Below, piece by piece: positions 1 through 64,000 of a stretch of DNA of 64,000 bases. Both the position numbers and the translations under genes were made by a program. The notes beneath the pieces are model-generated. The model had not been told where the DNA came from. It saw only the letters and a program-made list of their open reading frames with translations, and searched no databases. Position 1 is the stretch's first letter, and each line of letters opens with the position of its first letter. The DNA is from Paenibacillus sp. FSL H8-0548 (lineage in GTDB: Bacteria > Bacillota > Bacilli > Paenibacillales > Paenibacillaceae), in contig NZ_CP152049.1 of NCBI RefSeq assembly GCF_038630985.1, positions 2,003,501 through 2,067,500 of the forward strand, given 5' to 3'.

Positions 1-1
1 G

Positions 2-1045
2 AAATTTAAGGACGAGGCCGAGCTCAAATGGGCAATGGAGTATATCATGCGCTTGTCATCAAAAGGTGTATTCACGGGCTATGAGGATGGAACATTCAAG
101 CCGTATCAAAATATTAGCCGTATTGAAACGTTAACGGCTGCGGTAAGATTGATGGGTCTTCGCACACAAGCGGAATCGGCTGAGGAAATGAAAACAGAGC
201 TGCAATTCAAGGATGCTGACAAAATTGCTAAGAAGTATCCCTGGGCTGTAGGCTATGTAGCTGTTGCTCTTGAGAACGATTTGTTTGCCGAAACAGAGTC
301 AGAAGTGAAACCGGAGGCTAATGCAACTCGCTTGTGGTCTACGATCCTTCTCATTAAAGCGCTTAAATTGGAAGATGAAGCTAAGGCTTTAAATAATACG
401 AAGCTGGACTTTAAAGATGCGAAGGAAATTCCAGCTGGCTCGGTTGGTTATGTTGCCCTTGCTTTGCAGAAGGGAATCATTACAGGATACAATGATAAAC
501 AGGGTAAGACTTTCCGTCCGAATCAGCCGGTTACAAGAGCAGAGCTTGCCGCGCTTCTTGACCGTACCGATAGCGAGATGCCCGATCAGGATGCAAAGGC
601 AATTACGGGCAAGTTGAAAGCAGCAGCTGCATCTGGCAAGCTAACGGTGGTAAAAGCGGACAACACGGAAGTGAATTTGGAGCTGGATCCGAACGTATTC
701 ATCTTCCGTGAGGATAAGAAGGCGGCAGTAAGTGCGCTTCGAGCGGGTGATGAAGTACTGATTCGTACTTATCAGAACAAAGTTGTATTCATCGAGGTAA
801 CGAAGGCAGCGGCAGTTAATACGTCTTTTTCAGAGCAAGGTATTATTAATACACTTACGTTCAATGCGCAAGCAAAGCTCGCAACCATTTCAATCACCCG
901 TCTGGATAACGGACAAACCCTTGTCTTTATTTATAACGTAGATACAAATGTATCCGTCGTCGGAGATGCATCATTGTTAAAGGTTGGGCAAACGGTTAAG
1001 CTTAAAGGCGATAACAGTATTGTGAAATCTATTGAACTAAAATAA
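2..1045 (+). CDS. SLH-domain cell-surface protein, 5' truncated by window edge
   Basis: The reading frame is open from base 2, so the true start lies upstream. The visible part is about 347 residues. It contains three S-layer homology repeats, each with the GY.DGTF.P / ITR.E pattern: one at the extreme N-terminus (F.DE..LKWA, then GYEDGTFKPYQNISRIE), one around residues 70-120 that is degenerate, and one around 140-195 (GYNDKQGKTFRPNQPVTRAE). SLH repeats bind pyruvylated secondary wall polymer outside the cell. The last 150 residues are beta-rich (KLTVVKADNTEVNLELDP..., then VGQTVKLKGDN) and resemble small repeated beta-barrel domains of unknown role. A terminator follows directly. The SLH assignment is secure; the substrate or role is not visible. 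Confidence 0.85.
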   Translation, partial: KFKDEAELKWAMEYIMRLSSKGVFTGYEDGTFKPYQNISRIETLTAAVRLMGLRTQAESAEEMKTELQFKDADKIAKKYPWAVGYVAVALENDLFAETESEVKPEANATRLWSTILLIKALKLEDEAKALNNTKLDFKDAKEIPAGSVGYVALALQKGIITGYNDKQGKTFRPNQPVTRAELAALLDRTDSEMPDQDAKAITGKLKAAAASGKLTVVKADNTEVNLELDPNVFIFREDKKAAVSALRAGDEVLIRTYQNKVVFIEVTKAAAVNTSFSEQGIINTLTFNAQAKLATISITRLDNGQTLVFIYNVDTNVSVVGDASLLKVGQTVKLKGDNSIVKSIELK

Positions 1046-1060
1046 ATGATTTAAATTGGA

Positions 1061-1090
1061 GGCGTCACCCTTTGCGGTGATGTCTTTTTT
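1061..1090 (+). terminator. Rho-independent terminator after the SLH gene
   Basis: GGCGTCACC and GGTGATGTC form a 9-bp stem with two G-U pairs around a CTTTGC loop, followed by a run of seven T. It starts 16 bases after the SLH stop codon. Confidence 0.85.
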
Positions 1091-1160
1091 TGATATTAGG
1101 CGGAATATTAGGTATGCTTGTTAGTAGATCAAACTAATTTGTGATGCTGAAGGTGATGGG

Positions 1161-1910
1161 ATGGAGCCTATTTTACAAGTGAACGGTTTAACTGGTGGTT
1201 ATAGTCCGAGAAGACCCGTCTTGCATGATATTGCTTTCGAGGTGAAGGCTGGGGAAATGGTAGGCCTTATTGGACTAAACGGTGCGGGCAAAAGTACGAC
1301 CATTAAGCATATACTTGGCTTAATGAAGCCGCAAATTGGAGAAGTAAAGGTAAGCGGAGTTACGCTCGAAGAAAATACCGAACGGTACCGCAGCGCTTTT
1401 GCCTATGTCCCAGAGACGCCGGTACTTTTCGATGAGCTGACGGTGGAGGAGCATTTGCGCCTGACCGGTATGGCCTACAGCGTGCAGGATAATTCCTATG
1501 AAGCTAAGGAAGAAGAGCTGCTGAAGCAATTTCAGATGGTTCCAAAGCGCAAAGCCTTTGCTTCTCATTTGTCTAAGGGGATGAAGCAAAAGGTCATGAT
1601 TATGAACGCGCTGCTGGCAGAGCCGCCGCTGTATATTATCGATGAGCCATTTCTAGGACTTGATCCGCTTGGCATACGCTCCTTGCTTGAACGCTTAGTC
1701 GAGGTGAAGCGCAAGGGAGCAGCCATTTTAATGAGCTCGCATATTTTGTCAACCGTTGAAGCCTATTGCGATCGGTTTATCGTCATGCATCATGGCAAGG
1801 TTGTTGCATTAGGTACGCTCGATGAGGTTAGGCAAGCAGCCGGAATGGATGCGCGAGGCGGTACATTGGAGGATGCCTTCTATAAGCTGGTTACTGGGGG
1901 CAATACATAA
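1161..1910 (+). CDS. ecsA: ABC transporter ATP-binding protein EcsA
   Basis: 249 residues, the usual EcsA length. The nucleotide-binding domain is complete: Walker A GLNGAGKS (38-45), signature LSKGMKQK (137-144), Walker B LYIIDEP (157-163), D-loop GLDP and switch His194 (SSH). A Shine-Dalgarno-like AAGGTGA precedes the ATG. The stop overlaps the next start by one base (TAATG), so translation with ecsB is probably coupled. In Bacillus subtilis the Ecs exporter affects protein secretion, competence and regulated intramembrane proteolysis through RasP; its transported substrate is unsettled. The EcsA identity rests on ATPase type plus the adjacent EcsB-like permease. Confidence 0.88.
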   Translation: MEPILQVNGLTGGYSPRRPVLHDIAFEVKAGEMVGLIGLNGAGKSTTIKHILGLMKPQIGEVKVSGVTLEENTERYRSAFAYVPETPVLFDELTVEEHLRLTGMAYSVQDNSYEAKEEELLKQFQMVPKRKAFASHLSKGMKQKVMIMNALLAEPPLYIIDEPFLGLDPLGIRSLLERLVEVKRKGAAILMSSHILSTVEAYCDRFIVMHHGKVVALGTLDEVRQAAGMDARGGTLEDAFYKLVTGGNT

Positions 1911-3157
1911 TGAGCCATAATCGTAATTTGGAGACGATATGGCAGCAGCGTGCCAAGGCGTTCCGTAAGGAGACGATGCCATATTTTCGTTATATGGGAC
2001 AAAGCGGTTTTCCTGCATTTATGTCCTTAATTTTAATCTCTGCGACTATTGGATATTTTAAGCTGATTCATCATTTGCCTGTAGGCTTTCCTATTGCGAC
2101 AGTTGGTGTTATTGCATTAATGCTAGTGCTATGCTGGAGTCCGCTTCGTACGTGGCTCTCCGCAGGCGATACCGTGTTTATGATGCCGCGTGAAGCAGGG
2201 ATGACCGGCTATTTGCGTCTTTCTTTTCGCTATAACTCGTTAGCTTGCGTGGTACTGGCGGCATGTGTTCTGCTTCTCTACTTGCCAATTTATAATCAAG
2301 GGGCAGCACTTAGCGGAGGCTGGGCGCTTGCTGCTGCTGCTGCAGCTCTAAAGGCAGCAAATAGCTGGGGGGCATGGAAGGAAAGACAAATGACTTGGCC
2401 AGGCATGAGGCGGCTTATGCGGCTGCTGCGCTGGATAATGACAGCAGGTGCGCTAGCGGCATGGCTAACTTCTCCGCTTTGGCAGGCGGCGGGCTTTACT
2501 TTGTTAATTGCCGTGCTCGCCGCTTTGCTGTACAGGCTTCCAAGCATGCACAAGCTGCCTTGGGAGAGGCTGATTGAAGAGGAAGCGAAGACGCGCAAGC
2601 GCTATTATGCTTTTTTTGGATTATTTATTGATGTGCCAACGCTGCAATCTACTACTGCAAGAAGATCTTATTTAGCTTGGATACTGAGGCTGGTGCCCTA
2701 TTCGAGCCGCAACACGTTTATTTATCTTTACACAGCCTCGCTGCTAAGGACGGAAATGGGCGGGATTATCCTCAGACTGCTCTTTCTCGGGTGCTTAATC
2801 ACCTATTGGTTTGCTGAAGCCGTATCACTGTCCGGCTATGGCTGTGTCATCGTTTTTGCAATATTTATGGGGCTGATATCCGTTCAGCTGGGCAGCCTAC
2901 GGCATGTTCACCGCTATTCGGTATGGAAGCATGTATATCCGCTCCCCGAGTCGCAGCGCATGAAACAATATTTAAAGGTGGACCGGGCAGCGATGCTCAT
3001 TTGTGCTTTATTGCTTTGGTTATTCATCCTGCTGCCGCTAGCGATCTCAGGTGTATACGTACCAACGCTTGCTGCAGCAGCGCTTTCGATAATATACATC
3101 GCTATTCGGCCAGCACGTCTGCGCAAGAAGCTTATGAAGGAACAAGATGAAGAATAA
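1910..3157 (+). CDS. ecsB: ABC transporter permease EcsB
   Basis: 415 residues, close to the roughly 408 of B. subtilis EcsB. It is strongly hydrophobic, with about eight to ten predicted membrane segments in pairs and a basic cytoplasmic stretch near residues 160-175. A conserved-looking central loop reads LIEEEAKTRKRYYAFFGLFIDVP, typical of EcsB. It shares one base with the ecsA stop codon and ends just before a strong terminator, so ecsAB is a two-gene operon. The third gene of the B. subtilis operon (ecsC) is not here. Confidence 0.86.
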   Translation: MSHNRNLETIWQQRAKAFRKETMPYFRYMGQSGFPAFMSLILISATIGYFKLIHHLPVGFPIATVGVIALMLVLCWSPLRTWLSAGDTVFMMPREAGMTGYLRLSFRYNSLACVVLAACVLLLYLPIYNQGAALSGGWALAAAAAALKAANSWGAWKERQMTWPGMRRLMRLLRWIMTAGALAAWLTSPLWQAAGFTLLIAVLAALLYRLPSMHKLPWERLIEEEAKTRKRYYAFFGLFIDVPTLQSTTARRSYLAWILRLVPYSSRNTFIYLYTASLLRTEMGGIILRLLFLGCLITYWFAEAVSLSGYGCVIVFAIFMGLISVQLGSLRHVHRYSVWKHVYPLPESQRMKQYLKVDRAAMLICALLLWLFILLPLAISGVYVPTLAAAALSIIYIAIRPARLRKKLMKEQDEE

Positions 3158-3162
3158 AAAAT

Positions 3163-3220
3163 AACCCCTCAGCAGGAGCATTCGTTAAGACAAGCTTCCG
3201 CTGAGGGGTTTGTTTTGTTT
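3163..3220. terminator. Bidirectional terminator between ecsB and the aminotransferase gene
   Basis: AACCCCTCAGC (3163-3173) pairs perfectly with GCTGAGGGGTT (3200-3210). The plus strand continues with TGTTTTGTTT. On the minus strand the hairpin is followed by a T-rich tract (complement of 3153-3162). It can therefore serve both converging genes. Confidence 0.85.
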
Positions 3221-3275
3221 GAAATATAGGAAAGTATAGTTATTTCACGGGTGTCGCTGCATTATCGCTTGTTGG

Positions 3276-4580
3276 TTATACTTTTTGAGCAATCAATTCG
3301 TTAACCGCTTTGAAGATGGTATCAAACAGCTCTTCAAGGTTATCTTCTTCTATGCAGGAGAAGGCTACGCGAAGATCCGTTTCACCAAGCGCGATTGTTC
3401 CAATGCCATATTCGTTCAGCAAATGAACACGGACCTCTTCAGCTGTAACACGGTTTAGTTTAAGGCACATAAAATACCCGGAGTTGAATGGGTAGTAGCC
3501 CCATACGTCACCATATCGACCACTGTCGAGCAGAGATTTCACGCAATTGGCCCGGCCCTTCATAATTTCGTATTTTTCCGCTTTCTGAGCTTCAAAATCA
3601 GGGGAAGTCAGTGCGCGCAATACGAATGTTTGTGACGGATGTGGACCACTGGAAATGGTAGCGCGAATAATACCTGTCGTTTTTTGCTCCAATGCGGCTA
3701 AAACATTTGTTGAGGTTGAAGCATAAGTGATAAAGCCTACACGGAAGCCCCAAACGTATTCTTCTTTCGTTGCGCCATCGACCTTTACAGCTAGAACACG
3801 CGGATGGAGGTCAGCTAGTCTTGAGAATAAAGATTCCTGTAAGGAATCTTCAAAGAACAAGCCAAAATAAGCATCATCGGTTACGACTACGACATTAATG
3901 CCTGCTTCTGCAGCATCAAGAATCGCGGCGATAATTTCTTCGCCTTCCTGTGGTCCTGGCGTATAGCCCGTAGGGTTGTTCGGGAAGTTAAGCACCACAA
4001 TGGCTTTGCCCTTGTCCTTCTGTGCAAGCAATGCCTCGCGAAGACCTACGCTATTGAAACGTGTTTGATCATTATATAGCGGGTATTCTACGATTTCGGC
4101 ACCACGGCGAATACTGAACGTTAGCTCATAGTTTTCCCAGTTTTTATTTGGAATAATAACGGCATCGCCAGCATCAGCGAATAAATCCGCTACAATGCTA
4201 AGACCATGCGTCAATGCATTCGTTACAACTGGATTGCCGAAGCTCTTAGAGGCAAGGGAAGGGTTATCCTTGATCATCTTCGTACGCCAAGCAGCACGCA
4301 GTTCTGGTTTGCCTGCTGGCGGAGCATATTCATATATATCTTTCGGATTGTAAGCAGAGAGCGTATCTTGGATGATCTTTAGATGCATCGGTTGTCCGCC
4401 TTCTGTTGCAATTCCGATCGTAGCGTTAAATTTAGTTGCTTTCGTCTTCGCTTCGGCGGACTGACTGAGTATGCCCTCTTTCGGGAAATAAATCGCTTTG
4501 CCTAAGGCTGACAACATCGCATAGACGTTCGGGCTTTCTGATTGCAACGTCTCGTTTAACTGCTGAGCAAGTGGGTTCAT
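3276..4580 (-). CDS. PLP-dependent aminotransferase, class I/II
   Basis: 434 residues of fold-type I aminotransferase. Visible landmarks are NFPNNPTGY (198-206), the cofactor-ring residues D235 and Y238 in DDAYFG, the Schiff-base lysine K272 in DGATKEE, and R280 in GFRVGF. The likely reaction is transfer of an amino group from an aspartate-like or aromatic amino acid to a 2-oxo acid in the cytosol. The substrate cannot be read from the motifs. The gene stands alone, with its own promoter (4622-4651) and terminator. AAGGATGG lies about ten bases before the ATG. Some relatives are annotated as aspartate/tyrosine/aromatic aminotransferases. Confidence 0.85.
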   Translation of the reverse strand: MNPLAQQLNETLQSESPNVYAMLSALGKAIYFPKEGILSQSAEAKTKATKFNATIGIATEGGQPMHLKIIQDTLSAYNPKDIYEYAPPAGKPELRAAWRTKMIKDNPSLASKSFGNPVVTNALTHGLSIVADLFADAGDAVIIPNKNWENYELTFSIRRGAEIVEYPLYNDQTRFNSVGLREALLAQKDKGKAIVVLNFPNNPTGYTPGPQEGEEIIAAILDAAEAGINVVVVTDDAYFGLFFEDSLQESLFSRLADLHPRVLAVKVDGATKEEYVWGFRVGFITYASTSTNVLAALEQKTTGIIRATISSGPHPSQTFVLRALTSPDFEAQKAEKYEIMKGRANCVKSLLDSGRYGDVWGYYPFNSGYFMCLKLNRVTAEEVRVHLLNEYGIGTIALGETDLRVAFSCIEEDNLEELFDTIFKAVNELIAQKV

Positions 4581-4621
4581 GGACTTTATTCCATCCTTCC
4601 GAAATTATCATTAGATTAGGT

Positions 4622-4651
4622 ATAATATATACGAACGTGCTGAAATTGCAA
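4622..4651 (-). promoter_or_regulatory. Sigma-A-type promoter for the aminotransferase gene
   Basis: Read on the minus strand, TTGCAA (complement of 4646-4651) is followed by an 18-base spacer and TATTAT (complement of 4622-4627), about 40 bases before the ATG. Confidence 0.45.
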
Positions 4652-4749
4652 GCTGTTAGCTTTTTTTGATCGTGTCGGTTGCTATTATAACATTTTTTTA
4701 GTGCCGCAAACCATTCTCAAAGCAAATTTTATCGTAATTTTAGGGCTAC

Positions 4750-4779
4750 TTGCACAAAAGTTTGCAGCTGTTGTATGAT
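4750..4779 (+). promoter_or_regulatory. Sigma-A-type promoter for the AraC-family gene
   Basis: TTGCAC (4750-4755), an 18-base spacer, then TATGAT (4774-4779). It sits 32 bases before the chosen ATG at 4812. Confidence 0.5.
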
Positions 4780-4811
4780 GACGGCATAGATTTGCACAGG
4801 AGGTGGCCCCT

Positions 4812-5597
4812 ATGCTGCACACTTCGCCAGAAAGCTACGTTCTACTCCCGCCGTTTGCAAAGATTGTATGTGAGCCGGGCTGGAGATGGGCGAGACGAGA
4901 GAAGCCATTGGCCAATTTTGATTTATTTTACATATGGAGCGGGGAGGGGGAACTTGAGCTCAATGGAACGACCTATCCGGTTGGTCCGGGAAGCTGCTTC
5001 CTGTTTCGTCCGGGAGATTACACCTGCGCTACGCATAACCCTCAGCGTCCGCTCGTATTAACCTATATCCATTTCGCCATTAACGAACCGACAGATCTGG
5101 TGCCGAACCAGTATAGAGTGCTAACGGACACTGTCGATTTCGAATATATGCTCTCGCGCTATGTAAGACTATTCCTCGTTCAGACTTACGCGGCAGAGGA
5201 GGAAGCGCAGCTTGTTCTTAAGCAGCTAATGATTCATTTGCTTAGAGAGGACAGGCAGCTGCCGGTTGAGAAGAAGGCGAGCAACCAGTTGACAGAGGCT
5301 ATTCACGAGGTAGCTAATTATGTTCGGCAAAATCCAAGCATCCCACATCGGGTGGAGGATTTGGCGATGCGTGCGCAGCTGTCGCCGCGTTATTTTTCAA
5401 TGAAGTTCAAAGAACTGATTGGGATGTCAGTTCAGACCTACATGATCCGCACGAGAATTGATCGCGCTCAGCATTTGCTGATGCATGTGGGGATGAATGT
5501 TACAGAGGTAGCGGATGCGCTAGGCTATCGTGATATCTTTTTTTTCAGCAGGCAATTTAAGCAGTATACAGGGCGCAGCCCGTCGGAGATCAGATAG
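4812..5597 (+). CDS. AraC-family transcriptional regulator with cupin sensor domain
   Basis: 261 residues from the ATG at 4812. This start is chosen because AGGAGG at 4798-4803 lies eight bases upstream; a GTG at 4803 would overlap that ribosome site. Residues about 15-95 form an AraC-type cupin ligand pocket (FYIWSGEGELELNG, then GSCFLFRPGDY). The last 100 residues hold the paired helix-turn-helix: first helix pair near RVEDLAMRAQLSPRYFS and the second near VTEVADALGYRDIFFFSRQFKQYTGRSPSE. Such proteins usually control sugar-use genes. The nearest genes do not show the target. It has its own promoter and terminator. Confidence 0.88.
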   Translation: MLHTSPESYVLLPPFAKIVCEPGWRWARREKPLANFDLFYIWSGEGELELNGTTYPVGPGSCFLFRPGDYTCATHNPQRPLVLTYIHFAINEPTDLVPNQYRVLTDTVDFEYMLSRYVRLFLVQTYAAEEEAQLVLKQLMIHLLREDRQLPVEKKASNQLTEAIHEVANYVRQNPSIPHRVEDLAMRAQLSPRYFSMKFKELIGMSVQTYMIRTRIDRAQHLLMHVGMNVTEVADALGYRDIFFFSRQFKQYTGRSPSEIR

Positions 5598-5623
5598 CTT
5601 ATATCGCAACGAAGCTATGAACC

Positions 5624-5660
5624 AGCTGGGCAGAAATGTTATTTCTGTGCAGCTTTTTTT
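5624..5660 (+). terminator. Terminator after the AraC-family gene
   Basis: AGCTG (5624-5628) pairs with CAGCT (5650-5654), and GCAGAAAT pairs with ATTTCTGT, leaving a short mismatch and a three-base loop. Seven or more T follow. Confidence 0.8.
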
Positions 5661-5782
5661 ATGGACATGTGTAGAAAGCAGCAAGAATAACCTCATGATG
5701 ACGCCCAGTGGCGGAAAAAGGCCGCGTCTCATAGGGTGCTGTGAGGAGTACCGAGTGCAGCCCGGTGAGTGGGCGTGGATAA

Positions 5783-6005
5783 GCGGTATCGTGGCCAAAT
5801 AGATCTAAAATTTAGATCTAAGGAGGCCAAATCGCTCAAAAGGCAGAAATAGGTCTATAAATTAGACCTAATGCCGAGCGCAGGCGATCAAATGGGCTGT
5901 ATACGCGGTATCGTGGCCAAATAGATCTAAAATTTAGATCTAAAGGAGGCCAAATCGCTCAAAAGGCAGAAATAGGTCTATAAATTAGACCTAATGCCGA
6001 GCGCA
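5783..6005. repeat. Direct duplication of a 122-bp unit, each copy with two palindromes
   Basis: Copy 1 runs from 5783 to about 5882 and copy 2 from 5905 to about 6005, with a period of 122 bases. They are nearly identical; copy 2 has one extra A before AGGAGG. Each copy holds AGATCTAAAATTTAGATCT (palindromic with one unpaired base) and TAGGTCTA-TAAAT-TAGACCTA. The 607-base gap from 5598 to 6204 contains the AraC terminator, this duplication, a small GCAAAC/GTTTGC hairpin (6028-6043) and the psd terminator. No credible gene was seen. Confidence 0.9.
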
Positions 6006-6088
6006 AGCCATCAATCACTTGGTGGGAGCAAACGCTAGTTTGCAGGACTGTGTATGAAAGGCTGTCCCTTGTCCAATCGAACATAAGC

Positions 6089-6155
6089 AAAAAAAGAAAC
6101 CAATCTTTAGTAAAATGTCTGCTCCAAGCAGTCTTTTTACTAAGGATTGGTTTCT
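6089..6155 (-). terminator. Long-stem terminator after psd
   Basis: The arms at 6095-6115 and 6135-6155 pair over 21 bases (one G-U) around a 19-base loop. On the minus strand the stem is followed by seven T (complement of the A run at 6089-6095). psd ends 50 bases before it. The stem is unusually long for a terminator. Confidence 0.85.
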
Positions 6156-6204
6156 GAAGATTAGGAGAAGCTGAGGCGCGGCTTCAACTTCGTATTTGGG
6201 CCGA

Positions 6205-6993
6205 TTAGCGACTGCGAAGGGAGCCGAGCAACTCGCCCATTTGAACCTTGCTGCCAAGCAGATTATTATCTCGCGGAGTAAATGTTTTGTCCTCCAGTAC
6301 CAGAACGACAGTTGAGCCGAACTCGAAGTAGGCCAGCTCCTCGCCCTTAGACATCGTGCTCTTAAGCGGCTGCACATACTGAATGCTGCTCACATTCATT
6401 GCCCCAACCTTGACAACAGCTGCTTCTCCTTCGCTGTGCTGCATGTACGTAATTAGCCGCTCGTTGCGGCTGAGCACTCTTCGCATATGGCGCAGACCAA
6501 AGTCATTCACCGGATAAACCTTGCCTGCAATATGCTCACGCTCCACAATGTGGCCACTAACCGGAGTGTGGATACGATGATAATCGGTAGGACTTAAATA
6601 AAGCACAATATAATAGCCATTCAAATAATTTGACGCTCGCGGAGAACGATTGAGAAGCTCATCAATCGTATAGTCCTGTCCTTTTACGTTCACAAGGGTG
6701 CCTTGATTTATCGGTCCGGCACCAGTAATAAGTGCGTCTACTGGACTCACGAGTGAGTCAGCATCCGAATGAATTTCCCGAAGTCCAGTCTTCAGCCGAC
6801 GTGTGAAAAACTCATTCAATGTATGATATTGGGACAGCGGCTTCTCTGCTTCCTCTGTCTTAATTTTGTATGTCTTAGCAAAATGGGAAATAAAAGGGCG
6901 GCTGGCAGCTGATTGCGCGAACCTTCCAGTCATGCTGGATATCCATTTGCGAGAGCTTAATTCTGTCATAGAACGAAGCAGCCATTTTGTCAT
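6205..6993 (-). CDS. psd: Phosphatidylserine decarboxylase proenzyme
   Basis: 262 residues from the ATG at 6993, matching the length of B. subtilis Psd. A longer GTG start at 7050 would add 19 residues that look non-native. The enzyme makes phosphatidylethanolamine from phosphatidylserine at the membrane. The self-cleavage site is GST at 226-228: Ser227 would become the pyruvoyl group. The motif reads FGST, whereas LGST is the commonest form. The charge-relay candidates are D86 (SPVDA) and H139 (DYHRIH). The conserved KVGAMNV stretch lies at 195-201. AGGAGAGG lies rather far from the ATG (about 16 bases), separated by the inverted repeat ACGTGA/TCACGT. No pssA gene is adjacent. Confidence 0.92.
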   Translation of the reverse strand: MTKWLLRSMTELSSRKWISSMTGRFAQSAASRPFISHFAKTYKIKTEEAEKPLSQYHTLNEFFTRRLKTGLREIHSDADSLVSPVDALITGAGPINQGTLVNVKGQDYTIDELLNRSPRASNYLNGYYIVLYLSPTDYHRIHTPVSGHIVEREHIAGKVYPVNDFGLRHMRRVLSRNERLITYMQHSEGEAAVVKVGAMNVSSIQYVQPLKSTMSKGEELAYFEFGSTVVLVLEDKTFTPRDNNLLGSKVQMGELLGSLRSR

Positions 6994-7116
6994 ACGTGAA
7001 CCGTCACGTCCTCTCCTGCTAGGGGGAAATTGTCCTAACACCCACCACACAGTGTGACATATTCAGCTCGATTTTTCAATATATAAGAATTTATAAGTTA
7101 GCAATTGTAAATAGGC

Positions 7117-7890
7117 TTATCGATCACTGCGAAACGAGCTTTGCCTTTTGCGCGATATGATGAAAACATAGACCGCCGCCGCCGCTAATACGGCTGCACC
7201 GATGAATGCTGCGATAGTCACGTGTGATTGCTGCCCTTCCTTAACGGCAATCGCTATAAATGACCAGACAAACACAAGGATATATACCGTATCTTTATAA
7301 TGGATGCCAATGAAGAGTGCAAGCAGGCTGGCTGCTGTCAGCATGATGATCGTCCATGTTATATCAGACAGCCCAAAGCCGTCCCATTTGGAGGCATAAA
7401 GGACCACCGCTGCATTTACAATGCTAGCCGTGCTTATCCAGCCTAGATACAAGCTGAACGGAAGGCGCACGAGAAGACTCTCAGCAATGCTGGGAGAGAG
7501 CTTAATGATTCGGATTGAGATATAAATCGTGATGAGTGATAGCAGTAAAGCTGCCATGATGTATAAGCTGCTGAGAAGCTTCTCATATTGCCAAGCGAGT
7601 ATCCATGCCACGTTCAGCAGACAGCTAATTAGGAACCACGGGCCTACGCTTTGGACGTTTTTGCTATTAGCTGCTCTTCGAGTGAACTGATAAGCGGTAA
7701 ATCCGATCAGCAAAATATAAATAACCGACCATATAGAAAAAGCATAGGGCGCAGGAGTAATGAGAACGGGATATTTGGCAGATAGTTCTCCTGTTGTTTT
7801 GTTATTAATCGGGAGCCACTGTGCGAGCGCATTAACAAATAATACGGCTGCGAGTCCAATGACATTTAACCATTTCCAGTAGTTTTTCAT
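7117..7890 (-). CDS. TspO/MBR-like tryptophan-rich membrane protein
   Basis: 257 residues with about seven to eight hydrophobic segments. Residues 47-60 read APYAFSIWSVIYIL, and WILAWQYEKL follows in the next helix pair; these match the tryptophan-rich sensory protein group, a distant and longer branch of TspO. TspO relatives bind porphyrins, but that role is not shown for this long form. A basic tail (SRKRQSSFRSDR) ends the protein. GGAGGTAGCGTT precedes the ATG. It points away from the small membrane gene at 8118, with a short copy of the dispersed repeat between them. Confidence 0.7.
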   Translation of the reverse strand: MKNYWKWLNVIGLAAVLFVNALAQWLPINNKTTGELSAKYPVLITPAPYAFSIWSVIYILLIGFTAYQFTRRAANSKNVQSVGPWFLISCLLNVAWILAWQYEKLLSSLYIMAALLLSLITIYISIRIIKLSPSIAESLLVRLPFSLYLGWISTASIVNAAVVLYASKWDGFGLSDITWTIIMLTAASLLALFIGIHYKDTVYILVFVWSFIAIAVKEGQQSHVTIAAFIGAAVLAAAAVYVFIISRKRQSSFRSDR

Positions 7891-7921
7891 AACGCTACCT
7901 CCATTTACCCTCTGTTATTCC

Positions 7922-7994
7922 TATATAAGTTGAACTTGAAAAATGATATTCTCGCGCAGCGCCCAAAACGTGAGTTTCTAGTTTAACTTATATA
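7922..7994. repeat. Short copy of the dispersed TATATAAGTTGAAC element
   Basis: 73 bases with ends TATATAAGTTGAAC (7922-7935) and GTTTAACTTATATA (7981-7994), inverted with one mismatch. The inside is CTCGCGCAGCGCCCAAAACG, which also ends the full copies at 30049 and 42181; the middle of those copies is missing here. It is an internally deleted family member between two divergent genes. Confidence 0.88.
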
Positions 7995-8117
7995 GATGCT
8001 TCAATTCTTATGTACACATGTTTACATGAATTTATTCAGCCTGATCGATTTATTGGATCGGAAAATAGGTTTAGGACCATTCAAAATAACCGAACCTGTC
8101 ACTAGAGGTGAAGGTTA

Positions 8118-8414
8118 ATGATGATTATGATTGGCGCAGCGCTCATAGTTGGAGCGTTTTTAATTGGATGGATAAGCAAAATGAGTGATTTGATCAGCCG
8201 AATTTTTGATGTCGTCGCGGCTGCCGCTGTATTTGTTTTTTATGTTACAGCAGCAGATGCTGTTATGGAGACGCTAGCCAACGACACAGTGTTTATGACC
8301 GAGGTGCATAAGGTGCTTGAAAATGCTGGATTTCTGGCAAGCGGTGCCTATCTGGGTCCTTATATCCTTGCAAGAATTGCAATGCTGCCAGCGTATTTGT
8401 TTGGACGTAAATAG
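8118..8414 (+). CDS. Small hypothetical membrane protein
   Basis: 98 residues, not recognised. It has a hydrophobic N-terminal segment (about 2-20), a second around 30-48 and a third around 72-95, and ends in a basic RK. A ribosome site AGGTGAAGG precedes the ATG; the second ATG three bases on is an equal alternative. It stands between a repeat element and a HAD phosphatase gene. No function can be inferred. Confidence 0.6.
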   Translation: MMIMIGAALIVGAFLIGWISKMSDLISRIFDVVAAAAVFVFYVTAADAVMETLANDTVFMTEVHKVLENAGFLASGAYLGPYILARIAMLPAYLFGRK

Positions 8415-8451
8415 GGAGCGATTCATTTGAACAAAAATCCACTGGGCAAGC

Positions 8452-8481
8452 TTGCGATTATTTCCATTATTCCGGTATGAT
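8452..8481 (+). promoter_or_regulatory. Possible sigma-A promoter for the HAD gene
   Basis: TTGCGA (8452-8457), 18-base spacer, TATGAT (8476-8481), 29 bases before the ATG at 8511. Confidence 0.4.
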
Positions 8482-8510
8482 AAGAGCAGATCTTGAAGGA
8501 GGATTTTTCA

Positions 8511-9188
8511 ATGACTGAGCTAAAGCTTCGAAAGCCGGAGGCTGTAATATTTGATATGGATGGCACGCTATTTGAAACAGATACACTGCTTGTGCCTGTA
8601 CATCGACGTCTGTTCGATACGCTAAGAGCAGAAGGGCTTTATGAGCATGAAACGCCGCCTGTAGAACGTTTGCTGGGCTGTTTGGGCATGGTGCTCGAGG
8701 ATATATGGCGCGAGATTATGCCGGATAGTTCTGAGGCAGCGCGGAAACGGGCGGATGTGCTGATGCTTCAATATGAGCTTGAAGGGCTTGCTGCTGGCGA
8801 AGGCACGCTTTATCCATACGTTGAGCAAACGCTGCGCGAGCTGAAGGCGCATGGAGTGAAGCTGTTTGTTGCAAGCAACGGACTGGAGGAGTATGTGAAG
8901 GGAGTAGCCAAGTATAGAGGCATAGCTCCATTGTTCGATGGTTTGTATAGCGCGGGTGAATATGAGACTTTAAGTAAAGTTGATTTAGTAGCGCAGCTGC
9001 TTAAAGATCATGGAGTAAAATCTGCTTGGATGGTGGGAGACCGCTCGTCTGATGTGGAAGCTGGAAAAGGCAACGGGCTGCAAACGATCGGCTGTGCTTA
9101 TGCAGCTTATGGACAAGCTGCCGAGCTTGCTGGAGCAGATGTGCTGATTACTGATTTTCGCGAGCTTACTCGCTTGTTGGAGCAATAA
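8511..9188 (+). CDS. HAD-superfamily hydrolase, phosphoglycolate-phosphatase-like
   Basis: 225 residues from the ATG at 8511, which has AAGGAGG eight bases upstream; a TTG at 8493 overlaps that site and is rejected. The four HAD motifs are present: DMDGT with nucleophile D15 and acid D17, the motif II serine in VASNG, the motif III lysine in LSKVD, and the motif IV acidic pair in GDRSSDVEAG. The cap is helical between motifs I and II, as in phosphoglycolate phosphatase and beta-phosphoglucomutase relatives. It probably dephosphorylates a small cytosolic metabolite; the substrate is unknown. Confidence 0.82.
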   Translation: MTELKLRKPEAVIFDMDGTLFETDTLLVPVHRRLFDTLRAEGLYEHETPPVERLLGCLGMVLEDIWREIMPDSSEAARKRADVLMLQYELEGLAAGEGTLYPYVEQTLRELKAHGVKLFVASNGLEEYVKGVAKYRGIAPLFDGLYSAGEYETLSKVDLVAQLLKDHGVKSAWMVGDRSSDVEAGKGNGLQTIGCAYAAYGQAAELAGADVLITDFRELTRLLEQ

Positions 9189-9261
9189 CTAAACAGCATT
9201 TTGCCCATTAGGCGGCATCTGCTGCTGTAGCTGAATGGGGCAAAAGGCGGAGGGAGCAGCT

Positions 9262-9852
9262 ATGAATTCTACAAGTTGGAATACTGATCTTATTATTTCT
9301 GCGGATCAATTGAGGGATTTGGTGGGGACGCCTCATGAAGCCGTCGTCAAAAAGAATGTTTCTCAAATGGAGGAACATGTTCGGCATTATTTGACTCTTT
9401 CCCCATTATTTTTCTTATCCACCTCGGATGCCAGCGGGAGATGCGATTCATCCCCGCGCGGCGATGATGCTGGATTTGTGAAGCCGCTGGATGATTTCAG
9501 ACTTATTTATCCAGAGCGCCCAGGCAATCGTCGAATTGATTCCTTGCTCAATATGCTGGAAAATCCGCAGGTCGGTATGCTGTTTGTTATTCCCGGCATG
9601 CAGGAGGTGCTTCGGATCAACGGCCGCGCATCGCTGACAACGAACGCTGAGCTTATCGAGCAGATGAATTGGAGCGGAAAGGCACCTGCGCTTGCTGTCA
9701 TTGTTGAAGTGCAAGAATGTTTTGTGCATTGTCCTCGGGCATTGAAGCAAGCACGAGTGTGGGACAAGGAGCAGTGGCCTGAAGCAGAAGCAATGCCTTC
9801 TGTGAGTGAAATGTTTAAAGCTCATTTGCGAATAAACGGCTACGAAGTGTAG
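9262..9852 (+). CDS. Pyridoxamine 5'-phosphate oxidase-family flavoprotein
   Basis: 196 residues from the ATG at 9262, which follows GGAGGGA; an in-frame ATG at 9235 lacks a ribosome site. The split-barrel FMN-binding fold is suggested by FFLSTSDASGRCDSSPRGD near residues 50-68 and by PQVGMLFVIPGMQEVLRINGRASL near 101-124. The C-terminal ECFVHCPRALKQARVWD is typical of the MSMEG_1061-like group. The reaction is unknown. It is followed at once by a terminator and faces a converging YheC/D gene. Confidence 0.75.
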   Translation: MNSTSWNTDLIISADQLRDLVGTPHEAVVKKNVSQMEEHVRHYLTLSPLFFLSTSDASGRCDSSPRGDDAGFVKPLDDFRLIYPERPGNRRIDSLLNMLENPQVGMLFVIPGMQEVLRINGRASLTTNAELIEQMNWSGKAPALAVIVEVQECFVHCPRALKQARVWDKEQWPEAEAMPSVSEMFKAHLRINGYEV

Positions 9853-9863
9853 CGGATACGAAA

Positions 9864-9902
9864 CGAGCACCTGCCTGTTCTGGCAGGTGCTCGTATTTTT
9901 TT
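9864..9902 (+). terminator. Terminator after the flavoprotein gene
   Basis: CGAGCACCTGCC (9864-9875) pairs perfectly with GGCAGGTGCTCG (9882-9893), then TATTTTTTT. The last T residues reach the stop codon of the converging gene at 9901. The opposite strand lacks a good T run. Confidence 0.88.
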
Positions 9903-11079
9903 AATCAATATCCGAACCAAAATCGCTTTGCTTGCGGGCATCGGGGAGAACCGTTTGCTTATCCTTTTCTTTTTTGCGCTTCTTTTGGGTATGAAGCCAG
10001 AGCGCATACTCGAGCGGACGCAGGATAGCTTTCCGATAGGTATCCTTCTCACCAGCTTGTGCAAATACTTCCCTGGCGGGCTTGGGATTGACCTCGAGCA
10101 GCCAAATGCCGCCCTTTCGGTCGATGGCAAGATCTAGTGCCAGCTCGCACAGCCTGCCGTAGCTCTGCTCTAAGAAAGCTGCAATCCCAACACCGAGCTT
10201 CTCTGCTTCCTCTCTTACCTCATCGACCTTGCTCTCATCGCGAAGCCATTCCTTCAGCAAGGCGTTCATTGTGGCAGCACGGCCACCGCCATGCAAATTA
10301 GAGGTTATGCTTCCTTCAGCTCCGATTCTTCCCGCGCAGCCGGTAACCTCCCATGCGCCCTCACCATTTTTTTGTATAAGCATCCGATAATCGTGAACAC
10401 GACCGCTTACAAGCTTAATTTGAATTCCTTGCTGTGCGATATAACGATTGCTCTTCAAATGCCATGGTGCCAAGTAGCTGCTAAGGCCTGCTGGAGAGAT
10501 TTGCTGTGGTCGAATGATGCGTCTGGATTGGTCCCGGCCCTGAATATGAAGCAGACCATCCTTGCGGCTCTCGATACGGAGTATGCCTCTCCCGCCAGTT
10601 CCGTTAATCGGCTTTAAATAGACGAGCGGGTATTTTCGGATCATGTCCGTGACATCCTGAGTGCTCTCCACATACCTTGTTGCCGGAAGACAGCCCTTAT
10701 AGCGAAAGTCCTTGGTGAGGAGGCGATGAATCGTCCATTTATTGCGCAAGGGGCGGTTTAGAAAGGTTAGATGACCGTAGCGAGAGCGGAATTTCTTTAA
10801 CTGTTCAAAGCGGTAGGTTCGCTGAATACGGCATCTGTCGTAGATCATATTTGGAAAGGAGGTCGACTGTCGTGACCATATCTTCGTATCTGGATTATAG
10901 AATAGAGCATTAATTTTATTCTGATCGAAATCGACATCCTTGGGTGTAAAAACGAAAACCAGAAGTCCGAGCTTTCGGCCTGCAGAAGTCATTTTTTGAT
11001 AAATTTTTTTTTCCTCCAGATAGCCAGCCTCATTGAGGTACAAAGTCAGGATGCCTAAGACGGGCTGCGTCTGCGTCAT
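9901..11079 (-). CDS. YheC/YheD-family spore coat-associated ATP-grasp protein (copy 5, short form)
   Basis: 392 residues. ATP-grasp features are LKPINGTGGRGILRI near 157-171, QQGI, the DYRMLIQKN strand, the glycine-rich loop RIGAEGSITSNLHGGG, and the metal-binding ELALDLAI...LLEVNPKP near the end. Members of this family are linked to the endospore coat in Bacillus. The fold implies ATP-driven carboxylate-amine ligation, but no reaction is established. A strong AAGGAGGA lies eight bases before the ATG. The first 50 bases overlap the end of the acetyltransferase gene. The tail is basic (KKRKKEKDK). It is the last gene of the six-gene cluster. Confidence 0.85.
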   Translation of the reverse strand: MTQTQPVLGILTLYLNEAGYLEEKKIYQKMTSAGRKLGLLVFVFTPKDVDFDQNKINALFYNPDTKIWSRQSTSFPNMIYDRCRIQRTYRFEQLKKFRSRYGHLTFLNRPLRNKWTIHRLLTKDFRYKGCLPATRYVESTQDVTDMIRKYPLVYLKPINGTGGRGILRIESRKDGLLHIQGRDQSRRIIRPQQISPAGLSSYLAPWHLKSNRYIAQQGIQIKLVSGRVHDYRMLIQKNGEGAWEVTGCAGRIGAEGSITSNLHGGGRAATMNALLKEWLRDESKVDEVREEAEKLGVGIAAFLEQSYGRLCELALDLAIDRKGGIWLLEVNPKPAREVFAQAGEKDTYRKAILRPLEYALWLHTQKKRKKEKDKQTVLPDARKQSDFGSDID

Positions 11080-11533
11080 TAACGGTCCTCCTTTCGAAAC
11101 GGAGCGTAGGTTTGCCAGTAGGGCCTCTGTGCATTGAAACAGCAGTCATGCCAAGCCGAAAGCAGAGTGCCATGCTGGCGGTGTTGTCCGCAGCTACGTT
11201 GCAGGTCAGTTTCCCTAGCCGCTGAATCATCGCTTGAACGAGCGAACTGCCGATTCCGAGGCTCCTCGCTTCCGGATGGACGACGACCATACAGGCGGCC
11301 TCGCCGCCATTCTCAGCAAAGCCAAAGCCGACGATGCGGCTCCCTTGCCGAGCGATGACGGCGACCGCATCATACAAATCGTTAATTCCTGCTTCAAGTA
11401 AGGAAGGCTCAAGCTTACGAAGTGCATGAATAGTAGCTACAGCAAGGCGCTTATCCCCGAATCGAATGGCAAAGCCGATAAGTCTCTTTTGTTCTGATAA
11501 CCATGCTTCCGGAGTAAGCAGCTCTAGCTCCAT
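11030..11533 (-). CDS. GNAT-family N-acetyltransferase inside the YheC/D cluster
   Basis: 167 residues from the ATG at 11533, which has GGGAGG eight bases upstream; an earlier start at 11584 would overlap the preceding gene. The acetyl-CoA loop is HPEARSLGIGSSLVQAM, a variant of R/Q-x-x-G-x-G/A, and NVAADNTASMALCFRLGM follows as in GNAT motif B. It starts one base after the stop of the preceding YheC/D gene and its end overlaps the next one by 50 bases, so it is co-transcribed. The acceptor is unknown; a spore or peptide substrate is only suggested by position. Confidence 0.8.
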   Translation of the reverse strand: MELELLTPEAWLSEQKRLIGFAIRFGDKRLAVATIHALRKLEPSLLEAGINDLYDAVAVIARQGSRIVGFGFAENGGEAACMVVVHPEARSLGIGSSLVQAMIQRLGKLTCNVAADNTASMALCFRLGMTAVSMHRGPTGKPTLRFERRTVNDADAARLRHPDFVPQ

Positions 11534-11534
11534 G

Positions 11535-12689
11535 TTACATGCCTCCCGCTTTCTCTGTTTTTGTTTTAGCCAGATATGCACCATATTGAAAAATACGTTC
11601 TAACGATTTTTGACGGATATGCGGCTCGTCAAATTTCATTGGCTTGGAATTAGCTTCGAAAAACCACATATTCCCTTCGTTGTCTACGCCAAGATCCATG
11701 GACATTTCACCTAGAAGCTGACCGGAGGCCTGCTCAATTTGCTTGGCGATAAGGACAGCGGTATTTTTCGCCTTTATGAGCAGTTTACGCGCCAGATCCT
11801 CATTAAATGAATGAGCAAGCAGCTTCTCCGGATCTTCGATCATTCCGCCTCGCGGGACATGGGTAGTAATGCTTGAGACGCCGGCAATTCTGGCACCGAT
11901 CCCCGTAATGTCCCATTGTCCTCGCTGGTTTTTTTGAACGAGCGCGCGCAGATCGAATCGTCTATCGTTGTACGAAGCAAGATTTATTCCTTGCTGAGCG
12001 ATATAGGCTTCGCTGCCGCTTTGTTTTTGAATACGAGTCCATAGTTTATTAATATTAGCGCAATTATAAGTGACGCTTTTTTTGTTTTCTTGAATTTTCA
12101 GTCGGTACGGGAGCTGCTTCTCAGCGTAGACCTTAATAGTCATAATGCCTTTTCCTGCTTTTCCGCTCTCGGGCTTTAAATACAGATAGGTATGCTTGCG
12201 CATTAACCGGCCAAGACCTGTTGCCGTAGCAAGCTTGCGTGTTGTTGGAATATAAGGTTTGGTCGATTTGGATAAACGAAGCCACTCGAATAAATTCCAT
12301 TTGTTAAAAAAGGCAGGATTGAAAAGTGTCACGCGCGGATGCTTGCGACAAGCGTCGATCTTCTGTCTGACCGAGGGATGAATTTCATCCTCTCTAAGCG
12401 GAATTCGATTATAAATAATGTCGGGAAAAGGAAGCAGCCGCAGCTGCCAGTCATCCAGAGCCTCGTTGTATACAAAGCCCTTTAGACTGCTTCTAGTAAG
12501 CTGAAGATTCCTGACAGTAAGGACATAGACGATAAATCCCATGGATTGACCTGTACGAATCAAATCAATAAAGTTGCTGCGATTTCCGCGAAAAAGCTGA
12601 ATGTCATCCTCGATGGTCAAAATTGCAAGTACATTTCTGCCGGCGCGCAGCTCTCTGAATTCTGATTCATCTGGAAGGTTGCTGTCCAT
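11535..12689 (-). CDS. YheC/YheD-family ATP-grasp protein (copy 4, short form)
   Basis: 384 residues from the ATG at 12689. This start is chosen because GGAGGG lies eight bases upstream and gives a one-base TGATG junction with the preceding gene; an ATG at 12734 would mean a 46-base overlap. Motifs are LKPESGKAGKGIMTI, YIAQQGINLASYNDRRFDLRALVQKN, the loop RIAGVSSITTHVPRGG, and ELSMDLGVD-type residues (EMSMDLGVDNEGNMWFFEANSKP). The metal-ligand segment ends EANSKP rather than EVNSKP. The role is presumed to be coat-associated ATP-dependent ligation; this is inferred from the family only. Confidence 0.84.
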   Translation of the reverse strand: MDSNLPDESEFRELRAGRNVLAILTIEDDIQLFRGNRSNFIDLIRTGQSMGFIVYVLTVRNLQLTRSSLKGFVYNEALDDWQLRLLPFPDIIYNRIPLREDEIHPSVRQKIDACRKHPRVTLFNPAFFNKWNLFEWLRLSKSTKPYIPTTRKLATATGLGRLMRKHTYLYLKPESGKAGKGIMTIKVYAEKQLPYRLKIQENKKSVTYNCANINKLWTRIQKQSGSEAYIAQQGINLASYNDRRFDLRALVQKNQRGQWDITGIGARIAGVSSITTHVPRGGMIEDPEKLLAHSFNEDLARKLLIKAKNTAVLIAKQIEQASGQLLGEMSMDLGVDNEGNMWFFEANSKPMKFDEPHIRQKSLERIFQYGAYLAKTKTEKAGGM

Positions 12690-14068
12690 CAGCTTTTCCC
12701 TCCCTGGCTTTGGAAGCGGCTGAGATATAAGCAATGCTCCAAAATATAGGTCAGAGATGCGCGTCCCTCTGAGCGAAGCGCCGGATGCTTGAAGATTGAC
12801 CGTCCAGGTTTGGCATTGGCTTCAAACATCCATATTTCGCCATCCTTATCGATGCCAAGATCAAGTCCGAGCTCGCCAAGTCGATGCGGATAGTTTCTTT
12901 CAATGGCTTCTGAAAGCTTGATTGCTGCAAGCTTCGCCTTCTCCAGAACGGTATCTGCTTCTGTGCCGAAGGTCTTGCTCAGCGCTTGCTCTGGCGTCAT
13001 AAGCGAGCCTCCGTTCTTGACATGCGTGGTTACGCTGCCGCGACCAGCCTTCTTGGCTCCAATGCCGGCGGGAATCCATTCATTGTTCCCGTTTTTATGC
13101 ATGTGAAAACGGAAGTCGAGCGGACAGCCGTCGATCTCGACCAGACGAATGCCTTGCTGTACGACATAATGATTTAAGCTGCTGCCATGCTTAGCCTGAA
13201 TCATCCTCATAAGGCTGTTAAAGGTGTTGAACCGCAGCAGTACGTTTTGACTGCCTTTGCGGTATCGAGCGAAATAGCCGCGCTTTGGATGATAAGTGAG
13301 GCGATAGATACCGATGCCAAGGCTGCCTGCCGTAGGCTTAAAATAAAGAAATTGATGCTTTTCGAGCATTTCCTTTATTTTTTCTGCAGAAGGAGCGGAA
13401 ACTGACTCCGGCAAGTGGATGAGAGCTTCCGGATCGTTGTCAAGCAGCTTATAGACATCCGCTTTATTGAAGAAGCTCCAGTTGAAAAACGGAATTTTAC
13501 GGCGTACGAAGCGCTCCCGAAGCGAATTTATTGAAGCGGATGTTTCTGCTTTGCGGCTTGGGAGCCGATTATACACAACATCGGGGAGCGGTACGATTTT
13601 GCGGAACCAGCCTCCCTGTGCATTTAGAAAATAACCGTTGACCGTTTCTTGCTGCCAGTTGATGTCGCTCGGCGTAAAGCCGAAGAGATAGGCTTTATGC
13701 TCGCCTGTTCGAATAACCTCTTTAATAAAACCAGTGCGAGGTCCAAAAGGATTGCTCTCAGAACGATCATTGTTGTCGCTCAAAATCCCAACCAACGGTC
13801 CGAGCTGAAGCTCATTGCCTCCTGCATTAAGAACGTAGACGTTTCCTGACTTAGGGACTCTAATCGTTTGGCGGATACCTGCGGATAGATACAAATGATT
13901 ACCGGGACGTTTCAGCTGCTTAATCTCAGCGTTAATGACCTCGTTGCCGAGCTTGAGGCGAACCGACGTTTTGTCGGAAAGCTTTAGCTGCTTGAGTAAT
14001 GGACCTGATAAATATACGACTTTATTCGATTGCTGAGAGAAATGTACGTTACAAGTTGTCAAACTCAT
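12689..14068 (-). CDS. YheC/YheD-family ATP-grasp protein (copy 3, long form)
   Basis: 459 residues. About 90 residues precede the ATP-grasp core (VYLSGPLLKQLKLSDKTS..., ending ELQLGPLVGIL), forming a beta-rich N-terminal domain that the short copies lack. Core motifs are FKPTAGSLGIGIYRL, YVVQQGIRLVEIDGCPLDFRFHMHKN, the loop GAKKAGRGSVTTHVKNGG, and ELGLDLGIDKDGEIWMFEANAKPGRS. AGGAGG precedes the ATG by eight bases. Its start overlaps the end of the upstream gene by four bases, which suggests coupled translation. Confidence 0.85.
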   Translation of the reverse strand: MSLTTCNVHFSQQSNKVVYLSGPLLKQLKLSDKTSVRLKLGNEVINAEIKQLKRPGNHLYLSAGIRQTIRVPKSGNVYVLNAGGNELQLGPLVGILSDNNDRSESNPFGPRTGFIKEVIRTGEHKAYLFGFTPSDINWQQETVNGYFLNAQGGWFRKIVPLPDVVYNRLPSRKAETSASINSLRERFVRRKIPFFNWSFFNKADVYKLLDNDPEALIHLPESVSAPSAEKIKEMLEKHQFLYFKPTAGSLGIGIYRLTYHPKRGYFARYRKGSQNVLLRFNTFNSLMRMIQAKHGSSLNHYVVQQGIRLVEIDGCPLDFRFHMHKNGNNEWIPAGIGAKKAGRGSVTTHVKNGGSLMTPEQALSKTFGTEADTVLEKAKLAAIKLSEAIERNYPHRLGELGLDLGIDKDGEIWMFEANAKPGRSIFKHPALRSEGRASLTYILEHCLYLSRFQSQGGKS

Positions 14069-15288
14069 CGATGAACCTCCTGAACGTTGAAAGGCCGTAA
14101 TAGATTGTCGGAGCTTAAAAGGGGACGACGGCCGTTTGCGGATTCATTGGCTACAAAGGACGGTGATAAACGTCTGGACAGAAAGGCTGCATAGATTAGC
14201 GGTCTTTCAATGGATTGCTGTTCTGCTAACGGAGCGCCAATTTTGCGGAAGGAAGAACGCCCAGGCTTCGAGTTTACTTCAAGCAGCCATAGATAGCGGC
14301 TTTGATCTATGCCATAATCCAACCCAAGCTCGGCAAATCTACCGTATTTGCTTTCAAGCCGTTCTGCTGTTTGCTTGCTTATTGTATGGATTTGATCTAG
14401 CAAACGTTCGGATTCTGGCTTGCCAAATTTGGCACAGAGCAGCTCGGAGGCGGGCAAGGCTTCTCCACCGCCATGCAGATTGGAGGTCAAAGAGCCTGAA
14501 TGACCTACACGCGCAGCAGTGCCGGTGAGTACCCAGCGTCCTCTTTCGTCTTTTTGAATAAGCGCCCTAACGTCAAACGGTTTGTTATCCGTGCCGCTGA
14601 GATCTAAATAAGGCTGTATTAAATAAGACGAGCCTTTTATAAAGCGATTGATCCAAATTGACAAAGCTTGCTTCCCTTCGAACGTATGCGTAAACGAACG
14701 ATTTTGACGGGTTCTTCCTGTGATGAGTATAGATCGGTCATGACAGCAACTCTTTACATGGATAATCCCTCTGCCCTGCATGCCAGCGGATGGCTTAAGA
14801 ATGATGCCGCCCGGGCAGCGGTCAATAAACGTATGCAGCTGCTGAGCAGATGCATACGTCAGCGTAACAGGCAGATGCTTTGCGAGTTGATCATCTGCCT
14901 TGAGACCCTCATACACCTCAAGCTTTGCCGGAAGAGCTCCGTTTAGCAAACGGTAGGGTTGGATTGCAGCAAGTTGCCTTAGCATATGGCGACAACCCAA
15001 CTGCTCATTGGCATTTGAGAAAAAGCAACGATCGTAGATGATATCAGGAAAAGGAACTCGCTGGTGTACCCAGCGATTGTCGATCAGCTGATAGCCAAAC
15101 AGCTGCTTTAAATGCGGCTTCAGGCTATCTGCTGTAAATACGAAAACATCAATGCCCAGCTGCTTTCCAGCTATGCTTAGCGCCCGATAAAAGGCGGGCT
15201 CTGGCAAAAGTGGCTCGGCATTGCGGTTACTTTCCTGCTGTTTAATTGACGCAACGACAATACCGAGAATTGCTTTTCGAGCCTGCAT
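14065..15288 (-). CDS. YheC/YheD-family ATP-grasp protein (copy 2, short form)
   Basis: 407 residues beginning directly with the ILGIVVASI strand, so it lacks the long N-terminal domain. Motifs are ILKPSAGMQGRGIIHVK, YLIQPYLDLSGTDNKPFDVRALIQKD (QP replaces the QQG of its paralogues), the loop RVGHSGSLTSNLHGGGEA, and ELGLDYGIDQSRYLWLLEVNSKPGRSSF. CGGAGG sits six bases before the ATG. Eleven bases separate it from the upstream gene and it overlaps the downstream one by four. Confidence 0.85.
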   Translation of the reverse strand: MQARKAILGIVVASIKQQESNRNAEPLLPEPAFYRALSIAGKQLGIDVFVFTADSLKPHLKQLFGYQLIDNRWVHQRVPFPDIIYDRCFFSNANEQLGCRHMLRQLAAIQPYRLLNGALPAKLEVYEGLKADDQLAKHLPVTLTYASAQQLHTFIDRCPGGIILKPSAGMQGRGIIHVKSCCHDRSILITGRTRQNRSFTHTFEGKQALSIWINRFIKGSSYLIQPYLDLSGTDNKPFDVRALIQKDERGRWVLTGTAARVGHSGSLTSNLHGGGEALPASELLCAKFGKPESERLLDQIHTISKQTAERLESKYGRFAELGLDYGIDQSRYLWLLEVNSKPGRSSFRKIGAPLAEQQSIERPLIYAAFLSRRLSPSFVANESANGRRPLLSSDNLLRPFNVQEVHR

Positions 15289-15299
15289 CGTAGCCTCCG

Positions 15300-16673
15300 T
15301 TAAATGCCCGATAAAAATCGGGAATATTGTATCATCATGCGGACAGATGGACGAATCTTGTTGTCATTAAGCGGTGTATTATCGTTTTTGGACGGCTTTG
15401 AGTTTACTTCCAGGAGCCATACACGGCCGTTAGTATCCATAGCTAAGTCGATTCCAAGCTCACCGAAATGCGCGGGGATTTGATCGTCGACTCCCCGTGC
15501 AATTTGCAATGCTGCTTGTCGAAGCCGCTGAACGGCATCCTGCCTGTTAATCCCAAGGCTGAGATTGGACTTTGCAACAGCCTCTCCAGCAGTGCTCAGC
15601 GTACCGCCGCGGGCTAGATTCGATACGAAATGATGGTTACCTGCTGTACGCGCTACAATGGACGTAATTGTCCATTTGCCGCTTACGTTTTTTTGGACTA
15701 GGGCTCGAAAGTCGACAGGCCGCTTCTGGATTTCGATTAACGTCAGCCCTTGCTGAATTTGGTATTTCACCGTTTTCATTTTGACAGATATCGTCGAGAA
15801 GAGCTTGAGCAGGGTTGGATATTGCTGCTTGCGAGTACCTGCCGCTGTCGCGAACATCGCTTGATAGTTGTTCGCATCCAGACGCGTAATCCGTATGATC
15901 CCTTTACCTAGACTGCCTCGAACGGGTTTTAGAAACACGTTGTTGTAGCGGAGGCACATCGATTTCAGCATCGTATAGTTGCGCAGAGAATGCGATTCAG
16001 GCAAGTAGCGAGCCAAGGAGTCGTCTTTCTTTAGTGCATCGAATACTTCGGTTTTATCCAAAAATTTTTCATTGAAAACAGCAGTGCGGTGCTTCAGTTT
16101 TACTTCCTTTATAAAATGTTGTACGCTGGGTTTGTTCTCCAATTTTCTGGAGGTTAGACGGTTATTGATGACATCCGGAACGGGAAGCGATGTCTTTCTC
16201 CAGCCGTCTGAATAGATCCAGCCGTCAATCGTATCCTGACTGGCTCCGATCTGATTCGGTGTGAAAAAATAAACGTAAGCGCCTTGCGCTGTACAGGCTT
16301 CAACAAGCTCCCTGCAGAACATGGTGATGGAGCCAAAAGGTTTATCCGGCATATGCGGATAGTCACGGCTGACTAGCACGCCGATTAAAGGTCCCAAAAC
16401 TAATGTTGCTGTACCGGCTTTGTATTGCAGTCGAATGGGGGTGTCTGATGATAATCCCATTTGTCTAGCTAAGCTTTGACTCATCCTCATGCCATCGTAT
16501 TTTGCAACAGGAATAACTTTAACAGACTGTCTGAAGGCACCGAATTTCAAGAGAATGTGCTGGCCTTGCGGGATTTTCCACTGCTTAACATAGGATTCGC
16601 CCAGCATAAGTGAGTCTTCCGGGAGCATGCCGGAGCTGATCACCTGTACGGCTACTTTCGATTTGAGCATCAT
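15300..16673 (-). CDS. YheC/YheD-family ATP-grasp protein (copy 1, long form)
   Basis: 457 residues. It has a beta-rich N-terminal domain of about 95 residues ending LVLGPLIGVLVS, as in copy 3. Core motifs are FLKPVRGSLGKGIIRI, YQIQQGLTLIEIQKRPVDFRALVQKN, the loop RTAGNHHFVSNLARGG, and ELGIDLAMDTNGRVWLLEVNSKPSKND. Two ATG codons stand in tandem after AAGGAG; either could be used. It is the first gene of the minus-strand cluster and diverges from yheA. A late-sporulation-like promoter lies upstream (16745-16771). Confidence 0.85.
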   Translation of the reverse strand: MMLKSKVAVQVISSGMLPEDSLMLGESYVKQWKIPQGQHILLKFGAFRQSVKVIPVAKYDGMRMSQSLARQMGLSSDTPIRLQYKAGTATLVLGPLIGVLVSRDYPHMPDKPFGSITMFCRELVEACTAQGAYVYFFTPNQIGASQDTIDGWIYSDGWRKTSLPVPDVINNRLTSRKLENKPSVQHFIKEVKLKHRTAVFNEKFLDKTEVFDALKKDDSLARYLPESHSLRNYTMLKSMCLRYNNVFLKPVRGSLGKGIIRITRLDANNYQAMFATAAGTRKQQYPTLLKLFSTISVKMKTVKYQIQQGLTLIEIQKRPVDFRALVQKNVSGKWTITSIVARTAGNHHFVSNLARGGTLSTAGEAVAKSNLSLGINRQDAVQRLRQAALQIARGVDDQIPAHFGELGIDLAMDTNGRVWLLEVNSKPSKNDNTPLNDNKIRPSVRMMIQYSRFLSGI

Positions 16674-16744
16674 AAATCTCCTTCCAAGCAGGAGGATGAC
16701 GATAAGAGGTTAGCGGCCTGTAGGTGTTTTACACGAATTACCTC

Positions 16745-16771
16745 ATCATATGAGGACATCTATACCTTTGT
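16745..16771 (-). promoter_or_regulatory. Possible mother-cell (sigma-K/sigma-E-like) promoter of the YheC/D cluster
   Basis: On the minus strand, CATATGAT (complement of 16745-16752) matches CATA-NNN-T, and AC lies 17 bases upstream (complement of 16770-16771), as in sigma-K promoters. Sigma-E fits less well. The site is about 72 bases before the ATG at 16673. It also lies in the short dyad CCTCA/TGAGG. This is a weak, pattern-only call. Confidence 0.3.
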
Positions 16772-16826
16772 GAATCAGAAACTGATCGGAGGCTTGTGAT
16801 GTTTGAGTGGCTTTTCCATAAATAGC

Positions 16827-16856
16827 TTGGATCTGACCTTCATAAAGCGGTATGAT
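16827..16856 (+). promoter_or_regulatory. Possible sigma-A promoter for yheA
   Basis: TTGGAT (16827-16832), 18-base spacer, TATGAT (16851-16856), 47 bases before the ATG at 16904. Confidence 0.4.
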
Positions 16857-16903
16857 TAACGAATAGAATACATGCTGAAATTACATAAATGGGAGCGAGA
16901 CGA

Positions 16904-17239
16904 ATGAATATTCATGATAAGGCCTATGAATTGGCGAAAGCATTGAAGGAGAGCGAAGAAGCAAATCTGCTGAAGCTGGCGAAGGAGGCTGCTCAGGCGG
17001 ATGCTGAAGCAAAAAGCATGCTGGACGATTTTCGCGAGCGTCAAGCTTTTCTACAGCAAAAAATGATGGCTGGCGAAGAGCCGTCGGCAGAGGATATGGA
17101 AAAAATGAACAAGCTTTATGAAACCATTTCTGCCAATCCATTGATTGGGAAGCTGCTTGATGCGGAGCGCCGTTTTGCGGTCGTGTTCGAGGATGTCAAC
17201 CGTATTATTTCCGATGTATTGAAATCAATCGTCGACTAA
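16904..17239 (+). CDS. yheA: YlbF/YmcA-family protein, YheA-like
   Basis: 111 residues from the ATG at 16904 (GGGAGCGAG upstream); a start at 16889 would give five unlikely extra residues. The protein is almost wholly helical and rich in Ala, Glu and Lys, with a C-terminal LDAERRFAVVFEDVNRIISDVLKSIVD, matching the YlbF/YheA group. YlbF and YmcA bind RNase Y as a complex in B. subtilis; YheA itself is uncharacterised. In B. subtilis yheA lies beside yheC and yheD, and here it diverges from the YheC/D cluster. That synteny supports the name. Confidence 0.78.
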   Translation: MNIHDKAYELAKALKESEEANLLKLAKEAAQADAEAKSMLDDFRERQAFLQQKMMAGEEPSAEDMEKMNKLYETISANPLIGKLLDAERRFAVVFEDVNRIISDVLKSIVD

Positions 17240-17334
17240 AAACAGACATATCCCTCGTCCGTTTCTCATAGAATGGTAATGCGGACAAGTCAAGTGCATG
17301 GACCGCGTGCAAGCTTAATGAGGAGCTGAGGGGT

Positions 17335-17619
17335 ATGTTGTCGGGTAAAATTCGTCAGGTATTGTATTTGCTTATTGCACTTGCGATGCTCGTATATGCG
17401 CTGCCGCGTTTGGAGCTGGACGCACCGTGGAGCTTGATGAGTGTATTTGGGCTAGTTTGGATGGTGTTCGCGCTTGTTATCATAGCTGCACATGTTAATG
17501 CGCTGCTGATGAGCGATGAGAAGCGCAAGGAGCTGGCTCGGATTAAGAAGGCGAAAGCGCGGCTATGGGAGCGGAAGCTGCTTCAAAAGGAAACGAACTC
17601 GCGAAGAGCAAGGGGATAG
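17335..17619 (+). CDS. Small hypothetical membrane protein with basic tail
   Basis: 94 residues, not recognised. Two hydrophobic segments (about 8-24 and 33-57) are followed by a highly basic, helical cytosolic tail (KRKELARIKKAKARLWERKLLQKE). GAGGAGCTGAGGGGT precedes the ATG. A terminator lies 17 bases downstream. Confidence 0.6.
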   Translation: MLSGKIRQVLYLLIALAMLVYALPRLELDAPWSLMSVFGLVWMVFALVIIAAHVNALLMSDEKRKELARIKKAKARLWERKLLQKETNSRRARG

Positions 17620-17635
17620 CTGTTAAAAAAACGAA

Positions 17636-17675
17636 GAAGATCCGCCAGCATGCACCATCGGCGGATCTTCTTTTT
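17636..17675. terminator. Bidirectional terminator
   Basis: GAAGATCCGCC (17636-17646) pairs with GGCGGATCTTC (17660-17670), then five T. On the minus strand the stem is followed, after a few bases, by seven T (complement of 17624-17630). It separates the converging membrane-protein and XRE genes. Confidence 0.85.
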
Positions 17676-17707
17676 ATATCATTTTGATTACTAACTTAAT
17701 TTGTAGG

Positions 17708-18058
17708 TTAAATATCTTTAAATTGCACCAGCTGCTTGACGAAACGATAGACTGCTTCCTGCTCCTTCAAGCTTAGGCTGTTTATTTGATGAACGATTTT
17801 TGTGGCATAGCCCTCACTCTCAGCTTCATTCGTCGCATCTGCAACATAGCTGACATCTACGAGCTTCTCTAGCGGCGTTTGCAGCGCCTTTGCAATTTTG
17901 CTTAGTACATCTATTGTCGGATTTTTTTCCCCACGCTCTACCTGTCCCATATAAGAAGCGTTAATTTCAGCGCGAAAAGCAAGCTGCTCTTGGCTTAGTC
18001 CTTTAATTTTACGCAGTTGACGGATATTGTCCCCAACCAGCCCTGCAATCTCACTCAT
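17708..18058 (-). CDS. XRE-family transcriptional regulator
   Basis: 116 residues. A SinR/Cro-type helix-turn-helix fills residues about 10-66 (IRQLRKIKGLSQEQLAFRAEINASYMGQVERGEKNPTI has the full pattern). The remaining 50 residues are helical and probably mediate oligomer formation (NSLSLKEQEAVYRFVKQLV). It diverges from the hypothetical gene at 18290. The dyad-like TATAG...CTATA around 18111-18139 in the shared gap could be its operator; this is untested. Confidence 0.85.
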   Translation of the reverse strand: MSEIAGLVGDNIRQLRKIKGLSQEQLAFRAEINASYMGQVERGEKNPTIDVLSKIAKALQTPLEKLVDVSYVADATNEAESEGYATKIVHQINSLSLKEQEAVYRFVKQLVQFKDI

Positions 18059-18142
18059 TTTGTCACCTCAGCCTAACGATAAATCTTTACTAGAGCAGCA
18101 ACAACTTGCTATAGAGCATAACGAAAATAGTGTCTATAGTCA

Positions 18143-18172
18143 TTGACAAGAATGTGGGCTCTTTACTATAAT
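18143..18172 (+). promoter_or_regulatory. Strong sigma-A promoter
   Basis: TTGACA (18143-18148), 18-base spacer, TATAAT (18167-18172): both hexamers are consensus. It would drive the gene at 18290 with a leader of about 110 bases, in which nothing else was recognised. Confidence 0.65.
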
Positions 18173-18289
18173 TGTGTAAAAAAGTATTATTCTATTTATA
18201 TGATTACCTATAAAGGATCATTTTACCAATTTAGCTAAAAATGATAGGATATATAAGTTCGAAAATAGAGGTGAGGGGAGAGTTGCCGA

Positions 18290-18763
18290 ATGGTTGACGA
18301 GTTCGAGTTTTTCAGAAAAGTACGCGCGTACTATAACAATGTTCCCTTTCTAGTTCAGTTCACCTATCGCTTGTCTCATCGAGTTGATAAAGCTGTGACG
18401 GCTCGCGGCTCTTTCAGCTGTCGCGTTAATCCGCATACTCAAATCGTCGAATATGTGCTTGAGCTCAAATCGGATATTATTTCAAGACCATATAGCGAGC
18501 ACAGCTCGTTGTTATTTTCGAGCATCTATGAGGAAATAACGGCTCAAACGATAGAATTGACAGAATTCCCGATTCAGTCTTTGAAGTATCCAATTCCGAT
18601 TGAATATGACTGGCAGGACTTTGTTAAGTCAGGTGCGGAGGATGCGATTAACGCCCACACCATACAACAGCTGTTTAAGAAATGGCGAATGAAAGGGACA
18701 AGCGGAAAGCTGATCGACGGCAATCTAAAGGTGGAGCATGTTTTGCTGCAATGGCAGCTCTAA
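18290..18763 (+). CDS. Conserved hypothetical protein
   Basis: 157 residues, family not recognised. It is soluble and acidic in its middle, with no signal peptide or membrane segment. The pattern is mixed alpha/beta with many aromatic residues at the start (FEFFRKVRAYYNNVPFLVQFTYR). AGGGGAGAG lies upstream of the ATG. It precedes ytoI in the same direction with a 90-base gap and has a consensus promoter, so it should be well expressed. Confidence 0.65.
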   Translation: MVDEFEFFRKVRAYYNNVPFLVQFTYRLSHRVDKAVTARGSFSCRVNPHTQIVEYVLELKSDIISRPYSEHSSLLFSSIYEEITAQTIELTEFPIQSLKYPIPIEYDWQDFVKSGAEDAINAHTIQQLFKKWRMKGTSGKLIDGNLKVEHVLLQWQL

Positions 18764-18851
18764 TGACAGCTGGAAGTAGATGAGCATGACTTGTTTCTTG
18801 CTTTCTCCTATAATAGGTTAAAACGACAGCAAGTTGGACGGAGGATATAGG

Positions 18852-20213
18852 GTGGCTCCAATCGGGTCAGGTATGGAAACTAGCACAAAACATGAACGGA
18901 TTTTGAATTATATTCAAAGCCTTAAGATTGGCACAAAAATATCAGTACGTGCGATCGCCAAAACCTTGGGTGTCAGCGAGGGTACAGCTTATAAGGCTTT
19001 TAAAGAGGCGGAGAGCTCTGGTCTTGTAAGCACAAAAGAGCGTATCGGAACGGTGCGAATCGATCGGAAGCGTCGTGAGGCGCTGGATCAGCTTACCTTT
19101 GGCGAGGTTGCCGAAATTGTGGAGGGGCGTTTGTTCGGCGGGGCAGCTGGACTGGACAAAACGCTGCATAAGTTTGTTATCGGCGCGATGGAGCTTGATG
19201 CGATGCTGCGGTATATAGACGAGGGCAGCTTGCTTATCGTGGGCAATCGTATCGGTGCTCATCGATGTGCCTTGGAGGAGGGCGCCGGCGTGCTCATTAC
19301 GGGAGGATTCGAGCCCAGCGAGGAAGTAATCAAGCTGGCCGATGAGCGTGTTTTGCCCATCATCTCATCACGTCATGATACGTATACAGTAGCCTCTATG
19401 ATCAACCGAGCTATGTATGATCGGCTGATTAAGCGTAAAATCATGCTGCTTGAGGACATCGTCACCTTCAGCCTGCCTGCTGATGTGCTTCGAACAAGAA
19501 ATACGATTGAAGACTTTCAGAAGCTCTCGCGCTCGACCGGTTATTCCCGCTTTCCAGTGGTTGATGAGCGAAGCAGGGTTGTAGGCATGATGACAGCTAA
19601 GGATGCAGTAGGTGCACATGAGGAGGTCGCTATCGATAAAGTGATGACGAAGCATCCCATTACGGCAGCGCCTAATATTACCGTACCGTCTGCAGCACAT
19701 ATGATGGCAGCGGAAGGGATTGATTTGCTGCCAATCGTAGACAGGCATCGTAAGCTGCTGGGGGTCGTAACGAGGCAGGAGGTGCTTGACGCGATGCGCT
19801 TTGCAGGCAAACAGCCGCAGTCAGGAGAAACCTTTGAGGATCTGATGTGGACGGGGTTCATGGCTACATCCGGGACAAATACAGTCGGACAGGACGAGCT
19901 TGGCATTGCTTTCAAGGGGAGAATTACGCCGCAAATGTCGGGTGCGCTGGGCATGGTGTCCGAGGGGCTTCTCGCTACGTTAATGACGCAAGCATCCCGC
20001 AGAATGATTAGAGAAACAGCTAAGCGTGACTATTTGCTTGAGAGCATGACGACTTACTTTGTGAGGCCGGTCCAAATAGACAGTGAAATTACAATTACGC
20101 CACGGGCATTGGAAATGAGCAGGAAGTTTACGAAGCTGGAGATTGAGGTTAGGGATGCGCAGGGATTGGCCGCCAAGGCGATGCTGACGGCCCAAATGAT
20201 TGATCCGTATTAA
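18852..20213 (+). CDS. ytoI: YtoI-like regulator: HTH, DRTGG, two CBS and hotdog domains
   Basis: 453 residues from the GTG at 18852, chosen for GGAGG seven to eight bases upstream; an ATG at 18873 gives the start METSTKHERILNYI and is possible. Domains in order: winged helix (about 10-60, ISVRAIAKTLGVSEGTAYKAFKEAE), DRTGG domain (about 80-190), CBS pair (about 195-310, SRFPVVDERSRVVGMMTAKD and DLLPIVDRHRKLLGVVTRQE), and a C-terminal hotdog thioesterase-like domain (about 340-440). CBS pairs usually sense adenosyl ligands. B. subtilis ytoI has the same build and neighbours. It converges on ytpI with seven bases between stops. Confidence 0.85.
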   Translation: MAPIGSGMETSTKHERILNYIQSLKIGTKISVRAIAKTLGVSEGTAYKAFKEAESSGLVSTKERIGTVRIDRKRREALDQLTFGEVAEIVEGRLFGGAAGLDKTLHKFVIGAMELDAMLRYIDEGSLLIVGNRIGAHRCALEEGAGVLITGGFEPSEEVIKLADERVLPIISSRHDTYTVASMINRAMYDRLIKRKIMLLEDIVTFSLPADVLRTRNTIEDFQKLSRSTGYSRFPVVDERSRVVGMMTAKDAVGAHEEVAIDKVMTKHPITAAPNITVPSAAHMMAAEGIDLLPIVDRHRKLLGVVTRQEVLDAMRFAGKQPQSGETFEDLMWTGFMATSGTNTVGQDELGIAFKGRITPQMSGALGMVSEGLLATLMTQASRRMIRETAKRDYLLESMTTYFVRPVQIDSEITITPRALEMSRKFTKLEIEVRDAQGLAAKAMLTAQMIDPY

Positions 20214-20220
20214 TAGGCAT

Positions 20221-20517
20221 TCAGCTTCTTGTTGAGCTGTACATGCTGAGATTGCGAAGTCCAGCAAAGAGATTGAATACGCCCAGCACTAAGAATATGG
20301 CGCCAATGACGATGCGGAGCGTAGATTCGCCCGAGAGAAACAGCTGAACGAGTGCGATGAACAGCAGCATGATGCCCATACTAATATTCATTTTGGCAGA
20401 CAGCATGGATCTGTTTCTCGCATCCTTGGAACGACGCGCTTTGAAGCTGAATACAGCGGAGAAAACGAGTGAAATGAAGATGCCGGGCATGAGCAGCCAT
20501 TGCATAAGTTGATCCAT
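20221..20517 (-). CDS. ytpI: YtpI-family membrane protein
   Basis: 98 residues with three hydrophobic segments (about 8-25, 45-62, 67-88) and a basic loop RRSKDARNR after the first. AAGGAGCTACTTTTCC precedes the ATG. Function unknown. Its place between ytoI and the ytrI-ytrH pair matches B. subtilis, except that nrnA, which lies between ytpI and ytrI there, is missing here. Confidence 0.75.
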   Translation of the reverse strand: MDQLMQWLLMPGIFISLVFSAVFSFKARRSKDARNRSMLSAKMNISMGIMLLFIALVQLFLSGESTLRIVIGAIFLVLGVFNLFAGLRNLSMYSSTRS

Positions 20518-20606
20518 GGAAAAGTAGCTCCTTCAGGTTATATAGTTGCTGCCGTCCTGCTAGAGAGCAGACAGGCTCTATTGTACCACGAATTGCCGCT
20601 AATTGC

Positions 20607-21122
20607 CTAAGAAGGAGGCCTGCTGTAGCTCCGAACCTCAATCCAAACCTGAAGGTTATTGTCGACGACAAGTATCGTTTTCACTTCAATGGTATAGTCC
20701 TTGCTGTACACATCCAAATAAACATTTTTCTCCAGCAGCTTGCGTGCGAATCTGGCGTCGGAATCGATCTCATAAATACTTCGGCCTATGAAGCTTCTAA
20801 GATCCTCCTTGATTCGCTTGATCAACTCAGCTTCCGTCACCTGATCGAGCTTGGGGCGGTCCGTATTTTGACCCGCTTCATTCTCAATTCGAGGCAGTAC
20901 GCTCTTTATAACGGTATGCTGGTGCTTGAATTGATTTAAATCCTTTATCTCCTGCTCGTACTGCTCCAGCTTAACCTCAAGCTCGCTTTTCAAATGAATT
21001 ATAGCCTCAAATTGCGCTAAATAAAACGAATTATATACGATAGCCCCAATAATCATCCCCAGCGTGAATACCCCAACCATTTGCAAGCCTCTTACAAAAC
21101 GGTCAAACGGAGGCAAGCGCAT
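20607..21122 (-). CDS. ytrI: Sporulation membrane protein YtrI
   Basis: 171 residues. One transmembrane segment (about 14-33) is followed by a coiled coil (about 40-70, KSELEVKLEQYEQEIKDLNQFKHQH) and an alpha/beta domain ending in VWIEVRSYSRPPS. In B. subtilis, YtrI and YtrH are mother-cell proteins needed for full spore resistance. It follows ytrH with a three-base gap, so the two are one transcript. Confidence 0.82.
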   Translation of the reverse strand: MRLPPFDRFVRGLQMVGVFTLGMIIGAIVYNSFYLAQFEAIIHLKSELEVKLEQYEQEIKDLNQFKHQHTVIKSVLPRIENEAGQNTDRPKLDQVTEAELIKRIKEDLRSFIGRSIYEIDSDARFARKLLEKNVYLDVYSKDYTIEVKTILVVDNNLQVWIEVRSYSRPPS

Positions 21123-21125
21123 CGC

Positions 21126-21452
21126 TTAATTGACTCCCTTGCATATGAGACGGACGAGTTCCGTACCAATGTGAGCACCTAGAAACGCAATAATAATAAA
21201 GCAAATCTGCTGCGCGGCCGGTGATAAATGACCCTCCATTATGTTGCTCTCAATGACGCGAACAGGATCAATAGAGCCGCCGATAGCTGCTACGATAGCC
21301 CAAATTTTCAACCGTACAGCCGTATCGAGCATCGTAGTAGCAGGCGGCAGCAGCATGAAGACGGAGCCAATCCCCGCAAGTGTGGAGCCTCCGATAACGA
21401 CACCAAATGCAATAAAGAAATCAAGTCCCGCTTTGGACAAAAAATAGCTCAT
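21126..21452 (-). CDS. ytrH: Sporulation membrane protein YtrH
   Basis: 108 residues, the family length. Three hydrophobic segments are seen (about 10-36, 45-60, 82-104). AAAGGAGGATATCC lies before the ATG. It diverges from dnaE and is the first gene of a ytrH-ytrI unit with a sigma-E-like promoter, in line with mother-cell expression known in B. subtilis. Confidence 0.85.
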   Translation of the reverse strand: MSYFLSKAGLDFFIAFGVVIGGSTLAGIGSVFMLLPPATTMLDTAVRLKIWAIVAAIGGSIDPVRVIESNIMEGHLSPAAQQICFIIIAFLGAHIGTELVRLICKGVN

Positions 21453-21523
21453 GGATATCCTCCTTTAATATCGTTCGGTGCATAGGTGGTGCTGGCAAAG
21501 CTTTGCATTAGTGCTCTGCTACC

Positions 21524-21553
21524 ATTCTATGGGCGTGTCCACTGCTATTATGA
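21524..21553 (-). promoter_or_regulatory. Sigma-E-like promoter of ytrH-ytrI
   Basis: On the minus strand, TCATAAT (complement of 21547-21553) and CATAGAAT (complement of 21524-21531) lie 15 bases apart. They match the sigma-E pattern KMATATT-N13-15-CATACAMT with one mismatch in each half. The leader to the ytrH ATG is about 65 bases. Confidence 0.5.
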
Positions 21554-21600
21554 TAAAATAGAGTTAACTTATTTGGACGAAGCGGAAAGGAACGGATGCA

Positions 21601-24600
21601 ATGAGCGGCCAAAACATACAATCATTCGTGCATTTGCACGTTCACAGCGAATACAGCTTACTCGATGGCGCAGCTAGAATCCGTGACCTTACGGCGAGGG
21701 CGGCGGAGCTTGGGATGAAGGCGCTTGCGCTTACCGATCATGGCGCTCTATACGGTGCAATCCCTTTTTATCGGTCATGCCGGGCTCAGGGAATTAAACC
21801 GATTATCGGCTGCGAGCTCTATATGACGAGCGGATCACGCTTTGAGAAAGGCTCTCGCAAGGACAACCCGATTTATCATTTGATTGTGCTCGCCAAAAAC
21901 GAGACCGGCTACCGAAATCTCATGAAGCTAAGCTCGATAGCCCATCTGGAAGGCTTTCACTACAAGCCGCGCGTTGATTTAGAGGTGTTGAGGGAGTATT
22001 CGGAAGGGATCATTTGTTTGAGCGCTTGCTTAGGCGGCGAGGTATCCCAGCATTTGCTGAATGACCGGTCGGATGAAGCAAGGCGCAGCGCCTTGCGCTA
22101 TAAAGATATTTTTGGTGATGATTTTTATTTGGAGCTGCAGGATCATGGGATGTTGGAGCAGAAAAAGGTCAATATCGAAATGATAAAGCTTGCAACTGAG
22201 ACTGGCATTAAGCTTGCAGCGACCAATGACGTTCATTATCTGCAAGCAGAGGATGCTGCTGTACAGGATGTATTGATATGTATTGGTACAGGCAAGACGA
22301 CTGAGGATACGGATAGACTGCGCATGCAAACCGATCAATTGTATATGAAAAGCGCTGAAGAAATGGCATTGTTGTATCGCCATGTGCCGGAAGCCTTGGC
22401 AAATACGATTGAAATTGCACAAAAATGTGAGCTCGAGCTAACGCTGGGCCGCGCTGCTCTCCCTGTGTTCCGACCGGTACCGTCTGCGATGAGCTCCTCC
22501 GACTATTTAAAGACATTGTGCCGAGACGGCTTGATCGCCAGATATGCCGGACTCCCTGATTGGGCGGCTGATGAAGCGGTTAAGCAGAAGGCAGAGGAGC
22601 GACTCGAATATGAGCTCACGGTCATTGAAAGCATGGGCTTCAGCGATTATTTTTTGATTGTTTGGGATTTTGTCCGGTTTGCGCATGAACGCGGCATACG
22701 AACAGGACCAGGAAGGGGCTCATCTGCTGGCAGCTTGGTCGCCTATACGCTTCGTATTACAGATGTTGACCCGCTCAAATACAAGCTGTTGTTCGAGCGA
22801 TTTCTAAATCCTGAACGGATTTCCATGCCGGATATTGATATCGATTTCAATGATGAACGGCGTGACGAGGTAATCGCTTACGTCGCAGCCAAGTATGGCG
22901 ATGAACATGTCGCCCAAATTATTACGTTTGGCACGATGGCAGCTAAGGCTGCCGTTCGTGATGTGGGACGGGCGATGAGCGTTCCGTTTGCAGAGGTGGA
23001 TCGTACTGCGAAGCTTATCCCCAATCAACTGGGCATTACGCTTGAAGAAGCGCTTCGGATGAGCAGCGAGCTGCGCGAAGCAAGCGAGCGTCAGCCGAAG
23101 ACAGCAGCTATGCTTCGAATGGCCATCAAGGTGGAAGGCATGCCTAGACATGCATCTACGCATGCTGCTGGGGTAGTGATCTCGCAAGAGCCGCTTACCC
23201 ATTACACGCCGATTCAAGCCGGCAGCGAGAATATTCCGCTTACCCAATATTCTATGGAGCATTTAGAAGCAATTGGGCTTCTCAAAATGGACTTTCTAGG
23301 CTTGCGTACGCTATCGATATTAGAGAGAGCACTGGACTCTGTGAAGGAGCAGTATGGAAAGACGATTGACTTCCATAAGATTAGCGACGCTGATCCTGCA
23401 ACTTACGAAATGCTTAGCCGAGGCGAAACGACAGGCATCTTCCAGCTGGAGTCCTCCGGTGTGCGGCGAGTCTTGAAGGAATTGAAGCCTACGGAGTTCG
23501 AAGATATCGTATCAGTCCTTGCGTTATATCGTCCAGGACCGATGGAGTTTATTCCGAAATATATTCAAGGCAAGCATGGACTTGTAACGGTTGAGTACCC
23601 TCATCCGTCGCTTGAGCCTATTTTGTCAGACACTTACGGCATCATTGTTTATCAGGAGCAAATTATGCAAATTGCTTCTTTAATGGCTGGCTTCTCGCTA
23701 GGTGAAGCGGATTTATTGCGCCGAGCTGTCTCAAAGAAAAAGCGCGAGGTGCTCGACGAGGAGCGGGCTCATTTTGTGAAGGGAAGCATTGCACAGGGGT
23801 ATTCTGAGGTTGATGCCAATCATGTCTATGATATGATTGTTCGGTTTGCCGATTACGGCTTCCCGCGGGCGCATGCAGCAGCCTATGGCGTGCTTGCCTT
23901 CCAAACCGCATGGCTCAAAGCAAACTATCCTGTTCCTTTCATGGCTTCCATGCTAGCTTCAGTGACTGGCAACCAGCGCAAAACAGCCGAGTACGTAGAC
24001 GAATGCCGCCGGATGAGAATAGCTGTTCTGCCGCCGGATGTGAACGAAAGCAGCGTGTCCTTTACGCCCGTGGAGAATGCGGTCCGATTCGGGCTGGCAG
24101 CGATCAAAAATGTTGGTACACAAGCCATTGAAGCGCTGATGAAAGAACGCGGGGATCGTCCCTTTGAAAGCATGCTTGATCTGTGCCAGCGTGTGGATTT
24201 GCGGGTAGTGAACAAGCGAGTGCTGGAATCGCTTATTCAAGCGGGTGCTTTAGATTCATTGCCTGGGCATCGAGCTCAACTGCTTGGCGCGCTTGAGGAC
24301 ACAGTCGATGCTGCTGTGAAGTGGCGCAAAGAGCGCGAGGAGCTGCAGCTTGAGATGTTTGGCCTGGATGAAGTTCAAAACTGGGACGTGGAGCTGCCGG
24401 ATATAAGACCCTACACGAGCGATCAAAAACTTGATTTCGAACGAGAGCTGCTTGGCCTTTATTTGTCAGGACATCCACTGGATAGCACCGAGGAGCTGCT
24501 TGCTCCGCTATCGCTGGATCGGCTGGTTGAGCTTAGTGATGCGAAGGATGGCGCAATTGCTATTATTGGCGTTATGATTGTATCGCTTAAGCCCTTTACG

Positions 24601-25221
24601 AATAAAAAAGGTCATGCGATGGGCTTCCTTGAGCTCGAGGACCGCATTATGCGTGTTGAGGCTGTCGTATTTCCAACCACGTGGAAGCGAATAGGCAGCA
24701 AGCTCGAAAAAGGTGGTTTAGTGGTCATACAAGCAACGGTTCAGCAGCAGGATGATGATTTCAAGCTCATCGTTGAGGATTGTATTCCGATTGAACGTGA
24801 TGAATCCAATCTGGCGGAGCAGGTAATCCGGCTTCAGAAGCAGGCGCAAGCACGAGCAGCTCGATCGTCGGGCGGAAGCTCTGCCACAAGCGCTGCAGCC
24901 GCCAAGGAACCTGTGCAGGGCAGCGGCAATCTCGGCAAGGGCAATCACTCGGGAGAGAAGCGGCCGGAGCGCATAGCAGCAGCCGAGAGTAAGCCGCAGC
25001 GCGCATATATCAAGATCATTGCAGAGAACGAGGAGCCTGCCGTACTGGAGAAGCTGAAACGATTGCTGGCGGGACATAGCGGTCAGAACGATACCGTGCT
25101 GTTCTACATGCGGGGGAAAAAGTCGATCGCGCTTAGCAGCAGCTACCGTGTGAAGCCCTCGCCGCAGCTGATAGCAGCAATTGAGGAGCTTTTGGGCGAA
25201 GGCACGATCGTTATCAAGTAA
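21601..25221 (+). CDS. dnaE: DNA polymerase III subunit alpha, DnaE type
   Basis: 1206 residues. Domains in order: PHP (about 8-215, HVHSEYSLLDG then LTDHGALYGA), palm with catalytic acids in PDIDIDF (410-416), fingers, tandem helix-hairpin-helix (KVDLV-like region near 840-900 with FPRAHAAAYGVLAFQTAWLKANYPVPF just before), and an OB fold (about 985-1070). B. subtilis DnaE has about 1115 residues. The extra length is a linker rich in Ala, Ser and Gly at about 1085-1135 plus a small C-terminal domain. It extends RNA primers at the replication fork, handing over to PolC. It diverges from ytrH as in B. subtilis. Confidence 0.97.
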   Translation: MSGQNIQSFVHLHVHSEYSLLDGAARIRDLTARAAELGMKALALTDHGALYGAIPFYRSCRAQGIKPIIGCELYMTSGSRFEKGSRKDNPIYHLIVLAKNETGYRNLMKLSSIAHLEGFHYKPRVDLEVLREYSEGIICLSACLGGEVSQHLLNDRSDEARRSALRYKDIFGDDFYLELQDHGMLEQKKVNIEMIKLATETGIKLAATNDVHYLQAEDAAVQDVLICIGTGKTTEDTDRLRMQTDQLYMKSAEEMALLYRHVPEALANTIEIAQKCELELTLGRAALPVFRPVPSAMSSSDYLKTLCRDGLIARYAGLPDWAADEAVKQKAEERLEYELTVIESMGFSDYFLIVWDFVRFAHERGIRTGPGRGSSAGSLVAYTLRITDVDPLKYKLLFERFLNPERISMPDIDIDFNDERRDEVIAYVAAKYGDEHVAQIITFGTMAAKAAVRDVGRAMSVPFAEVDRTAKLIPNQLGITLEEALRMSSELREASERQPKTAAMLRMAIKVEGMPRHASTHAAGVVISQEPLTHYTPIQAGSENIPLTQYSMEHLEAIGLLKMDFLGLRTLSILERALDSVKEQYGKTIDFHKISDADPATYEMLSRGETTGIFQLESSGVRRVLKELKPTEFEDIVSVLALYRPGPMEFIPKYIQGKHGLVTVEYPHPSLEPILSDTYGIIVYQEQIMQIASLMAGFSLGEADLLRRAVSKKKREVLDEERAHFVKGSIAQGYSEVDANHVYDMIVRFADYGFPRAHAAAYGVLAFQTAWLKANYPVPFMASMLASVTGNQRKTAEYVDECRRMRIAVLPPDVNESSVSFTPVENAVRFGLAAIKNVGTQAIEALMKERGDRPFESMLDLCQRVDLRVVNKRVLESLIQAGALDSLPGHRAQLLGALEDTVDAAVKWRKEREELQLEMFGLDEVQNWDVELPDIRPYTSDQKLDFERELLGLYLSGHPLDSTEELLAPLSLDRLVELSDAKDGAIAIIGVMIVSLKPFTNKKGHAMGFLELEDRIMRVEAVVFPTTWKRIGSKLEKGGLVVIQATVQQQDDDFKLIVEDCIPIERDESNLAEQVIRLQKQAQARAARSSGGSSATSAAAAKEPVQGSGNLGKGNHSGEKRPERIAAAESKPQRAYIKIIAENEEPAVLEKLKRLLAGHSGQNDTVLFYMRGKKSIALSSSYRVKPSPQLIAAIEELLGEGTIVIK

Positions 25222-25423
25222 TTCAGCGTACCTCTCTCGTATAGTCGAGGAAACAATTGTATTTCTTATGCACATCAGGGCTTGTTTGTGCATATGTTTA
25301 GAGATACAAGTGACGATGGCAAGGGGGCTTGCAGGCACAAGCTTCGATATTAGGACACTGTCATTTGCGCACGCTATTGATTCCAAGATATACGTACAAG
25401 CAGTTACGAGAGGGATGAGTGCT

Positions 25424-25915
25424 ATGACAGGTATCGAGAAATGGCTCTTGAAGCGCGGGGTTTCGATCAACGATGTAACGGAAATTGTCTATTCACTGCA
25501 GCGTCCCTATAACGGTGATTTGACTATGGAAGAATGCGAGGAAAGCGTCAGAGCTGTACTTGCCAAACGAGAGGTCCAGTATGTCATGTATACCGGCATT
25601 GCTCTTGATGAATTAGCAGAGCAAAAATTGCTGCCGGAGCCGTTGCAATCCATTATGGAAAATGACGAGTCGCTTTATGGTGTCGATGAGACGCTGGCAC
25701 TTGGCATTACGAATGTATATGGCATGATCGGATTGACCAGCTTCGGATATTTAGATAAAGTAAAACCCGGCATTATCCGTCAATTGAATGTGAAGGGCGA
25801 GCGAATTCATGTGTTTCTTGATGACTTAGTCGCTGGTTTAGCTGCTGCTGCGTCGGCTAGAATTGCTCATCAGGACCCGAAAGCAATCCAATATTATTTG
25901 CCGAATTCGCCCTGA
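25424..25915 (+). CDS. pgpA: Phosphatidylglycerophosphatase A-family protein (YutG-like)
   Basis: 163 residues from the ATG at 25424, with GAGAGGG nine bases upstream; an ATG six bases earlier is too close to that site. Length equals that of B. subtilis YutG. Conserved acidic positions include DDLVAG (about 132-137) and the ALGITNVYGMIGLTSFGYLDK stretch. The family dephosphorylates phosphatidylglycerol phosphate, although YutG-type members also have an extended N-terminal part of unclear role. The 202-base gap after dnaE shows no clear terminator. Confidence 0.75.
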   Translation: MTGIEKWLLKRGVSINDVTEIVYSLQRPYNGDLTMEECEESVRAVLAKREVQYVMYTGIALDELAEQKLLPEPLQSIMENDESLYGVDETLALGITNVYGMIGLTSFGYLDKVKPGIIRQLNVKGERIHVFLDDLVAGLAAAASARIAHQDPKAIQYYLPNSP

Positions 25916-25974
25916 CTATGGTATCATTATGAGATCATATGGCCTGTTACCGGGATAGCTATGCTTAGAAAGTT

Positions 25975-25994
25975 AACTTTGCGGTAGCAAAGTT
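25975..25994 (+). other. Small hairpin just before a ribosome binding site
   Basis: AACTTTGC (25975-25982), loop GGTA, GCAAAGTT (25987-25994). The perfect 8-bp stem ends about three bases before CAGGAGGT of the gene at 26011. It has no T run, so it is not a terminator. Confidence 0.6.
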
Positions 25995-26010
25995 TTCAGG
26001 AGGTACCATG

Positions 26011-26202
26011 ATGTGGACGGTCATTTATATTGCACCAACAGCAAAAATCGCTGATAACATCAAGAAGCGGCTAACGGAAGAAGGGTTTTTGGTGAAAATC
26101 CGCTCCGTCAATTTGTCAAAACAGCAATACGAGATATTAGTTCCCTCTGGCGAGTTGGAGGAAGTTCAAGAAGTATTCAACTCCATTATGCGGCCACTAT
26201 GA
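26011..26202 (+). CDS. Small conserved protein upstream of accDA
   Basis: 63 residues. The second of two tandem ATG codons is preferred because AGGAGGT then lies seven bases upstream. The chain looks like a small beta-alpha-beta fold (WTVIYIAPTAKIADNIKKRL, VKIRSVNLSKQQYEILVP, LEEVQEVFNSI), similar to DUF2007-type signal-transducing domains. Homologues beside accDA in this group are sometimes mislabelled glutamate decarboxylase; no such active site is present. The function is unknown. Confidence 0.65.
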   Translation: MWTVIYIAPTAKIADNIKKRLTEEGFLVKIRSVNLSKQQYEILVPSGELEEVQEVFNSIMRPL

Positions 26203-26242
26203 TGGACTGCTCTATACTATTGCGCCTTGAGAGGTGTCACAC

Positions 26243-27112
26243 GTGCAAATAAAAGATTTATTTACAAAGAAGAAATATGCGACATTACCTTCGGAGCCGC
26301 GCAAGCGTGAAGTTCCTGAGGGCTTGATGAATAAGTGCTCCAAATGCGGCACGATTCAGTACAGCAAAGAGTTGGAAAAGAATTTAAAGGTATGCTCCTC
26401 TTGCGGCCATCATCATCGGCTTAATGCATGGGAGCGTATTGCATTGACGCTCGATGAGGGGCATTTGATCGAATATGATGCAGATATGGAATCCGTTGAT
26501 CCGTTAAACTTCCCCGGTTATGCCAGCAAGCTGGAGCAGCAGAAGAGTAAGTCTAATCTTCGCGATGCTGTTATTACAGGTGAAGGCGAAATTGGCGGTT
26601 TTCCTGTCGTCGTAGCGGTTATGAGCTTTGATTTTTTCTCGGGCAGTATGGGATCGGTCGTTGGTGAGAAAATAACAAGAGCGATAGAAGCGGCTCATGC
26701 GAAGCAACTGCCGCTTCTTATTTTCTCTACATCGGGCGGCGCTCGTATGCAGGAGAGCATTTTGAGCTTGATGCAAATGGCTAAGACAAGCGCTGCGCTT
26801 TCCAAATTTCAAAGCGCAGGTGGTTTGTTTATTTCGATTTTCACCGATCCTACTACAGGCGGTGTATCGGCAAGCTTTGCGAGCTTAGGCGATTATAATT
26901 TGGCCGAGCCTGGAGCGCTGATCGGCTTTGCTGGACGGATTGTTATTGAACAAACCATTCGTCAGAAGCTGCCGGATGATTTCCAGACGTCCGAGTTTAA
27001 TTTGCAGCACGGCCAGTTGGATAAGGTCGTACACCGCAAAGATATGAAGCCTACGTTAGCGAAGCTGCTTGACATGCATTGCGTGAAGGAGGAAACATCT
27101 TATGGCGGGTGA
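26243..27112 (+). CDS. accD: Acetyl-CoA carboxylase carboxyltransferase subunit beta
   Basis: 289 residues from the GTG at 26243, seven bases after GAGAGGT; a GTG at 26234 overlaps that spacing. An N-terminal zinc ribbon (CSKCG...CSSCG, about 32-54) precedes the crotonase-like carboxyltransferase core with SGGARMQE and the [15 protein letters not shown] stretch. With AccA it transfers carboxyl from carboxybiotin to acetyl-CoA, giving malonyl-CoA for fatty-acid synthesis. Its end overlaps accA by 11 bases. Confidence 0.95.
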
Positions 27113-28172
27113 GCTGCCTTTTGAAAAACCGCTTAACGATATGCGGCAGAAGGTTACAGAGCTGAAAACCTTAAGCGTGGAGAAGGGTATCGACTTCACT
27201 GAAGAAATTTTGCGTCTGGAGCAGAAGTGCAAGCAGCTCGAGGAAGAGCTGTACAGCGAGCTGAGTCCAGCACAAAAAATGCATATGGCACGCCATCATC
27301 AGCGTCCAACATCGCTTGACTATATTCAAGAGATATTTGCGGATTTTATGGAGCTGCATGGAGATCGTTTGTTTGCAGATGATCTTGCTATCGTTGGCGG
27401 ACTTGCTAAGCTAAATGGTGTTCCTGTTACTGTAATCGGTCATCAGCGCGGCAAAGATACACGTGAGAATATTGCCCGTTTCTTCGGAAGCCCTCATCCT
27501 GAGGGCTTCCGGAAGGCGCTGAGACTTATGGAGCAAGCAAATAAGTTCAAGCGTCCCATCATTACATTTATTGATACGAAGGGTGCTTATCCGGGCAAAA
27601 CTGCTGAGGAGCGTGGACAATCGGAAGCGATTGCACGCAATCTGCGAGAAATGGCCGGCTTCGGCGTGCCTATCCTATGTATCGTAATTGGCGAAGGCGG
27701 AAGCGGTGGTGCTTTAGCACTTGGCGTAGGCAACCGTGTATTAATGCTGGAGAATGCTATTTATAGCGTTATTTCTCCAAATGGAGCAGCATCGATATTG
27801 TGGAAGGATGCATCCAGGGCAGATGAGGCTGCAGAAGCTATGAGAATAACAGCCAAGGATTTGCTTGAATTTGGCGTTATTGAGGATATAATAGTAGAGC
27901 CTCAGGGTGGTGCTCATAAAGATTTGGCTTTCCAAGCGGAGCAAATTAAGGATAAGCTATGGCAGCATTTGCAGGAGCTTATGAAAATGAGTGCGGAGCA
28001 GCTTATTGAAGATCGTTATCATAAATTCCGCAAGATAGGCCATTTTAAAATCGTCGAGCAGCCAGTTGTAGCTACAATTGCGCCTGCTAACGATGTGAAT
28101 AATGGCGAAGCGGCGGACAAACTGGAGCGGGCGCACCAGCTAGAGACCGAAGCGATACCTAACGTTAAGTAA
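27102..28172 (+). CDS. accA: Acetyl-CoA carboxylase carboxyltransferase subunit alpha
   Basis: 356 residues. AAGGAGGAAAC within the end of accD precedes the ATG. Core features are the N-terminal coiled helix, then [20 protein letters not shown], and the oxyanion-hole stretch [16 protein letters not shown]. subtilis AccA has 325 residues; the surplus is a 30-residue C-terminal tail (about 325-356) rich in Ala, Asn and Glu that does not look catalytic. It is partner to AccD and co-translated with it. Confidence 0.95.
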
Positions 28173-28266
28173 ATTATGTGTAAAATTGATTATTTCACTG
28201 TACAAGCAGTGGGGTGTCATGTCAGTATAGAATAGAATCTCAGGCAATATACGGAGGAAACCTAAC

Positions 28267-30021
28267 ATGCGTAAAACAAAAATCGTTTGTACGATCGGTC
28301 CATCCAGCGAATCGTTGGAAAACACAAAGAAACTAATCCATGCAGGCATGAACGTTGCCCGTCTTAACTTCTCCCACGGAGATTTTGAAGAGCATGGCAA
28401 CCGAATCAAAAATATTCGTATTGCCAATGCAGAGCTAGGTACATCAGTAGCTGTTTTGCTTGATACGAAAGGACCTGAAATTCGTCTTGGCAAGCTGAAG
28501 GAAGAGCCTATTGAGTTAAATCAAGGCGACATCATTGCGCTTACTACAGAGGATATTCTAGGTGATCGCAATCGTGTTCCTATTACTTACAACAACCTTC
28601 CGAATGATGTGAGCGTTGGCTCAACTATTCTGATTGATGATGGTTTGATCGGATTGACGGTTGAAGAAGTACAAGGCACAGAAATTATTTGCCGTATCGT
28701 AAACAGCGGTCCGATTAAAAGCAAAAAAGGTGTTAACGTACCTGGCGTAAAAATTTCATTGCCTGGTATTACGGAGAAGGATGCTAATGATATCGTATTC
28801 GGCATCGAGCAAGGCGTAGATTTTATCGCTGCTTCTTTCGTACGTAAAGCAAGTGATGTACTTGAAATTCGTGAGCTTCTTGAGCGTCACAATGCAGGTC
28901 ATATCCAAATTATTTCTAAAATCGAAAACCAAGAGGGCGTAGACAATCTAGATGAAATTCTAGAAGTTTCTGACGGTCTAATGGTTGCGCGTGGCGACCT
29001 TGGCGTTGAAATTCCCGCTGAAGAAGTGCCGCTCGTTCAAAAAAATATGATTAAAAAAGGTAATCGCGTAGGTAAGCCGGTAATTACAGCAACTCAAATG
29101 CTGGATTCCATGCAGCGCAACCCGCGTCCAACTCGTGCTGAAGCGAGTGACGTTGCCAATGCGATTTTTGACGGTACAGATGCAATCATGCTTTCGGGCG
29201 AAACTGCAGCTGGACGTTACCCAACTGAATCTGTACAAACGATGGCTCGTATTGCTGAGCGCGCAGAAGCAGCTTTGGAATACCGTGAAATTTTCACAAA
29301 ACAAGCAAACGCACAGCAAACATCAGTTACGGAAGCAATCAGCCAAGCTGTTGCTAACTCGGCTCTTGATCTTGGTGCGAAAGCGATCATTACTTCAACA
29401 CAAAGCGGCTTTACTGCCCGTATGGTAGCGAAGTACAAGCCTAAATCTCCAATTATTGCTGTAACAACAGATGAGAAGGTATTGCGTCGTCTTTCACTCA
29501 TTTGGGGTGTGTTCGCGGTACTTGGTCCTGAGGCGTCCACCACGGACGAAATGTTCGAAAATGCAGTTAAAGGCGGCATGAGTACAGGCTTCCTAAGTCT
29601 TGGCGACACGGTTGTAATTACTGCAGGCGTTCCTATTGGCCGCGCTGGAACAACGAACCTGATCAAAATTCACCATATTGGCGAGCTTTTGGCACAGGGT
29701 CAAGGTATCGGAAGCCAAACGGCAATCGGTAAAATCGTTGTTGCTCGCACGCCGCAAGAAGCTATTGCAAAAACAACTGAAGGCTCTATTCTAGTTACGA
29801 TCTCGACAGACAAAGAATATATGCCTGCATTCGAGAAAGCTGGAGCGGTTATTACGGAGCAAGGCGGTATTACTAGCCATGCAGCTGTTGTTGGTCTTAA
29901 CCTTGGAATCCCAGTTATTCTTGGCATTGCGAACGCAACTGATTTCCTTCAGGATGGCATGGAAGTAACGATTTATGGTGAAACCGGCGTTATCTATCAC
30001 GGACAATCAAAAGTTCTGTAA
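28267..30021 (+). CDS. pyk: Pyruvate kinase with C-terminal PEP-utiliser domain
   Basis: 584 residues, as in B. subtilis (585). The N-terminal TIM barrel has [13 protein letters not shown], the substrate-binding RLNFSHG, the catalytic lysine in SKIENQEG and [10 protein letters not shown]. The bacilli-type extra domain follows (about 480-584) with its [16 protein letters not shown] motif. It makes pyruvate and ATP from PEP and ADP. GGAGG lies nine bases before the ATG. Codon choice is strongly biased toward common codons, suggesting high expression. In B. subtilis pfkA precedes pyk; here accA precedes it with a 94-base gap and no pfkA. Confidence 0.97.
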
Positions 30022-30048
30022 TTAACCTATATTCAAATAAATATAATG

Positions 30049-30245
30049 TATATAAGTTGAACTTGAAAAATGAAGTTAAAGCGAAGCGAGAAGATCGTTC
30101 TGGAGAAACGAAGTGTTCGCCTTTGCAGTCAAATTCTTACCGATTACATGTCTAACAAAATCAAAGAATCTGGCTGCAACCGCGATCGTAAGAATGATCT
30201 ACTCGCGCAGCGCCCAAAACGTAAATTTCTAATTCAACTTATATA
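30049..30245. repeat. Full copy of the dispersed TATATAAGTTGAAC element
   Basis: 197 bases with inverted ends TATATAAGTTGAAC and ATTCAACTTATATA. The inside is also self-complementary: AGATCGTTCT (about 30092) against AGAATGATCT (about 30191), and TTTGCAGTCAAATTCTT against AAGAATCTGGCTGCAAC. The whole element can fold into one long hairpin. It lies in the pyk 3' untranslated region, before the terminator at 30252. The 315-base gap holds nothing else. Confidence 0.92.
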
Positions 30246-30251
30246 ATAGCT

Positions 30252-30284
30252 AAAGCGATGGTGCTCTCACCGTCGCTTTTTGTT
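30252..30284 (+). terminator. Terminator after pyk and the repeat element
   Basis: AAAGCGATGGTG (30252-30263) pairs with CACCGTCGCTTT (30268-30279), one G-U, loop CTCT, followed by TTTTTG. Confidence 0.85.
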
Positions 30285-30336
30285 CATCTGTCATAGGGTG
30301 GCAGTTAGTGGTTATCTGCTGCAAGGGGGAAATTTC

Positions 30337-30804
30337 ATGCTGTCAGTTTCTCAATGGTTCATGCATCCGATTCGTGTTCGATATCAGGAGACGGATCAAA
30401 TGGGCGTTGTTTTTCACGGGAATTATGTAACTTGGTTTGAAATTGGACGAACTGAATGGATTAGAAATGCTGGCTATGATTATAAAAGCCTTGAAGATAA
30501 AGGTCTGCTTTTGCCAGTTGTCGACTTGCAGTGCCGTTATGTGCTTCCTGCTCGTTATGACGATACGCTTGTTGTCTGTACGCGAATAGCGGAGTGCTCG
30601 CCAGTTCGCGTATCATTTGAGTCACAGATTAGAAGGGTTGCTGCCCAGGATTTTCATGCATCAGAGCTTGCTGCAAGCGAGCTGATGCCAGGTGAGCTGC
30701 TGGTGGAGGGCGGAACTAAGCATGTGTGGGTGAATACGCAGTGGCAGGCAGTACGATTAAATAAAGCAATGCCGGAGCTATATGAGCTCATGCTTACGAA
30801 GTAA
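30337..30804 (+). CDS. Acyl-CoA thioesterase, hotdog fold (YbgC/FadM type)
   Basis: 155 residues from the ATG at 30337 (AAGGGGG upstream); a start at 30280 would lie inside the pyk terminator. The 4-hydroxybenzoyl-CoA-thioesterase signature is clear: RYQETDQMGVVFHGNYVTWFE, with the catalytic Asp in ETDQMG. It hydrolyses acyl-CoA thioesters in the cytosol; the chain length is unknown. A small hairpin overlaps its stop codon and leads into fxsA, so the two may be one transcript. Confidence 0.87.
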   Translation: MLSVSQWFMHPIRVRYQETDQMGVVFHGNYVTWFEIGRTEWIRNAGYDYKSLEDKGLLLPVVDLQCRYVLPARYDDTLVVCTRIAECSPVRVSFESQIRRVAAQDFHASELAASELMPGELLVEGGTKHVWVNTQWQAVRLNKAMPELYELMLTK

Positions 30805-30821
30805 GTTTGCTACGCAAACTT
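30803..30821 (+). other. Hairpin over the thioesterase stop codon, before the fxsA ribosome site
   Basis: AAGTTTGC (30803-30810), loop TAC, GCAAACTT (30814-30821), a perfect 8-bp stem. It starts within the TAA stop (30802-30804) and ends one base before AAGGAGG (30823-30829) of fxsA. Confidence 0.6.
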
Positions 30822-30836
30822 TAAGGAGGACAAATC

Positions 30837-31229
30837 ATGCACAAATGGCTTTTGGCTGTTTTTATTGTTGTACCTATAATCGAGATTTGGGGTATGTTTC
30901 AGGTCGGCAGCTGGATTGGCGGGTGGAACACCTTCTTTATCCTGATCATTATGGGGCTTGCTGGCGCTTATTTGGCCCGTGCGGAAGGACGTAAGGTTTG
31001 GGGAGAAGCGCAGCGCCAAATGCAAGCCGGTCAAATTCCCGGTCAGTCGCTATTGGATGGATTATGTGTGCTCGCTGGCGGTATATTATTGCTTATGCCT
31101 GGATTTTTATCCGACATTATAGGCATTACATTGCTTATCCCGATAACACGTAGCTTTTACCGTCAAGTCATGCTGAACTGGATTGAGAAGCGTATTAAAA
31201 ACGGTAATTTTAGAATCGGCAGGTTCTAA
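30837..31229 (+). CDS. fxsA: FxsA-family membrane protein
   Basis: 130 residues. Segments at about 2-20, 27-46 and 76-102 are hydrophobic. FxsA hallmarks are IIEIWGMFQVG near 14-24, the ARAEGRKVWGEAQRQMQAGQIPGQSLLDG loop, and LLMPGFLSDIIG. In E. coli FxsA protects against phage T7 exclusion by F; in bacilli its role is unknown. The same gene lies beside pyk in B. subtilis (ytzA). Confidence 0.88.
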   Translation: MHKWLLAVFIVVPIIEIWGMFQVGSWIGGWNTFFILIIMGLAGAYLARAEGRKVWGEAQRQMQAGQIPGQSLLDGLCVLAGGILLLMPGFLSDIIGITLLIPITRSFYRQVMLNWIEKRIKNGNFRIGRF

Positions 31230-31231
31230 TA

Positions 31232-31285
31232 TTTACGTTCCTTTTACAAAAGGTTAACATGGGAATAATAGTCATGCTTCATAAT
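31232..31285 (+). promoter_or_regulatory. Pho-box repeats and -10 element before ppk
   Basis: Three hexamers TTTACG (31232-31237), TTTACA (31243-31248) and TTAACA (31254-31259) repeat with an exact 11-base period, matching the Gram-positive PhoP pattern TT(A/C/T)A(C/T)A. CATAAT (31280-31285), 20 bases after the last box, could be the -10. The first hexamer starts two bases after the fxsA stop codon. The leader to ppk would be about 170 bases, in which nothing else was recognised. Confidence 0.55.
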
Positions 31286-31459
31286 TAGACAGACATCCTA
31301 TATCTCTCGCTAAGGCGATGAGCTATGTGCTCATACTGCCTATTGGAGCTGCGTGTGTATCCTCAGCTCCTTCGCGAACGAACCATTCTTGATATTTAAA
31401 CAGGTGCGTAAGCTTAGAGAGAGGGATTACTATGTATAACTACTCAGGAGGCGTGAGAA

Positions 31460-33526
31460 ATGAGCAAGCTTTTGTCCAACTATGTAAATCGTGATTTAAG
31501 TTGGATTGAATTCAACCGTAGGGTCCTCCAGGAGGCTCAGGATTTAAGCAATCCATTACTAGAGAGAGCTAAATTTTTGGCGATCGTCTCAAGTAATTTG
31601 GATGAATTTATGAGCGTACGTGTAGCGGGCATACAAATGCAAATGAGAGCCGGTTTGTCAAAAACCGATTTCACTGGATATACGCCATCGGGACTTTGGA
31701 AAAGGCTCATTAAGCGTGCAACACAGATGGTAAATGATCAATATCGTACATACAAAGATGTATTTCGCAGCTTAAGCCGCGAAGGGATATTTATTCGTTC
31801 AATTGATGAGCTTAACATAGCTCAGACAAAGGCGGTTTCGGACTATTTTCATGAAATTGTATTTCCTGTGCTAACGCCAATGGCTGTCGATCAAAGCAGA
31901 CCGTTTCCGCTCGTACATACGAAGGAGCTATATTTGGCTGTGCTGCTTAGACAGGATGGCGGCTCGTCAGAGGAGGAGCCGTTGTTTGCGATCGTGCAGG
32001 TTCCGTCTATTTTATCAAGAGTCGTTCCAGTTCCAGGGAGAATAAACAGCAAGAAAACAGAGTTTGTGCTTCTAGAGGAATTGATTGAAAAGTTTATTGA
32101 CACGCTGTTTAACGGCTATATCCCATTCTCCGTTAATCCATTCCGTTTAACTAGGGATGCTGATATTACGCTGAATGAGGAGGATGCTGAGGATCTGCTC
32201 GAGGAGATCGAGAAGGAGCTTCGCAGGCGCCGCTGGGGAATTCCCGTCAGGCTAGAGGTTGCAAAGGGGATGCACCCCTATGCACTTGAAATGCTCACAG
32301 AGGAGCTTGAAATAGAAGACAATTTATTCGAAATGGATGGTCCGCTTGACCTTAGCTTTCTAATGAAATTCGCAGCCGCCGTGCCAGGCAACGATAATTT
32401 GCGTCATGAAAAGCTTGAGCCTGTTTATCCGCGAGAATTTGATGAAACCGATGACATGTTTGAGGTTATACGCCAGCGGGATGTGCTCATGTATCATCCT
32501 TATGAATCTTTTGATGCGGTGAATGATTTTGTCATGCAGGCTGCCTATGATCCCGATGTGCTGGCGATCAAGATGACGCTATACCGCGTCAGCGGGCAAT
32601 CAGCGCTCGTGCAGGCACTTGCAAAGGCAGGCGAAGCGGGGAAGCAGGTTACGGTCGTTGTAGAGGTGAAGGCGAGGTTTGACGAGGAGCGCAATATTGC
32701 TTGGGCGCGTCAGCTTGAGAAAGCAGGCTGTCACGTGGTCTATGGCTTAGTCGGCCTAAAGACGCATGCAAAAATCTTGCTGGTTGTCAGGCGGGAGCAG
32801 GGCACGCTTCGGCGGTATGTTCATGTCGGGACTGGCAACTACAATGACAGCACAGCTACATTATATACGGATATTGGACTGTTTACCTCACATGCTATTA
32901 TTGGCGGAGATGCCTCCGCTTTATTCAATGAAGTTACAGGATATTCCAGTCCGTATGAGTGGAAGGCTTTTGGCGTAGCCCCGTCGGATTTGAAGGAGAA
33001 GCTGTACCGCCTTATTGATCGGGAACGCTTGAATGCGATAGCGGGCAAGCCTGCGCGCATTATTGCGAAGATGAACTCCTTATCGAACCAAGAGATCATC
33101 GACAAGCTCTATGAGGCCTCGCAAGCGGGCGTGAAGATTGTGCTGATCGTTCGCGGAGTTTGCTGCCTGCGTCCAGGTGTGCCAGAGCGCAGTGAAAATA
33201 TCCAGGTGATAAGTATTGTAGACCGATTCCTAGAGCATGCGAGGATTATGTATTTCTATAACGGCGGGGAAGAGGATGTATATCTCTCGAGCGCGGACTG
33301 GATGACACGCAACCTGACAAGGCGAATAGAGCTGATGTGTCCAGTGTTCGATCCGTCTCTAAGACAAGTATTGATCAATATGCTCCAGCTTAATATTAAT
33401 GATAATGTCAAGGCGCGCGAGCTGCAGCCGAACGGTACTTATGAACACATTTCAAGTGCTGATAAGCAGCCGTTCCGCAGTCAGTTCGAGGCAAAGGTTA
33501 TTTCGTCGTGGAAGGGACTTGCGTAG
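31460..33526 (+). CDS. ppk: Polyphosphate kinase 1
   Basis: 688 residues. It makes inorganic polyphosphate from ATP, reversibly. Domains in order: N-terminal helical (YVNRDLSWIEFNRRVLQEA), head, and two C-terminal PLD-like catalytic domains. The phospho-accepting histidine is H436 in LKTHAKILLVVRRE, and the second conserved His lies in LEHARIMYFYNGG (about 593). AGGAGG precedes the ATG by about ten bases. The 3' end overlaps the converging ppx by 29 bases. PhoP-type repeats upstream suggest induction on phosphate starvation. Confidence 0.96.
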   Translation: MSKLLSNYVNRDLSWIEFNRRVLQEAQDLSNPLLERAKFLAIVSSNLDEFMSVRVAGIQMQMRAGLSKTDFTGYTPSGLWKRLIKRATQMVNDQYRTYKDVFRSLSREGIFIRSIDELNIAQTKAVSDYFHEIVFPVLTPMAVDQSRPFPLVHTKELYLAVLLRQDGGSSEEEPLFAIVQVPSILSRVVPVPGRINSKKTEFVLLEELIEKFIDTLFNGYIPFSVNPFRLTRDADITLNEEDAEDLLEEIEKELRRRRWGIPVRLEVAKGMHPYALEMLTEELEIEDNLFEMDGPLDLSFLMKFAAAVPGNDNLRHEKLEPVYPREFDETDDMFEVIRQRDVLMYHPYESFDAVNDFVMQAAYDPDVLAIKMTLYRVSGQSALVQALAKAGEAGKQVTVVVEVKARFDEERNIAWARQLEKAGCHVVYGLVGLKTHAKILLVVRREQGTLRRYVHVGTGNYNDSTATLYTDIGLFTSHAIIGGDASALFNEVTGYSSPYEWKAFGVAPSDLKEKLYRLIDRERLNAIAGKPARIIAKMNSLSNQEIIDKLYEASQAGVKIVLIVRGVCCLRPGVPERSENIQVISIVDRFLEHARIMYFYNGGEEDVYLSSADWMTRNLTRRIELMCPVFDPSLRQVLINMLQLNINDNVKARELQPNGTYEHISSADKQPFRSQFEAKVISSWKGLA

Positions 33527-35045
33527 CAGCATAATTCAATATTGGCGCTACTCCCCACAGCTTCTTGAACTCAGAGCTGAGCTCTTCTACTTCGCGCCGC
33601 TCGACAGCGAGCGTTCCGCGGGGCTGAATAGGTTTTAGAATCAGCTGGCTGCTATCTACTTGGACATTCAGCTGTGCAATTGCTTGTGTTTCAGTTCGGT
33701 CTAATGCTGCAGCTAGCTGCAGCAAAGCACCCAGCCTATAAATAGTATCAAGGTCGGATTCGTTCAGCAGCTCCTTATATTCGGATATATGCTGGCGAGT
33801 CCGGCCTTTGCTTTTGTAGGAAGCGATGGCCGCCGTCATAATGATTTCTCTGTGCGTGAGTCCGTTCAGCTGCGAGTTGATAACAAGATAGAACGAGTGT
33901 CTCGCGTATTCGTAATAATCGATCGATGCGCCGATCCGAAACAGCTGCGAGGCCGTATTGAAAAGTATCCTCGTTCGGGGCTGCATGTGATGAATATAGT
34001 TCAGCACATCGTAGAGCTCAAGTGCTATTCGATTCACCTGCAGCACATGCTGCTTAGGCGCAGACGGATGCAGTGCAATTAAATTTGTACGACTATATTT
34101 CAACACATCGTCAAGTTTTGGATGTGTAGGAAACCTTGTAGCATGAAACAATCCATCACGCAGCCCAGCTCCGCAAATGCGATAATAAGAAGCCTTGGAT
34201 GCGCGGAACAAAACCCGAAGTATCGCTACGCCGGGAACGATAACGTCGGCGCGATCTTTGGACAAGCCCGGCAGCTTGCGTCTTTTGTCCAGCGGCAGCT
34301 TGCGGATTTGGTGGAACAGCTCGTCGACCTGCTCGCCGATTATCGGATAGTTATGCGTTTGCGGAAATGAATAATGATACGCTGCTTGGTGCATTTTGCC
34401 CAGCGCACGGACAGTTCCTCCTATACCTACGAGCGGCAGTCCTGGCGTTTCCCCAATCCATGGCTCATTTCGTATGGCTTCTGCAACAAAGCTCTCAAGC
34501 AGCTTCAAATCATCATCCAGCAGCAACCCCTTTGCGCCAAAGCGCTTGTTGAGGCTGACGCAGCCAAACGGAAAGGATATCGAACGGACGATAACTCGAT
34601 TGCGAAATAAGGATAGCTCGGTGCTTCCGCCGCCGATGTCAATAAGGAGCCCGTCCTGAACGTCAAGTGAGTTTATCATGCCAAGGAAGCCATAGGATGC
34701 TTCATCTTCCCCGGAGAGCAATTCAATGATAAGCCCAGTTTCGGCTTTGATGCGTTCAAGAATTTCTGAACGATTGTTAGCGTTGCGAACAGCGGCCGTA
34801 GTGACTGCTCTAATATGGCTTGTATGATTATGTGTGCAAATCATGGTAAAATGAATAAGCGTGTCAATTAATTCGTCGATTGCTGTCCCAGGGAGACAGC
34901 CGTTCTCGTCGATACGCTCGCTTAGTCTAGCAGGCCGTTTACTGCTATCGGCCACACGATGAGCACCATTTGCTGTCCGCTCGTACACTACTAATCGTAC
35001 GGAGTTGGAGCCTATGTCAATGATCCCGATGCGTTGTTCTGTCAT
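33498..35045 (-). CDS. ppx: Exopolyphosphatase / GppA phosphatase family
   Basis: 515 residues from the ATG at 35045 (GGAGG eight bases upstream); a start at 35096 is upstream of that site. The ASKHA nucleotide-binding folds are shown by GIIDIGSNSVRLVVYE (5-20) and LLIDIGGGSTELSLF (about 135-150). The C-terminal half is helical and HD-like (about 310-500). The enzyme removes terminal phosphate from polyphosphate and perhaps from pppGpp; the two activities cannot be told apart here. Its 3' end overlaps that of ppk. No clear Pho box was seen before it. Confidence 0.9.
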   Translation of the reverse strand: MTEQRIGIIDIGSNSVRLVVYERTANGAHRVADSSKRPARLSERIDENGCLPGTAIDELIDTLIHFTMICTHNHTSHIRAVTTAAVRNANNRSEILERIKAETGLIIELLSGEDEASYGFLGMINSLDVQDGLLIDIGGGSTELSLFRNRVIVRSISFPFGCVSLNKRFGAKGLLLDDDLKLLESFVAEAIRNEPWIGETPGLPLVGIGGTVRALGKMHQAAYHYSFPQTHNYPIIGEQVDELFHQIRKLPLDKRRKLPGLSKDRADVIVPGVAILRVLFRASKASYYRICGAGLRDGLFHATRFPTHPKLDDVLKYSRTNLIALHPSAPKQHVLQVNRIALELYDVLNYIHHMQPRTRILFNTASQLFRIGASIDYYEYARHSFYLVINSQLNGLTHREIIMTAAIASYKSKGRTRQHISEYKELLNESDLDTIYRLGALLQLAAALDRTETQAIAQLNVQVDSSQLILKPIQPRGTLAVERREVEELSSEFKKLWGVAPILNYAATQVPSTTK

Positions 35046-35228
35046 ATAGCGCCTCCAATACGGCAAATTTTGCTCTTTGAATTCTCCTGTTGACATTTTA
35101 CCATTATATTCGATTCTGTAAAAATAGTTTGTAATGCGGCTAAATTCAGAGCTAATTGGGAAAAATGCAGCTGGAGCATACGATACGATGTGGTGAAATT
35201 AAAAGCGATAAAAATAAAAATAATGCCG

Positions 35229-35243
35229 ATAAAGCATTTTTAT
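35229..35243 (+). promoter_or_regulatory. CcpC-like operator before citZ
   Basis: ATAA (35229-35232), seven bases, TTAT (35240-35243) is exactly the CcpC dyad ATAA-N7-TTAT known before citZ and citB in B. subtilis. A half-site ATAA also lies at 35282-35285, at the -10 edge. It is 12 bases before the -35. Confidence 0.5.
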
Positions 35244-35254
35244 GTCCGTATTTG

Positions 35255-35283
35255 TTCACTTCACGGTCCAAATCATTTATGAT
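35255..35283 (+). promoter_or_regulatory. Promoter for citZ
   Basis: TTCACT (35255-35260), 17-base spacer, TATGAT (35278-35283), about 69 bases before the ATG at 35352. The 306-base gap between ppx and citZ otherwise holds only the CcpC-like dyad. Confidence 0.45.
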
Positions 35284-35351
35284 AAGAAGGATGGTACAAA
35301 TATTGAATCCCTATTAATGTTAATAATACGCAAGTTAAAGGAGAGAGAACG

Positions 35352-36464
35352 ATGACAGCAACTAAAGGTCTGGAAGGAATTGTTGCCGCGGCTTCGTCCA
35401 TCAGCTCGATTATTGATGGCGTACTGACATACCGTGGTATTGATATTGACGATCTTGCAGCAAACGCTACTTTTGAAGAGGTCGCATATCTGCTGTGGTA
35501 CGGTAAATTACCTAATCGTTCCGAGCTGAGCGGACTGCAGAAGCAATTAGATCAATATGCGGCAGTATCGCAAGGCGTGCTTGATCAAATCAAGCTATAT
35601 CCAAAAGATACAAACTCGATGGCTGCTCTTCGTACAGCGGTTTCAAGTCTTGCTTTGTACGATAGCTCTGCGAACGATATGTCTCCTGAATCGAATCAAT
35701 TGAAAGCAATTAAATTGCAAGCTCAGCTGCCTACGATTATTGCTGCTTTTGCACGGATTCGTCAAGGTCTTGAGCCAATTGCCCCTAAGCAAGGCGTTTC
35801 GATCGCTTATAACTTCCTATACATGCTAACTGGAAACGAGCCTGCTGAGGTCGCTGTTAAAGCACTTGACCAAGCACTCGTTCTTCATGCTGATCACGAG
35901 CTTAATGCTTCGACATTTGCAGCACGCGTTACGGTTGCAACGTTGTCGGACATTTACTCGGGCGTAACTTCTGCGATTGGCGCTTTGAAAGGACCGCTTC
36001 ACGGCGGTGCGAATGAAGCGGTTATGGTTATGCTTGAAGAAATCGGATCTACAGCTAATGTAGAGAGCTATATTAGCAATGCGCTTGCGAACAAGGTCAA
36101 AATTATGGGCTTCGGTCACCGCGTTTACAAAAACGGCGATCCACGCGCGAAGCATTTGCAAAAAATGTCCCGCGAGCTTGGCAAGCTAACAGGCAACTTG
36201 GAGCTTTACGAGATGTCGATCAAGATTGAAGAGCTGGTTACGGGTCAAAAAGGGTTGAAGCCTAACGTTGACTTCTATTCTGCATCCGTATACACGAACC
36301 TTGAAATTCCACGCGACCTGTTTACACCGATTTTTGCGATTAGCCGTTTATCCGGTTGGAGCGCACATATTCTTGAGCAATATGAAAATAACCGTTTGAT
36401 TCGCCCGCGTGCGGATTATGTTGGACCGGTTAATGTGAAGTACATTCCGATCGAGCAGCGCTAA
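35352..36464 (+). CDS. citZ: Citrate synthase
   Basis: 370 residues, the length of the short Gram-positive type. Catalytic positions: His in GPLHGGANEAV (about 220), His in GFGHRVYKNGDPRAK (about 259), and Asp in NVDFYSASVY (about 310). It condenses acetyl-CoA with oxaloacetate. AAGGAGAG lies seven to eight bases before the ATG. Codons are strongly biased. It heads citZ-icd-mdh, the B. subtilis order. Confidence 0.97.
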   Translation: MTATKGLEGIVAAASSISSIIDGVLTYRGIDIDDLAANATFEEVAYLLWYGKLPNRSELSGLQKQLDQYAAVSQGVLDQIKLYPKDTNSMAALRTAVSSLALYDSSANDMSPESNQLKAIKLQAQLPTIIAAFARIRQGLEPIAPKQGVSIAYNFLYMLTGNEPAEVAVKALDQALVLHADHELNASTFAARVTVATLSDIYSGVTSAIGALKGPLHGGANEAVMVMLEEIGSTANVESYISNALANKVKIMGFGHRVYKNGDPRAKHLQKMSRELGKLTGNLELYEMSIKIEELVTGQKGLKPNVDFYSASVYTNLEIPRDLFTPIFAISRLSGWSAHILEQYENNRLIRPRADYVGPVNVKYIPIEQR

Positions 36465-36544
36465 TCGCTAAAATAAGTTACAATGGTAAGGGAGTGAACA
36501 AGCAGTTCGTTCTCGTATACCAACACTACATCATACTAACTCAT

Positions 36545-36563
36545 ATCTGCCTACACGGCAGAT
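36545..36563 (+). other. Hairpin before the icd ribosome site
   Basis: ATCTGCC (36545-36551), loop TACAC, GGCAGAT (36557-36563), eight bases before AAGGAGG (36572-36578). There is no T run. It may stabilise or process the citZ-icd transcript. Confidence 0.5.
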
Positions 36564-36587
36564 ACAATTCTAAGGAGGATTTCATTC

Positions 36588-37883
36588 ATGGCTCAGTTCG
36601 AAAAATTCGCGCTTCCAACAGAAGGCGACAAAATCACAATTGATAACGGCGTACTTTCGGTGCCTAACAACCCAATTATCCCTTTCATCGAAGGTGACGG
36701 TACAGGCCGCGATATCTGGAAGGCTTCGAAACGCGCACTAGATGCAGCGGTAGAAAAAGCTTATAACGGCGAGAAAAAAATCGCTTGGTACGAAGTATTT
36801 GCTGGCGAAAAAGCATTCAACGAGTACGGCGAGTGGTTGCCTGCTGATACTTTGACAGCAATTCGTGAGTACATTGTAGCTATTAAAGGACCTTTGACTA
36901 CGCCAATCGGCGGCGGTATCCGTTCTTTGAACGTTGCTCTTCGTCAAGAGCTTGATCTGTACACTTGCTTGCGTCCAGTTCGTTATTTCACTGGCGTACC
37001 TTCTCCTGTAAAACGCCCTGAGCTTGTTGACATGGTCATTTTCCGTGAAAACACTGAGGATATCTATGCAGGAATTGAGTACCAAGAAGGTACTCCAGAA
37101 GTGAAAAAAGTAATTGAGTTCTTGCAAAACGAAATGGGTGCCAACAAAATCCGTTTCCCTGAAACTTCCGGTATCGGCATCAAGCCAGTATCCAAAGAAG
37201 GTTCACAGCGTCTTGTTCGCGCAGCGATTGAATATGCAATCAAGCACAGCAAAAAATCAGTTACCCTTGTACACAAAGGCAATATCATGAAATACACAGA
37301 AGGCGCGTTCAAAAACTGGGGCTACGAAGTGGCTGAGCAAGAATTCGCTAACGAAACCTTTACATGGGGTGAATACGATCGCATTAAGGAAGCAGAAGGC
37401 GCTGACGCTGCAAACCAAGCACAAAAAGATGCAGAAGCAGCTGGCAAGCTAATCGTTAAAGACGCTATTGCAGATATCGCATTGCAACAAGTACTTACTC
37501 GCCCTACTGATTTCGATGTTATCGCAACATTGAACCTTAACGGCGACTACCTGTCTGATGCTCTTGCTGCTCAAGTTGGCGGTATCGGTATCGCTCCAGG
37601 AGCGAACATCAACTACTTAACTGGCCATGCAATCTTCGAAGCAACTCACGGCACAGCACCAAAATATGCTGACCTTGACGTAGTAAACCCAGGTTCCGTA
37701 ATCCTTTCCGGCGTAATGCTTCTTGAGCACCTAGGCTGGCAGGAAGCGGCTGACCTTATCTATAAAGGTATGGAAGCAGCGATCCACAACAAAACCGTTA
37801 CTTATGACTTCGCTCGTCTAATGGACGGCGCAACAGAAGTTAAATGTTCTGCATTTGCAGACGAAATCATCAAAAACATGTAG
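36588..37883 (+). CDS. icd: NADP-dependent isocitrate dehydrogenase
   Basis: 431 residues, similar to B. subtilis Icd (423). Substrate-binding motif [20 protein letters not shown] (about 107-126) holds the serine that is phosphorylated in E. coli, followed by [12 protein letters not shown]. Catalytic Lys and Tyr lie in [15 protein letters not shown]. The cofactor region is [16 protein letters not shown]. It makes 2-oxoglutarate and NADPH from isocitrate. Strong codon bias; AAGGAGG nine bases before the ATG. Confidence 0.97.
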
Positions 37884-37942
37884 TCCAATAATCCAATCAT
37901 TATTTATTTTAAAGTAGGGGGGCAAACTAACCCCCATCCAAG

Positions 37943-38276
37943 GAAGGAATCAAGTCCCGCAGGGACTTGGTTCCTTCTCTTAAGGGGAATAGCGTCCCGC
38001 AGGGACAAATTCCTGCTCTTGAAAGGGAATGGGGTCCCGCCCCGGGACAATTCCTGCATAAGCAAGCGTAAAGCGTGTCCCGCAGGGACGAAAAGCGATC
38101 CAAGCTCAGTAGTCGCACAGGCACGTCGATTTATCTCCTACGTTAGTCCAATTCGCAGGTGTCCAGAGGGCGCAGCGCCTTGGGGTCCTCCCTTGGAAGG
38201 GAGGATTTAGGAGGGTTCGAAAACGCACTTAGGAGGACTTTGAGCTGAAAACCGGGGGGTCAAGGGGTCTCCCCTT
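37943..38276. repeat. G+C-rich palindrome block between icd and mdh
   Basis: Within the 425-base gap lie a 16-bp stem GAAGGAATCAAGTCCC (37943-37958) with its partner at 37962-37977; GTCCCGCAGGGAC at 37994-38006 and 38077-38089; GTCCCGCCCCGGGAC at 38034-38048; TCCTCCCTT/AAGGGAGGA at 38186-38205; and AAGGGG/CCCCTT at 38262-38276. The stretch is markedly G+C-richer than its neighbours. It resembles a nested palindromic intergenic repeat. Short reading frames inside it lack ribosome sites and are not called. Confidence 0.85.
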
Positions 38277-38308
38277 TAAAATAAGTGTTACGGGAGGATT
38301 TGCACAAG

Positions 38309-39250
38309 ATGGCTATTAAACGCAACAAAATCACAGTAGTAGGAGCAGGCTTCACAGGTGCGACTACTGCACTGATGCTTGCTCAGAAAGAACTAGGCGA
38401 TATTGTTCTTGTTGATATTGCGCCGCTTGAAAACCCAACTAAAGGTAAAGCGCTTGATATGCTTGAAGCAACACCAGTGCTTGGCGTTGATGCGAAAATT
38501 ATCGGTACGGCAAACTATGACGATACGAGAGATTCCGATGTTGTGATCATTACAGCTGGTATCGCCCGTAAACCAGGCATGAGCCGTGATGACCTTGTCA
38601 GCACTAACGCTGGCATCGTTAAATCCGTTTGTGAAAACATCAAAGCTACAAGCCCTAACGCTTATGTCATTATCCTGAGCAATCCAGTGGATGCGATGAC
38701 TTATGCCGCATTCCAAACGCTTGGTTTCCCTAAAAACCGTGTGATCGGTCAATCCGGTGTTCTTGATACGGCTCGCTACTGCACATTTATTGCGCAAGAG
38801 CTTAATGTATCTGTTGAAGACGTTCGCGGCTTTGTGCTTGGCGGACATGGCGATGACATGGTTCCACTCGTTCGTTACTCGAACGTTGGCGGTATCCCAA
38901 TCGAGAAGCTTATTTCTGCAGAGCGTATTGATGCCATCGTTCAACGCGCTCGCGTTGGCGGCGGCGAAATCGTTAATCTGCTTGGCAACGGCAGCGCGTA
39001 TTATGCGCCAGCAGCTTCCCTTGTGCAAATGACTGAAGCTATCCTTAAAGATAAAAAACGTATTTTGCCGGTTATCGCTTTGCTTGAAGGGGAATACGGC
39101 TATGACAATCTGTTCATGGGCGTTCCAACAATCATTGGCGGCGACGGTATCGAGAAAGTGCTTGAGCTTGATTTGACTGCTGAAGAAAAAGCTGCTCTTG
39201 ATAAATCTGCGGTGTCCGTTCGCAATGTTATACAAATTGTAACAGGTTAA
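38309..39250 (+). CDS. mdh: Malate dehydrogenase
   Basis: 313 residues from the ATG at 38309, with GGGAGG about ten bases upstream; a start at 38285 precedes that site. The Rossmann motif [12 protein letters not shown] (about 10-21) carries the NAD-binding glycines, LDTARYC and the catalytic His in [11 protein letters not shown] (about 180) are present, and an active-site Arg is seen in [11 protein letters not shown]. It oxidises malate to oxaloacetate. Third gene of the citZ-icd-mdh group, but separated from icd by the palindrome block, which may alter its dose relative to icd. Confidence 0.97.
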
Positions 39251-39285
39251 TAAGCGAGCTGCTTGCAGCTCAAATAAATGCGTTT

Positions 39286-39333
39286 GGGAGGACCCTGACA
39301 GTATGCTGCCAGGGTCCTCCCTGTTTAATTTTA
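39286..39333 (+). terminator. Terminator after mdh
   Basis: GGGAGGACCCTG (39286-39297) pairs with CAGGGTCCTCCC (39310-39321), with an inner CA/TG after one mismatch, then a T-rich tail TGTTTAATTTT. Confidence 0.82.
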
Positions 39334-39368
39334 CAGCGTAGAAGCCTTGAGAATGGGAGGGGTATCGA

Positions 39369-41528
39369 TTGATCGAACAGGCGAAACAAGCCTTGAAACG
39401 GGTATATGGCTATGACTCTTTCCGGAAGGGACAAGAGGATATTATCTCGGGCATTATGCAAGGACGCGATACGTTGGCTATTTTGCCGACCGGCGGTGGA
39501 AAATCGATTTGCTACCAAATTCCCTCAATGCTGATGCCTGGCACTTCACTAGTTATATCGCCGCTTATATCACTGATGAAGGATCAGGTTGATGCACTGC
39601 GGCGGGTAGGGGTTTCCGCAGCCTTTCTTAACAGCTCGCTCGGAGCTGCAGAATATCGGGAAGTGATGCGAAGCGCGATGCAGGGGGAGTATAAGCTGCT
39701 GTATGTGGCTCCAGAACGTCTGGATGCGCCAATGTTCCAAACGTTATCGGAGCAGCTTACCATCCCGCTCATCGCGATTGATGAGGCCCACTGCGTATCG
39801 CAATGGGGTCATGACTTTCGTCCAAGCTATAGACAGCTGGCAGGGTGGATCGCACGGATGAGGGATCGGCCGCTTGTAGCTGCATTTACAGCTACGGCAA
39901 CAACAGAGGTAGCCGCGGATATTGCAGAAATGCTGAAGCTCCGTGACCCGAGTGTTTTTGTAACCGGATTTGCGAGGCCCAATCTATCGCTGTCTGTCGT
40001 AACAGGTGTGGATAAAAAGAAGTTTTTAGAGAACTTTATCTCATCACGCAAGGAGCAATCTGGCATCATTTACGCCGCAACGCGAAAAGAAGTCGAGAAT
40101 GTATATGAACAATTGACACGCAGAGGCATTCAAGCGGGTAAATATCACGGCGGACTCTCAGATGTAGAGCGTGCGGAAACGCAGGAGAGATTTCGGTTTG
40201 ATGAAATTCGCGTGATGATTGCAACAAATGCTTTTGGCATGGGTATTGATAAACCTAACGTTCGTTACGTGCTGCACTGGCAAATGACAAGCGACATTGA
40301 ATCGTATTATCAAGAGGCGGGCCGTGCTGGCCGTGATGGCGAGGAAAGCGAATGTATCCTATTATTCGAGCCAGCCGACATGCAGGTTCAACGTTTTCTG
40401 ATTGAGCAAGGGACAGGAGATAGTGATCGCAAGTCCATTCAGCTATCGAAGCTTCATACGATGATGAATTATAGTCGGACGCAGCGCTGCTTGCAGCAAT
40501 TTATTGTCGATTATTTCGGAGAAACCGGCGTAGAGGCATGCGGGAAATGCAGCAGCTGCTTGGATAAGAGCGAGCCTGTTAATCGGACCGAAGAAGCGAA
40601 AATGGCGCTGTCGTGTGTAGGTCGAATGAAAGGTCGATTTGGCGTTATGATGGCAGCCAAAGTACTTAAGGGCTCGCGTGACAAACGACTTCTTGAATTT
40701 GGGCTGGATCGTTTATCCACGTATGGCTTGATGCGGCATTTGCCGGAGAAGGAAATCGGGGATTGGCTGTATTGGCTCGTTGCAGAGGGCTATTTAAAGC
40801 TCAGTGAAGGGCAGTACCCTGTCGTTTCTTTGACAGCGAGTGCATTGCCGGTGCTGGAAGGCCGCGAGTCGATCATTCAAAGAGTAAGAGTAACCGTAAG
40901 ACAAGCTGCTTCCGCGGATAGTGCGAATGCTTCGCCGTTATTTGAAGCACTTAAGCAGTGGCGCAAAGAAAAAGCAGCCTTGGAAGGCGTACCGCCATTC
41001 ATGCTGTTCTTTGACGCGACACTTAGGGAAATTGCGAATGCACAGCCCAAATCGATCGACCAGCTGTTAGGTGTGAAAGGGATCGGTTCGGCGAAGGCAG
41101 ATAAATATGGTGAGGACTTGCTCTCTATTATCCATGCTAATGCAGGTGAAGGACAGGCATTGGGAGAAGAAACTTTATCGCATGCGCCTAGGAAGGCAGC
41201 AGCGTCTACTACGAGATCACAGAGCGATGAGCAGCCTAGTCACTTAACGACACTTGAGCTGTTTCAAGCGGGACAAGAGCCGGATGAAATCGCTAAGGAT
41301 CGCGGGCTAAGCAGAGTGACGGTAGAAGGACATATCATTCGCTGCGCCGACGAAGGAGAAGAAGTGGATTTTAGCCGGATCATACCTGAGCAGTTCGAGC
41401 AATTGATTGTACAGGCCATCGGTGAGCATGGAACTGAAAAGCTGCGGCCGATTAAAGATGCTCTGCCCGAGGAAGTTACCTATTTTTCAATACATGGTGT
41501 AATGAGTAAATACGGCTTTAAAGTCTAA
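39369..41528 (+). CDS. recQ: ATP-dependent DNA helicase RecQ
   Basis: 719 residues from a TTG start; GGGAGGGG lies about seven bases upstream and no ATG suits. Helicase motifs: TGGGKS (41-46), DEAH (138-141), aromatic-rich loop WGHDFRPSY, motif VI QEAGRAGRDG. The RQC zinc site includes RCLQQFIVDYFGE...CGKCSSC (about 376-400). An HRDC domain (about 525-595, LFFDATLREIANAQPKSID) and a C-terminal helix-turn-helix (about 630-675, LELFQAGQEPDEIAKDRGLSRVTVEGHI) follow. It unwinds 3'-5' in recombination repair. It is longer than B. subtilis RecQ (591). Confidence 0.95.
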   Translation: MIEQAKQALKRVYGYDSFRKGQEDIISGIMQGRDTLAILPTGGGKSICYQIPSMLMPGTSLVISPLISLMKDQVDALRRVGVSAAFLNSSLGAAEYREVMRSAMQGEYKLLYVAPERLDAPMFQTLSEQLTIPLIAIDEAHCVSQWGHDFRPSYRQLAGWIARMRDRPLVAAFTATATTEVAADIAEMLKLRDPSVFVTGFARPNLSLSVVTGVDKKKFLENFISSRKEQSGIIYAATRKEVENVYEQLTRRGIQAGKYHGGLSDVERAETQERFRFDEIRVMIATNAFGMGIDKPNVRYVLHWQMTSDIESYYQEAGRAGRDGEESECILLFEPADMQVQRFLIEQGTGDSDRKSIQLSKLHTMMNYSRTQRCLQQFIVDYFGETGVEACGKCSSCLDKSEPVNRTEEAKMALSCVGRMKGRFGVMMAAKVLKGSRDKRLLEFGLDRLSTYGLMRHLPEKEIGDWLYWLVAEGYLKLSEGQYPVVSLTASALPVLEGRESIIQRVRVTVRQAASADSANASPLFEALKQWRKEKAALEGVPPFMLFFDATLREIANAQPKSIDQLLGVKGIGSAKADKYGEDLLSIIHANAGEGQALGEETLSHAPRKAAASTTRSQSDEQPSHLTTLELFQAGQEPDEIAKDRGLSRVTVEGHIIRCADEGEEVDFSRIIPEQFEQLIVQAIGEHGTEKLRPIKDALPEEVTYFSIHGVMSKYGFKV

Positions 41529-41740
41529 AGCAGCGTAATAGTTGATATTATGCTTTTTACAGAGCCAACTGTGAAAATTTCGGGAACGATTGGGGAAAAA
41601 AGTTTCGAAAAGAATAATATACATCGTATTGGGAGAGGAATTATTTGAAAAAAGCCTCGTTTCTGATAAACTATTTATAGTATGCGATTGTGGCAATGAC
41701 GAATCATGATCTGTGGAATACCAAAACAGGAGGAATACAA

Positions 41741-42169
41741 ATGTTTAATGTCATGTTATTTTTACACGTGATCGGAGCAGTTGGTATGGGATTCTATATC
41801 GTGCTTCCGATGATGGTAGGCAGAGCTTCGAGGCTCGCTGGAGTTGGACAAGGCGGTTTGGCTGATGGTTTGCTGTCAGCTAATCGGCTAGCACAGTATT
41901 TTCTAGTGGTGCAGCTGTTAACGGGCGGTTATTTGATGTCGCAGGGTGAATACAGCGTTGCATGGATGATTATTATTGTACTGCTTTTCCTAGCTATTGC
42001 TGCACTCGGCGGAATTATTTCCAAGCCCCTTAAGCTTGTAGTTGCTTCTATTCAAGATGGCAAGAGTGCAACCGCACATATCAATAAAGCGCGCGTGATG
42101 AGCATCATTGTGTTGGTGTTGTATATTGCGATTATTTATTTCATGAAGTTCCCGATGTTTAAAGTCTAA
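41741..42169 (+). CDS. DUF2269-like integral membrane protein
   Basis: 142 residues from the ATG at 41741 (AGGAGG ten bases upstream); an ATG at 41690 lacks a ribosome site. Four hydrophobic segments (about 4-25, 47-65, 72-92, 118-137). The first helix (FLHVIGAVGMGFYIVLPMMVGRA) matches the predicted integral membrane group. Function unknown. It ends 11 bases before a full copy of the dispersed repeat. Confidence 0.65.
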   Translation: MFNVMLFLHVIGAVGMGFYIVLPMMVGRASRLAGVGQGGLADGLLSANRLAQYFLVVQLLTGGYLMSQGEYSVAWMIIIVLLFLAIAALGGIISKPLKLVVASIQDGKSATAHINKARVMSIIVLVLYIAIIYFMKFPMFKV

Positions 42170-42180
42170 GCGTTAATTTG

Positions 42181-42376
42181 TATAACTTGAACTGAGTAAA
42201 ATGAAGATTTAGCGAAGCGAGAAGATCGTTTTGGAGAAACGAAGTGTTCGCCTTTGCAGCCTTATTCTTACCTTTAAAAGTCTTAGAAAATCAAAGAATC
42301 TGGCTGCAACCGCGATCCTTCAGAACGATCTACTCGCGCAGCGCCCAAAACGTAAATGTTTAGTTCAACTTATATA
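42181..42376. repeat. Full copy of the dispersed TATATAAGTTGAAC element
   Basis: 196 bases with ends TATAACTTGAAC (42181-42192) and GTTCAACTTATATA (42363-42376). The interior closely matches the copy at 30049-30245: GCGAAGCGAGAAGATCGTT, GAGAAACGAAGTGTTCGCC, AATCTGGCTGCAACCGCGAT and CTCGCGCAGCGCCCAAAACG appear in the same order. Differences cluster in the loop. It lies 32 bases before the kdgK start codon. Confidence 0.92.
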
Positions 42377-42408
42377 TTAATAAAATAACACTGTAGGGGG
42401 AGTTTAAC

Positions 42409-43365
42409 GTGCATGAATCATCGCCGCAAATTGTAACATTTGGTGAATCCATGGCTCTATTTATGCCTCAGGAGCATAAGTCGATCGAACGTGCTGCAAC
42501 GCTTGAAAAAACCTTCGGCGGAGCGGAAAGCAATGTCGCAATTGGACTTGCACGTCTAGGTTCCTCTGTAGGCTGGTTTGGTGCGCTTGGCAATGATCCG
42601 TTTGGTCAAAATATTTTGAAAACGCTGCGCGGCGAAGGCGTTGACGTATCACGCGCTCAGCTTAGCACGGATGCGCCAACCGGTATGATGTTCCGTGAGC
42701 ATGTGGCGGGCAAAATGGCAGTGCATTATTTCAGAAAGCATTCGGCTGCTAGTCGAATGCTGCCTGAGCAGCTTGATGAGAATTATATTCGTGGAGCTAA
42801 GCTGCTTCATGTAACCGGTATCACGGCAGCGCTTAGCGAGGATTGCCGCAGAACGCTTCGCCGTGCTGTCGATATTGCGAAGGAGGCAGGCGTACTTGTG
42901 AGCTTCGACCCCAATCTCCGCCTTAAGCTCTGGTCAATCGAGGAAGCTCGTGAAACGCTGCTGCCGCTTGCTGCGGATGCCGATTATTTCTTGCCGGGCT
43001 GGGACGAGCTTAAGCTATTGTATGATACGGATGACTATGAACTGGTCAAGAGCAAGCTCTCTGAGCTAAAAGCAATATCTATTATTAAAGGCGTAGGCGA
43101 TACAACTGTCGTATGGAAGGATGGACAGGAAGACAGCGTACCATTCTACCCAGCTGAGCAGGTTGTAGATACGGTAGGGGCTGGGGACGGCTTCTGTGCT
43201 GGATTCTTGGCAGGAATTATGAAGGGGTTAACCCCGGTGGAAGCTGTACGTCTAGCAAGCATTAACGGATCTCTTGTTGTACAGATGCGCGGAGACTGGG
43301 AAGCATTGCCTGAGTGGAGCGTTGTTGAGCATCGCTTGTCTGCCAAAGCGTGGGTGGAGCGCTGA
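42409..43365 (+). CDS. kdgK: 2-dehydro-3-deoxygluconokinase (PfkB family)
   Basis: 318 residues from a GTG start with GGGGGAG nine bases upstream. PfkB signatures: FGGAESNVAIGLARLG (about 36-51) and the catalytic DTVGAGDGFCAGFLAG (about 248-263) with the base Asp in GAGD. FDPNLRLKLW is typical of KDG kinases rather than fructokinases. It phosphorylates 2-keto-3-deoxygluconate, from uronic-acid breakdown. No kdgA aldolase is adjacent. It is followed after two bases by a DeoR-type gene, so the two are one unit. Confidence 0.85.
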   Translation: MHESSPQIVTFGESMALFMPQEHKSIERAATLEKTFGGAESNVAIGLARLGSSVGWFGALGNDPFGQNILKTLRGEGVDVSRAQLSTDAPTGMMFREHVAGKMAVHYFRKHSAASRMLPEQLDENYIRGAKLLHVTGITAALSEDCRRTLRRAVDIAKEAGVLVSFDPNLRLKLWSIEEARETLLPLAADADYFLPGWDELKLLYDTDDYELVKSKLSELKAISIIKGVGDTTVVWKDGQEDSVPFYPAEQVVDTVGAGDGFCAGFLAGIMKGLTPVEAVRLASINGSLVVQMRGDWEALPEWSVVEHRLSAKAWVER

Positions 43366-43367
43366 TA

Positions 43368-44150
43368 ATGACTGATGTAGTCGGTTCCAAGGGCCAGCGT
43401 CGCCGTGAGGCTGTTCTTCAACTGCTAAAGCAGCAGGGACGGGTGACGATTCCGGAAATGGTCGAGCGCTTCGGCTGTTCAGAAGCGACAGCGCGTCGTG
43501 ATTTAGAGCAGATGGAGTCCGACTATCCGGTTATACGTACAATTGGCGGTGCGCTGTATGATGGCATGAACTCTGCTCGGGAATTGCCATTTGCGGAGAA
43601 GGAAGGTTTGTCGATCTTGGAGAAGGAACGAATTGCCGAGCTGGCTGCGTCGTTAATTATTGAAGGCGACGTGATTGGGCTCTCGGGCGGTACGACCAAC
43701 TTCTTAATCGCAAAACTATTAAAAACCCGTAAAGGGATTACCGTTGTAACCAATGCGGTGAATATTGCAATGGAGCTTGGAGGCAGCGAGATTCAAGTTG
43801 TTGTTACCGGCGGTATCATGCGGCATAATAGCTTCGAGCTGTGCGGGCCTTTAAGTGAAGGTACGGTTGCCCATCTTCATATTGGGAAAATGTTTATCGG
43901 AGTCGACGGTATTTCTGCGACAGGCGGCATTACGACCTATTCGGAGCAAGAAGCACAAATCGCCAAAGCACTCATTAAAAGTTCGCAAGCGGCATATGCC
44001 GTATTCGATCATACCAAAACAGGAAAAACCTCACTCTTCTCCATTGCTGCTTTAACGGAGCTGAGCGGCGTTATTACAGACGTTCCGCTCACCGAGGAGC
44101 TTTCTTATGAAATGAAGCAGCATGGTATTTCTGTGCATGTGACGGGCTAG
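43368..44150 (+). CDS. DeoR/GlpR-family transcriptional regulator
   Basis: 260 residues from the ATG at 43368; a start at 43350 would overlap kdgK. N-terminal winged helix (about 5-60, RRREAVLQLLKQQGRVTIPEMVERFGCSEATARRDL) and a DeoRC sugar-phosphate-sensor domain (about 75-240, IGLSGGTTNFLIAKLL and FIGVDGISATGGITTY). It probably senses a sugar phosphate and represses kdgK or related genes. A terminator follows at 44223. Confidence 0.88.
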   Translation: MTDVVGSKGQRRREAVLQLLKQQGRVTIPEMVERFGCSEATARRDLEQMESDYPVIRTIGGALYDGMNSARELPFAEKEGLSILEKERIAELAASLIIEGDVIGLSGGTTNFLIAKLLKTRKGITVVTNAVNIAMELGGSEIQVVVTGGIMRHNSFELCGPLSEGTVAHLHIGKMFIGVDGISATGGITTYSEQEAQIAKALIKSSQAAYAVFDHTKTGKTSLFSIAALTELSGVITDVPLTEELSYEMKQHGISVHVTG

Positions 44151-44222
44151 CTATATCCAAAAGATGAGGCTATCCCAAAAGTGGTATGTTCGCTATTAGT
44201 GGAGAAAAGTAGAGTTTTAATC

Positions 44223-44268
44223 AAATGGCGGTGCAGGAATCTATTTCTGTACCGCCATTTTCCTTTGT
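44223..44268 (+). terminator. Terminator after the DeoR gene
   Basis: AAATGGCGGT (44223-44232) pairs with ACCGCCATTT (44251-44260), then TCCTTTGTTT. The inner GCAGGAA/TTCTGT extends the stem. Confidence 0.75.
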
Positions 44269-44330
44269 TTATCGATGGCTGCTTGCTTAAGCAAATTATA
44301 GGTAAGCGAAAGCCACCCGACCTCTAGACT

Positions 44331-45250
44331 TAATCCAGCCCATAAGCACCTATGTGTTCTTATCGCGCCCGAATGATCGCATCCCGCCACTAAATCCAGC
44401 CCATAAGCACCTATGTGTTCTTATCGCGCCCGAATGATCGCATCCCGCCACTAAATCCAGCCAATAAGCACACATAGGTGCTTATGGCCTAAGAAAGTAA
44501 GCTGTTTTGCTGCCATAAGCACCTATGTGGTCTTAACGCGCCCGAATGATCGCATTCCCGCCACTAAATCCAACCCATAAGCACACATAGGTGCTTATGG
44601 CCTAAGAAAGTAAGCTGTTTTGCTGCCATAAGCACCTATGTGGTCTTATCGCGCCCGAATGATCGCATTCCCGCCACCAAATCCAGCCCATAAGCACACA
44701 TAGGTGCTTATGGCCTAAGAAAGTAAGCTGTTTTGCTGCCATAAGCACCTATGTGTTCTTATCGCGCCCGAATGATCGTATCCCGCCACTAATTCAATCT
44801 CATAAGCACCTATGTGGTCTTATCGCGCCCGAATGATCGCATTCCCGCCACTAAATCCAGCCCATAAGCACCTATGTGTTCTTATCGCGCCCGAATGATC
44901 GCATCCCGCCACTAAATCCAGCCAATAAGCACACATAGGTGCTTATCGTTCAAGAAAGTAAGCTGTTTTGCTGACATAAGCACCTATGTGTTCTTATCGC
45001 GCCCGAATGACCGTAACCCGCTACTAAATCCAGCCCATAAGCACACATAGGTGCTTATCGTTCAAGAAAGTAAGCTGTTTTGCTGCCATAAGCACCTATG
45101 TGTTCTTATCGCGCCCGAATGACCGTAACCCGCTACTAAATCCAGCCCATAAGCACACATAGGTGCTTATCGCTCAAGAAAGTAAGCTGTTTTGCTGCCA
45201 TAAGCACCTATGTGTTCTTATCGCGCCCGAATGATCGCATCCCGCCACTA
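44331..45250. repeat. Interlaced two-unit repeat array, order AABABABA twice
   Basis: Ten A units (61-62 bp, head ATAAGCACCTATGTG, core CGCGCCCGAATGATCGCA) start at 44341, 44402, 44514, 44627, 44740, 44801, 44863, 44975, 45087 and 45199. Six B units (51 bp, head ATAAGCACACATAGGTGC, then AGAAAGTAAGCTGTTTTGC) start at 44463, 44576, 44689, 44924, 45036 and 45148. The order is AABABABA, then again AABABABA. Each B head contains the reverse complement of the A head, so every B-A step forms a hairpin of up to 18 bp (44471-44488 with 44512-44529). No reading frame is credible. It occupies most of the 1.2-kb gap between the DeoR gene and nagA. Confidence 0.95.
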
Positions 45251-45259
45251 ATTGGAACC

Positions 45260-45300
45260 AAAAAGAGGATGCCTAGCCAAATTATTGGCTAGACATCCTC
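45260..45300 (-). terminator. Terminator after nagA
   Basis: GAGGATG-C-CTAGCCAA (45265-45280) pairs with TTGGCTAG-A-CATCCTC (45285-45300) with one mismatch. On the minus strand five T follow (complement of 45260-45264). Confidence 0.85.
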
Positions 45301-45366
45301 GTCATATTTAATATGGAAAGTAGAAAGTAAAGTTTGTTTTATTGAAATGTCATAGGGATCGTCCAG

Positions 45367-46563
45367 CTATTGCTTCTGATTGTGATAAACAGAACGCCCC
45401 TGCACCCAAGTTTGCTGGATACGCAGCTGTGCATCTGTCCATACAAGATCGGCTTGCTTGCCGCAGATAATGGAGCCAGTACGGTCGTTAATGTCAAGCT
45501 GCTTCGCGGCATTGCCGCTCGCAAGGCGGCTCACCTCAGCAATGGTCATGTCTGTATTCTCAAGCATGAAGCGTACGGCACCAATCATCGTCAAGCAGCT
45601 GCCTGCCAAAGCATTGCCTTCAAGCAAACGTGCTTCGTTGTCCTTCATAATGACCGCTAAGCCGCCAAGGCTATACTCGCCGTCGGGCATGCCTGCCGCT
45701 GACATGGCATCGGTAATCAAAATAATCTTATCCGCGGGCTTGGCGGCGAGCAGCAGCCGTATCGCTCCTGGATGCACATGTATGCCATCAGCAATGAGCT
45801 CCGCTGCTATGCGTGAATCCGTAAGTACGGCGCCCAGGGCACCTGGCTCACGGTGATGCAGTCCCCGCATGGCGTTATAGGTGTGTACAGCCTGAGACAG
45901 ACCTGCATCTGCCGCAGCAATGATCTCGGCATATAAGGCGTCGGTATGGCCGCACGCCGTATTAATGCCCTGCTCTGCAAGCCAAGCGATCGTTTCGAGA
46001 GCACCCATCTTCTCAGGTGCAAGGGTTAGCTGTTTAATAAGGGAAGGCCACTTGGCCTGCCACTGCTTCATCCATTCGAGCTGCGGGTCAATAATGTGAT
46101 CGGGATTTTGTGCACCTGGCCACTTCTCGCTTATAAAAGGGCCTTCCAAATGTACACCGTACAAAGCAGTGTAAGGCATCTCGCTGCTGCGATAATGATC
46201 GACAGCACGCAGTACAGCTTCGATCGCCTCCTTGGAAGCGGTCATCGTTGTAGCCAGCATGCCGGTCGTGCCCTGTGAAGCATGGAACTTTGTAATCGTA
46301 TCAAAGCTATCGCTGCTTGCATCCATAAAGTCAGCGCCGAAGCCTCCATGCACATGAACGTCAATAAAACCAGGCAGCAGCCAGCCGCCACCGCCATCAA
46401 TAATCTGAAGACCGTCAGCAGACACGGGGGCAGTGTCCTTGTTGCCATCCGCAGCAACCTCTACTATTTTACCGTTTTGAACGACGACGCTGCCAGCAGC
46501 GACGCCATCCTCAAGTACGATATTGACATTATGAATGATCCAGCTAGTCGTGCCTTCCGCCAT
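45367..46563 (-). CDS. nagA: N-acetylglucosamine-6-phosphate deacetylase
   Basis: 398 residues of amidohydrolase fold. Metal and catalytic residues are seen in PGFIDVHVHGG (His pair near 69-71), HLEGPF (Glu near 136), GHTDA (His near 206), AVHTYNAM (His near 227) and ITDAMSAAG (catalytic Asp near 283). It removes acetate from GlcNAc-6-P, giving glucosamine-6-P for NagB. The ATG follows the nagB stop directly (TAAATG), so nagB-nagA is an operon, in reverse of the B. subtilis nagA-nagB order. Confidence 0.95.
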   Translation of the reverse strand: MAEGTTSWIIHNVNIVLEDGVAAGSVVVQNGKIVEVAADGNKDTAPVSADGLQIIDGGGGWLLPGFIDVHVHGGFGADFMDASSDSFDTITKFHASQGTTGMLATTMTASKEAIEAVLRAVDHYRSSEMPYTALYGVHLEGPFISEKWPGAQNPDHIIDPQLEWMKQWQAKWPSLIKQLTLAPEKMGALETIAWLAEQGINTACGHTDALYAEIIAAADAGLSQAVHTYNAMRGLHHREPGALGAVLTDSRIAAELIADGIHVHPGAIRLLLAAKPADKIILITDAMSAAGMPDGEYSLGGLAVIMKDNEARLLEGNALAGSCLTMIGAVRFMLENTDMTIAEVSRLASGNAAKQLDINDRTGSIICGKQADLVWTDAQLRIQQTWVQGRSVYHNQKQ

Positions 46564-47289
46564 TTAACCCAACAACCTTCCTGCCTCGCGATCGAGCAGA
46601 ACGATTACGCGTGCATGTGTTTGAAGCAAAGAAGCTGGAACGCTTGTTGTAATCGGACCAGTTAATGCTTCTTTTACAATTTCCGCTTTGTCCGCCCCGC
46701 GTACGGCTAATATGATCGTATTCGATTTCAAAATAGAGCCAACACCCATCGTTATCGCATAACCCGGAACCTCCTCCATTGAAGCGAAGAAGCGTGCATT
46801 GGCTAGCCTAGTTTCCTCCTTGAGCTTAACGGAATGGGTGCCTCCAGTTAGATTATCATCAGGCTCATTAAAGCCGATATGACCGTTATGTCCAAGGCCA
46901 AGAAGCTGGATATCGATAGGTTTGGCTTGAATCATAGCATCATAGCGTGCAGATTCTTCTTCCATATTCGCTGCCATACCGTTAGGAAGATAGGTTTGAG
47001 CGGCAGGGATATCGATATGAGAAAATAAATGCTTATTCATATAATAAGCGTAGCTCTGATCATTTTCCGGACCGATGCCAACATATTCGTCTAGATTAAA
47101 AGTGGTGGCTTCCTTGAAGCTAACCTTCTTCTCGTTGAATTTCTCTACTATTTTGTCATATATTCCGATCGGTGTCGAACCTGTTGCAAGACCGAGAACT
47201 GCATCTGGTTTCTCATTTACGACGCTTATGAGCAAATCTGCTGCATAGATGTCTAATTCTTGCTGTGTATCAAATATGATGATCTCCAT
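46564..47289 (-). CDS. nagB: Glucosamine-6-phosphate deaminase
   Basis: 241 residues (B. subtilis NagB 242). Landmarks are GLATGSTPIGIYDKIV (33-48), the general-base Asp in FNLDEYVG (about 66-73), and the catalytic His in LGLGHNGHIGFNEP (about 134-147). It converts glucosamine-6-P to fructose-6-P and ammonia. AGGAGGTACACTT precedes the ATG. The 421-base gap upstream, shared with fni, has a TATAAT on the minus strand (complement of 47363-47368) without a clear -35; no NagR site was recognised. Confidence 0.95.
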   Translation of the reverse strand: MEIIIFDTQQELDIYAADLLISVVNEKPDAVLGLATGSTPIGIYDKIVEKFNEKKVSFKEATTFNLDEYVGIGPENDQSYAYYMNKHLFSHIDIPAAQTYLPNGMAANMEEESARYDAMIQAKPIDIQLLGLGHNGHIGFNEPDDNLTGGTHSVKLKEETRLANARFFASMEEVPGYAITMGVGSILKSNTIILAVRGADKAEIVKEALTGPITTSVPASLLQTHARVIVLLDREAGRLLG

Positions 47290-47552
47290 AAGTGTACCTC
47301 CTCGATGATGTTGTTACTCATATTTTAAATGAATATCGATCAATTAACAAGAAAATTTGATCATTATAATCAAAAAAATGATGGAAAAAATCAAAATGAT
47401 AAGGATACCTTGATCTGTCTCGCGGTGGAGCGCTGGCGATACGTACATCCAGTTGTCCTGCTCCTGCAGGAGGAAGCTGTTTATCTATGCCTGTAAGCGC
47501 ACCGTATGTGTCAATGTCATGGATGTGGGAGCGGGAAACATAAAATTATGCT

Positions 47553-47714
47553 ATGCTAGTACGTAGTCGTCTTGCCGAATTTGGGATGGATGGCTTGAAG
47601 CTGAGGAGCTTGTTTTGCAGTATAGCAATTGAAAAGATAGAGAAGCGTGAAAATGAGCTGCGTCGCTATATAGGACGCGGGACGTTTGCGCTTGCTTGGG
47701 AGGAACAAGCATGA
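47553..47714 (+). CDS. Possible small ORF overlapping the fni start
   Basis: 53 codons from ATG at 47553 to a TGA at 47712-47714 that overlaps the fni ATG (47711) in an ATGA arrangement, as in coupled genes. The product would be basic and helical (about 10 Arg or Lys in the second half, EKIEKRENELRRYIGRG). It has no good ribosome site: GGGAGCGGG is about 20 bases upstream. The family is not recognised. It may be chance. Confidence 0.25.
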   Translation: MLVRSRLAEFGMDGLKLRSLFCSIAIEKIEKRENELRRYIGRGTFALAWEEQA

Positions 47715-48766
47715 CAATAGATCAGCAAGCAGCTACCGCGAAGCGCAAAGGCGAGCATATCCGCATTTGCTTGCAGGAGCAAGTGAACAGCGTAGGCATT
47801 GAAACGGGCTTGGAGCGGTATCGGTTTAAACATAATGCGCTGCCGGAGCTTTCATTTGGTGAGATCAAGCTGAATACCGAATGGTTCGGGAAGAAGCTTG
47901 GTGCTCCATTGCTCGTCAGCTCGATGACGGGTGGAACGGATGAGGCAGGTGCGATTAATCGTCGTTTGGCTGTAGTAGCGGAAGCAAGAGGTTGGGCGAT
48001 CGGTCTTGGCTCTATGCGTGCAGCGATTGAAAATGAACAGCTAGCGGCTTCTTTTTCTATCCGCAAGGATGCCCCTTCCGTTCCTGTCATTGCGAATATT
48101 GGAGCGGTTCAGCTTAATTATGGCTTTGGCGTTGACTCCTGTCGCAGAGCGGTGGACATTGCGGAAGCGGATGCGCTCGTGCTGCATCTTAACAGTATGC
48201 AGGAGGTATTTCAGCCTGAAGGAGACACGGATTTCCGGAATTTGTTGACGGCGATAGAGCAGGTATGCAAGCGCTCTAACGTTCCTATAGGGATCAAAGA
48301 GGTAGGCTGGGGAATTGACGCAGATACGGCTGAAGCACTTGTCGGTGTGGGCGTAGCCTTTATCGATGCAGCAGGCGCGGGAGGCACCTCATGGAGTCAG
48401 GTTGAGAAATTTCGATCAACCGACGAGATGAGAAAGCAAGCAGCAGAAGCGTTTGCAGACTGGGGCATACCGACCGCTGAGAGTGTGGCGGAGATACGGA
48501 TGCGCTTGCCGCAAGCGAATATTATTGCAAGCGGCGGCTTGCGAACAGGTGTTGATGCAGCTAAAGCTATTGGGCTTGGTGCTAACCTAGCAGGCTTTGG
48601 GCGAGTTCTGCTGCCGCAAGCGGCAAACAGCAGTCAACAGGTATCGCAGGAGCAGCTGCTTCAGCAATTTGAGCGAATTGAATTCGAATTGCAAACCGCG
48701 ATGTTTGGTATCGGCGCAGCCTCGATTGATGAACTGCGGCACACGAGCAGACTGCTCCTGAAATAG
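47711..48766 (+). CDS. fni: Isopentenyl-diphosphate delta-isomerase, type II (FMN-dependent)
   Basis: 351 residues from the ATG at 47711 with GGGAGGAA seven to eight bases upstream (B. subtilis Fni 349). A TTG at 47696 overlaps that site. TIM-barrel motifs: SSMTGGT (about 70-76), GLGSMRAAIE, the conserved NSMQEVFQPEGD with the catalytic Gln/Glu (about 161-172), GIKEVGWGI and DAAGAGGTSW. It interconverts IPP and DMAPP for isoprenoid synthesis, using FMN and NADPH. Confidence 0.95.
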   Translation: MTIDQQAATAKRKGEHIRICLQEQVNSVGIETGLERYRFKHNALPELSFGEIKLNTEWFGKKLGAPLLVSSMTGGTDEAGAINRRLAVVAEARGWAIGLGSMRAAIENEQLAASFSIRKDAPSVPVIANIGAVQLNYGFGVDSCRRAVDIAEADALVLHLNSMQEVFQPEGDTDFRNLLTAIEQVCKRSNVPIGIKEVGWGIDADTAEALVGVGVAFIDAAGAGGTSWSQVEKFRSTDEMRKQAAEAFADWGIPTAESVAEIRMRLPQANIIASGGLRTGVDAAKAIGLGANLAGFGRVLLPQAANSSQQVSQEQLLQQFERIEFELQTAMFGIGAASIDELRHTSRLLLK

Positions 48767-48792
48767 GAAGAAGTAATGGTGATCGGGTGACC

Positions 48793-48830
48793 AGGGTGCT
48801 TAAATGCCCCTAGGGACACCCTTATTTGTT
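48793..48830 (+). terminator. Weak terminator candidate after fni
   Basis: AGGGTG (48793-48798) and CACCCT (48817-48822) form a 6-bp stem around CCCCTAGGG-containing sequence, followed by TATTTGTT. Short and weak. Confidence 0.35.
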
Positions 48831-48854
48831 ATTCTGCAGGAAGAAATAATCCGT

Positions 48855-49946
48855 TTATTTGATAAGCCCTGTGCCTTCGATAATAATATTCGGTCGTACC
48901 ACGAATTCAATTTCCGGGTAGATCGACTCCCACTCCTTCCAGGAGTCGGGTTTTGGATGAGTTGCACGATACCGAAGACCAAAGCCAATGGGGTCAACGC
49001 CCGCTTTCTGAATCTTCCGCAGCAGGGCGACACATGACTTGGCATATTCCTGATTAAGATTTTGCTGAACGGATGTCCATTGATCGGTAAATATCCCTCT
49101 GGGAGCTTCCTCGAAAACGACTTTCATTTTCACATCCATCGTAATCGTATCCTTGCCATTTTGTTTTCCTATGCGAAACTTAGAACGAATGTTAGTGATA
49201 GCCACAACAAGATCCGAGCCTTCAAACATGCCGTGCATGGACGATTTGGTGAAATCATTGGCTAGCTGGTTATATATCTGCGCCTCAGTAGGGGATAGTA
49301 CGAGCTTGATTCTTTTTTTGTCGAGCAGCGCGGTTTGATTAATAATGAAGCTTGACTCTTTATTTTTCATAATAATAGGCATTAAGGGGTCCAATCCTTG
49401 TTCTGTAGCTCTTCTGGATAAGTCTGATAACGTTTCTACATACGTATAAGATGATTCTGTCCCATCTGCACCAAAGCTTAAAAACAGCGTATTTCCTGGA
49501 TAACGCTCAGAAATAGGTATTACTTTTAGTATGCTTGCCGCATCCGGTCTGCCAATAGCAATATTAGCGATATTTTGAATATCTCTTCTTCGCATCATCC
49601 ATTGAAGTGTATCCTGATAATTCGTTTTTACGACCTTCTCACCGACGATATAAATTTTGCAATGCCCAAAGTCGAGCTCTTTATCTACATAGGCTTTCAG
49701 CATGCGAACGCCCTCGGCGATGCTTGGAGCATCGATGGTTTCAATTTGCGTTTTGGATGCTCCCGGCTCGATGCTCGGGGAGGGGATTGCGAGCTGAAGG
49801 GTGATACGGTATGGCTTCTTTTCATTTTCTGATGCATCAATGCCAATCGCAACGACAAAGAAGCGCTTGTCGATATCTTTAAAGCCGCAGCCGCCAAGCA
49901 TGCCAATGATGAGACTAGCCAGAGCAATTCGGATGTAAGCATTCAT
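48855..49946 (-). CDS. Ger(x)C-family spore germination lipoprotein
   Basis: 363 residues. The signal peptide ends in a lipobox LGGC with Cys20 as the lipid site. GerC features are KDIDKRFFVVAIGID just after the cysteine and GHCKIYIVGEKVVK near 93-106. GerC subunits sit outside the spore inner membrane and help nutrient receptor function. Its start overlaps the GerB-type gene by four bases (ATGA), so it is the last gene of a germination-receptor operon. The nutrient ligand cannot be inferred. Confidence 0.93.
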   Translation of the reverse strand: MNAYIRIALASLIIGMLGGCGFKDIDKRFFVVAIGIDASENEKKPYRITLQLAIPSPSIEPGASKTQIETIDAPSIAEGVRMLKAYVDKELDFGHCKIYIVGEKVVKTNYQDTLQWMMRRRDIQNIANIAIGRPDAASILKVIPISERYPGNTLFLSFGADGTESSYTYVETLSDLSRRATEQGLDPLMPIIMKNKESSFIINQTALLDKKRIKLVLSPTEAQIYNQLANDFTKSSMHGMFEGSDLVVAITNIRSKFRIGKQNGKDTITMDVKMKVVFEEAPRGIFTDQWTSVQQNLNQEYAKSCVALLRKIQKAGVDPIGFGLRYRATHPKPDSWKEWESIYPEIEFVVRPNIIIEGTGLIK

Positions 49947-51043
49947 GTGGACTTAGACCTCCATCGACTGAGGATGAATACTGCTACAACAATGATACCT
50001 TCTACAAACATTCGCACGACGAGCCAATACGTGGTTATAATAATACCGTTTTTCTCATTGGCGAATTGGAGATAGAGGAACGTAAGCACGATAAAAATAC
50101 CTACAATTACGTAATTCGATATCGGTGTTCTGGGGCTGTCGATTTCCGGCTTGTAATTTCGGAAGCTGCTTTTAATAGATTCCATCGCCTGATGCCATCC
50201 ACTCATCGTGTAGATGAGCGTTAAATTGAGAAACACGATTAAAAATAAAAATAATACTCGCTCAATAAAGCCATATTGCATAATCAGCGAGTCTGCAGTT
50301 ATGCTCCAGATGTAGATATACTCGTTTACAGCCACTGTTCCGTGAAATCCGATTGGCACAAAAAACGAAACAAGTAATATCAAAATGCCGAAGAGCGGAT
50401 ATACCCAGCGAAACTTGAAACGAAAATTAGGCGGCAGAAGCCGATTAAACAAAGATAGATTGATATAACCGGTAAATATATAGCTTGCAGCTGCTACGGC
50501 AGTCAAGGTGGGCATCTCAGTTACATAATTAGCTACGACATGAATGGAATCCCAGTTCAATTGTGTACTTCGGACCGCCTTGAATAAGATGAAGATAATG
50601 ATTGGCGCATTGACGATAATTCCGATCTCAATGACGTACATGACAGAAAGTGTTGAGCGTGTCGCTGCATAACCGCATGCGAGAATAAGCATGATCAGAA
50701 TAAGCGTTGGATTCGCGTCTGGATTGAAGAAACGATTGATGAGCAGCGCGTAGGTTACAACAATAATAGTCGTACCAAACCACCACATAATCGCCGAACA
50801 AATCATTGTAATAGATACCAGCCACTGAGGACAATGCAGCTTAAGTATTTCAGGCAGACCTTTACCAGGGAAGCGGGCAAGTGCGCCGGTATACATGTAG
50901 ACAAATATTGTGCCGATAACAGATCCTACAATCATGGAGGTTACAGCGCCAGAAAAACGAGCTTGAATTAAAATATATGGTACAAACAGCAATAGATTGA
51001 TAAAGCTGACCATGATAAATGGATAAAATACATAGCGGTTCAT
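49943..51043 (-). CDS. GerAB/GerB-type spore permease
   Basis: 366 residues with ten hydrophobic segments, as in the APC-like GerB family. It is the likely ligand-binding transmembrane subunit of the germinant receptor in the spore inner membrane. The start overlaps the GerA-type gene end by four bases (51040-51043), and the end overlaps the GerC-type gene by four. Confidence 0.92.
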   Translation of the reverse strand: MNRYVFYPFIMVSFINLLLFVPYILIQARFSGAVTSMIVGSVIGTIFVYMYTGALARFPGKGLPEILKLHCPQWLVSITMICSAIMWWFGTTIIVVTYALLINRFFNPDANPTLILIMLILACGYAATRSTLSVMYVIEIGIIVNAPIIIFILFKAVRSTQLNWDSIHVVANYVTEMPTLTAVAAASYIFTGYINLSLFNRLLPPNFRFKFRWVYPLFGILILLVSFFVPIGFHGTVAVNEYIYIWSITADSLIMQYGFIERVLFLFLIVFLNLTLIYTMSGWHQAMESIKSSFRNYKPEIDSPRTPISNYVIVGIFIVLTFLYLQFANEKNGIIITTYWLVVRMFVEGIIVVAVFILSRWRSKST

Positions 51044-52371
51044 TCGCCATTCACCTGCCCGATATCTCCTTCCAGTGGTCTTAATTTACCAAATAAGCGC
51101 ATATAAGGCTTACCGAAGCTGCGCAGGTTGCATAGGTAGACAACATAGAGAAACAAGCCGACGGCGACGCCAGTAATTCCGAAAAAAATAGAAATTCCTA
51201 TAAGAGGATATTTCAAAAAGCGGACTGTAAATGAGAGTGAATTTATAGGAATAACAAAATTTGAAATCGCAACGACCGACGTCACGATAATCATAATGCT
51301 GCTCACGAGCCCTGCCTGCTGGGCTGCTTGTCCTAGAATAAGTCCGCCTACGGTTGTAGCAGTAGAACCGATGTAGCGTGGCAGTCGTATACTCGCTTCT
51401 ACCAGCATCTCGATCATGAAGAGCATAATAAATACCTCGATAAAAGAGGGGTAAGGAACAGCAGACCGACTCCCTGCAATGGAGAAAGCAAGCTGTACAC
51501 GAAATACCTCGGGATTATACGAGACGACCGATATGTAGAGGGCAGGAAGTGTAATCGTCAGCACAATAGAGATGTATCTAAGAAGCACGAGAAAACTAGT
51601 CATCCAATACGCATTGTAATCGTCCTCCATTGCATGCATGAAATCATAGAAGGTGGCCGGCAAAATAAGTGCGAACATATTTCCGTTTAAGAGAAGGACA
51701 ACCTTTCCTTTGGATATCGCCTTGCCGATGCGGTCAGGCCGCTCAGAAATGAGAACAGTAGGAAATAAATGCTTTCTTTTGCCGATCAGCAGCTTCTCCA
51801 ATTCGCCAGCGGCTTGAAGCATTTCAACGTTGATGGAAATTAATTTGCTGCGAACGTTTTCGAGTACTGTCGAATCTACCCGGCGTTGATCAAATAAAAC
51901 ATAGATTTGTGTTTTGGACAAAGAGCCAACGGTATGCTCCTCCACGGCTAAATCCGGAGACGGATATATATTTCGAATGAGGTTGAGAGAAACGATGATA
52001 TCCTCGTTTAAGGCAAGCTGAGGACCTTGAATGGCACTCTCAACCTGTGTTTGCGGGCTTTCAATGGTCATAATTTCTCTGACCTTGAAGGAATATATCG
52101 TTTCCTTTACTTGGATAAGAACGTTGCCGCGCAGAAGGAGATCTTGCCACTGGGCAGTATCCTCAACCTTGTGGTAATCGGGGTTTGTGTCCAGCTGCTT
52201 TTGAAATGAGTACTCCTCCCTCGTAAAAGGGATGATGATGAAATCATTAATTTTTTTCATTTCGCAAATGGTGGATATATAAGCAATTTCAATGGACATT
52301 TCATTATTTTGCAACGATGAAAATACGACATCGATAGATTCGGCAAACAATATGCGCAAACGTTCATTCAT
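51040..52371 (-). CDS. GerAA-type spore germination protein
   Basis: 443 residues from the ATG at 52371, with AAAGGAGGTA six bases upstream; a start at 52404 lacks this. It has the GerA-family N-terminal soluble half (about 1-230, including KTQIYVLFDQRRVD and LISERPDRIGKAISKGKVVLLLNG), then about five membrane segments (LPALYISVVSYNPEVF, LGQAAQQAGLVSSIMII). GerA subunits oligomerise and form the ion channel of the receptor. It heads the three-gene operon. A CATATTA on the minus strand (complement of 52393-52399) could be a forespore -10, but a -35 is not clear. Confidence 0.92.
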   Translation of the reverse strand: MNERLRILFAESIDVVFSSLQNNEMSIEIAYISTICEMKKINDFIIIPFTREEYSFQKQLDTNPDYHKVEDTAQWQDLLLRGNVLIQVKETIYSFKVREIMTIESPQTQVESAIQGPQLALNEDIIVSLNLIRNIYPSPDLAVEEHTVGSLSKTQIYVLFDQRRVDSTVLENVRSKLISINVEMLQAAGELEKLLIGKRKHLFPTVLISERPDRIGKAISKGKVVLLLNGNMFALILPATFYDFMHAMEDDYNAYWMTSFLVLLRYISIVLTITLPALYISVVSYNPEVFRVQLAFSIAGSRSAVPYPSFIEVFIMLFMIEMLVEASIRLPRYIGSTATTVGGLILGQAAQQAGLVSSIMIIVTSVVAISNFVIPINSLSFTVRFLKYPLIGISIFFGITGVAVGLFLYVVYLCNLRSFGKPYMRLFGKLRPLEGDIGQVNGE

Positions 52372-52562
52372 AGCGATACCTCCTTTTTTAAATAATATGA
52401 TCATTGGACGGACGAACTAGCTGAATAATCTTCCATAGTTTGTACTTGAAACCAATTTTTATGCCTGTCCGCTGCGGCTTTGCCAGTAAGTTATTATTCA
52501 AGTACAATGAAGCAAACATATGGTCTTCACAGAGCTGGTACATAATGGAGGGGAACAAAAGA

Positions 52563-53315
52563 ATGAAACCATGGTATGAGCAGAGTTTTGGCTCCGACTA
52601 TATGCTAGTTTATAGACATCGGAACTGGGAAGATGCGAGTAAAGAGGTTGGCAAAATGCTTGCTTGGCTTGGGCTGCCGAGGGGAGCCAAGGTGCTGGAT
52701 ATCGGCTGCGGGATGGGGAGACATGCGCTCGCTATGGAGAAAATTGGTTATTCGGTAACAGGTATTGACCTCTCTCCTATATTGCTTGAAGAAGCAAAGC
52801 GCCATGATGACACCTCGCAGGTGAACTGGGTTCACGGAGATATGCGCAGGCTGCCGTTTGAAGCAGGGCGCTTTGCTGCAACGGTTAATTTATTTACTTC
52901 CTTTGGTTATTTTCAGCTGGAAGAGGACAATATCAACGTGCTGCGCCAAATTAGAAAAGTGCTGAACCCGGATGGCTCCTTTCTAATCGATTTTCTTAAT
53001 CCCGTTCAAGTTGCTCAAAACTTAGTTCCGAGATCGGAACGATTGGATGAGGATAGCGGCTTGCACATTCAAGAGCTTCGCTCCATTGCAGACGGTTGGG
53101 TGATGAAGGAAATAACGATATCTGATCCACGCAATATGGAGGAGCCGAGGAGATATTTGGAGAGAGTGAGACTGTACAAGCAGGAGTGGTTCGAACATCA
53201 TCTCGCTGCTAGCGGACTTGATTTGACTAGGCTGTATGGGGATTACAACGGCTCGGCATACGATGAAGCAACTTCACCGCGAATGATTATGATAGGGAGG
53301 GTGAAATCAACGTGA
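52563..53315 (+). CDS. Class I SAM-dependent methyltransferase
   Basis: 250 residues from the ATG at 52563 (GGAGGGG nine bases upstream). Motif I is VLDIGCGMGRHA (about 45-56), motif II acidic GIDLSPILLEEAK, and motif III region LPFEAGRFAATVNLFTSFGYF. The acceptor is unknown; the SAM site is secure. The last codons overlap the next gene in a GTGA junction, so the two are co-translated. Confidence 0.85.
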   Translation: MKPWYEQSFGSDYMLVYRHRNWEDASKEVGKMLAWLGLPRGAKVLDIGCGMGRHALAMEKIGYSVTGIDLSPILLEEAKRHDDTSQVNWVHGDMRRLPFEAGRFAATVNLFTSFGYFQLEEDNINVLRQIRKVLNPDGSFLIDFLNPVQVAQNLVPRSERLDEDSGLHIQELRSIADGWVMKEITISDPRNMEEPRRYLERVRLYKQEWFEHHLAASGLDLTRLYGDYNGSAYDEATSPRMIMIGRVKST

Positions 53316-54349
53316 GTAACGATAAGGACGAGTCTCAGGTGCTGGAAGCCGCACGACAGTTAAATATGAAGAGGGTACTTCTTCAGAAGGAATGGGTTCA
53401 GGTGCGCGTACCGGTACCCTTCTCGCTCAAATGGGTGAACAGCTACCTTATTCCGGAAGAGCGCGGTTATACGCTCATTGATCCAGGTCTGCGAACAGAT
53501 GATGCGATTAGCGTATGGTCTGAGGTATTGCAGGATCTAGAGCTGAAGTGGACAGATATTGTGAAAATCGTGCTGACACATCAGCATCCCGACCATTATG
53601 GGCTGGCTGGTTATGTGCAAGAGAGAAGTGGGGCTCCTGTCTATATAACTAAGGAAGCACATGCTTATGCACGCAGGCTTTGGGGAGCAGATAGTCATTT
53701 CTCAGAGCAGCTGCAAGTGCTGTACGCACAGCATGGCATGCCCATCGAGCAGCAGGAGGAGATTGCGGAAAATCTTAAATCATTTGTGAGCATGGTATCA
53801 CCACAGCCAGAGGTAACCTATTTCGAAGCAGGCAGCCACATGATGATCGGTTCTCAGAGCTGGCTTCTTATTGATGCGCCTGGACATGCTCGCGGGCAGG
53901 TTTGCTTCTATCAACAGGACTTGCAATGGATGCTGTGCGGAGATCAAGTATTGCCTCGGATTACGCCAAATGTTAGCGTCGTTCCGGGGGAGGATGGCGA
54001 TCCGCTGGGCGATTTTCTGAGCAGTCTGGAGCAGTTGAAGCAATTCGAGGTCAAGCTTGCGTTTCCTGGACATCGTGATCCATTCACCAATTTTGCAGGC
54101 CGTATTGCGGAGCTTGAAGAGCATCATCTAAGCAGGCTGGACAAAATGGCAGCGCTGCTCGCAGAAGAGCCTCGCTCTGCTTATCGCATGTGCGAGGCTC
54201 TATTTGGCAGCAGGCTCGGCGGCAATGCTCATCAATTAAGATTTGCGATGTCGGAGACGCTGGCTCATCTGGTCTATTTGGAAAAACACGCCCGAATTTC
54301 CTCAGCAAACGTTGCTGGCATCTTTATTTATTCAGCGCTGCCGGCTTAG
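53312..54349 (+). CDS. Metallo-beta-lactamase-fold hydrolase
   Basis: 345 residues from a GTG that overlaps the methyltransferase stop by four bases; GGGAGGG lies upstream. Metal-binding THQHPDHYG (about 88-96), DAPGHARGQVCFY (about 190-202), CGDQVLP and the distal His in FPGHRDPF. The C-terminal 80 residues are helical (winged-helix-like), as in the LACTB2/glyoxalase-II-like group. It probably hydrolyses a thioester or phosphate ester. Its end overlaps the converging response-regulator gene by four bases. Confidence 0.85.
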   Translation: MSNDKDESQVLEAARQLNMKRVLLQKEWVQVRVPVPFSLKWVNSYLIPEERGYTLIDPGLRTDDAISVWSEVLQDLELKWTDIVKIVLTHQHPDHYGLAGYVQERSGAPVYITKEAHAYARRLWGADSHFSEQLQVLYAQHGMPIEQQEEIAENLKSFVSMVSPQPEVTYFEAGSHMMIGSQSWLLIDAPGHARGQVCFYQQDLQWMLCGDQVLPRITPNVSVVPGEDGDPLGDFLSSLEQLKQFEVKLAFPGHRDPFTNFAGRIAELEEHHLSRLDKMAALLAEEPRSAYRMCEALFGSRLGGNAHQLRFAMSETLAHLVYLEKHARISSANVAGIFIYSALPA

Positions 54350-55959
54350 CGATCACGGAATTCTTGAGGAGTAACGCCGTAACGATCCTTGAAAACCTTA
54401 ATGAAATAGCTTGTTTTCAAATAACCGACTTTAGCAGCGATCTCATAAATTTTTTCTGGCGTAGTGCGCAGCATATGCGCCGCGGTTTCCATTTTGAGCC
54501 GTGACAAATAATCGCTGATGCCCTCGCCCGTTTCCAGCTTATAAATTTTTGACAAATAGGACGAATTTAGAAAAACATGCGAGGCGATGGATTGCAGCGA
54601 TGCGTCCTCCAAATGGCCGGATACATACTCTTGCACCTTCTGTACTGTGCTGGAGCGGGAGTGCTGGACTCTACTGCTCATATGATCTTTATAGGCATTG
54701 ATAATACCGCTTGTCCAAGAGCGAAGCTGATTTATCGTATGAAAGTTAGGACCGCTAAGCAATTGATTAAACTCGCCGCCCATAATATCCGTCATCCAAA
54801 GCTTGTTCTTGTGAATGGAATAGCTTAGTGAGCTGACGATCATGAAATAGGTTTCCAAAATATGCTCATGCGAGTCGCCCCATTTGAACTCGAGTTCCTC
54901 AAAGGCATGCTTCAGCTTCTCCTCGATAGCATCCCATTGTCCTGCCTCCAGCAGATGAATAAGGAGCGGTGGATTGTATAAGTGAGAAAGGGAGTTCGCT
55001 TCGCCGTGCTTTACTTCCTCTGTTAGCGTTAATAGGAAGCCTCGTTCGCTGCCAATACGCTGTCTGAAGCTCATAAGTGAAAAATGATAGGTCTCCTGCA
55101 CCTCACGCGGAAACTCATCTTGCTTAGTGAGCACAAGGGATACTGTGCCCTTTAAATAAAGCTTCACATAATGCTGCAGCTGCGCCGCTTTTTGTTCCAC
55201 GAGATGAAGAAAGGGTGCTTGCTCCTGCGAGCTTCCGTTTTTGCTCATAATGAGAAAAATAAAATAGCCGTGTTCGTCCTTCGTCTGCCAAAGCTTGTAT
55301 TCGTCAGCAAATATTTCTTCAGCGATATTGGATACCGCATATTCAAGCAGGGAGCTGTCACGTTCGCTCTGCTCGTAGAAATAATCCTCCATCCGCAGCA
55401 GCATCATGCAATAGGGGGAGGAGCTGTTAAACGGAATATCGAGCATATCGAGCTTTTCATTAAGCTTCTCTTCGCTGAAGGTCTGGCCTTGAAGGAGCGA
55501 GAGCAGCAGATGGTTTCGCAAAATAGGCAAGTTATCCTTCAAGGAGTTTAGCGCGCTTTGATGCGAGCTGATTTCCTGCCAGTGCTCCTCCAATTGCATC
55601 GTAGCCTTCTTGACGGCTCGAAGCAGCTCCTCGTCGTCCGCAGGCTTAAGCAAATAATCGCTTGCTTGATGCTGCAGCGCTTTTTTGGCGTATTCAAAAT
55701 CATTGTAGCCCGATAATAAAATACATTTGACATTGCTCCAGGAGGCGCGTATTTGCTCCATTAAATCTAGCCCAGACAGTCCTGGCATATGAATATCCGT
55801 AATCACGATATCAATCGGCGTCGTATTCATTATTTCGAGTGCTTCTTGTCCCGAATTGGCTTGATACACGGTTTCAATGCCTACAGTGTCCCATGGCAGG
55901 TTGCTGGCTAAATCCTCTACAAGATCCGGTTGATCGTCAACGATTAAAAGTTGATACAT
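54346..55959 (-). CDS. Response regulator with AraC-type output (YesN-like)
   Basis: 537 residues from the ATG at 55959 (GGAG upstream). The receiver domain has acidic D8 and D9, phospho-acceptor D55 (VITDIHMPG) and K105 (LLKPADD). A long helical middle (about 150-420) links to an AraC double helix-turn-helix (about 435-537, DASLQSIASHVFLNSSYLSKIYK and IYEIAAKVGYLKTSYFIKVFKDRYGVTPQEFR). It pairs with the kinase gene just upstream, 23 bases away, and probably controls the adjacent sugar transporter. Confidence 0.93.
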   Translation of the reverse strand: MYQLLIVDDQPDLVEDLASNLPWDTVGIETVYQANSGQEALEIMNTTPIDIVITDIHMPGLSGLDLMEQIRASWSNVKCILLSGYNDFEYAKKALQHQASDYLLKPADDEELLRAVKKATMQLEEHWQEISSHQSALNSLKDNLPILRNHLLLSLLQGQTFSEEKLNEKLDMLDIPFNSSSPYCMMLLRMEDYFYEQSERDSSLLEYAVSNIAEEIFADEYKLWQTKDEHGYFIFLIMSKNGSSQEQAPFLHLVEQKAAQLQHYVKLYLKGTVSLVLTKQDEFPREVQETYHFSLMSFRQRIGSERGFLLTLTEEVKHGEANSLSHLYNPPLLIHLLEAGQWDAIEEKLKHAFEELEFKWGDSHEHILETYFMIVSSLSYSIHKNKLWMTDIMGGEFNQLLSGPNFHTINQLRSWTSGIINAYKDHMSSRVQHSRSSTVQKVQEYVSGHLEDASLQSIASHVFLNSSYLSKIYKLETGEGISDYLSRLKMETAAHMLRTTPEKIYEIAAKVGYLKTSYFIKVFKDRYGVTPQEFRDR

Positions 55960-55982
55960 GATGAACAGCTCCAATCTTTATG

Positions 55983-57716
55983 CTAGGCTGGTAATAATTG
56001 TTGCGGCCAAGTCAGGTGTACGGCAACGCCGCCTTCGGGACGAATACGGAAGCTGATCGAGGCTTCCTGCCCGAATTGGTAGAGCATCCGCTGCCGGATG
56101 TTCCACAATGCGCAGCCACTCGAATCATCGGGTGGATTCATAATTTTTTTCTCCAGCTTTCGAAGCTCCTCCTCGCTTATGCCAATTCCGTTGTCCTCTA
56201 CAATAATGCTATGATAGCGGTCGTTGCTTTCCCCGGAAATCGTTATGACACCATCTCCATCGAACCGCTCAATGCCATGCAGTACGGCATTTTCTACGAT
56301 AGGCTGAAGCAGCAATCTCGGAATTTCAATACCTTGCATAGCATCAGGCACTTGGATGCGATAGGATAGATGCTGAATATGGAACTGTTGGATTTCCAAA
56401 TAGCTTTCTACGAGTTGAAGCTCTTCCTTTATGGTAGCTGTCAGCTTCTCAACCCTTGTCGTATAACGGTAGTAGCTGGATAGATGCATGGCCAGCTTCA
56501 TAACAGATTCCTTCTTATCCAGCCTTGCCAAGCTGCGAATGAGCGCAAAGCAATTGTATAAGAAATGGGGATTGATTTGGGATTGCAGCTGCTTGACATT
56601 CGCCTCGCGGCGCCTAAGCTCCTCGACATAAACCTTCTGAATAAGCTGCTCGGTATTGGCAGCCATATCGTTAAAGTGCTGGAATAAATAGCTGAATTCA
56701 TTTTTAGGATTTGCAGTAATTCGTGTAGAATAATTGCCTTCCTTCAGTCGCTTAACATTCCGGACAAGCAAGCCAATCGGCCGCTGAACATTGCGATAGA
56801 GCAAGTAGCCAGCGAGTAAGCTCATGACAAGCAGCAAGGCTACTGAGCCGTAAAATAAATTTTGGCTTTTGACGATTGGCTTTAATATATTCGCAAGCGG
56901 CACGTAATCGATCAAATACCAATCGAGCGTTTTCACATGGGCGGAGGTTACGAGAAAATCATTCCCATGCAAGCTGACAATCTGGTTGGATGCCTCTTCA
57001 ATATTTCCCTTTAGCATTAATGTTTTAATACTTTCGGTCATTCCTTTATCGGCGCTCCGATTTTCGATTATTCCCCCTTCTGCATGAATAAGGAAGGGGT
57101 CCCCCTTTCCAGCTAATTTGAACGTATCCAAATCCTTAATAAGATGCTCTTCAGGAAATGAAATTTCAACAATAATGCCGGCCTTATCGATATCGGTTAT
57201 TTTGGTTGAGGGCTTGACGATATGCCGTACGAAGCGGTTTTGCTTCATGCTTTGTATGGTCATTTCTTCGAATTTCCAGGTTGGCGTCAGTATCTGCTTG
57301 ATCGAATCTAGATCGTAAGAAAGATAAGTATTCGTTGATACGAGCTGCTCGCTCGCAGGCGCTGTAATGCTGTACTGCGTATCCCAGCGCTGGGCGACAT
57401 TGAGCAGCCTAAGGCGCTCCAGTATGCGAAGCTTCTCATCATTTCGTTGATATGCGCTTTCGATGAAATGAAGATTTTGCAGCTGCTGAATATGGATATC
57501 CTCGCTCAGCAGGAAGCCAAGCGTCGAGAGAGTGGTTACACTCTTATCGATTTCACTAGCTAGAAAAGTAATATCCTTCTGCTTCAGCGACTTCATTTCT
57601 TCCTTTATGACTTCGATGCTTGTTCGAATAGAAAGCGTATACAAAACGATGATTGGAATAAGCAATAGGATAATTAATGAAATCATTTTGGCAAACGTAT
57701 TCTCGCGTAAACGCAT
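55983..57716 (-). CDS. Sensor histidine kinase, YesM type
   Basis: 577 residues from the ATG at 57716 (AGAGGG upstream); the longer frame to 57779 precedes that site. Transmembrane segment 1 (about 10-30), extracytoplasmic sensor (about 31-285), segment 2 (about 288-307), HAMP, then the His_kinase domain with phospho-accepting H384 in QSQINPHFLYN. The ATPase has the N box PIVENAVLHGI and G boxes EDNGIGIS and GCALWNIRQRM. It diverges from the transport operon, the usual setting for carbohydrate sensing by YesM/YesN. Confidence 0.93.
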   Translation of the reverse strand: MRLRENTFAKMISLIILLLIPIIVLYTLSIRTSIEVIKEEMKSLKQKDITFLASEIDKSVTTLSTLGFLLSEDIHIQQLQNLHFIESAYQRNDEKLRILERLRLLNVAQRWDTQYSITAPASEQLVSTNTYLSYDLDSIKQILTPTWKFEEMTIQSMKQNRFVRHIVKPSTKITDIDKAGIIVEISFPEEHLIKDLDTFKLAGKGDPFLIHAEGGIIENRSADKGMTESIKTLMLKGNIEEASNQIVSLHGNDFLVTSAHVKTLDWYLIDYVPLANILKPIVKSQNLFYGSVALLLVMSLLAGYLLYRNVQRPIGLLVRNVKRLKEGNYSTRITANPKNEFSYLFQHFNDMAANTEQLIQKVYVEELRRREANVKQLQSQINPHFLYNCFALIRSLARLDKKESVMKLAMHLSSYYRYTTRVEKLTATIKEELQLVESYLEIQQFHIQHLSYRIQVPDAMQGIEIPRLLLQPIVENAVLHGIERFDGDGVITISGESNDRYHSIIVEDNGIGISEEELRKLEKKIMNPPDDSSGCALWNIRQRMLYQFGQEASISFRIRPEGGVAVHLTWPQQLLPA

Positions 57717-57880
57717 GCTGGAGCCCTCTCTTTTTGTCAAGATAATGATAGATAAGTCTACAAAGTGGCATGGTTCCAAAAATCGTGGTCTATAGAACAG
57801 GTGAAGCAGCTGATAAAATTAATCATACAGGAGAGCTGATAAAACACAAATCAAATTTTGTTCGGAAAGGGGAAAAAGCA

Positions 57881-58840
57881 GTGGAAAGTGCGCTAAACGA
57901 ACCGCTGAAGCAGCAAAAAAAGCACACACGTAAAAAGGAGAAACGGGCGAAGGAAGTATTTAGCCGCACTTGGCCTTTGCATCTCATGCTGTTTCCTGCA
58001 GCAATCATCGTCTTTATATTTGCTTACGTACCTATGAGTGGATTAATAATGGCTTTTCAGGATTTTAAGCCTTATAACGGGATGTTTCATTCCAAGCTTG
58101 TCGGTTTAGAGCATTTCCGCTTTATGTTTGAGTATCCGGACAGCAAGCAGGTGATTTGGAACACCTTGATTATTTCTGGCTTAAAGATCGTTTTTGGCCT
58201 AGTGGTGCCGTTCACGTTCGCGATATTGCTCAATGAGGTTCGAAAAATATTTTTCAAGCGTGTCGTCCAGACGCTCGTCTATTTGCCGCATTTTATTTCA
58301 TGGGTCATATTGGGCGCGATTCTTACAGATATGTTAGGCAGCAAAGGTATTGTGAATCAGTTGCTGAACAGCATAGGAATGGATTCCATTTTTTGGCTGG
58401 GGGAGGGCAATTGGTTCCGATTTACCGTTATTGTCAGTGATGTTTGGCAGAACTTCGGTTTTAATACGATCGTGTTTTTGGCTGCATTGTCAGGTGTAAA
58501 CCCATCCTTGTATGAAGCCGCTGAAGTAGATGGGGCAACGCGCTGGAAACAGACGCTGTATATTACGGTGCCATCGATGATTCCGATCGCTGTCGTAGTT
58601 GGAACGCTGTCGCTTGGCAATATTTTGAACGGCGGCTTTGATCAAATTTTTAATTTATACAATGCGCTCGTTTACGACAAGGGGGATATTATCGATACAT
58701 TCGTATATCGAACGGCAATATTGAACGGTCAATACAGCTTTGGTACAGCCGTCGGCATGTTTAAATCGATCATCGGCTTAATTATGATTGTGTTCTCCTA
58801 TCGGATGGCTTACAAATACGCCGGATACAGAATTTTCTAA
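57881..58840 (+). CDS. lplB: LplB-type sugar ABC transporter permease
   Basis: 319 residues from the GTG at 57881 (AAAGGGG upstream), the length of B. subtilis LplB (318). Upstream codons to 57770 look non-coding. Six membrane segments follow a basic N-terminus (KKHTRKKEKRAK). The inner-membrane EAA loop is YEAAEVDGATRWKQTLYITVPSM. No ATPase gene is near; such transporters share MsmX-type ATPases encoded elsewhere. Substrate unknown, probably an oligosaccharide. Confidence 0.9.
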   Translation: MESALNEPLKQQKKHTRKKEKRAKEVFSRTWPLHLMLFPAAIIVFIFAYVPMSGLIMAFQDFKPYNGMFHSKLVGLEHFRFMFEYPDSKQVIWNTLIISGLKIVFGLVVPFTFAILLNEVRKIFFKRVVQTLVYLPHFISWVILGAILTDMLGSKGIVNQLLNSIGMDSIFWLGEGNWFRFTVIVSDVWQNFGFNTIVFLAALSGVNPSLYEAAEVDGATRWKQTLYITVPSMIPIAVVVGTLSLGNILNGGFDQIFNLYNALVYDKGDIIDTFVYRTAILNGQYSFGTAVGMFKSIIGLIMIVFSYRMAYKYAGYRIF

Positions 58841-58862
58841 AGAGGGAGGAAGGAGAAAGAGC

Positions 58863-59741
58863 ATGTATCACAAAACAACAGGCTACAAAGCGTTTTCGGT
58901 ATTTAACTACATTTTGCTAGCTCTCATTTGCATTACCTGCATCATTCCGCTCGTCCACATTCTAGCAGTCAGCTTAAGCGCCAGCGCACCGGCGAATGCC
59001 AATTTAGTCAAGCTTTGGCCAATTGGTCTTAATTTCGATGCCTATGCCAAAACGCTGAACAATGATAACTTTCACAATGCGCTGTTCGTTGGGCTTAAAC
59101 GGACAGCTCTTGGAACCGTTGTGGGCATGTCGCTGATGATATTGGCGGGTTACGCTCTCTCTAAGGATGAGCCAGTGTTTAAGAGCCGTTCCATCTATAC
59201 TTGGTATTTTCTCTTTACGATGCTGTTCAGCGGTGGTATTGTACCTTCGTACATGCTTATTCGAAACTTGGATTTAATGAACTCGATTTGGGCGCTCGTG
59301 CTGCCAGGCGCAATCAATGTTTTTAACATGGTGCTTCTGATGAACTTCTTCCGAGCAGTCCCTAAGGAGCTTGAAGAAGCATCGTTGATTGACGGAGCTG
59401 GCCAGTTCCGAACGCTGTGGAGCATATTTTTGCCGATATCGATGCCTGCATTAGCAACGATTTCTTTATTTACGATGGTCACGCATTGGAATTCATGGTT
59501 TGATGGCTTGCTTTATATTACAGATTATAGAAAATATCCGTTATCTACATTTTTACAAACGATTATTGTTCAACAGGATTTTAATAAAATAAATCCCGAT
59601 GTCAATGAGCTGAAGCATATCTCTCAGCGTACCGTGAAATCGGCGCAAATCTTTATCGGAACACTGCCAATATTGCTCGTATATCCATTTTTACAGCGAT
59701 ATTTTGTTAAGGGCATCATACTCGGAGCGGTTAAGGAATAG
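58863..59741 (+). CDS. ytcP: YtcP-type sugar ABC transporter permease
   Basis: 292 residues from the ATG at 58863, with a strong GGGAGGAAGGAG; 22 bases after lplB. Six membrane segments and the EAA loop EEASLIDGAGQFRTLWSIFLPISMPALATI. It is the second permease subunit and pairs with LplB. The C-terminal YPFLQRYFVKGIILGAVKE is typical of the family. Confidence 0.9.
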   Translation: MYHKTTGYKAFSVFNYILLALICITCIIPLVHILAVSLSASAPANANLVKLWPIGLNFDAYAKTLNNDNFHNALFVGLKRTALGTVVGMSLMILAGYALSKDEPVFKSRSIYTWYFLFTMLFSGGIVPSYMLIRNLDLMNSIWALVLPGAINVFNMVLLMNFFRAVPKELEEASLIDGAGQFRTLWSIFLPISMPALATISLFTMVTHWNSWFDGLLYITDYRKYPLSTFLQTIIVQQDFNKINPDVNELKHISQRTVKSAQIFIGTLPILLVYPFLQRYFVKGIILGAVKE

Positions 59742-59868
59742 CGCAAGAAAAAGGCATCAATAACAAAATAATGGTCTATCGGTACGGTTTGAAGCGCTGT
59801 ATATTGGTAACAAGCGGAATGGAATATACCGTAATTAATAGCAAAATATAACTTATGGGGGTAAGGGA

Positions 59869-61602
59869 ATGAAGAAATGGCTATCAGTCTTATTGGTGCT
59901 CACATTTATGGTCGCAATTGCGGCATGTTCTGGCAACAATGCGAATAAAGGAACAAATGGTACTGCTGCAACGAACAAACCAGGCAATGAACCGTCTAAG
60001 GTTGAAGAGGAGAGCAAGGAAGGTTTTGTTGACGGGAAGTACACAACTCCGATAACGCTGTCGACCGTATGGGGTCTTAACCAAAACGGCTCGATCTTTA
60101 AAGAAGGCGAAACGATTGAAGACAATGTGCATACTCGTCTGATCAAAGAAAGACTTGGCATTGACATCAAGTACAACTGGGTCGTAACGAACACCAATGA
60201 TGCCTACAAAACGAAGCTGCGTCTGATGCTGTCGTCAGGCGAAGAAATGCCGGATGTGGTCACTTACCGCGGTGATATGGAAACGGTTAATATGCTGATT
60301 GATTCCGGACAATTTATGCCGGTAGGCGATCTCGTTGAGAAATACGCAAACGATACTTATAAAGCTGGTCTGGACCTTGATCCAACGATCTGGCTGCCGA
60401 TAAGCCGGGGCGGCGAGAAAATGGCATTGCCTATTCTCGATTACGCTTACAACGCGGATCACGTTATGTGGGTTCGTGAGGATTGGCTGGAGAAGCTAAG
60501 CCTCAAGGCACCTACGACGCTTGCAGAGATGGAAACGGTTATGGATGCATTCGTTAATGGCGATCCAGACGGTGACAGCAAAAAGAATACGATTGGTTTG
60601 GCTACAGGCTTTAAAAACGGTTTCGCTAACTGGATGACTGACATTGGCTTCATTTTCGGTGATAACGGTACAATGCCTGGCCAATGGAATCTAACTGCTG
60701 AAGGAACATTGGAGCATGGCTCCATTAATCCGGCAGCGAAGACGGCACTATCCCAGTTAAAGGGTTGGCTCGATAAAGGTTATATTTCTCAAGATTCTGC
60801 ATTGCTGGATGAATCAACAGGCTCCGAGCTGTTCACGAAAGGCGAAGCGGGCATTATGTTTGGACCTAACTGGCTACCAGCATGGCCCTTCCCAGACCTG
60901 TTGAACAATGTTCCTGGCTCAAAATATAAAGCTTATCCGATTCCGGCAGGCCCAGACGGTAAAATCGGTTCCGCAGGCGGCAACCCGCCAGCTAACGGTT
61001 ATGTGTTTGTTAACAAAAAAGCGAAAAATCCAGAAGCAATCCTGTACTACTATAACTGGTTCTTCGATAATATGGCGAACCCGCAGCCGGGCAGCGAATT
61101 TGAGAAGGGCTTCGCAGAGGGCTACGATTACGCTACGCTTCCTGATGGTTCGATTACAGCAGATATCGCGAATCATTCTGATCTATTCCCAGGCTTGAAG
61201 GATCAAACAGCGCCACCGCTTTATTATACGCTTACGTTTGAAGGTGCACGTATTCCAACCTTGTATGCAGAGACGCATGTTAAGCTGGCTAATGGAGCAG
61301 AGCCGGTATCTCCATACGAGAAGCAAGAGTTCAACACACGTCTGAAAGAAAACACCGATGCAATGAAGGTCGTTATGGACCAAAATGATATTCGCATGAA
61401 AAACTATTATATGGGTCCTTTGACGGAAACGATGCAAAGCAAAAACGAGCTGTTGAACAAGCTTCTTAACGAAACGTTCAATAAGATCGTATATGGTCAA
61501 CAGCCGCTTGAGTCTTTCGACACGATGGTCGAAAACTGGAAAAAATCAGGTGGAGAGCAAATTACGAAGGAAGTTAACGATTGGTACAACAGCGTTAAAT
61601 AA
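59869..61602 (+). CDS. Extracellular sugar-binding lipoprotein, LplA type
   Basis: 577 residues. Signal peptide with lipobox AIAAC, lipid Cys20, followed by a short Asn/Gly/Thr-rich linker. The mature protein is a large solute-binding fold (GTNGTAATNKPGNEPSK linker, then TLSTVWGLNQNGS). It captures substrate for LplB/YtcP outside the membrane. Its gene follows ytcP by 127 bases, with GGGGGTAAGGG before the ATG. A terminator lies after it, separating it from the glucanase gene. Confidence 0.92.
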   Translation: MKKWLSVLLVLTFMVAIAACSGNNANKGTNGTAATNKPGNEPSKVEEESKEGFVDGKYTTPITLSTVWGLNQNGSIFKEGETIEDNVHTRLIKERLGIDIKYNWVVTNTNDAYKTKLRLMLSSGEEMPDVVTYRGDMETVNMLIDSGQFMPVGDLVEKYANDTYKAGLDLDPTIWLPISRGGEKMALPILDYAYNADHVMWVREDWLEKLSLKAPTTLAEMETVMDAFVNGDPDGDSKKNTIGLATGFKNGFANWMTDIGFIFGDNGTMPGQWNLTAEGTLEHGSINPAAKTALSQLKGWLDKGYISQDSALLDESTGSELFTKGEAGIMFGPNWLPAWPFPDLLNNVPGSKYKAYPIPAGPDGKIGSAGGNPPANGYVFVNKKAKNPEAILYYYNWFFDNMANPQPGSEFEKGFAEGYDYATLPDGSITADIANHSDLFPGLKDQTAPPLYYTLTFEGARIPTLYAETHVKLANGAEPVSPYEKQEFNTRLKENTDAMKVVMDQNDIRMKNYYMGPLTETMQSKNELLNKLLNETFNKIVYGQQPLESFDTMVENWKKSGGEQITKEVNDWYNSVK

Positions 61603-61613
61603 TGAATCTAACA

Positions 61614-61670
61614 AACAGCCTGTCATCATGCAGTTTCACCATTGAGCTGTAAGGAGCAGGCTGTTCTTAT
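61614..61670 (+). terminator. Terminator after the binding-protein gene
   Basis: AACAGCCTG (61614-61622) pairs with CAGGCTGTT (61657-61665), then CTTATT. The long loop has an inner CAG/CTG pairing. Confidence 0.6.
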
Positions 61671-61679
61671 TCAGCCACA

Positions 61680-61693
61680 AGTAAACGCTTTCA
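61680..61693 (+). promoter_or_regulatory. cre-like site before the SLH-GH16 gene
   Basis: AGTAAACGCTTTCA differs from the ideal CcpA site TGTAAACGCTTTCA only in the first base. It lies 34 bases before the ATG at 61728, overlapping the probable transcription start, which suggests glucose repression. Confidence 0.5.
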
Positions 61694-61727
61694 AGAAATA
61701 GCGATAAAGAAAGGAAGTAGAAAAAGG

Positions 61728-64000
61728 ATGCAAAAAAGGTTCATTTCCATCGTATTGGTTTTCATGATGCTAACGAGCGGCTTGCCAGCGGTAAGCGCTA
61801 ATTCCGCTGCAGATGCAGCAGCGCCTGCGGCGCATTGGGGAGCAGAATCTTTGCAGAAGTGGATTTCCAAAGGCATGCTCGGAGGTTATCCGGATGGCAG
61901 CATTCAGCCGGATCGTCAAGTGACACGCGCAGAATTTGCCAAGCTGGTTAATGCGGTATTTGGCTTTCATTCAGCAGGGACAAATTCTTTTACAGATGTA
62001 GCTGCTGGCGCTTGGTACAGCAACGATATTACCGCAATTAAGGAAGCAGGTATAATTACGGGTTACCCAGATGGAAGTTTTAAGCCGGATGCGCCGATTA
62101 CAAGGCAGGAGGCCGCGAAAATAACGGCCCAGTTATTTCAGCTTCAAGCAGTGATTGAGCATAAGCTGGCTGACTTTACGGATCATGGTAAAGTACAAGC
62201 CTATGCGAAGGAGCCTTTGGAGCAGCTATTGGCAGGTGGCTACATACAAGGCTATCCAGATCAAACGATACGCCCAGTGAAGCCGATTACGCGTGCAGAA
62301 GCGATTGCGCTGCTGGATCGATTAGCGGTTGAGGTCGTAAATGCGTCAGGAAGCTATCCTAATCTGAGCGCAGTCGGCAATGCGGTTATAAATAAGGCGG
62401 ACGTTAAAATAAATAAAGCGCTTATTGCTGGTGATTTATTTCTCACGCAAGGGATTGGCGAGGGAGATGTTTTTTTAACGGATGTGGAGGTGAAAGGAAC
62501 CGTCTATGTTAATGGGGGCGGTGTTAACAGCATTCATTTTATGAATTCGAAGCTGAATAGAGTAATCGTGAATAAACATAATGGCCCGGTTAGAGTTGTG
62601 TTTGAAGGAAAAACGGACGCGCAGCAGATTGCTATCGCTACGGGAGGAGCCATTGTTGAAATCGGCGAAGAGGCGAGTACGCCGTCGCTGATCGTAGAGG
62701 AAACTGCAAAAGATTCGAGCATTATCGTTAAGGGAGCCGTAAAGCAGCTTCAGAATAAAGGTTCGAACACGATTCTAAATGGCAACCCGTTTGACAAAGG
62801 CAAAGAAGCTTCTATTTTGAATGGTGTCATCAATGGTCAAGCTTCTGCACCAGGGCAGGGCGGAGGCGGAAGCACGACTCCAACTCCAGAGGCTACGCCG
62901 AATCCGACGATAGCGCCAACAACAGAGCCATCAACAGAGCCAGAGCCGCCCAAGGATGAGTGGCAGCTGGTGTGGAATGATGAATTTGATGGCAGCGGTG
63001 AAAATATTGATTTTAACGGAGTCAATCTCGATAAATGGGCTTATCAGCTAGGTACCGGCTCGCAGTATGGACTGGACGGCTGGGGCAATAACGAGGAGCA
63101 ATATTATCGAGCCGAAAATATTTCAGTCAAGGATGGGAAATTAACGATCACGGCTGAGGATGAGAATTTTGGAGGCAAAGCTTATACCTCTGGAAGATTG
63201 TATACGCAGCCTACCTTCAATAAAGCTTACGGGAAATTCGAAGCAAGCATTAAACTGCCTGTAGGCGAGGGAATCTGGCCTGCTTTCTGGATGATGCCAA
63301 CAGATAGTGAGTATGGTGTATGGGCAGCATCTGGTGAACTCGACATTATGGAAGCGCGCGGGCGGCTGCCAAAAGAGGTTGGCGGAACGATACATTACGG
63401 TAGAAATTGGCCGAACAACAAAGCGACCGGTGGTGAGTATAGGTTTGGCGAGACGACAGACATTACCGATTTCCATACCTATGGCGTGGAGTGGGAGCCT
63501 GGGGAATTACGCTGGTACGTGGATGGTGAATTGTATCAGAAGCTTAACAATTGGGATAGCTGGGGAGCAGATCAACCAGCCAAATATGCTTTTCCTGCTC
63601 CGTTTGATAAGCCTTTCTATATGATCTTAAATATGGCGGTAGGCGGCAACTATGACGGCGGCCGTACACCGGACCCTTCCCAGGCAGCTTGGGAAATGGA
63701 AGTTGATTATGTTCGCGTTTATGATCTAATAAGCAGACCATATAAGACGCCAGTAGAGCCAGCCTTTGATTCAGAGCCTTATCCTGATCAATATAAAGAG
63801 CCAATTGCAGGAAATTTTGTTCATGATATGAGCTACAATGAGCCGTTTACGACGGTTGCTGAGCCGGATCAAGCGCTTGATCCGAAGTTTTGGAATTTTG
63901 CTCATATTAGCACGTTTCAAGGTAACGGAGCTATTTCAGTAGACTCGATAAATGGCGTGAACTATGCGAAAGCGGAGATAACAGCAGGCGGCAATGCGGC
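61728..64000 (+). CDS. SLH-anchored glycoside hydrolase family 16 (beta-glucanase), 3' truncated
   Basis: More than 757 residues; the stop lies beyond the window. AAAGGAAG lies upstream of the ATG at 61728. Order: signal peptide (1-24, ending AVSA), three SLH repeats (about 35-202, GYPDGSIQPDRQVTRAE, GYPDGSFKPDAPITRQE, GYPDQTIRPVKPITRAE), a beta-rich stretch (about 205-380), a Gly then Pro/Thr linker (about 381-408), the GH16 domain (about 412-667) and a start of a C-terminal beta-sandwich, perhaps carbohydrate-binding. The catalytic motif is ELDIME with nucleophile E537 and acid E542, with the laminarinase-type methionine. It probably cuts beta-1,3 or mixed glucans at the cell surface, supplying the importer. 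Confidence 0.93.
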   Translation, partial: MQKRFISIVLVFMMLTSGLPAVSANSAADAAAPAAHWGAESLQKWISKGMLGGYPDGSIQPDRQVTRAEFAKLVNAVFGFHSAGTNSFTDVAAGAWYSNDITAIKEAGIITGYPDGSFKPDAPITRQEAAKITAQLFQLQAVIEHKLADFTDHGKVQAYAKEPLEQLLAGGYIQGYPDQTIRPVKPITRAEAIALLDRLAVEVVNASGSYPNLSAVGNAVINKADVKINKALIAGDLFLTQGIGEGDVFLTDVEVKGTVYVNGGGVNSIHFMNSKLNRVIVNKHNGPVRVVFEGKTDAQQIAIATGGAIVEIGEEASTPSLIVEETAKDSSIIVKGAVKQLQNKGSNTILNGNPFDKGKEASILNGVINGQASAPGQGGGGSTTPTPEATPNPTIAPTTEPSTEPEPPKDEWQLVWNDEFDGSGENIDFNGVNLDKWAYQLGTGSQYGLDGWGNNEEQYYRAENISVKDGKLTITAEDENFGGKAYTSGRLYTQPTFNKAYGKFEASIKLPVGEGIWPAFWMMPTDSEYGVWAASGELDIMEARGRLPKEVGGTIHYGRNWPNNKATGGEYRFGETTDITDFHTYGVEWEPGELRWYVDGELYQKLNNWDSWGADQPAKYAFPAPFDKPFYMILNMAVGGNYDGGRTPDPSQAAWEMEVDYVRVYDLISRPYKTPVEPAFDSEPYPDQYKEPIAGNFVHDMSYNEPFTTVAEPDQALDPKFWNFAHISTFQGNGAISVDSINGVNYAKAEITAGGNA

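Follow-up and report, generated by a model that had tools for sequence, protein, structure and literature searches.

BIME-2 elements are built with two alternating linkers, and a REPIN is an inverted REP doublet. According to the parts of PMC2817692 drawn on here, BIME-2 and REP clusters consist of many regularly spaced extragenic palindromes in alternating orientations, present as doublets and as longer clusters, and the inter-REP segments of Stenotrophomonas vary substantially in length. The gyrase motif of E. coli shows a phased 10-bp G/C variation, and both BIME-2 elements and the regions downstream of highly transcribed operons are enriched in sites of this enzyme (passages of PMC6379681). 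In Bacillus, RemA may wrap DNA, since upstream of the eps promoter it covers a series of AT-rich 7-bp repeats, at least six in number and set at 3-bp intervals, and octamers of the LrpC class have been proposed to bind DNA in a nucleosome-like manner (both from portions of PMC8481266). In the open-access literature we found nothing resembling the class of arrays described below; it may be described in the subscription literature, which lay mostly outside the scope of the search.

The window, that is the whole stretch of 64,000 nucleotides of the soil bacterium Paenibacillus sp. FSL H8-0548 that was analysed (its chromosome is designated G000), carries such an array between two convergent genes. 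Its features are as follows, the units being delimited by script parsing.

43350 to 44150, forward strand: left neighbour, DeoR/AgaR-like regulator (best model AgaR, 181 bits, under the curated cut-off of 260)
44165 to 44335, forward strand: dispersed left-flank repeat, common to several other arrays of the same genome
44223 to 44260, forward strand: terminator-like site between left gene and array (17-pair stem, T-rich tail)
44342 to 45251, no strand: whole array, 16 units, AABABABA twice; the last 39-bp linker is incomplete and fades at about 45251
44342 to 44402, forward strand: unit A1, 22-bp head and 39-bp linker
44403 to 44463, forward strand: unit A2; the AA step of 61 bp is 6 turns
44464 to 44514, forward strand: unit B1, 22-bp head and 29-bp linker, 5 turns
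44515 to 44576, forward strand: unit A3, 62 bp
44577 to 44627, forward strand: unit B2
44628 to 44689, forward strand: unit A4, 62 bp
44690 to 44740, forward strand: unit B3
44741 to 44801, forward strand: unit A5, closing block 1
44802 to 44863, forward strand: unit A6, 62 bp, opening block 2
44864 to 44924, forward strand: unit A7
44925 to 44975, forward strand: unit B4
44976 to 45036, forward strand: unit A8
45037 to 45087, forward strand: unit B5
45088 to 45148, forward strand: unit A9
45149 to 45199, forward strand: unit B6
45200 to 45251, forward strand: unit A10, linker truncated
45265 to 45300, reverse strand: terminator-like site between right gene and array (16-pair stem, TTTTT tail)
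45367 to 46563, reverse strand: nagA, convergent right neighbour (TIGR00221, 335.7 bits, cut-off 225.65)

The order of the units is AABABABAAABABABA, with ten A units (61-62 bp, the last truncated) and six B units (51 bp), the first head starting at 44342; successive lengths are 61, 61, 51, 62, 51, 62, 51, 61, 62, 61, 51, 61, 51, 61 and 51 bp, and the final unit merges into the flank. The parsing thus reproduces the sixteen units and the doubled order given in a preliminary description of this DNA, and its block-specific B linkers were recovered as well, with GGCCTAAG found three times in block 1, and CGTTCAAG twice and CGCTCAAG once in block 2. Aligned with 12 gap columns, the two blocks agree at 94% of the positions compared (422 of 449). 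In the window, the reverse complement of an A head closely resembles a B head. Mononucleotide shuffling, with one shuffle for each of 25 sources, left no head at the threshold used. The array is bracketed by the two facing terminator-like sites, the third such site of the window being a head inside the array, and no promoter-like site was found at it against 2.9 expected.

The left-flank repeat is dispersed and terminator-like, with 13 matches in the genome; its part at 44223-44332 also matches four Paenibacillus replicons, the array part of the query being unmatched at the best place. In L152 and L153, two loci without any strict head, and by position probably also beside the array of L033, this repeat has an IS3-type element at roughly one common point, as if the element were targeting the repeat. 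Elsewhere in the window, two 123-bp tandem copies (5770-6014, 95% matching) carry ATCTAAAATTTAGAT-type palindromes, and a 40-bp repeat present in 2.6 copies (37954-38057) carries GTCCCGCAGGGAC.

Within the same chromosome, a 123-bp query taken from the array matched 113 times, and the strict head pattern, TAAGnnCn6GnnCTTA, occurs at 220 places in G000 (0 for the reversed-pattern control), each array being a row of such 22-bp near-palindromes. The loci read in G000, namely 24 stretches at matches of this query and two more, plus the window, contain 25 clusters of two or more heads, two of which, both in L041, may be one array, being separated by 1.35 kb that includes IS3-type genes. Stricter chaining gave 22 arrays of three or more heads; L026 and L044 have one head each, and no head was found in L036. 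Among the 120 strict heads beyond those first listed, 95 fall in the loci read, 11 in a sample of the terminus half and about 14 elsewhere. This sample, 59 stretches (1.18 Mb) at 2.62-4.68 Mb, around the terminus, added two arrays, fewer than elsewhere, which brings the chromosome to at least 27 clusters. Exclusion of arrays from the replication terminus was considered and set aside, as two arrays in the sampled 1.18 Mb indicate at most a weak depletion. The GC skew of G000 flips near 3.70 Mb, the gene at base 1 is presumably dnaA, and no replichore bias of array strands was seen by eye among the matches of the 123-bp query. The largest array read in G000 (L022, 2814-5299) has 45 heads in 2.5 kb with an unbroken 61/51 alternation; both genes flanking it match those of the P. 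paridis array L069, and the linkers have strongly diverged.

Two heads separated by a free gap of 20-50 were used as a pattern over the 84,980 species of genome_contigs, a set that may leave out the window's own genome. The 35 stretches matched come from only three genomes, namely those of Paenibacillus sp. FSL A5-0031 and P. paridis py1325 and one whose record carries the title Bacillus sp. FJAT-28004. Within the genus, the strict head occurs in 13 of 51 genomes, with 44-220 copies in five of them. The preliminary description had proposed a search for its units across Paenibacillaceae; with relaxed letters and a fixed 51-bp doublet (at most 3 mismatches), the class was indeed found in 29 of 394 genomes and 8 of 19 genera of the family (reversed control 0), and the AABABABA order proved not to be general. 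Doublets number 159 in G000, 111 in G300, 106 in G299, 102 in G047, 77 in G143, 73 in G298, 45 in G280, 23 in G151, 14 in G252 and at most 8 in the others, where single hits may be due to chance; some species have solely a 51-bp doublet. The inner letters of the palindrome differ by genome, being CA in G000, GC in G047, TG in G137, G001 and G359, and GG in G291. Twenty regions of relaxed-doublet genomes were read: the arrays of G047 and G291 have steps of 51 bp plus one of 102, and those of G137, G001, G359 and G151 have steps of 51 and 61 bp with few others (50, 112, 132), the linkers in all six being unlike those of G000. No cluster was found at the threshold used for these regions in L170 (G105) and L172 (G218), and no array in 13 sampled stretches (260 kb) of G143. 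The plasmids searched with the G047 array gave no match, and viral contigs were discarded as carriers, the free-gap pattern having given there five stretches at mixed distances, with no ruler.

The distance between heads is set with great regularity. Over the 24 loci and the window, the steps in G000 are 51 bp (117), 61 (110), 62 (3), 50 (2), and 64, 109 and 111 once each; that is, 227 of 235 within-array steps are exactly 51 or 61 bp. In the three named species (35 loci), the 299 steps below 200 bp comprise 51 (133), 61 (105), 112 (22), 62 (16) and 23 others, 238 of them being 51 or 61. At 10.2 bp per turn, 51, 61 and 112 bp correspond to 5, 6 and 11 helical turns. Alternation of 51 and 61 is the rule in G000, and the AA steps, seen in the window and in L039, are exceptional yet still measure six turns. 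The emphasis initially laid on AABABABA has to be moved, this order being a local variant and the step of 5 or 6 turns the constant feature. The same ruler persists across genera where the linkers are unrelated and the letters of the palindrome have changed. Rare steps of 41 and 71 bp, near 4 and 7 turns, were noted in L077 and L073 and are too few for testing.

To compare heads and linkers, 220 full units of 51 arrays from 75 loci were aligned in 112 gap-free columns, repeats of one array and units out of full register being left out. The head consensus across these arrays is TAAG..C..AT..G..CTTA, with no GTAG-type foot at the head in the unit consensus, and among 47 non-redundant consensuses the mean identity is 78% for the heads and 42% for the linkers. 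Units are homogenised within arrays. In the 24 arrays of four or more units, divergence reached 0.022 at the invariant head positions, 0.092 at the other head positions and 0.121 in the linkers, the invariant positions lying below the linkers in 24 of 24 arrays, in a set biased towards conservation because units with unrecognisable heads were left out. Similarly, the invariants diverged by 0-0.071 and the linkers by 0.206-0.631 in 15 orthologous array pairs, most of them recognised as orthologous by the two flanking genes and a few by a single one. The conserved cores of the preliminary description are therefore head cores under constraint.

In a Fourier analysis of the A/T profile over the 112-bp unit (35 consensuses), the strongest term was that at 10.18 bp, with a value of 157 compared to a maximum of 66 in 200 linker-only shuffles. 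In situ, the phase power at 10.18 bp was compared with the maximum of 60 linker shuffles per group; the ruler alone contributes power at this period, a contribution that the linker shuffles retain. This power was 0.127 versus 0.068 in G000 (22 arrays), 0.060 versus 0.027 in the named species (34 arrays), 0.063 versus 0.037 in low-copy members of the genus (4 arrays, spectrum peak 10.14) and 0.164 versus 0.102 in a third group (9 arrays). For G000, for the named species and for the third group, the maximum of the mean spectrum lies at 10.18 bp, and the A/T steps keep this period across heads and linkers alike. The pooled flanks of G000 and the named species gave 0.004 at 10.18 bp (n=92), the G000 arrays being about 30 times higher. 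The third group is made of eight arrays from six genomes of four other genera, with peaks all at 10.08-10.20, and of a ninth, L163 from the same-genus G151, which is without the 10.18 peak and peaks at 8.64. It should be noted that, because linkers within the genus share ancestry (mean identity 42%), the phase is tested independently only by the eight arrays of other genera. Using a wedge model, intrinsic curvature was not above that of the flanks in G000 (3.40 versus 3.46 degrees per turn) and in the named species (3.30 versus 3.49), and was above it in the third group (5.32 versus 2.80). Intrinsic curvature was rejected as an explanation, since it does not exceed the flanks in two of the three groups; with no excess in G000 and the named species, the phase fits DNA held by a protein better than freely bent DNA.

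Regarding the placement of the arrays, 51 of 62 clusters could be classified, 24 as convergent, 25 as tandem and 2 as divergent, with orthologous sites counted repeatedly. In G000, 12 of 24 clusters are convergent compared to 54 of 414 baseline gaps (p 3e-5), and 1 of 24 is divergent compared to 110 of 414 (p 0.014), the baseline being intergenic gaps of at least 100 bp, defined by a simple ORF caller, in the 57 array-free stretches of the terminus half; the one of the 25 G000 clusters that falls inside a predicted ORF was left out of this test. With a simple detector, a terminator-like site precedes the array at 39 of 65 facing gene ends (45 of 62 clusters) and none was detected at 26 of 65; such a site lies inside 33 of 90 array strands.

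The DeoR-like gene of 11 relatives was read with 1.5 kb on each side. Convergent nagA is present in 10 of 11, and no two-head match at 51 or 61 bp was found at any of these loci at the threshold used, which suggests that the nag-locus array was gained in the G000 lineage, this being simpler than loss in all 11. At a second locus, which we take to be a lut-type operon, each of the three named species has an array, always flanked by one and the same pair of genes, and the proteins of G276 there are 99-100% identical to those of P. paridis. At this site, with flanks 95-96% identical, nine heads are present in P. paridis (L071/L121 comparison) and two in G276, and no P. paridis stretch is more than 84% identical to the G276 doublet; array length would thus change quickly, unless the G276 draft has collapsed. 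A recurrent neighbour gene was sought as a candidate array-binding protein and the idea was dropped, as it yielded only orthologous neighbours and low-identity matches, some with AraC-type domains.

Sites, ruler, phase, constraint and placement were established computationally. The protein, the wrapping and the role of the arrays in supercoiling we infer as follows. That related bacteria keep the spacing and change the letters points to a scaffold of protein, bending or wrapping the DNA, more than to an RNA or a code. Most likely a dimeric sequence-specific protein binds at each 22-bp near-palindrome. With 5 or 6 turns of 10.2 bp (51 or 61 bp) from one site to the next, dimers bound there would all point to one side of the helix, and since the A/T steps of the linkers keep the 10.18-bp phase, the DNA between the sites would suit tight bending, looping or wrapping. 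Because they lie at gene ends, often past a terminator, the arrays are probably mostly untranscribed. Supercoil driven by transcription would collect at the gene ends where the arrays sit. There the arrays probably support a wrapped complex of DNA and protein, by which supercoil is pinned or buffered or adjacent units are kept apart. We give an even chance to the view that the arrays are a DNA-level architectural scaffold held by a dimeric protein, with the DNA looped or wrapped. The further proposal that they are dedicated nucleosome-like arrays, with dyads whose letters change by genus in co-evolution with a dimeric protein specific to the lineage while the ruler and the phased A/T steps stay fixed, and that they fix local topology from the sparsely transcribed space between terminators, is tentative and falls somewhat short of an even chance. 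LrpC and RemA would serve here as examples of wrapping proteins.

The arrays could also be a selfish or recombination element, in which a transposase or recombinase pairs two palindromes over a short in-phase loop, its activity spreads or expands the copies and the ruler reflects a synapsis constraint. We regard this as rather unlikely. The gain of the nag-locus array, with 10 of 11 relatives keeping the DeoR-nagA pair without a two-head match, would agree with such an element, as would the species with only a 51-bp doublet, the fast change from nine to two heads, and the left and right flank elements with IS-like ends that are common to several arrays (by eye, which showed no target duplication of MITE type). 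Quantisation of lengths at 10.2 bp also has a precedent in the internal eliminated sequences of Paramecium, for which a synapsis constraint has been proposed in the portion of PMC3464196 considered. However, the Y1 transposase PF01797 (RAYT), the sole transposase family covered, was found neither in G000 nor in any of the 13 array-bearing same-genus genomes searched (15 match the doublet, G119 and G284 being outside this search), and mobilisation by RAYT was rejected on this ground. Over all 25 genomes searched, PF01797 matched in G303, which has no doublet, and in G047 and G359, which have doublets and belong to other genera, with best matches of 133-139 aa. In addition, the heads are intact in orthologous arrays that stayed in place, and synapsis alone has no obvious need for phased A/T steps through both linkers.

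An assignment of the arrays to strong DNA gyrase sites, as the Firmicutes counterpart of E. coli BIME-2, appears unlikely. Here the phased A/T-G/C variation would let the DNA wrap gyrase at places past gene ends where positive supercoil gathers. The 10.18-bp phase does parallel the phased 10-bp G/C variation of the E. coli motif, and the position at gene ends recalls the enrichment of gyrase sites downstream of highly transcribed operons, as given in the same passages of PMC6379681. The near-invariant TAAG..C / G..CTTA with genus-specific inner letters suggests instead a sequence-specific partner. Moreover, the arrays are patchy (29 of 394 family genomes) though the enzyme is, to our knowledge, essentially universal in bacteria. 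Neither gyrase nor synapsis alone accounts for near-invariant genus-specific dyads together with phased linkers.

A hairpin or cruciform element, in RNA or in extruded DNA, is highly improbable. Competing hairpins had been put forward as a mechanism, and the predicted folds of the window are strong: as single-stranded DNA, the B head forms an 8-bp hairpin (-5.6 kcal/mol) and the 73-nt B-A step a long one (-22.1, z -6.8), the A head alone folding weakly (-1.7). From one genus to another the inner letters differ in both halves of the palindrome, as expected of a protein site with a dyad or of a hairpin alike. Yet pairing is not conserved within the genus. With 47 non-redundant array consensuses and a permutation stratified by clade, H1-H2 complementarity within the unit was 5.34 of 10 against 5.63 expected (p 0.98), H1 self-pairing was under expectation (1.98 of 5 against 2.28, p 1.0) and H2 self-pairing slightly above it (3.38 against 3.18, p 0.04). 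The near reverse-complementary A and B heads of the window would suggest one asymmetric motif in alternating orientation, while across arrays the complementarity does not exceed permutation. At pair 7:16 of H1, G-T mismatches (9 of 47) and A-C mismatches (8 of 47) are equally common, so that neither strand looks like RNA. Pair 6:17 of H1 was paired in 19% of all aligned units against 30% by clade permutation; H1 being asymmetric there beyond expectation, one of the two sites per unit seems polar. Hairpin covariation was rejected, the top mutual-information pairs mostly tracking the split between G000 and the named species, and so was identity with an RNA family: six array loci gave no Rfam match at the curated cut-off, and positions 43800-45800 of the window gave two miRNA hits far under it, which is in line with the initial view that no known repeat class is recognised. 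Finally, the window array lies between two terminator-like sites, and a ruler of 5 or 6 turns is not expected of an RNA.

Least probable of all is a neutral satellite arising from slippage and unequal exchange, for which homogenisation within arrays and copy numbers differing between close relatives would speak, but which is already contradicted by the divergence of heads versus linkers, unless drive acts through the heads, since heads and spacing are kept while orthologous linkers diverge by up to 63%. The observed phase, which is above every linker shuffle, also speaks against it.

Natural variation has in effect carried out a helical-twist experiment in which linkers became unrelated and palindromes were altered while whole-turn spacing at 10.2 bp was kept. 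For a bacterial chromosome, this is strong evidence at the sequence level that DNA is looped or wrapped. The arrays offer a concrete bait for finding the binding protein, and dedicated histone-like wrapped segments at operon ends can now be tested against gyrase docking arrays. If true, nucleosome-like arrays would represent a new class of bacterial chromosome architecture.

Compared with known systems, the arrays resemble CRISPR in their short near-palindromic repeats and regular spacing, and differ from it in that the spacers are not unique, the 29- and 39-bp linkers recurring within an array. Like REP and BIME of enterobacteria, Xanthomonas and Stenotrophomonas, the Paenibacillus heads are high-copy extragenic palindromes (220 strict heads in G000), but they are without the GTAG foot and, unlike the Stenotrophomonas REPs, stay 5 or 6 turns apart even where the sequences are unrelated. 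As with REPINs, some array-bearing species have just a doublet, 51 bp apart; by contrast, each Paenibacillus half is itself a near-dyad, the doublets chain into long arrays, and a RAYT partner was not found in the genus (13 array-bearing genomes searched). The arrays share with the strong gyrase sites (Mu SGS, BIME-2), as far as these are portrayed in the passages cited, a base composition phased at about 10 bp that favours wrapping, to which they add, in a comparison made on sequence alone, 22-bp dyads, near-invariant positions and genus-specific letters. RemA sites, in the portion of the source used above, are regulatory, lie upstream of promoters and show modest sequence conservation, whereas the Paenibacillus arrays are dispersed at gene ends and built of strict dyads.
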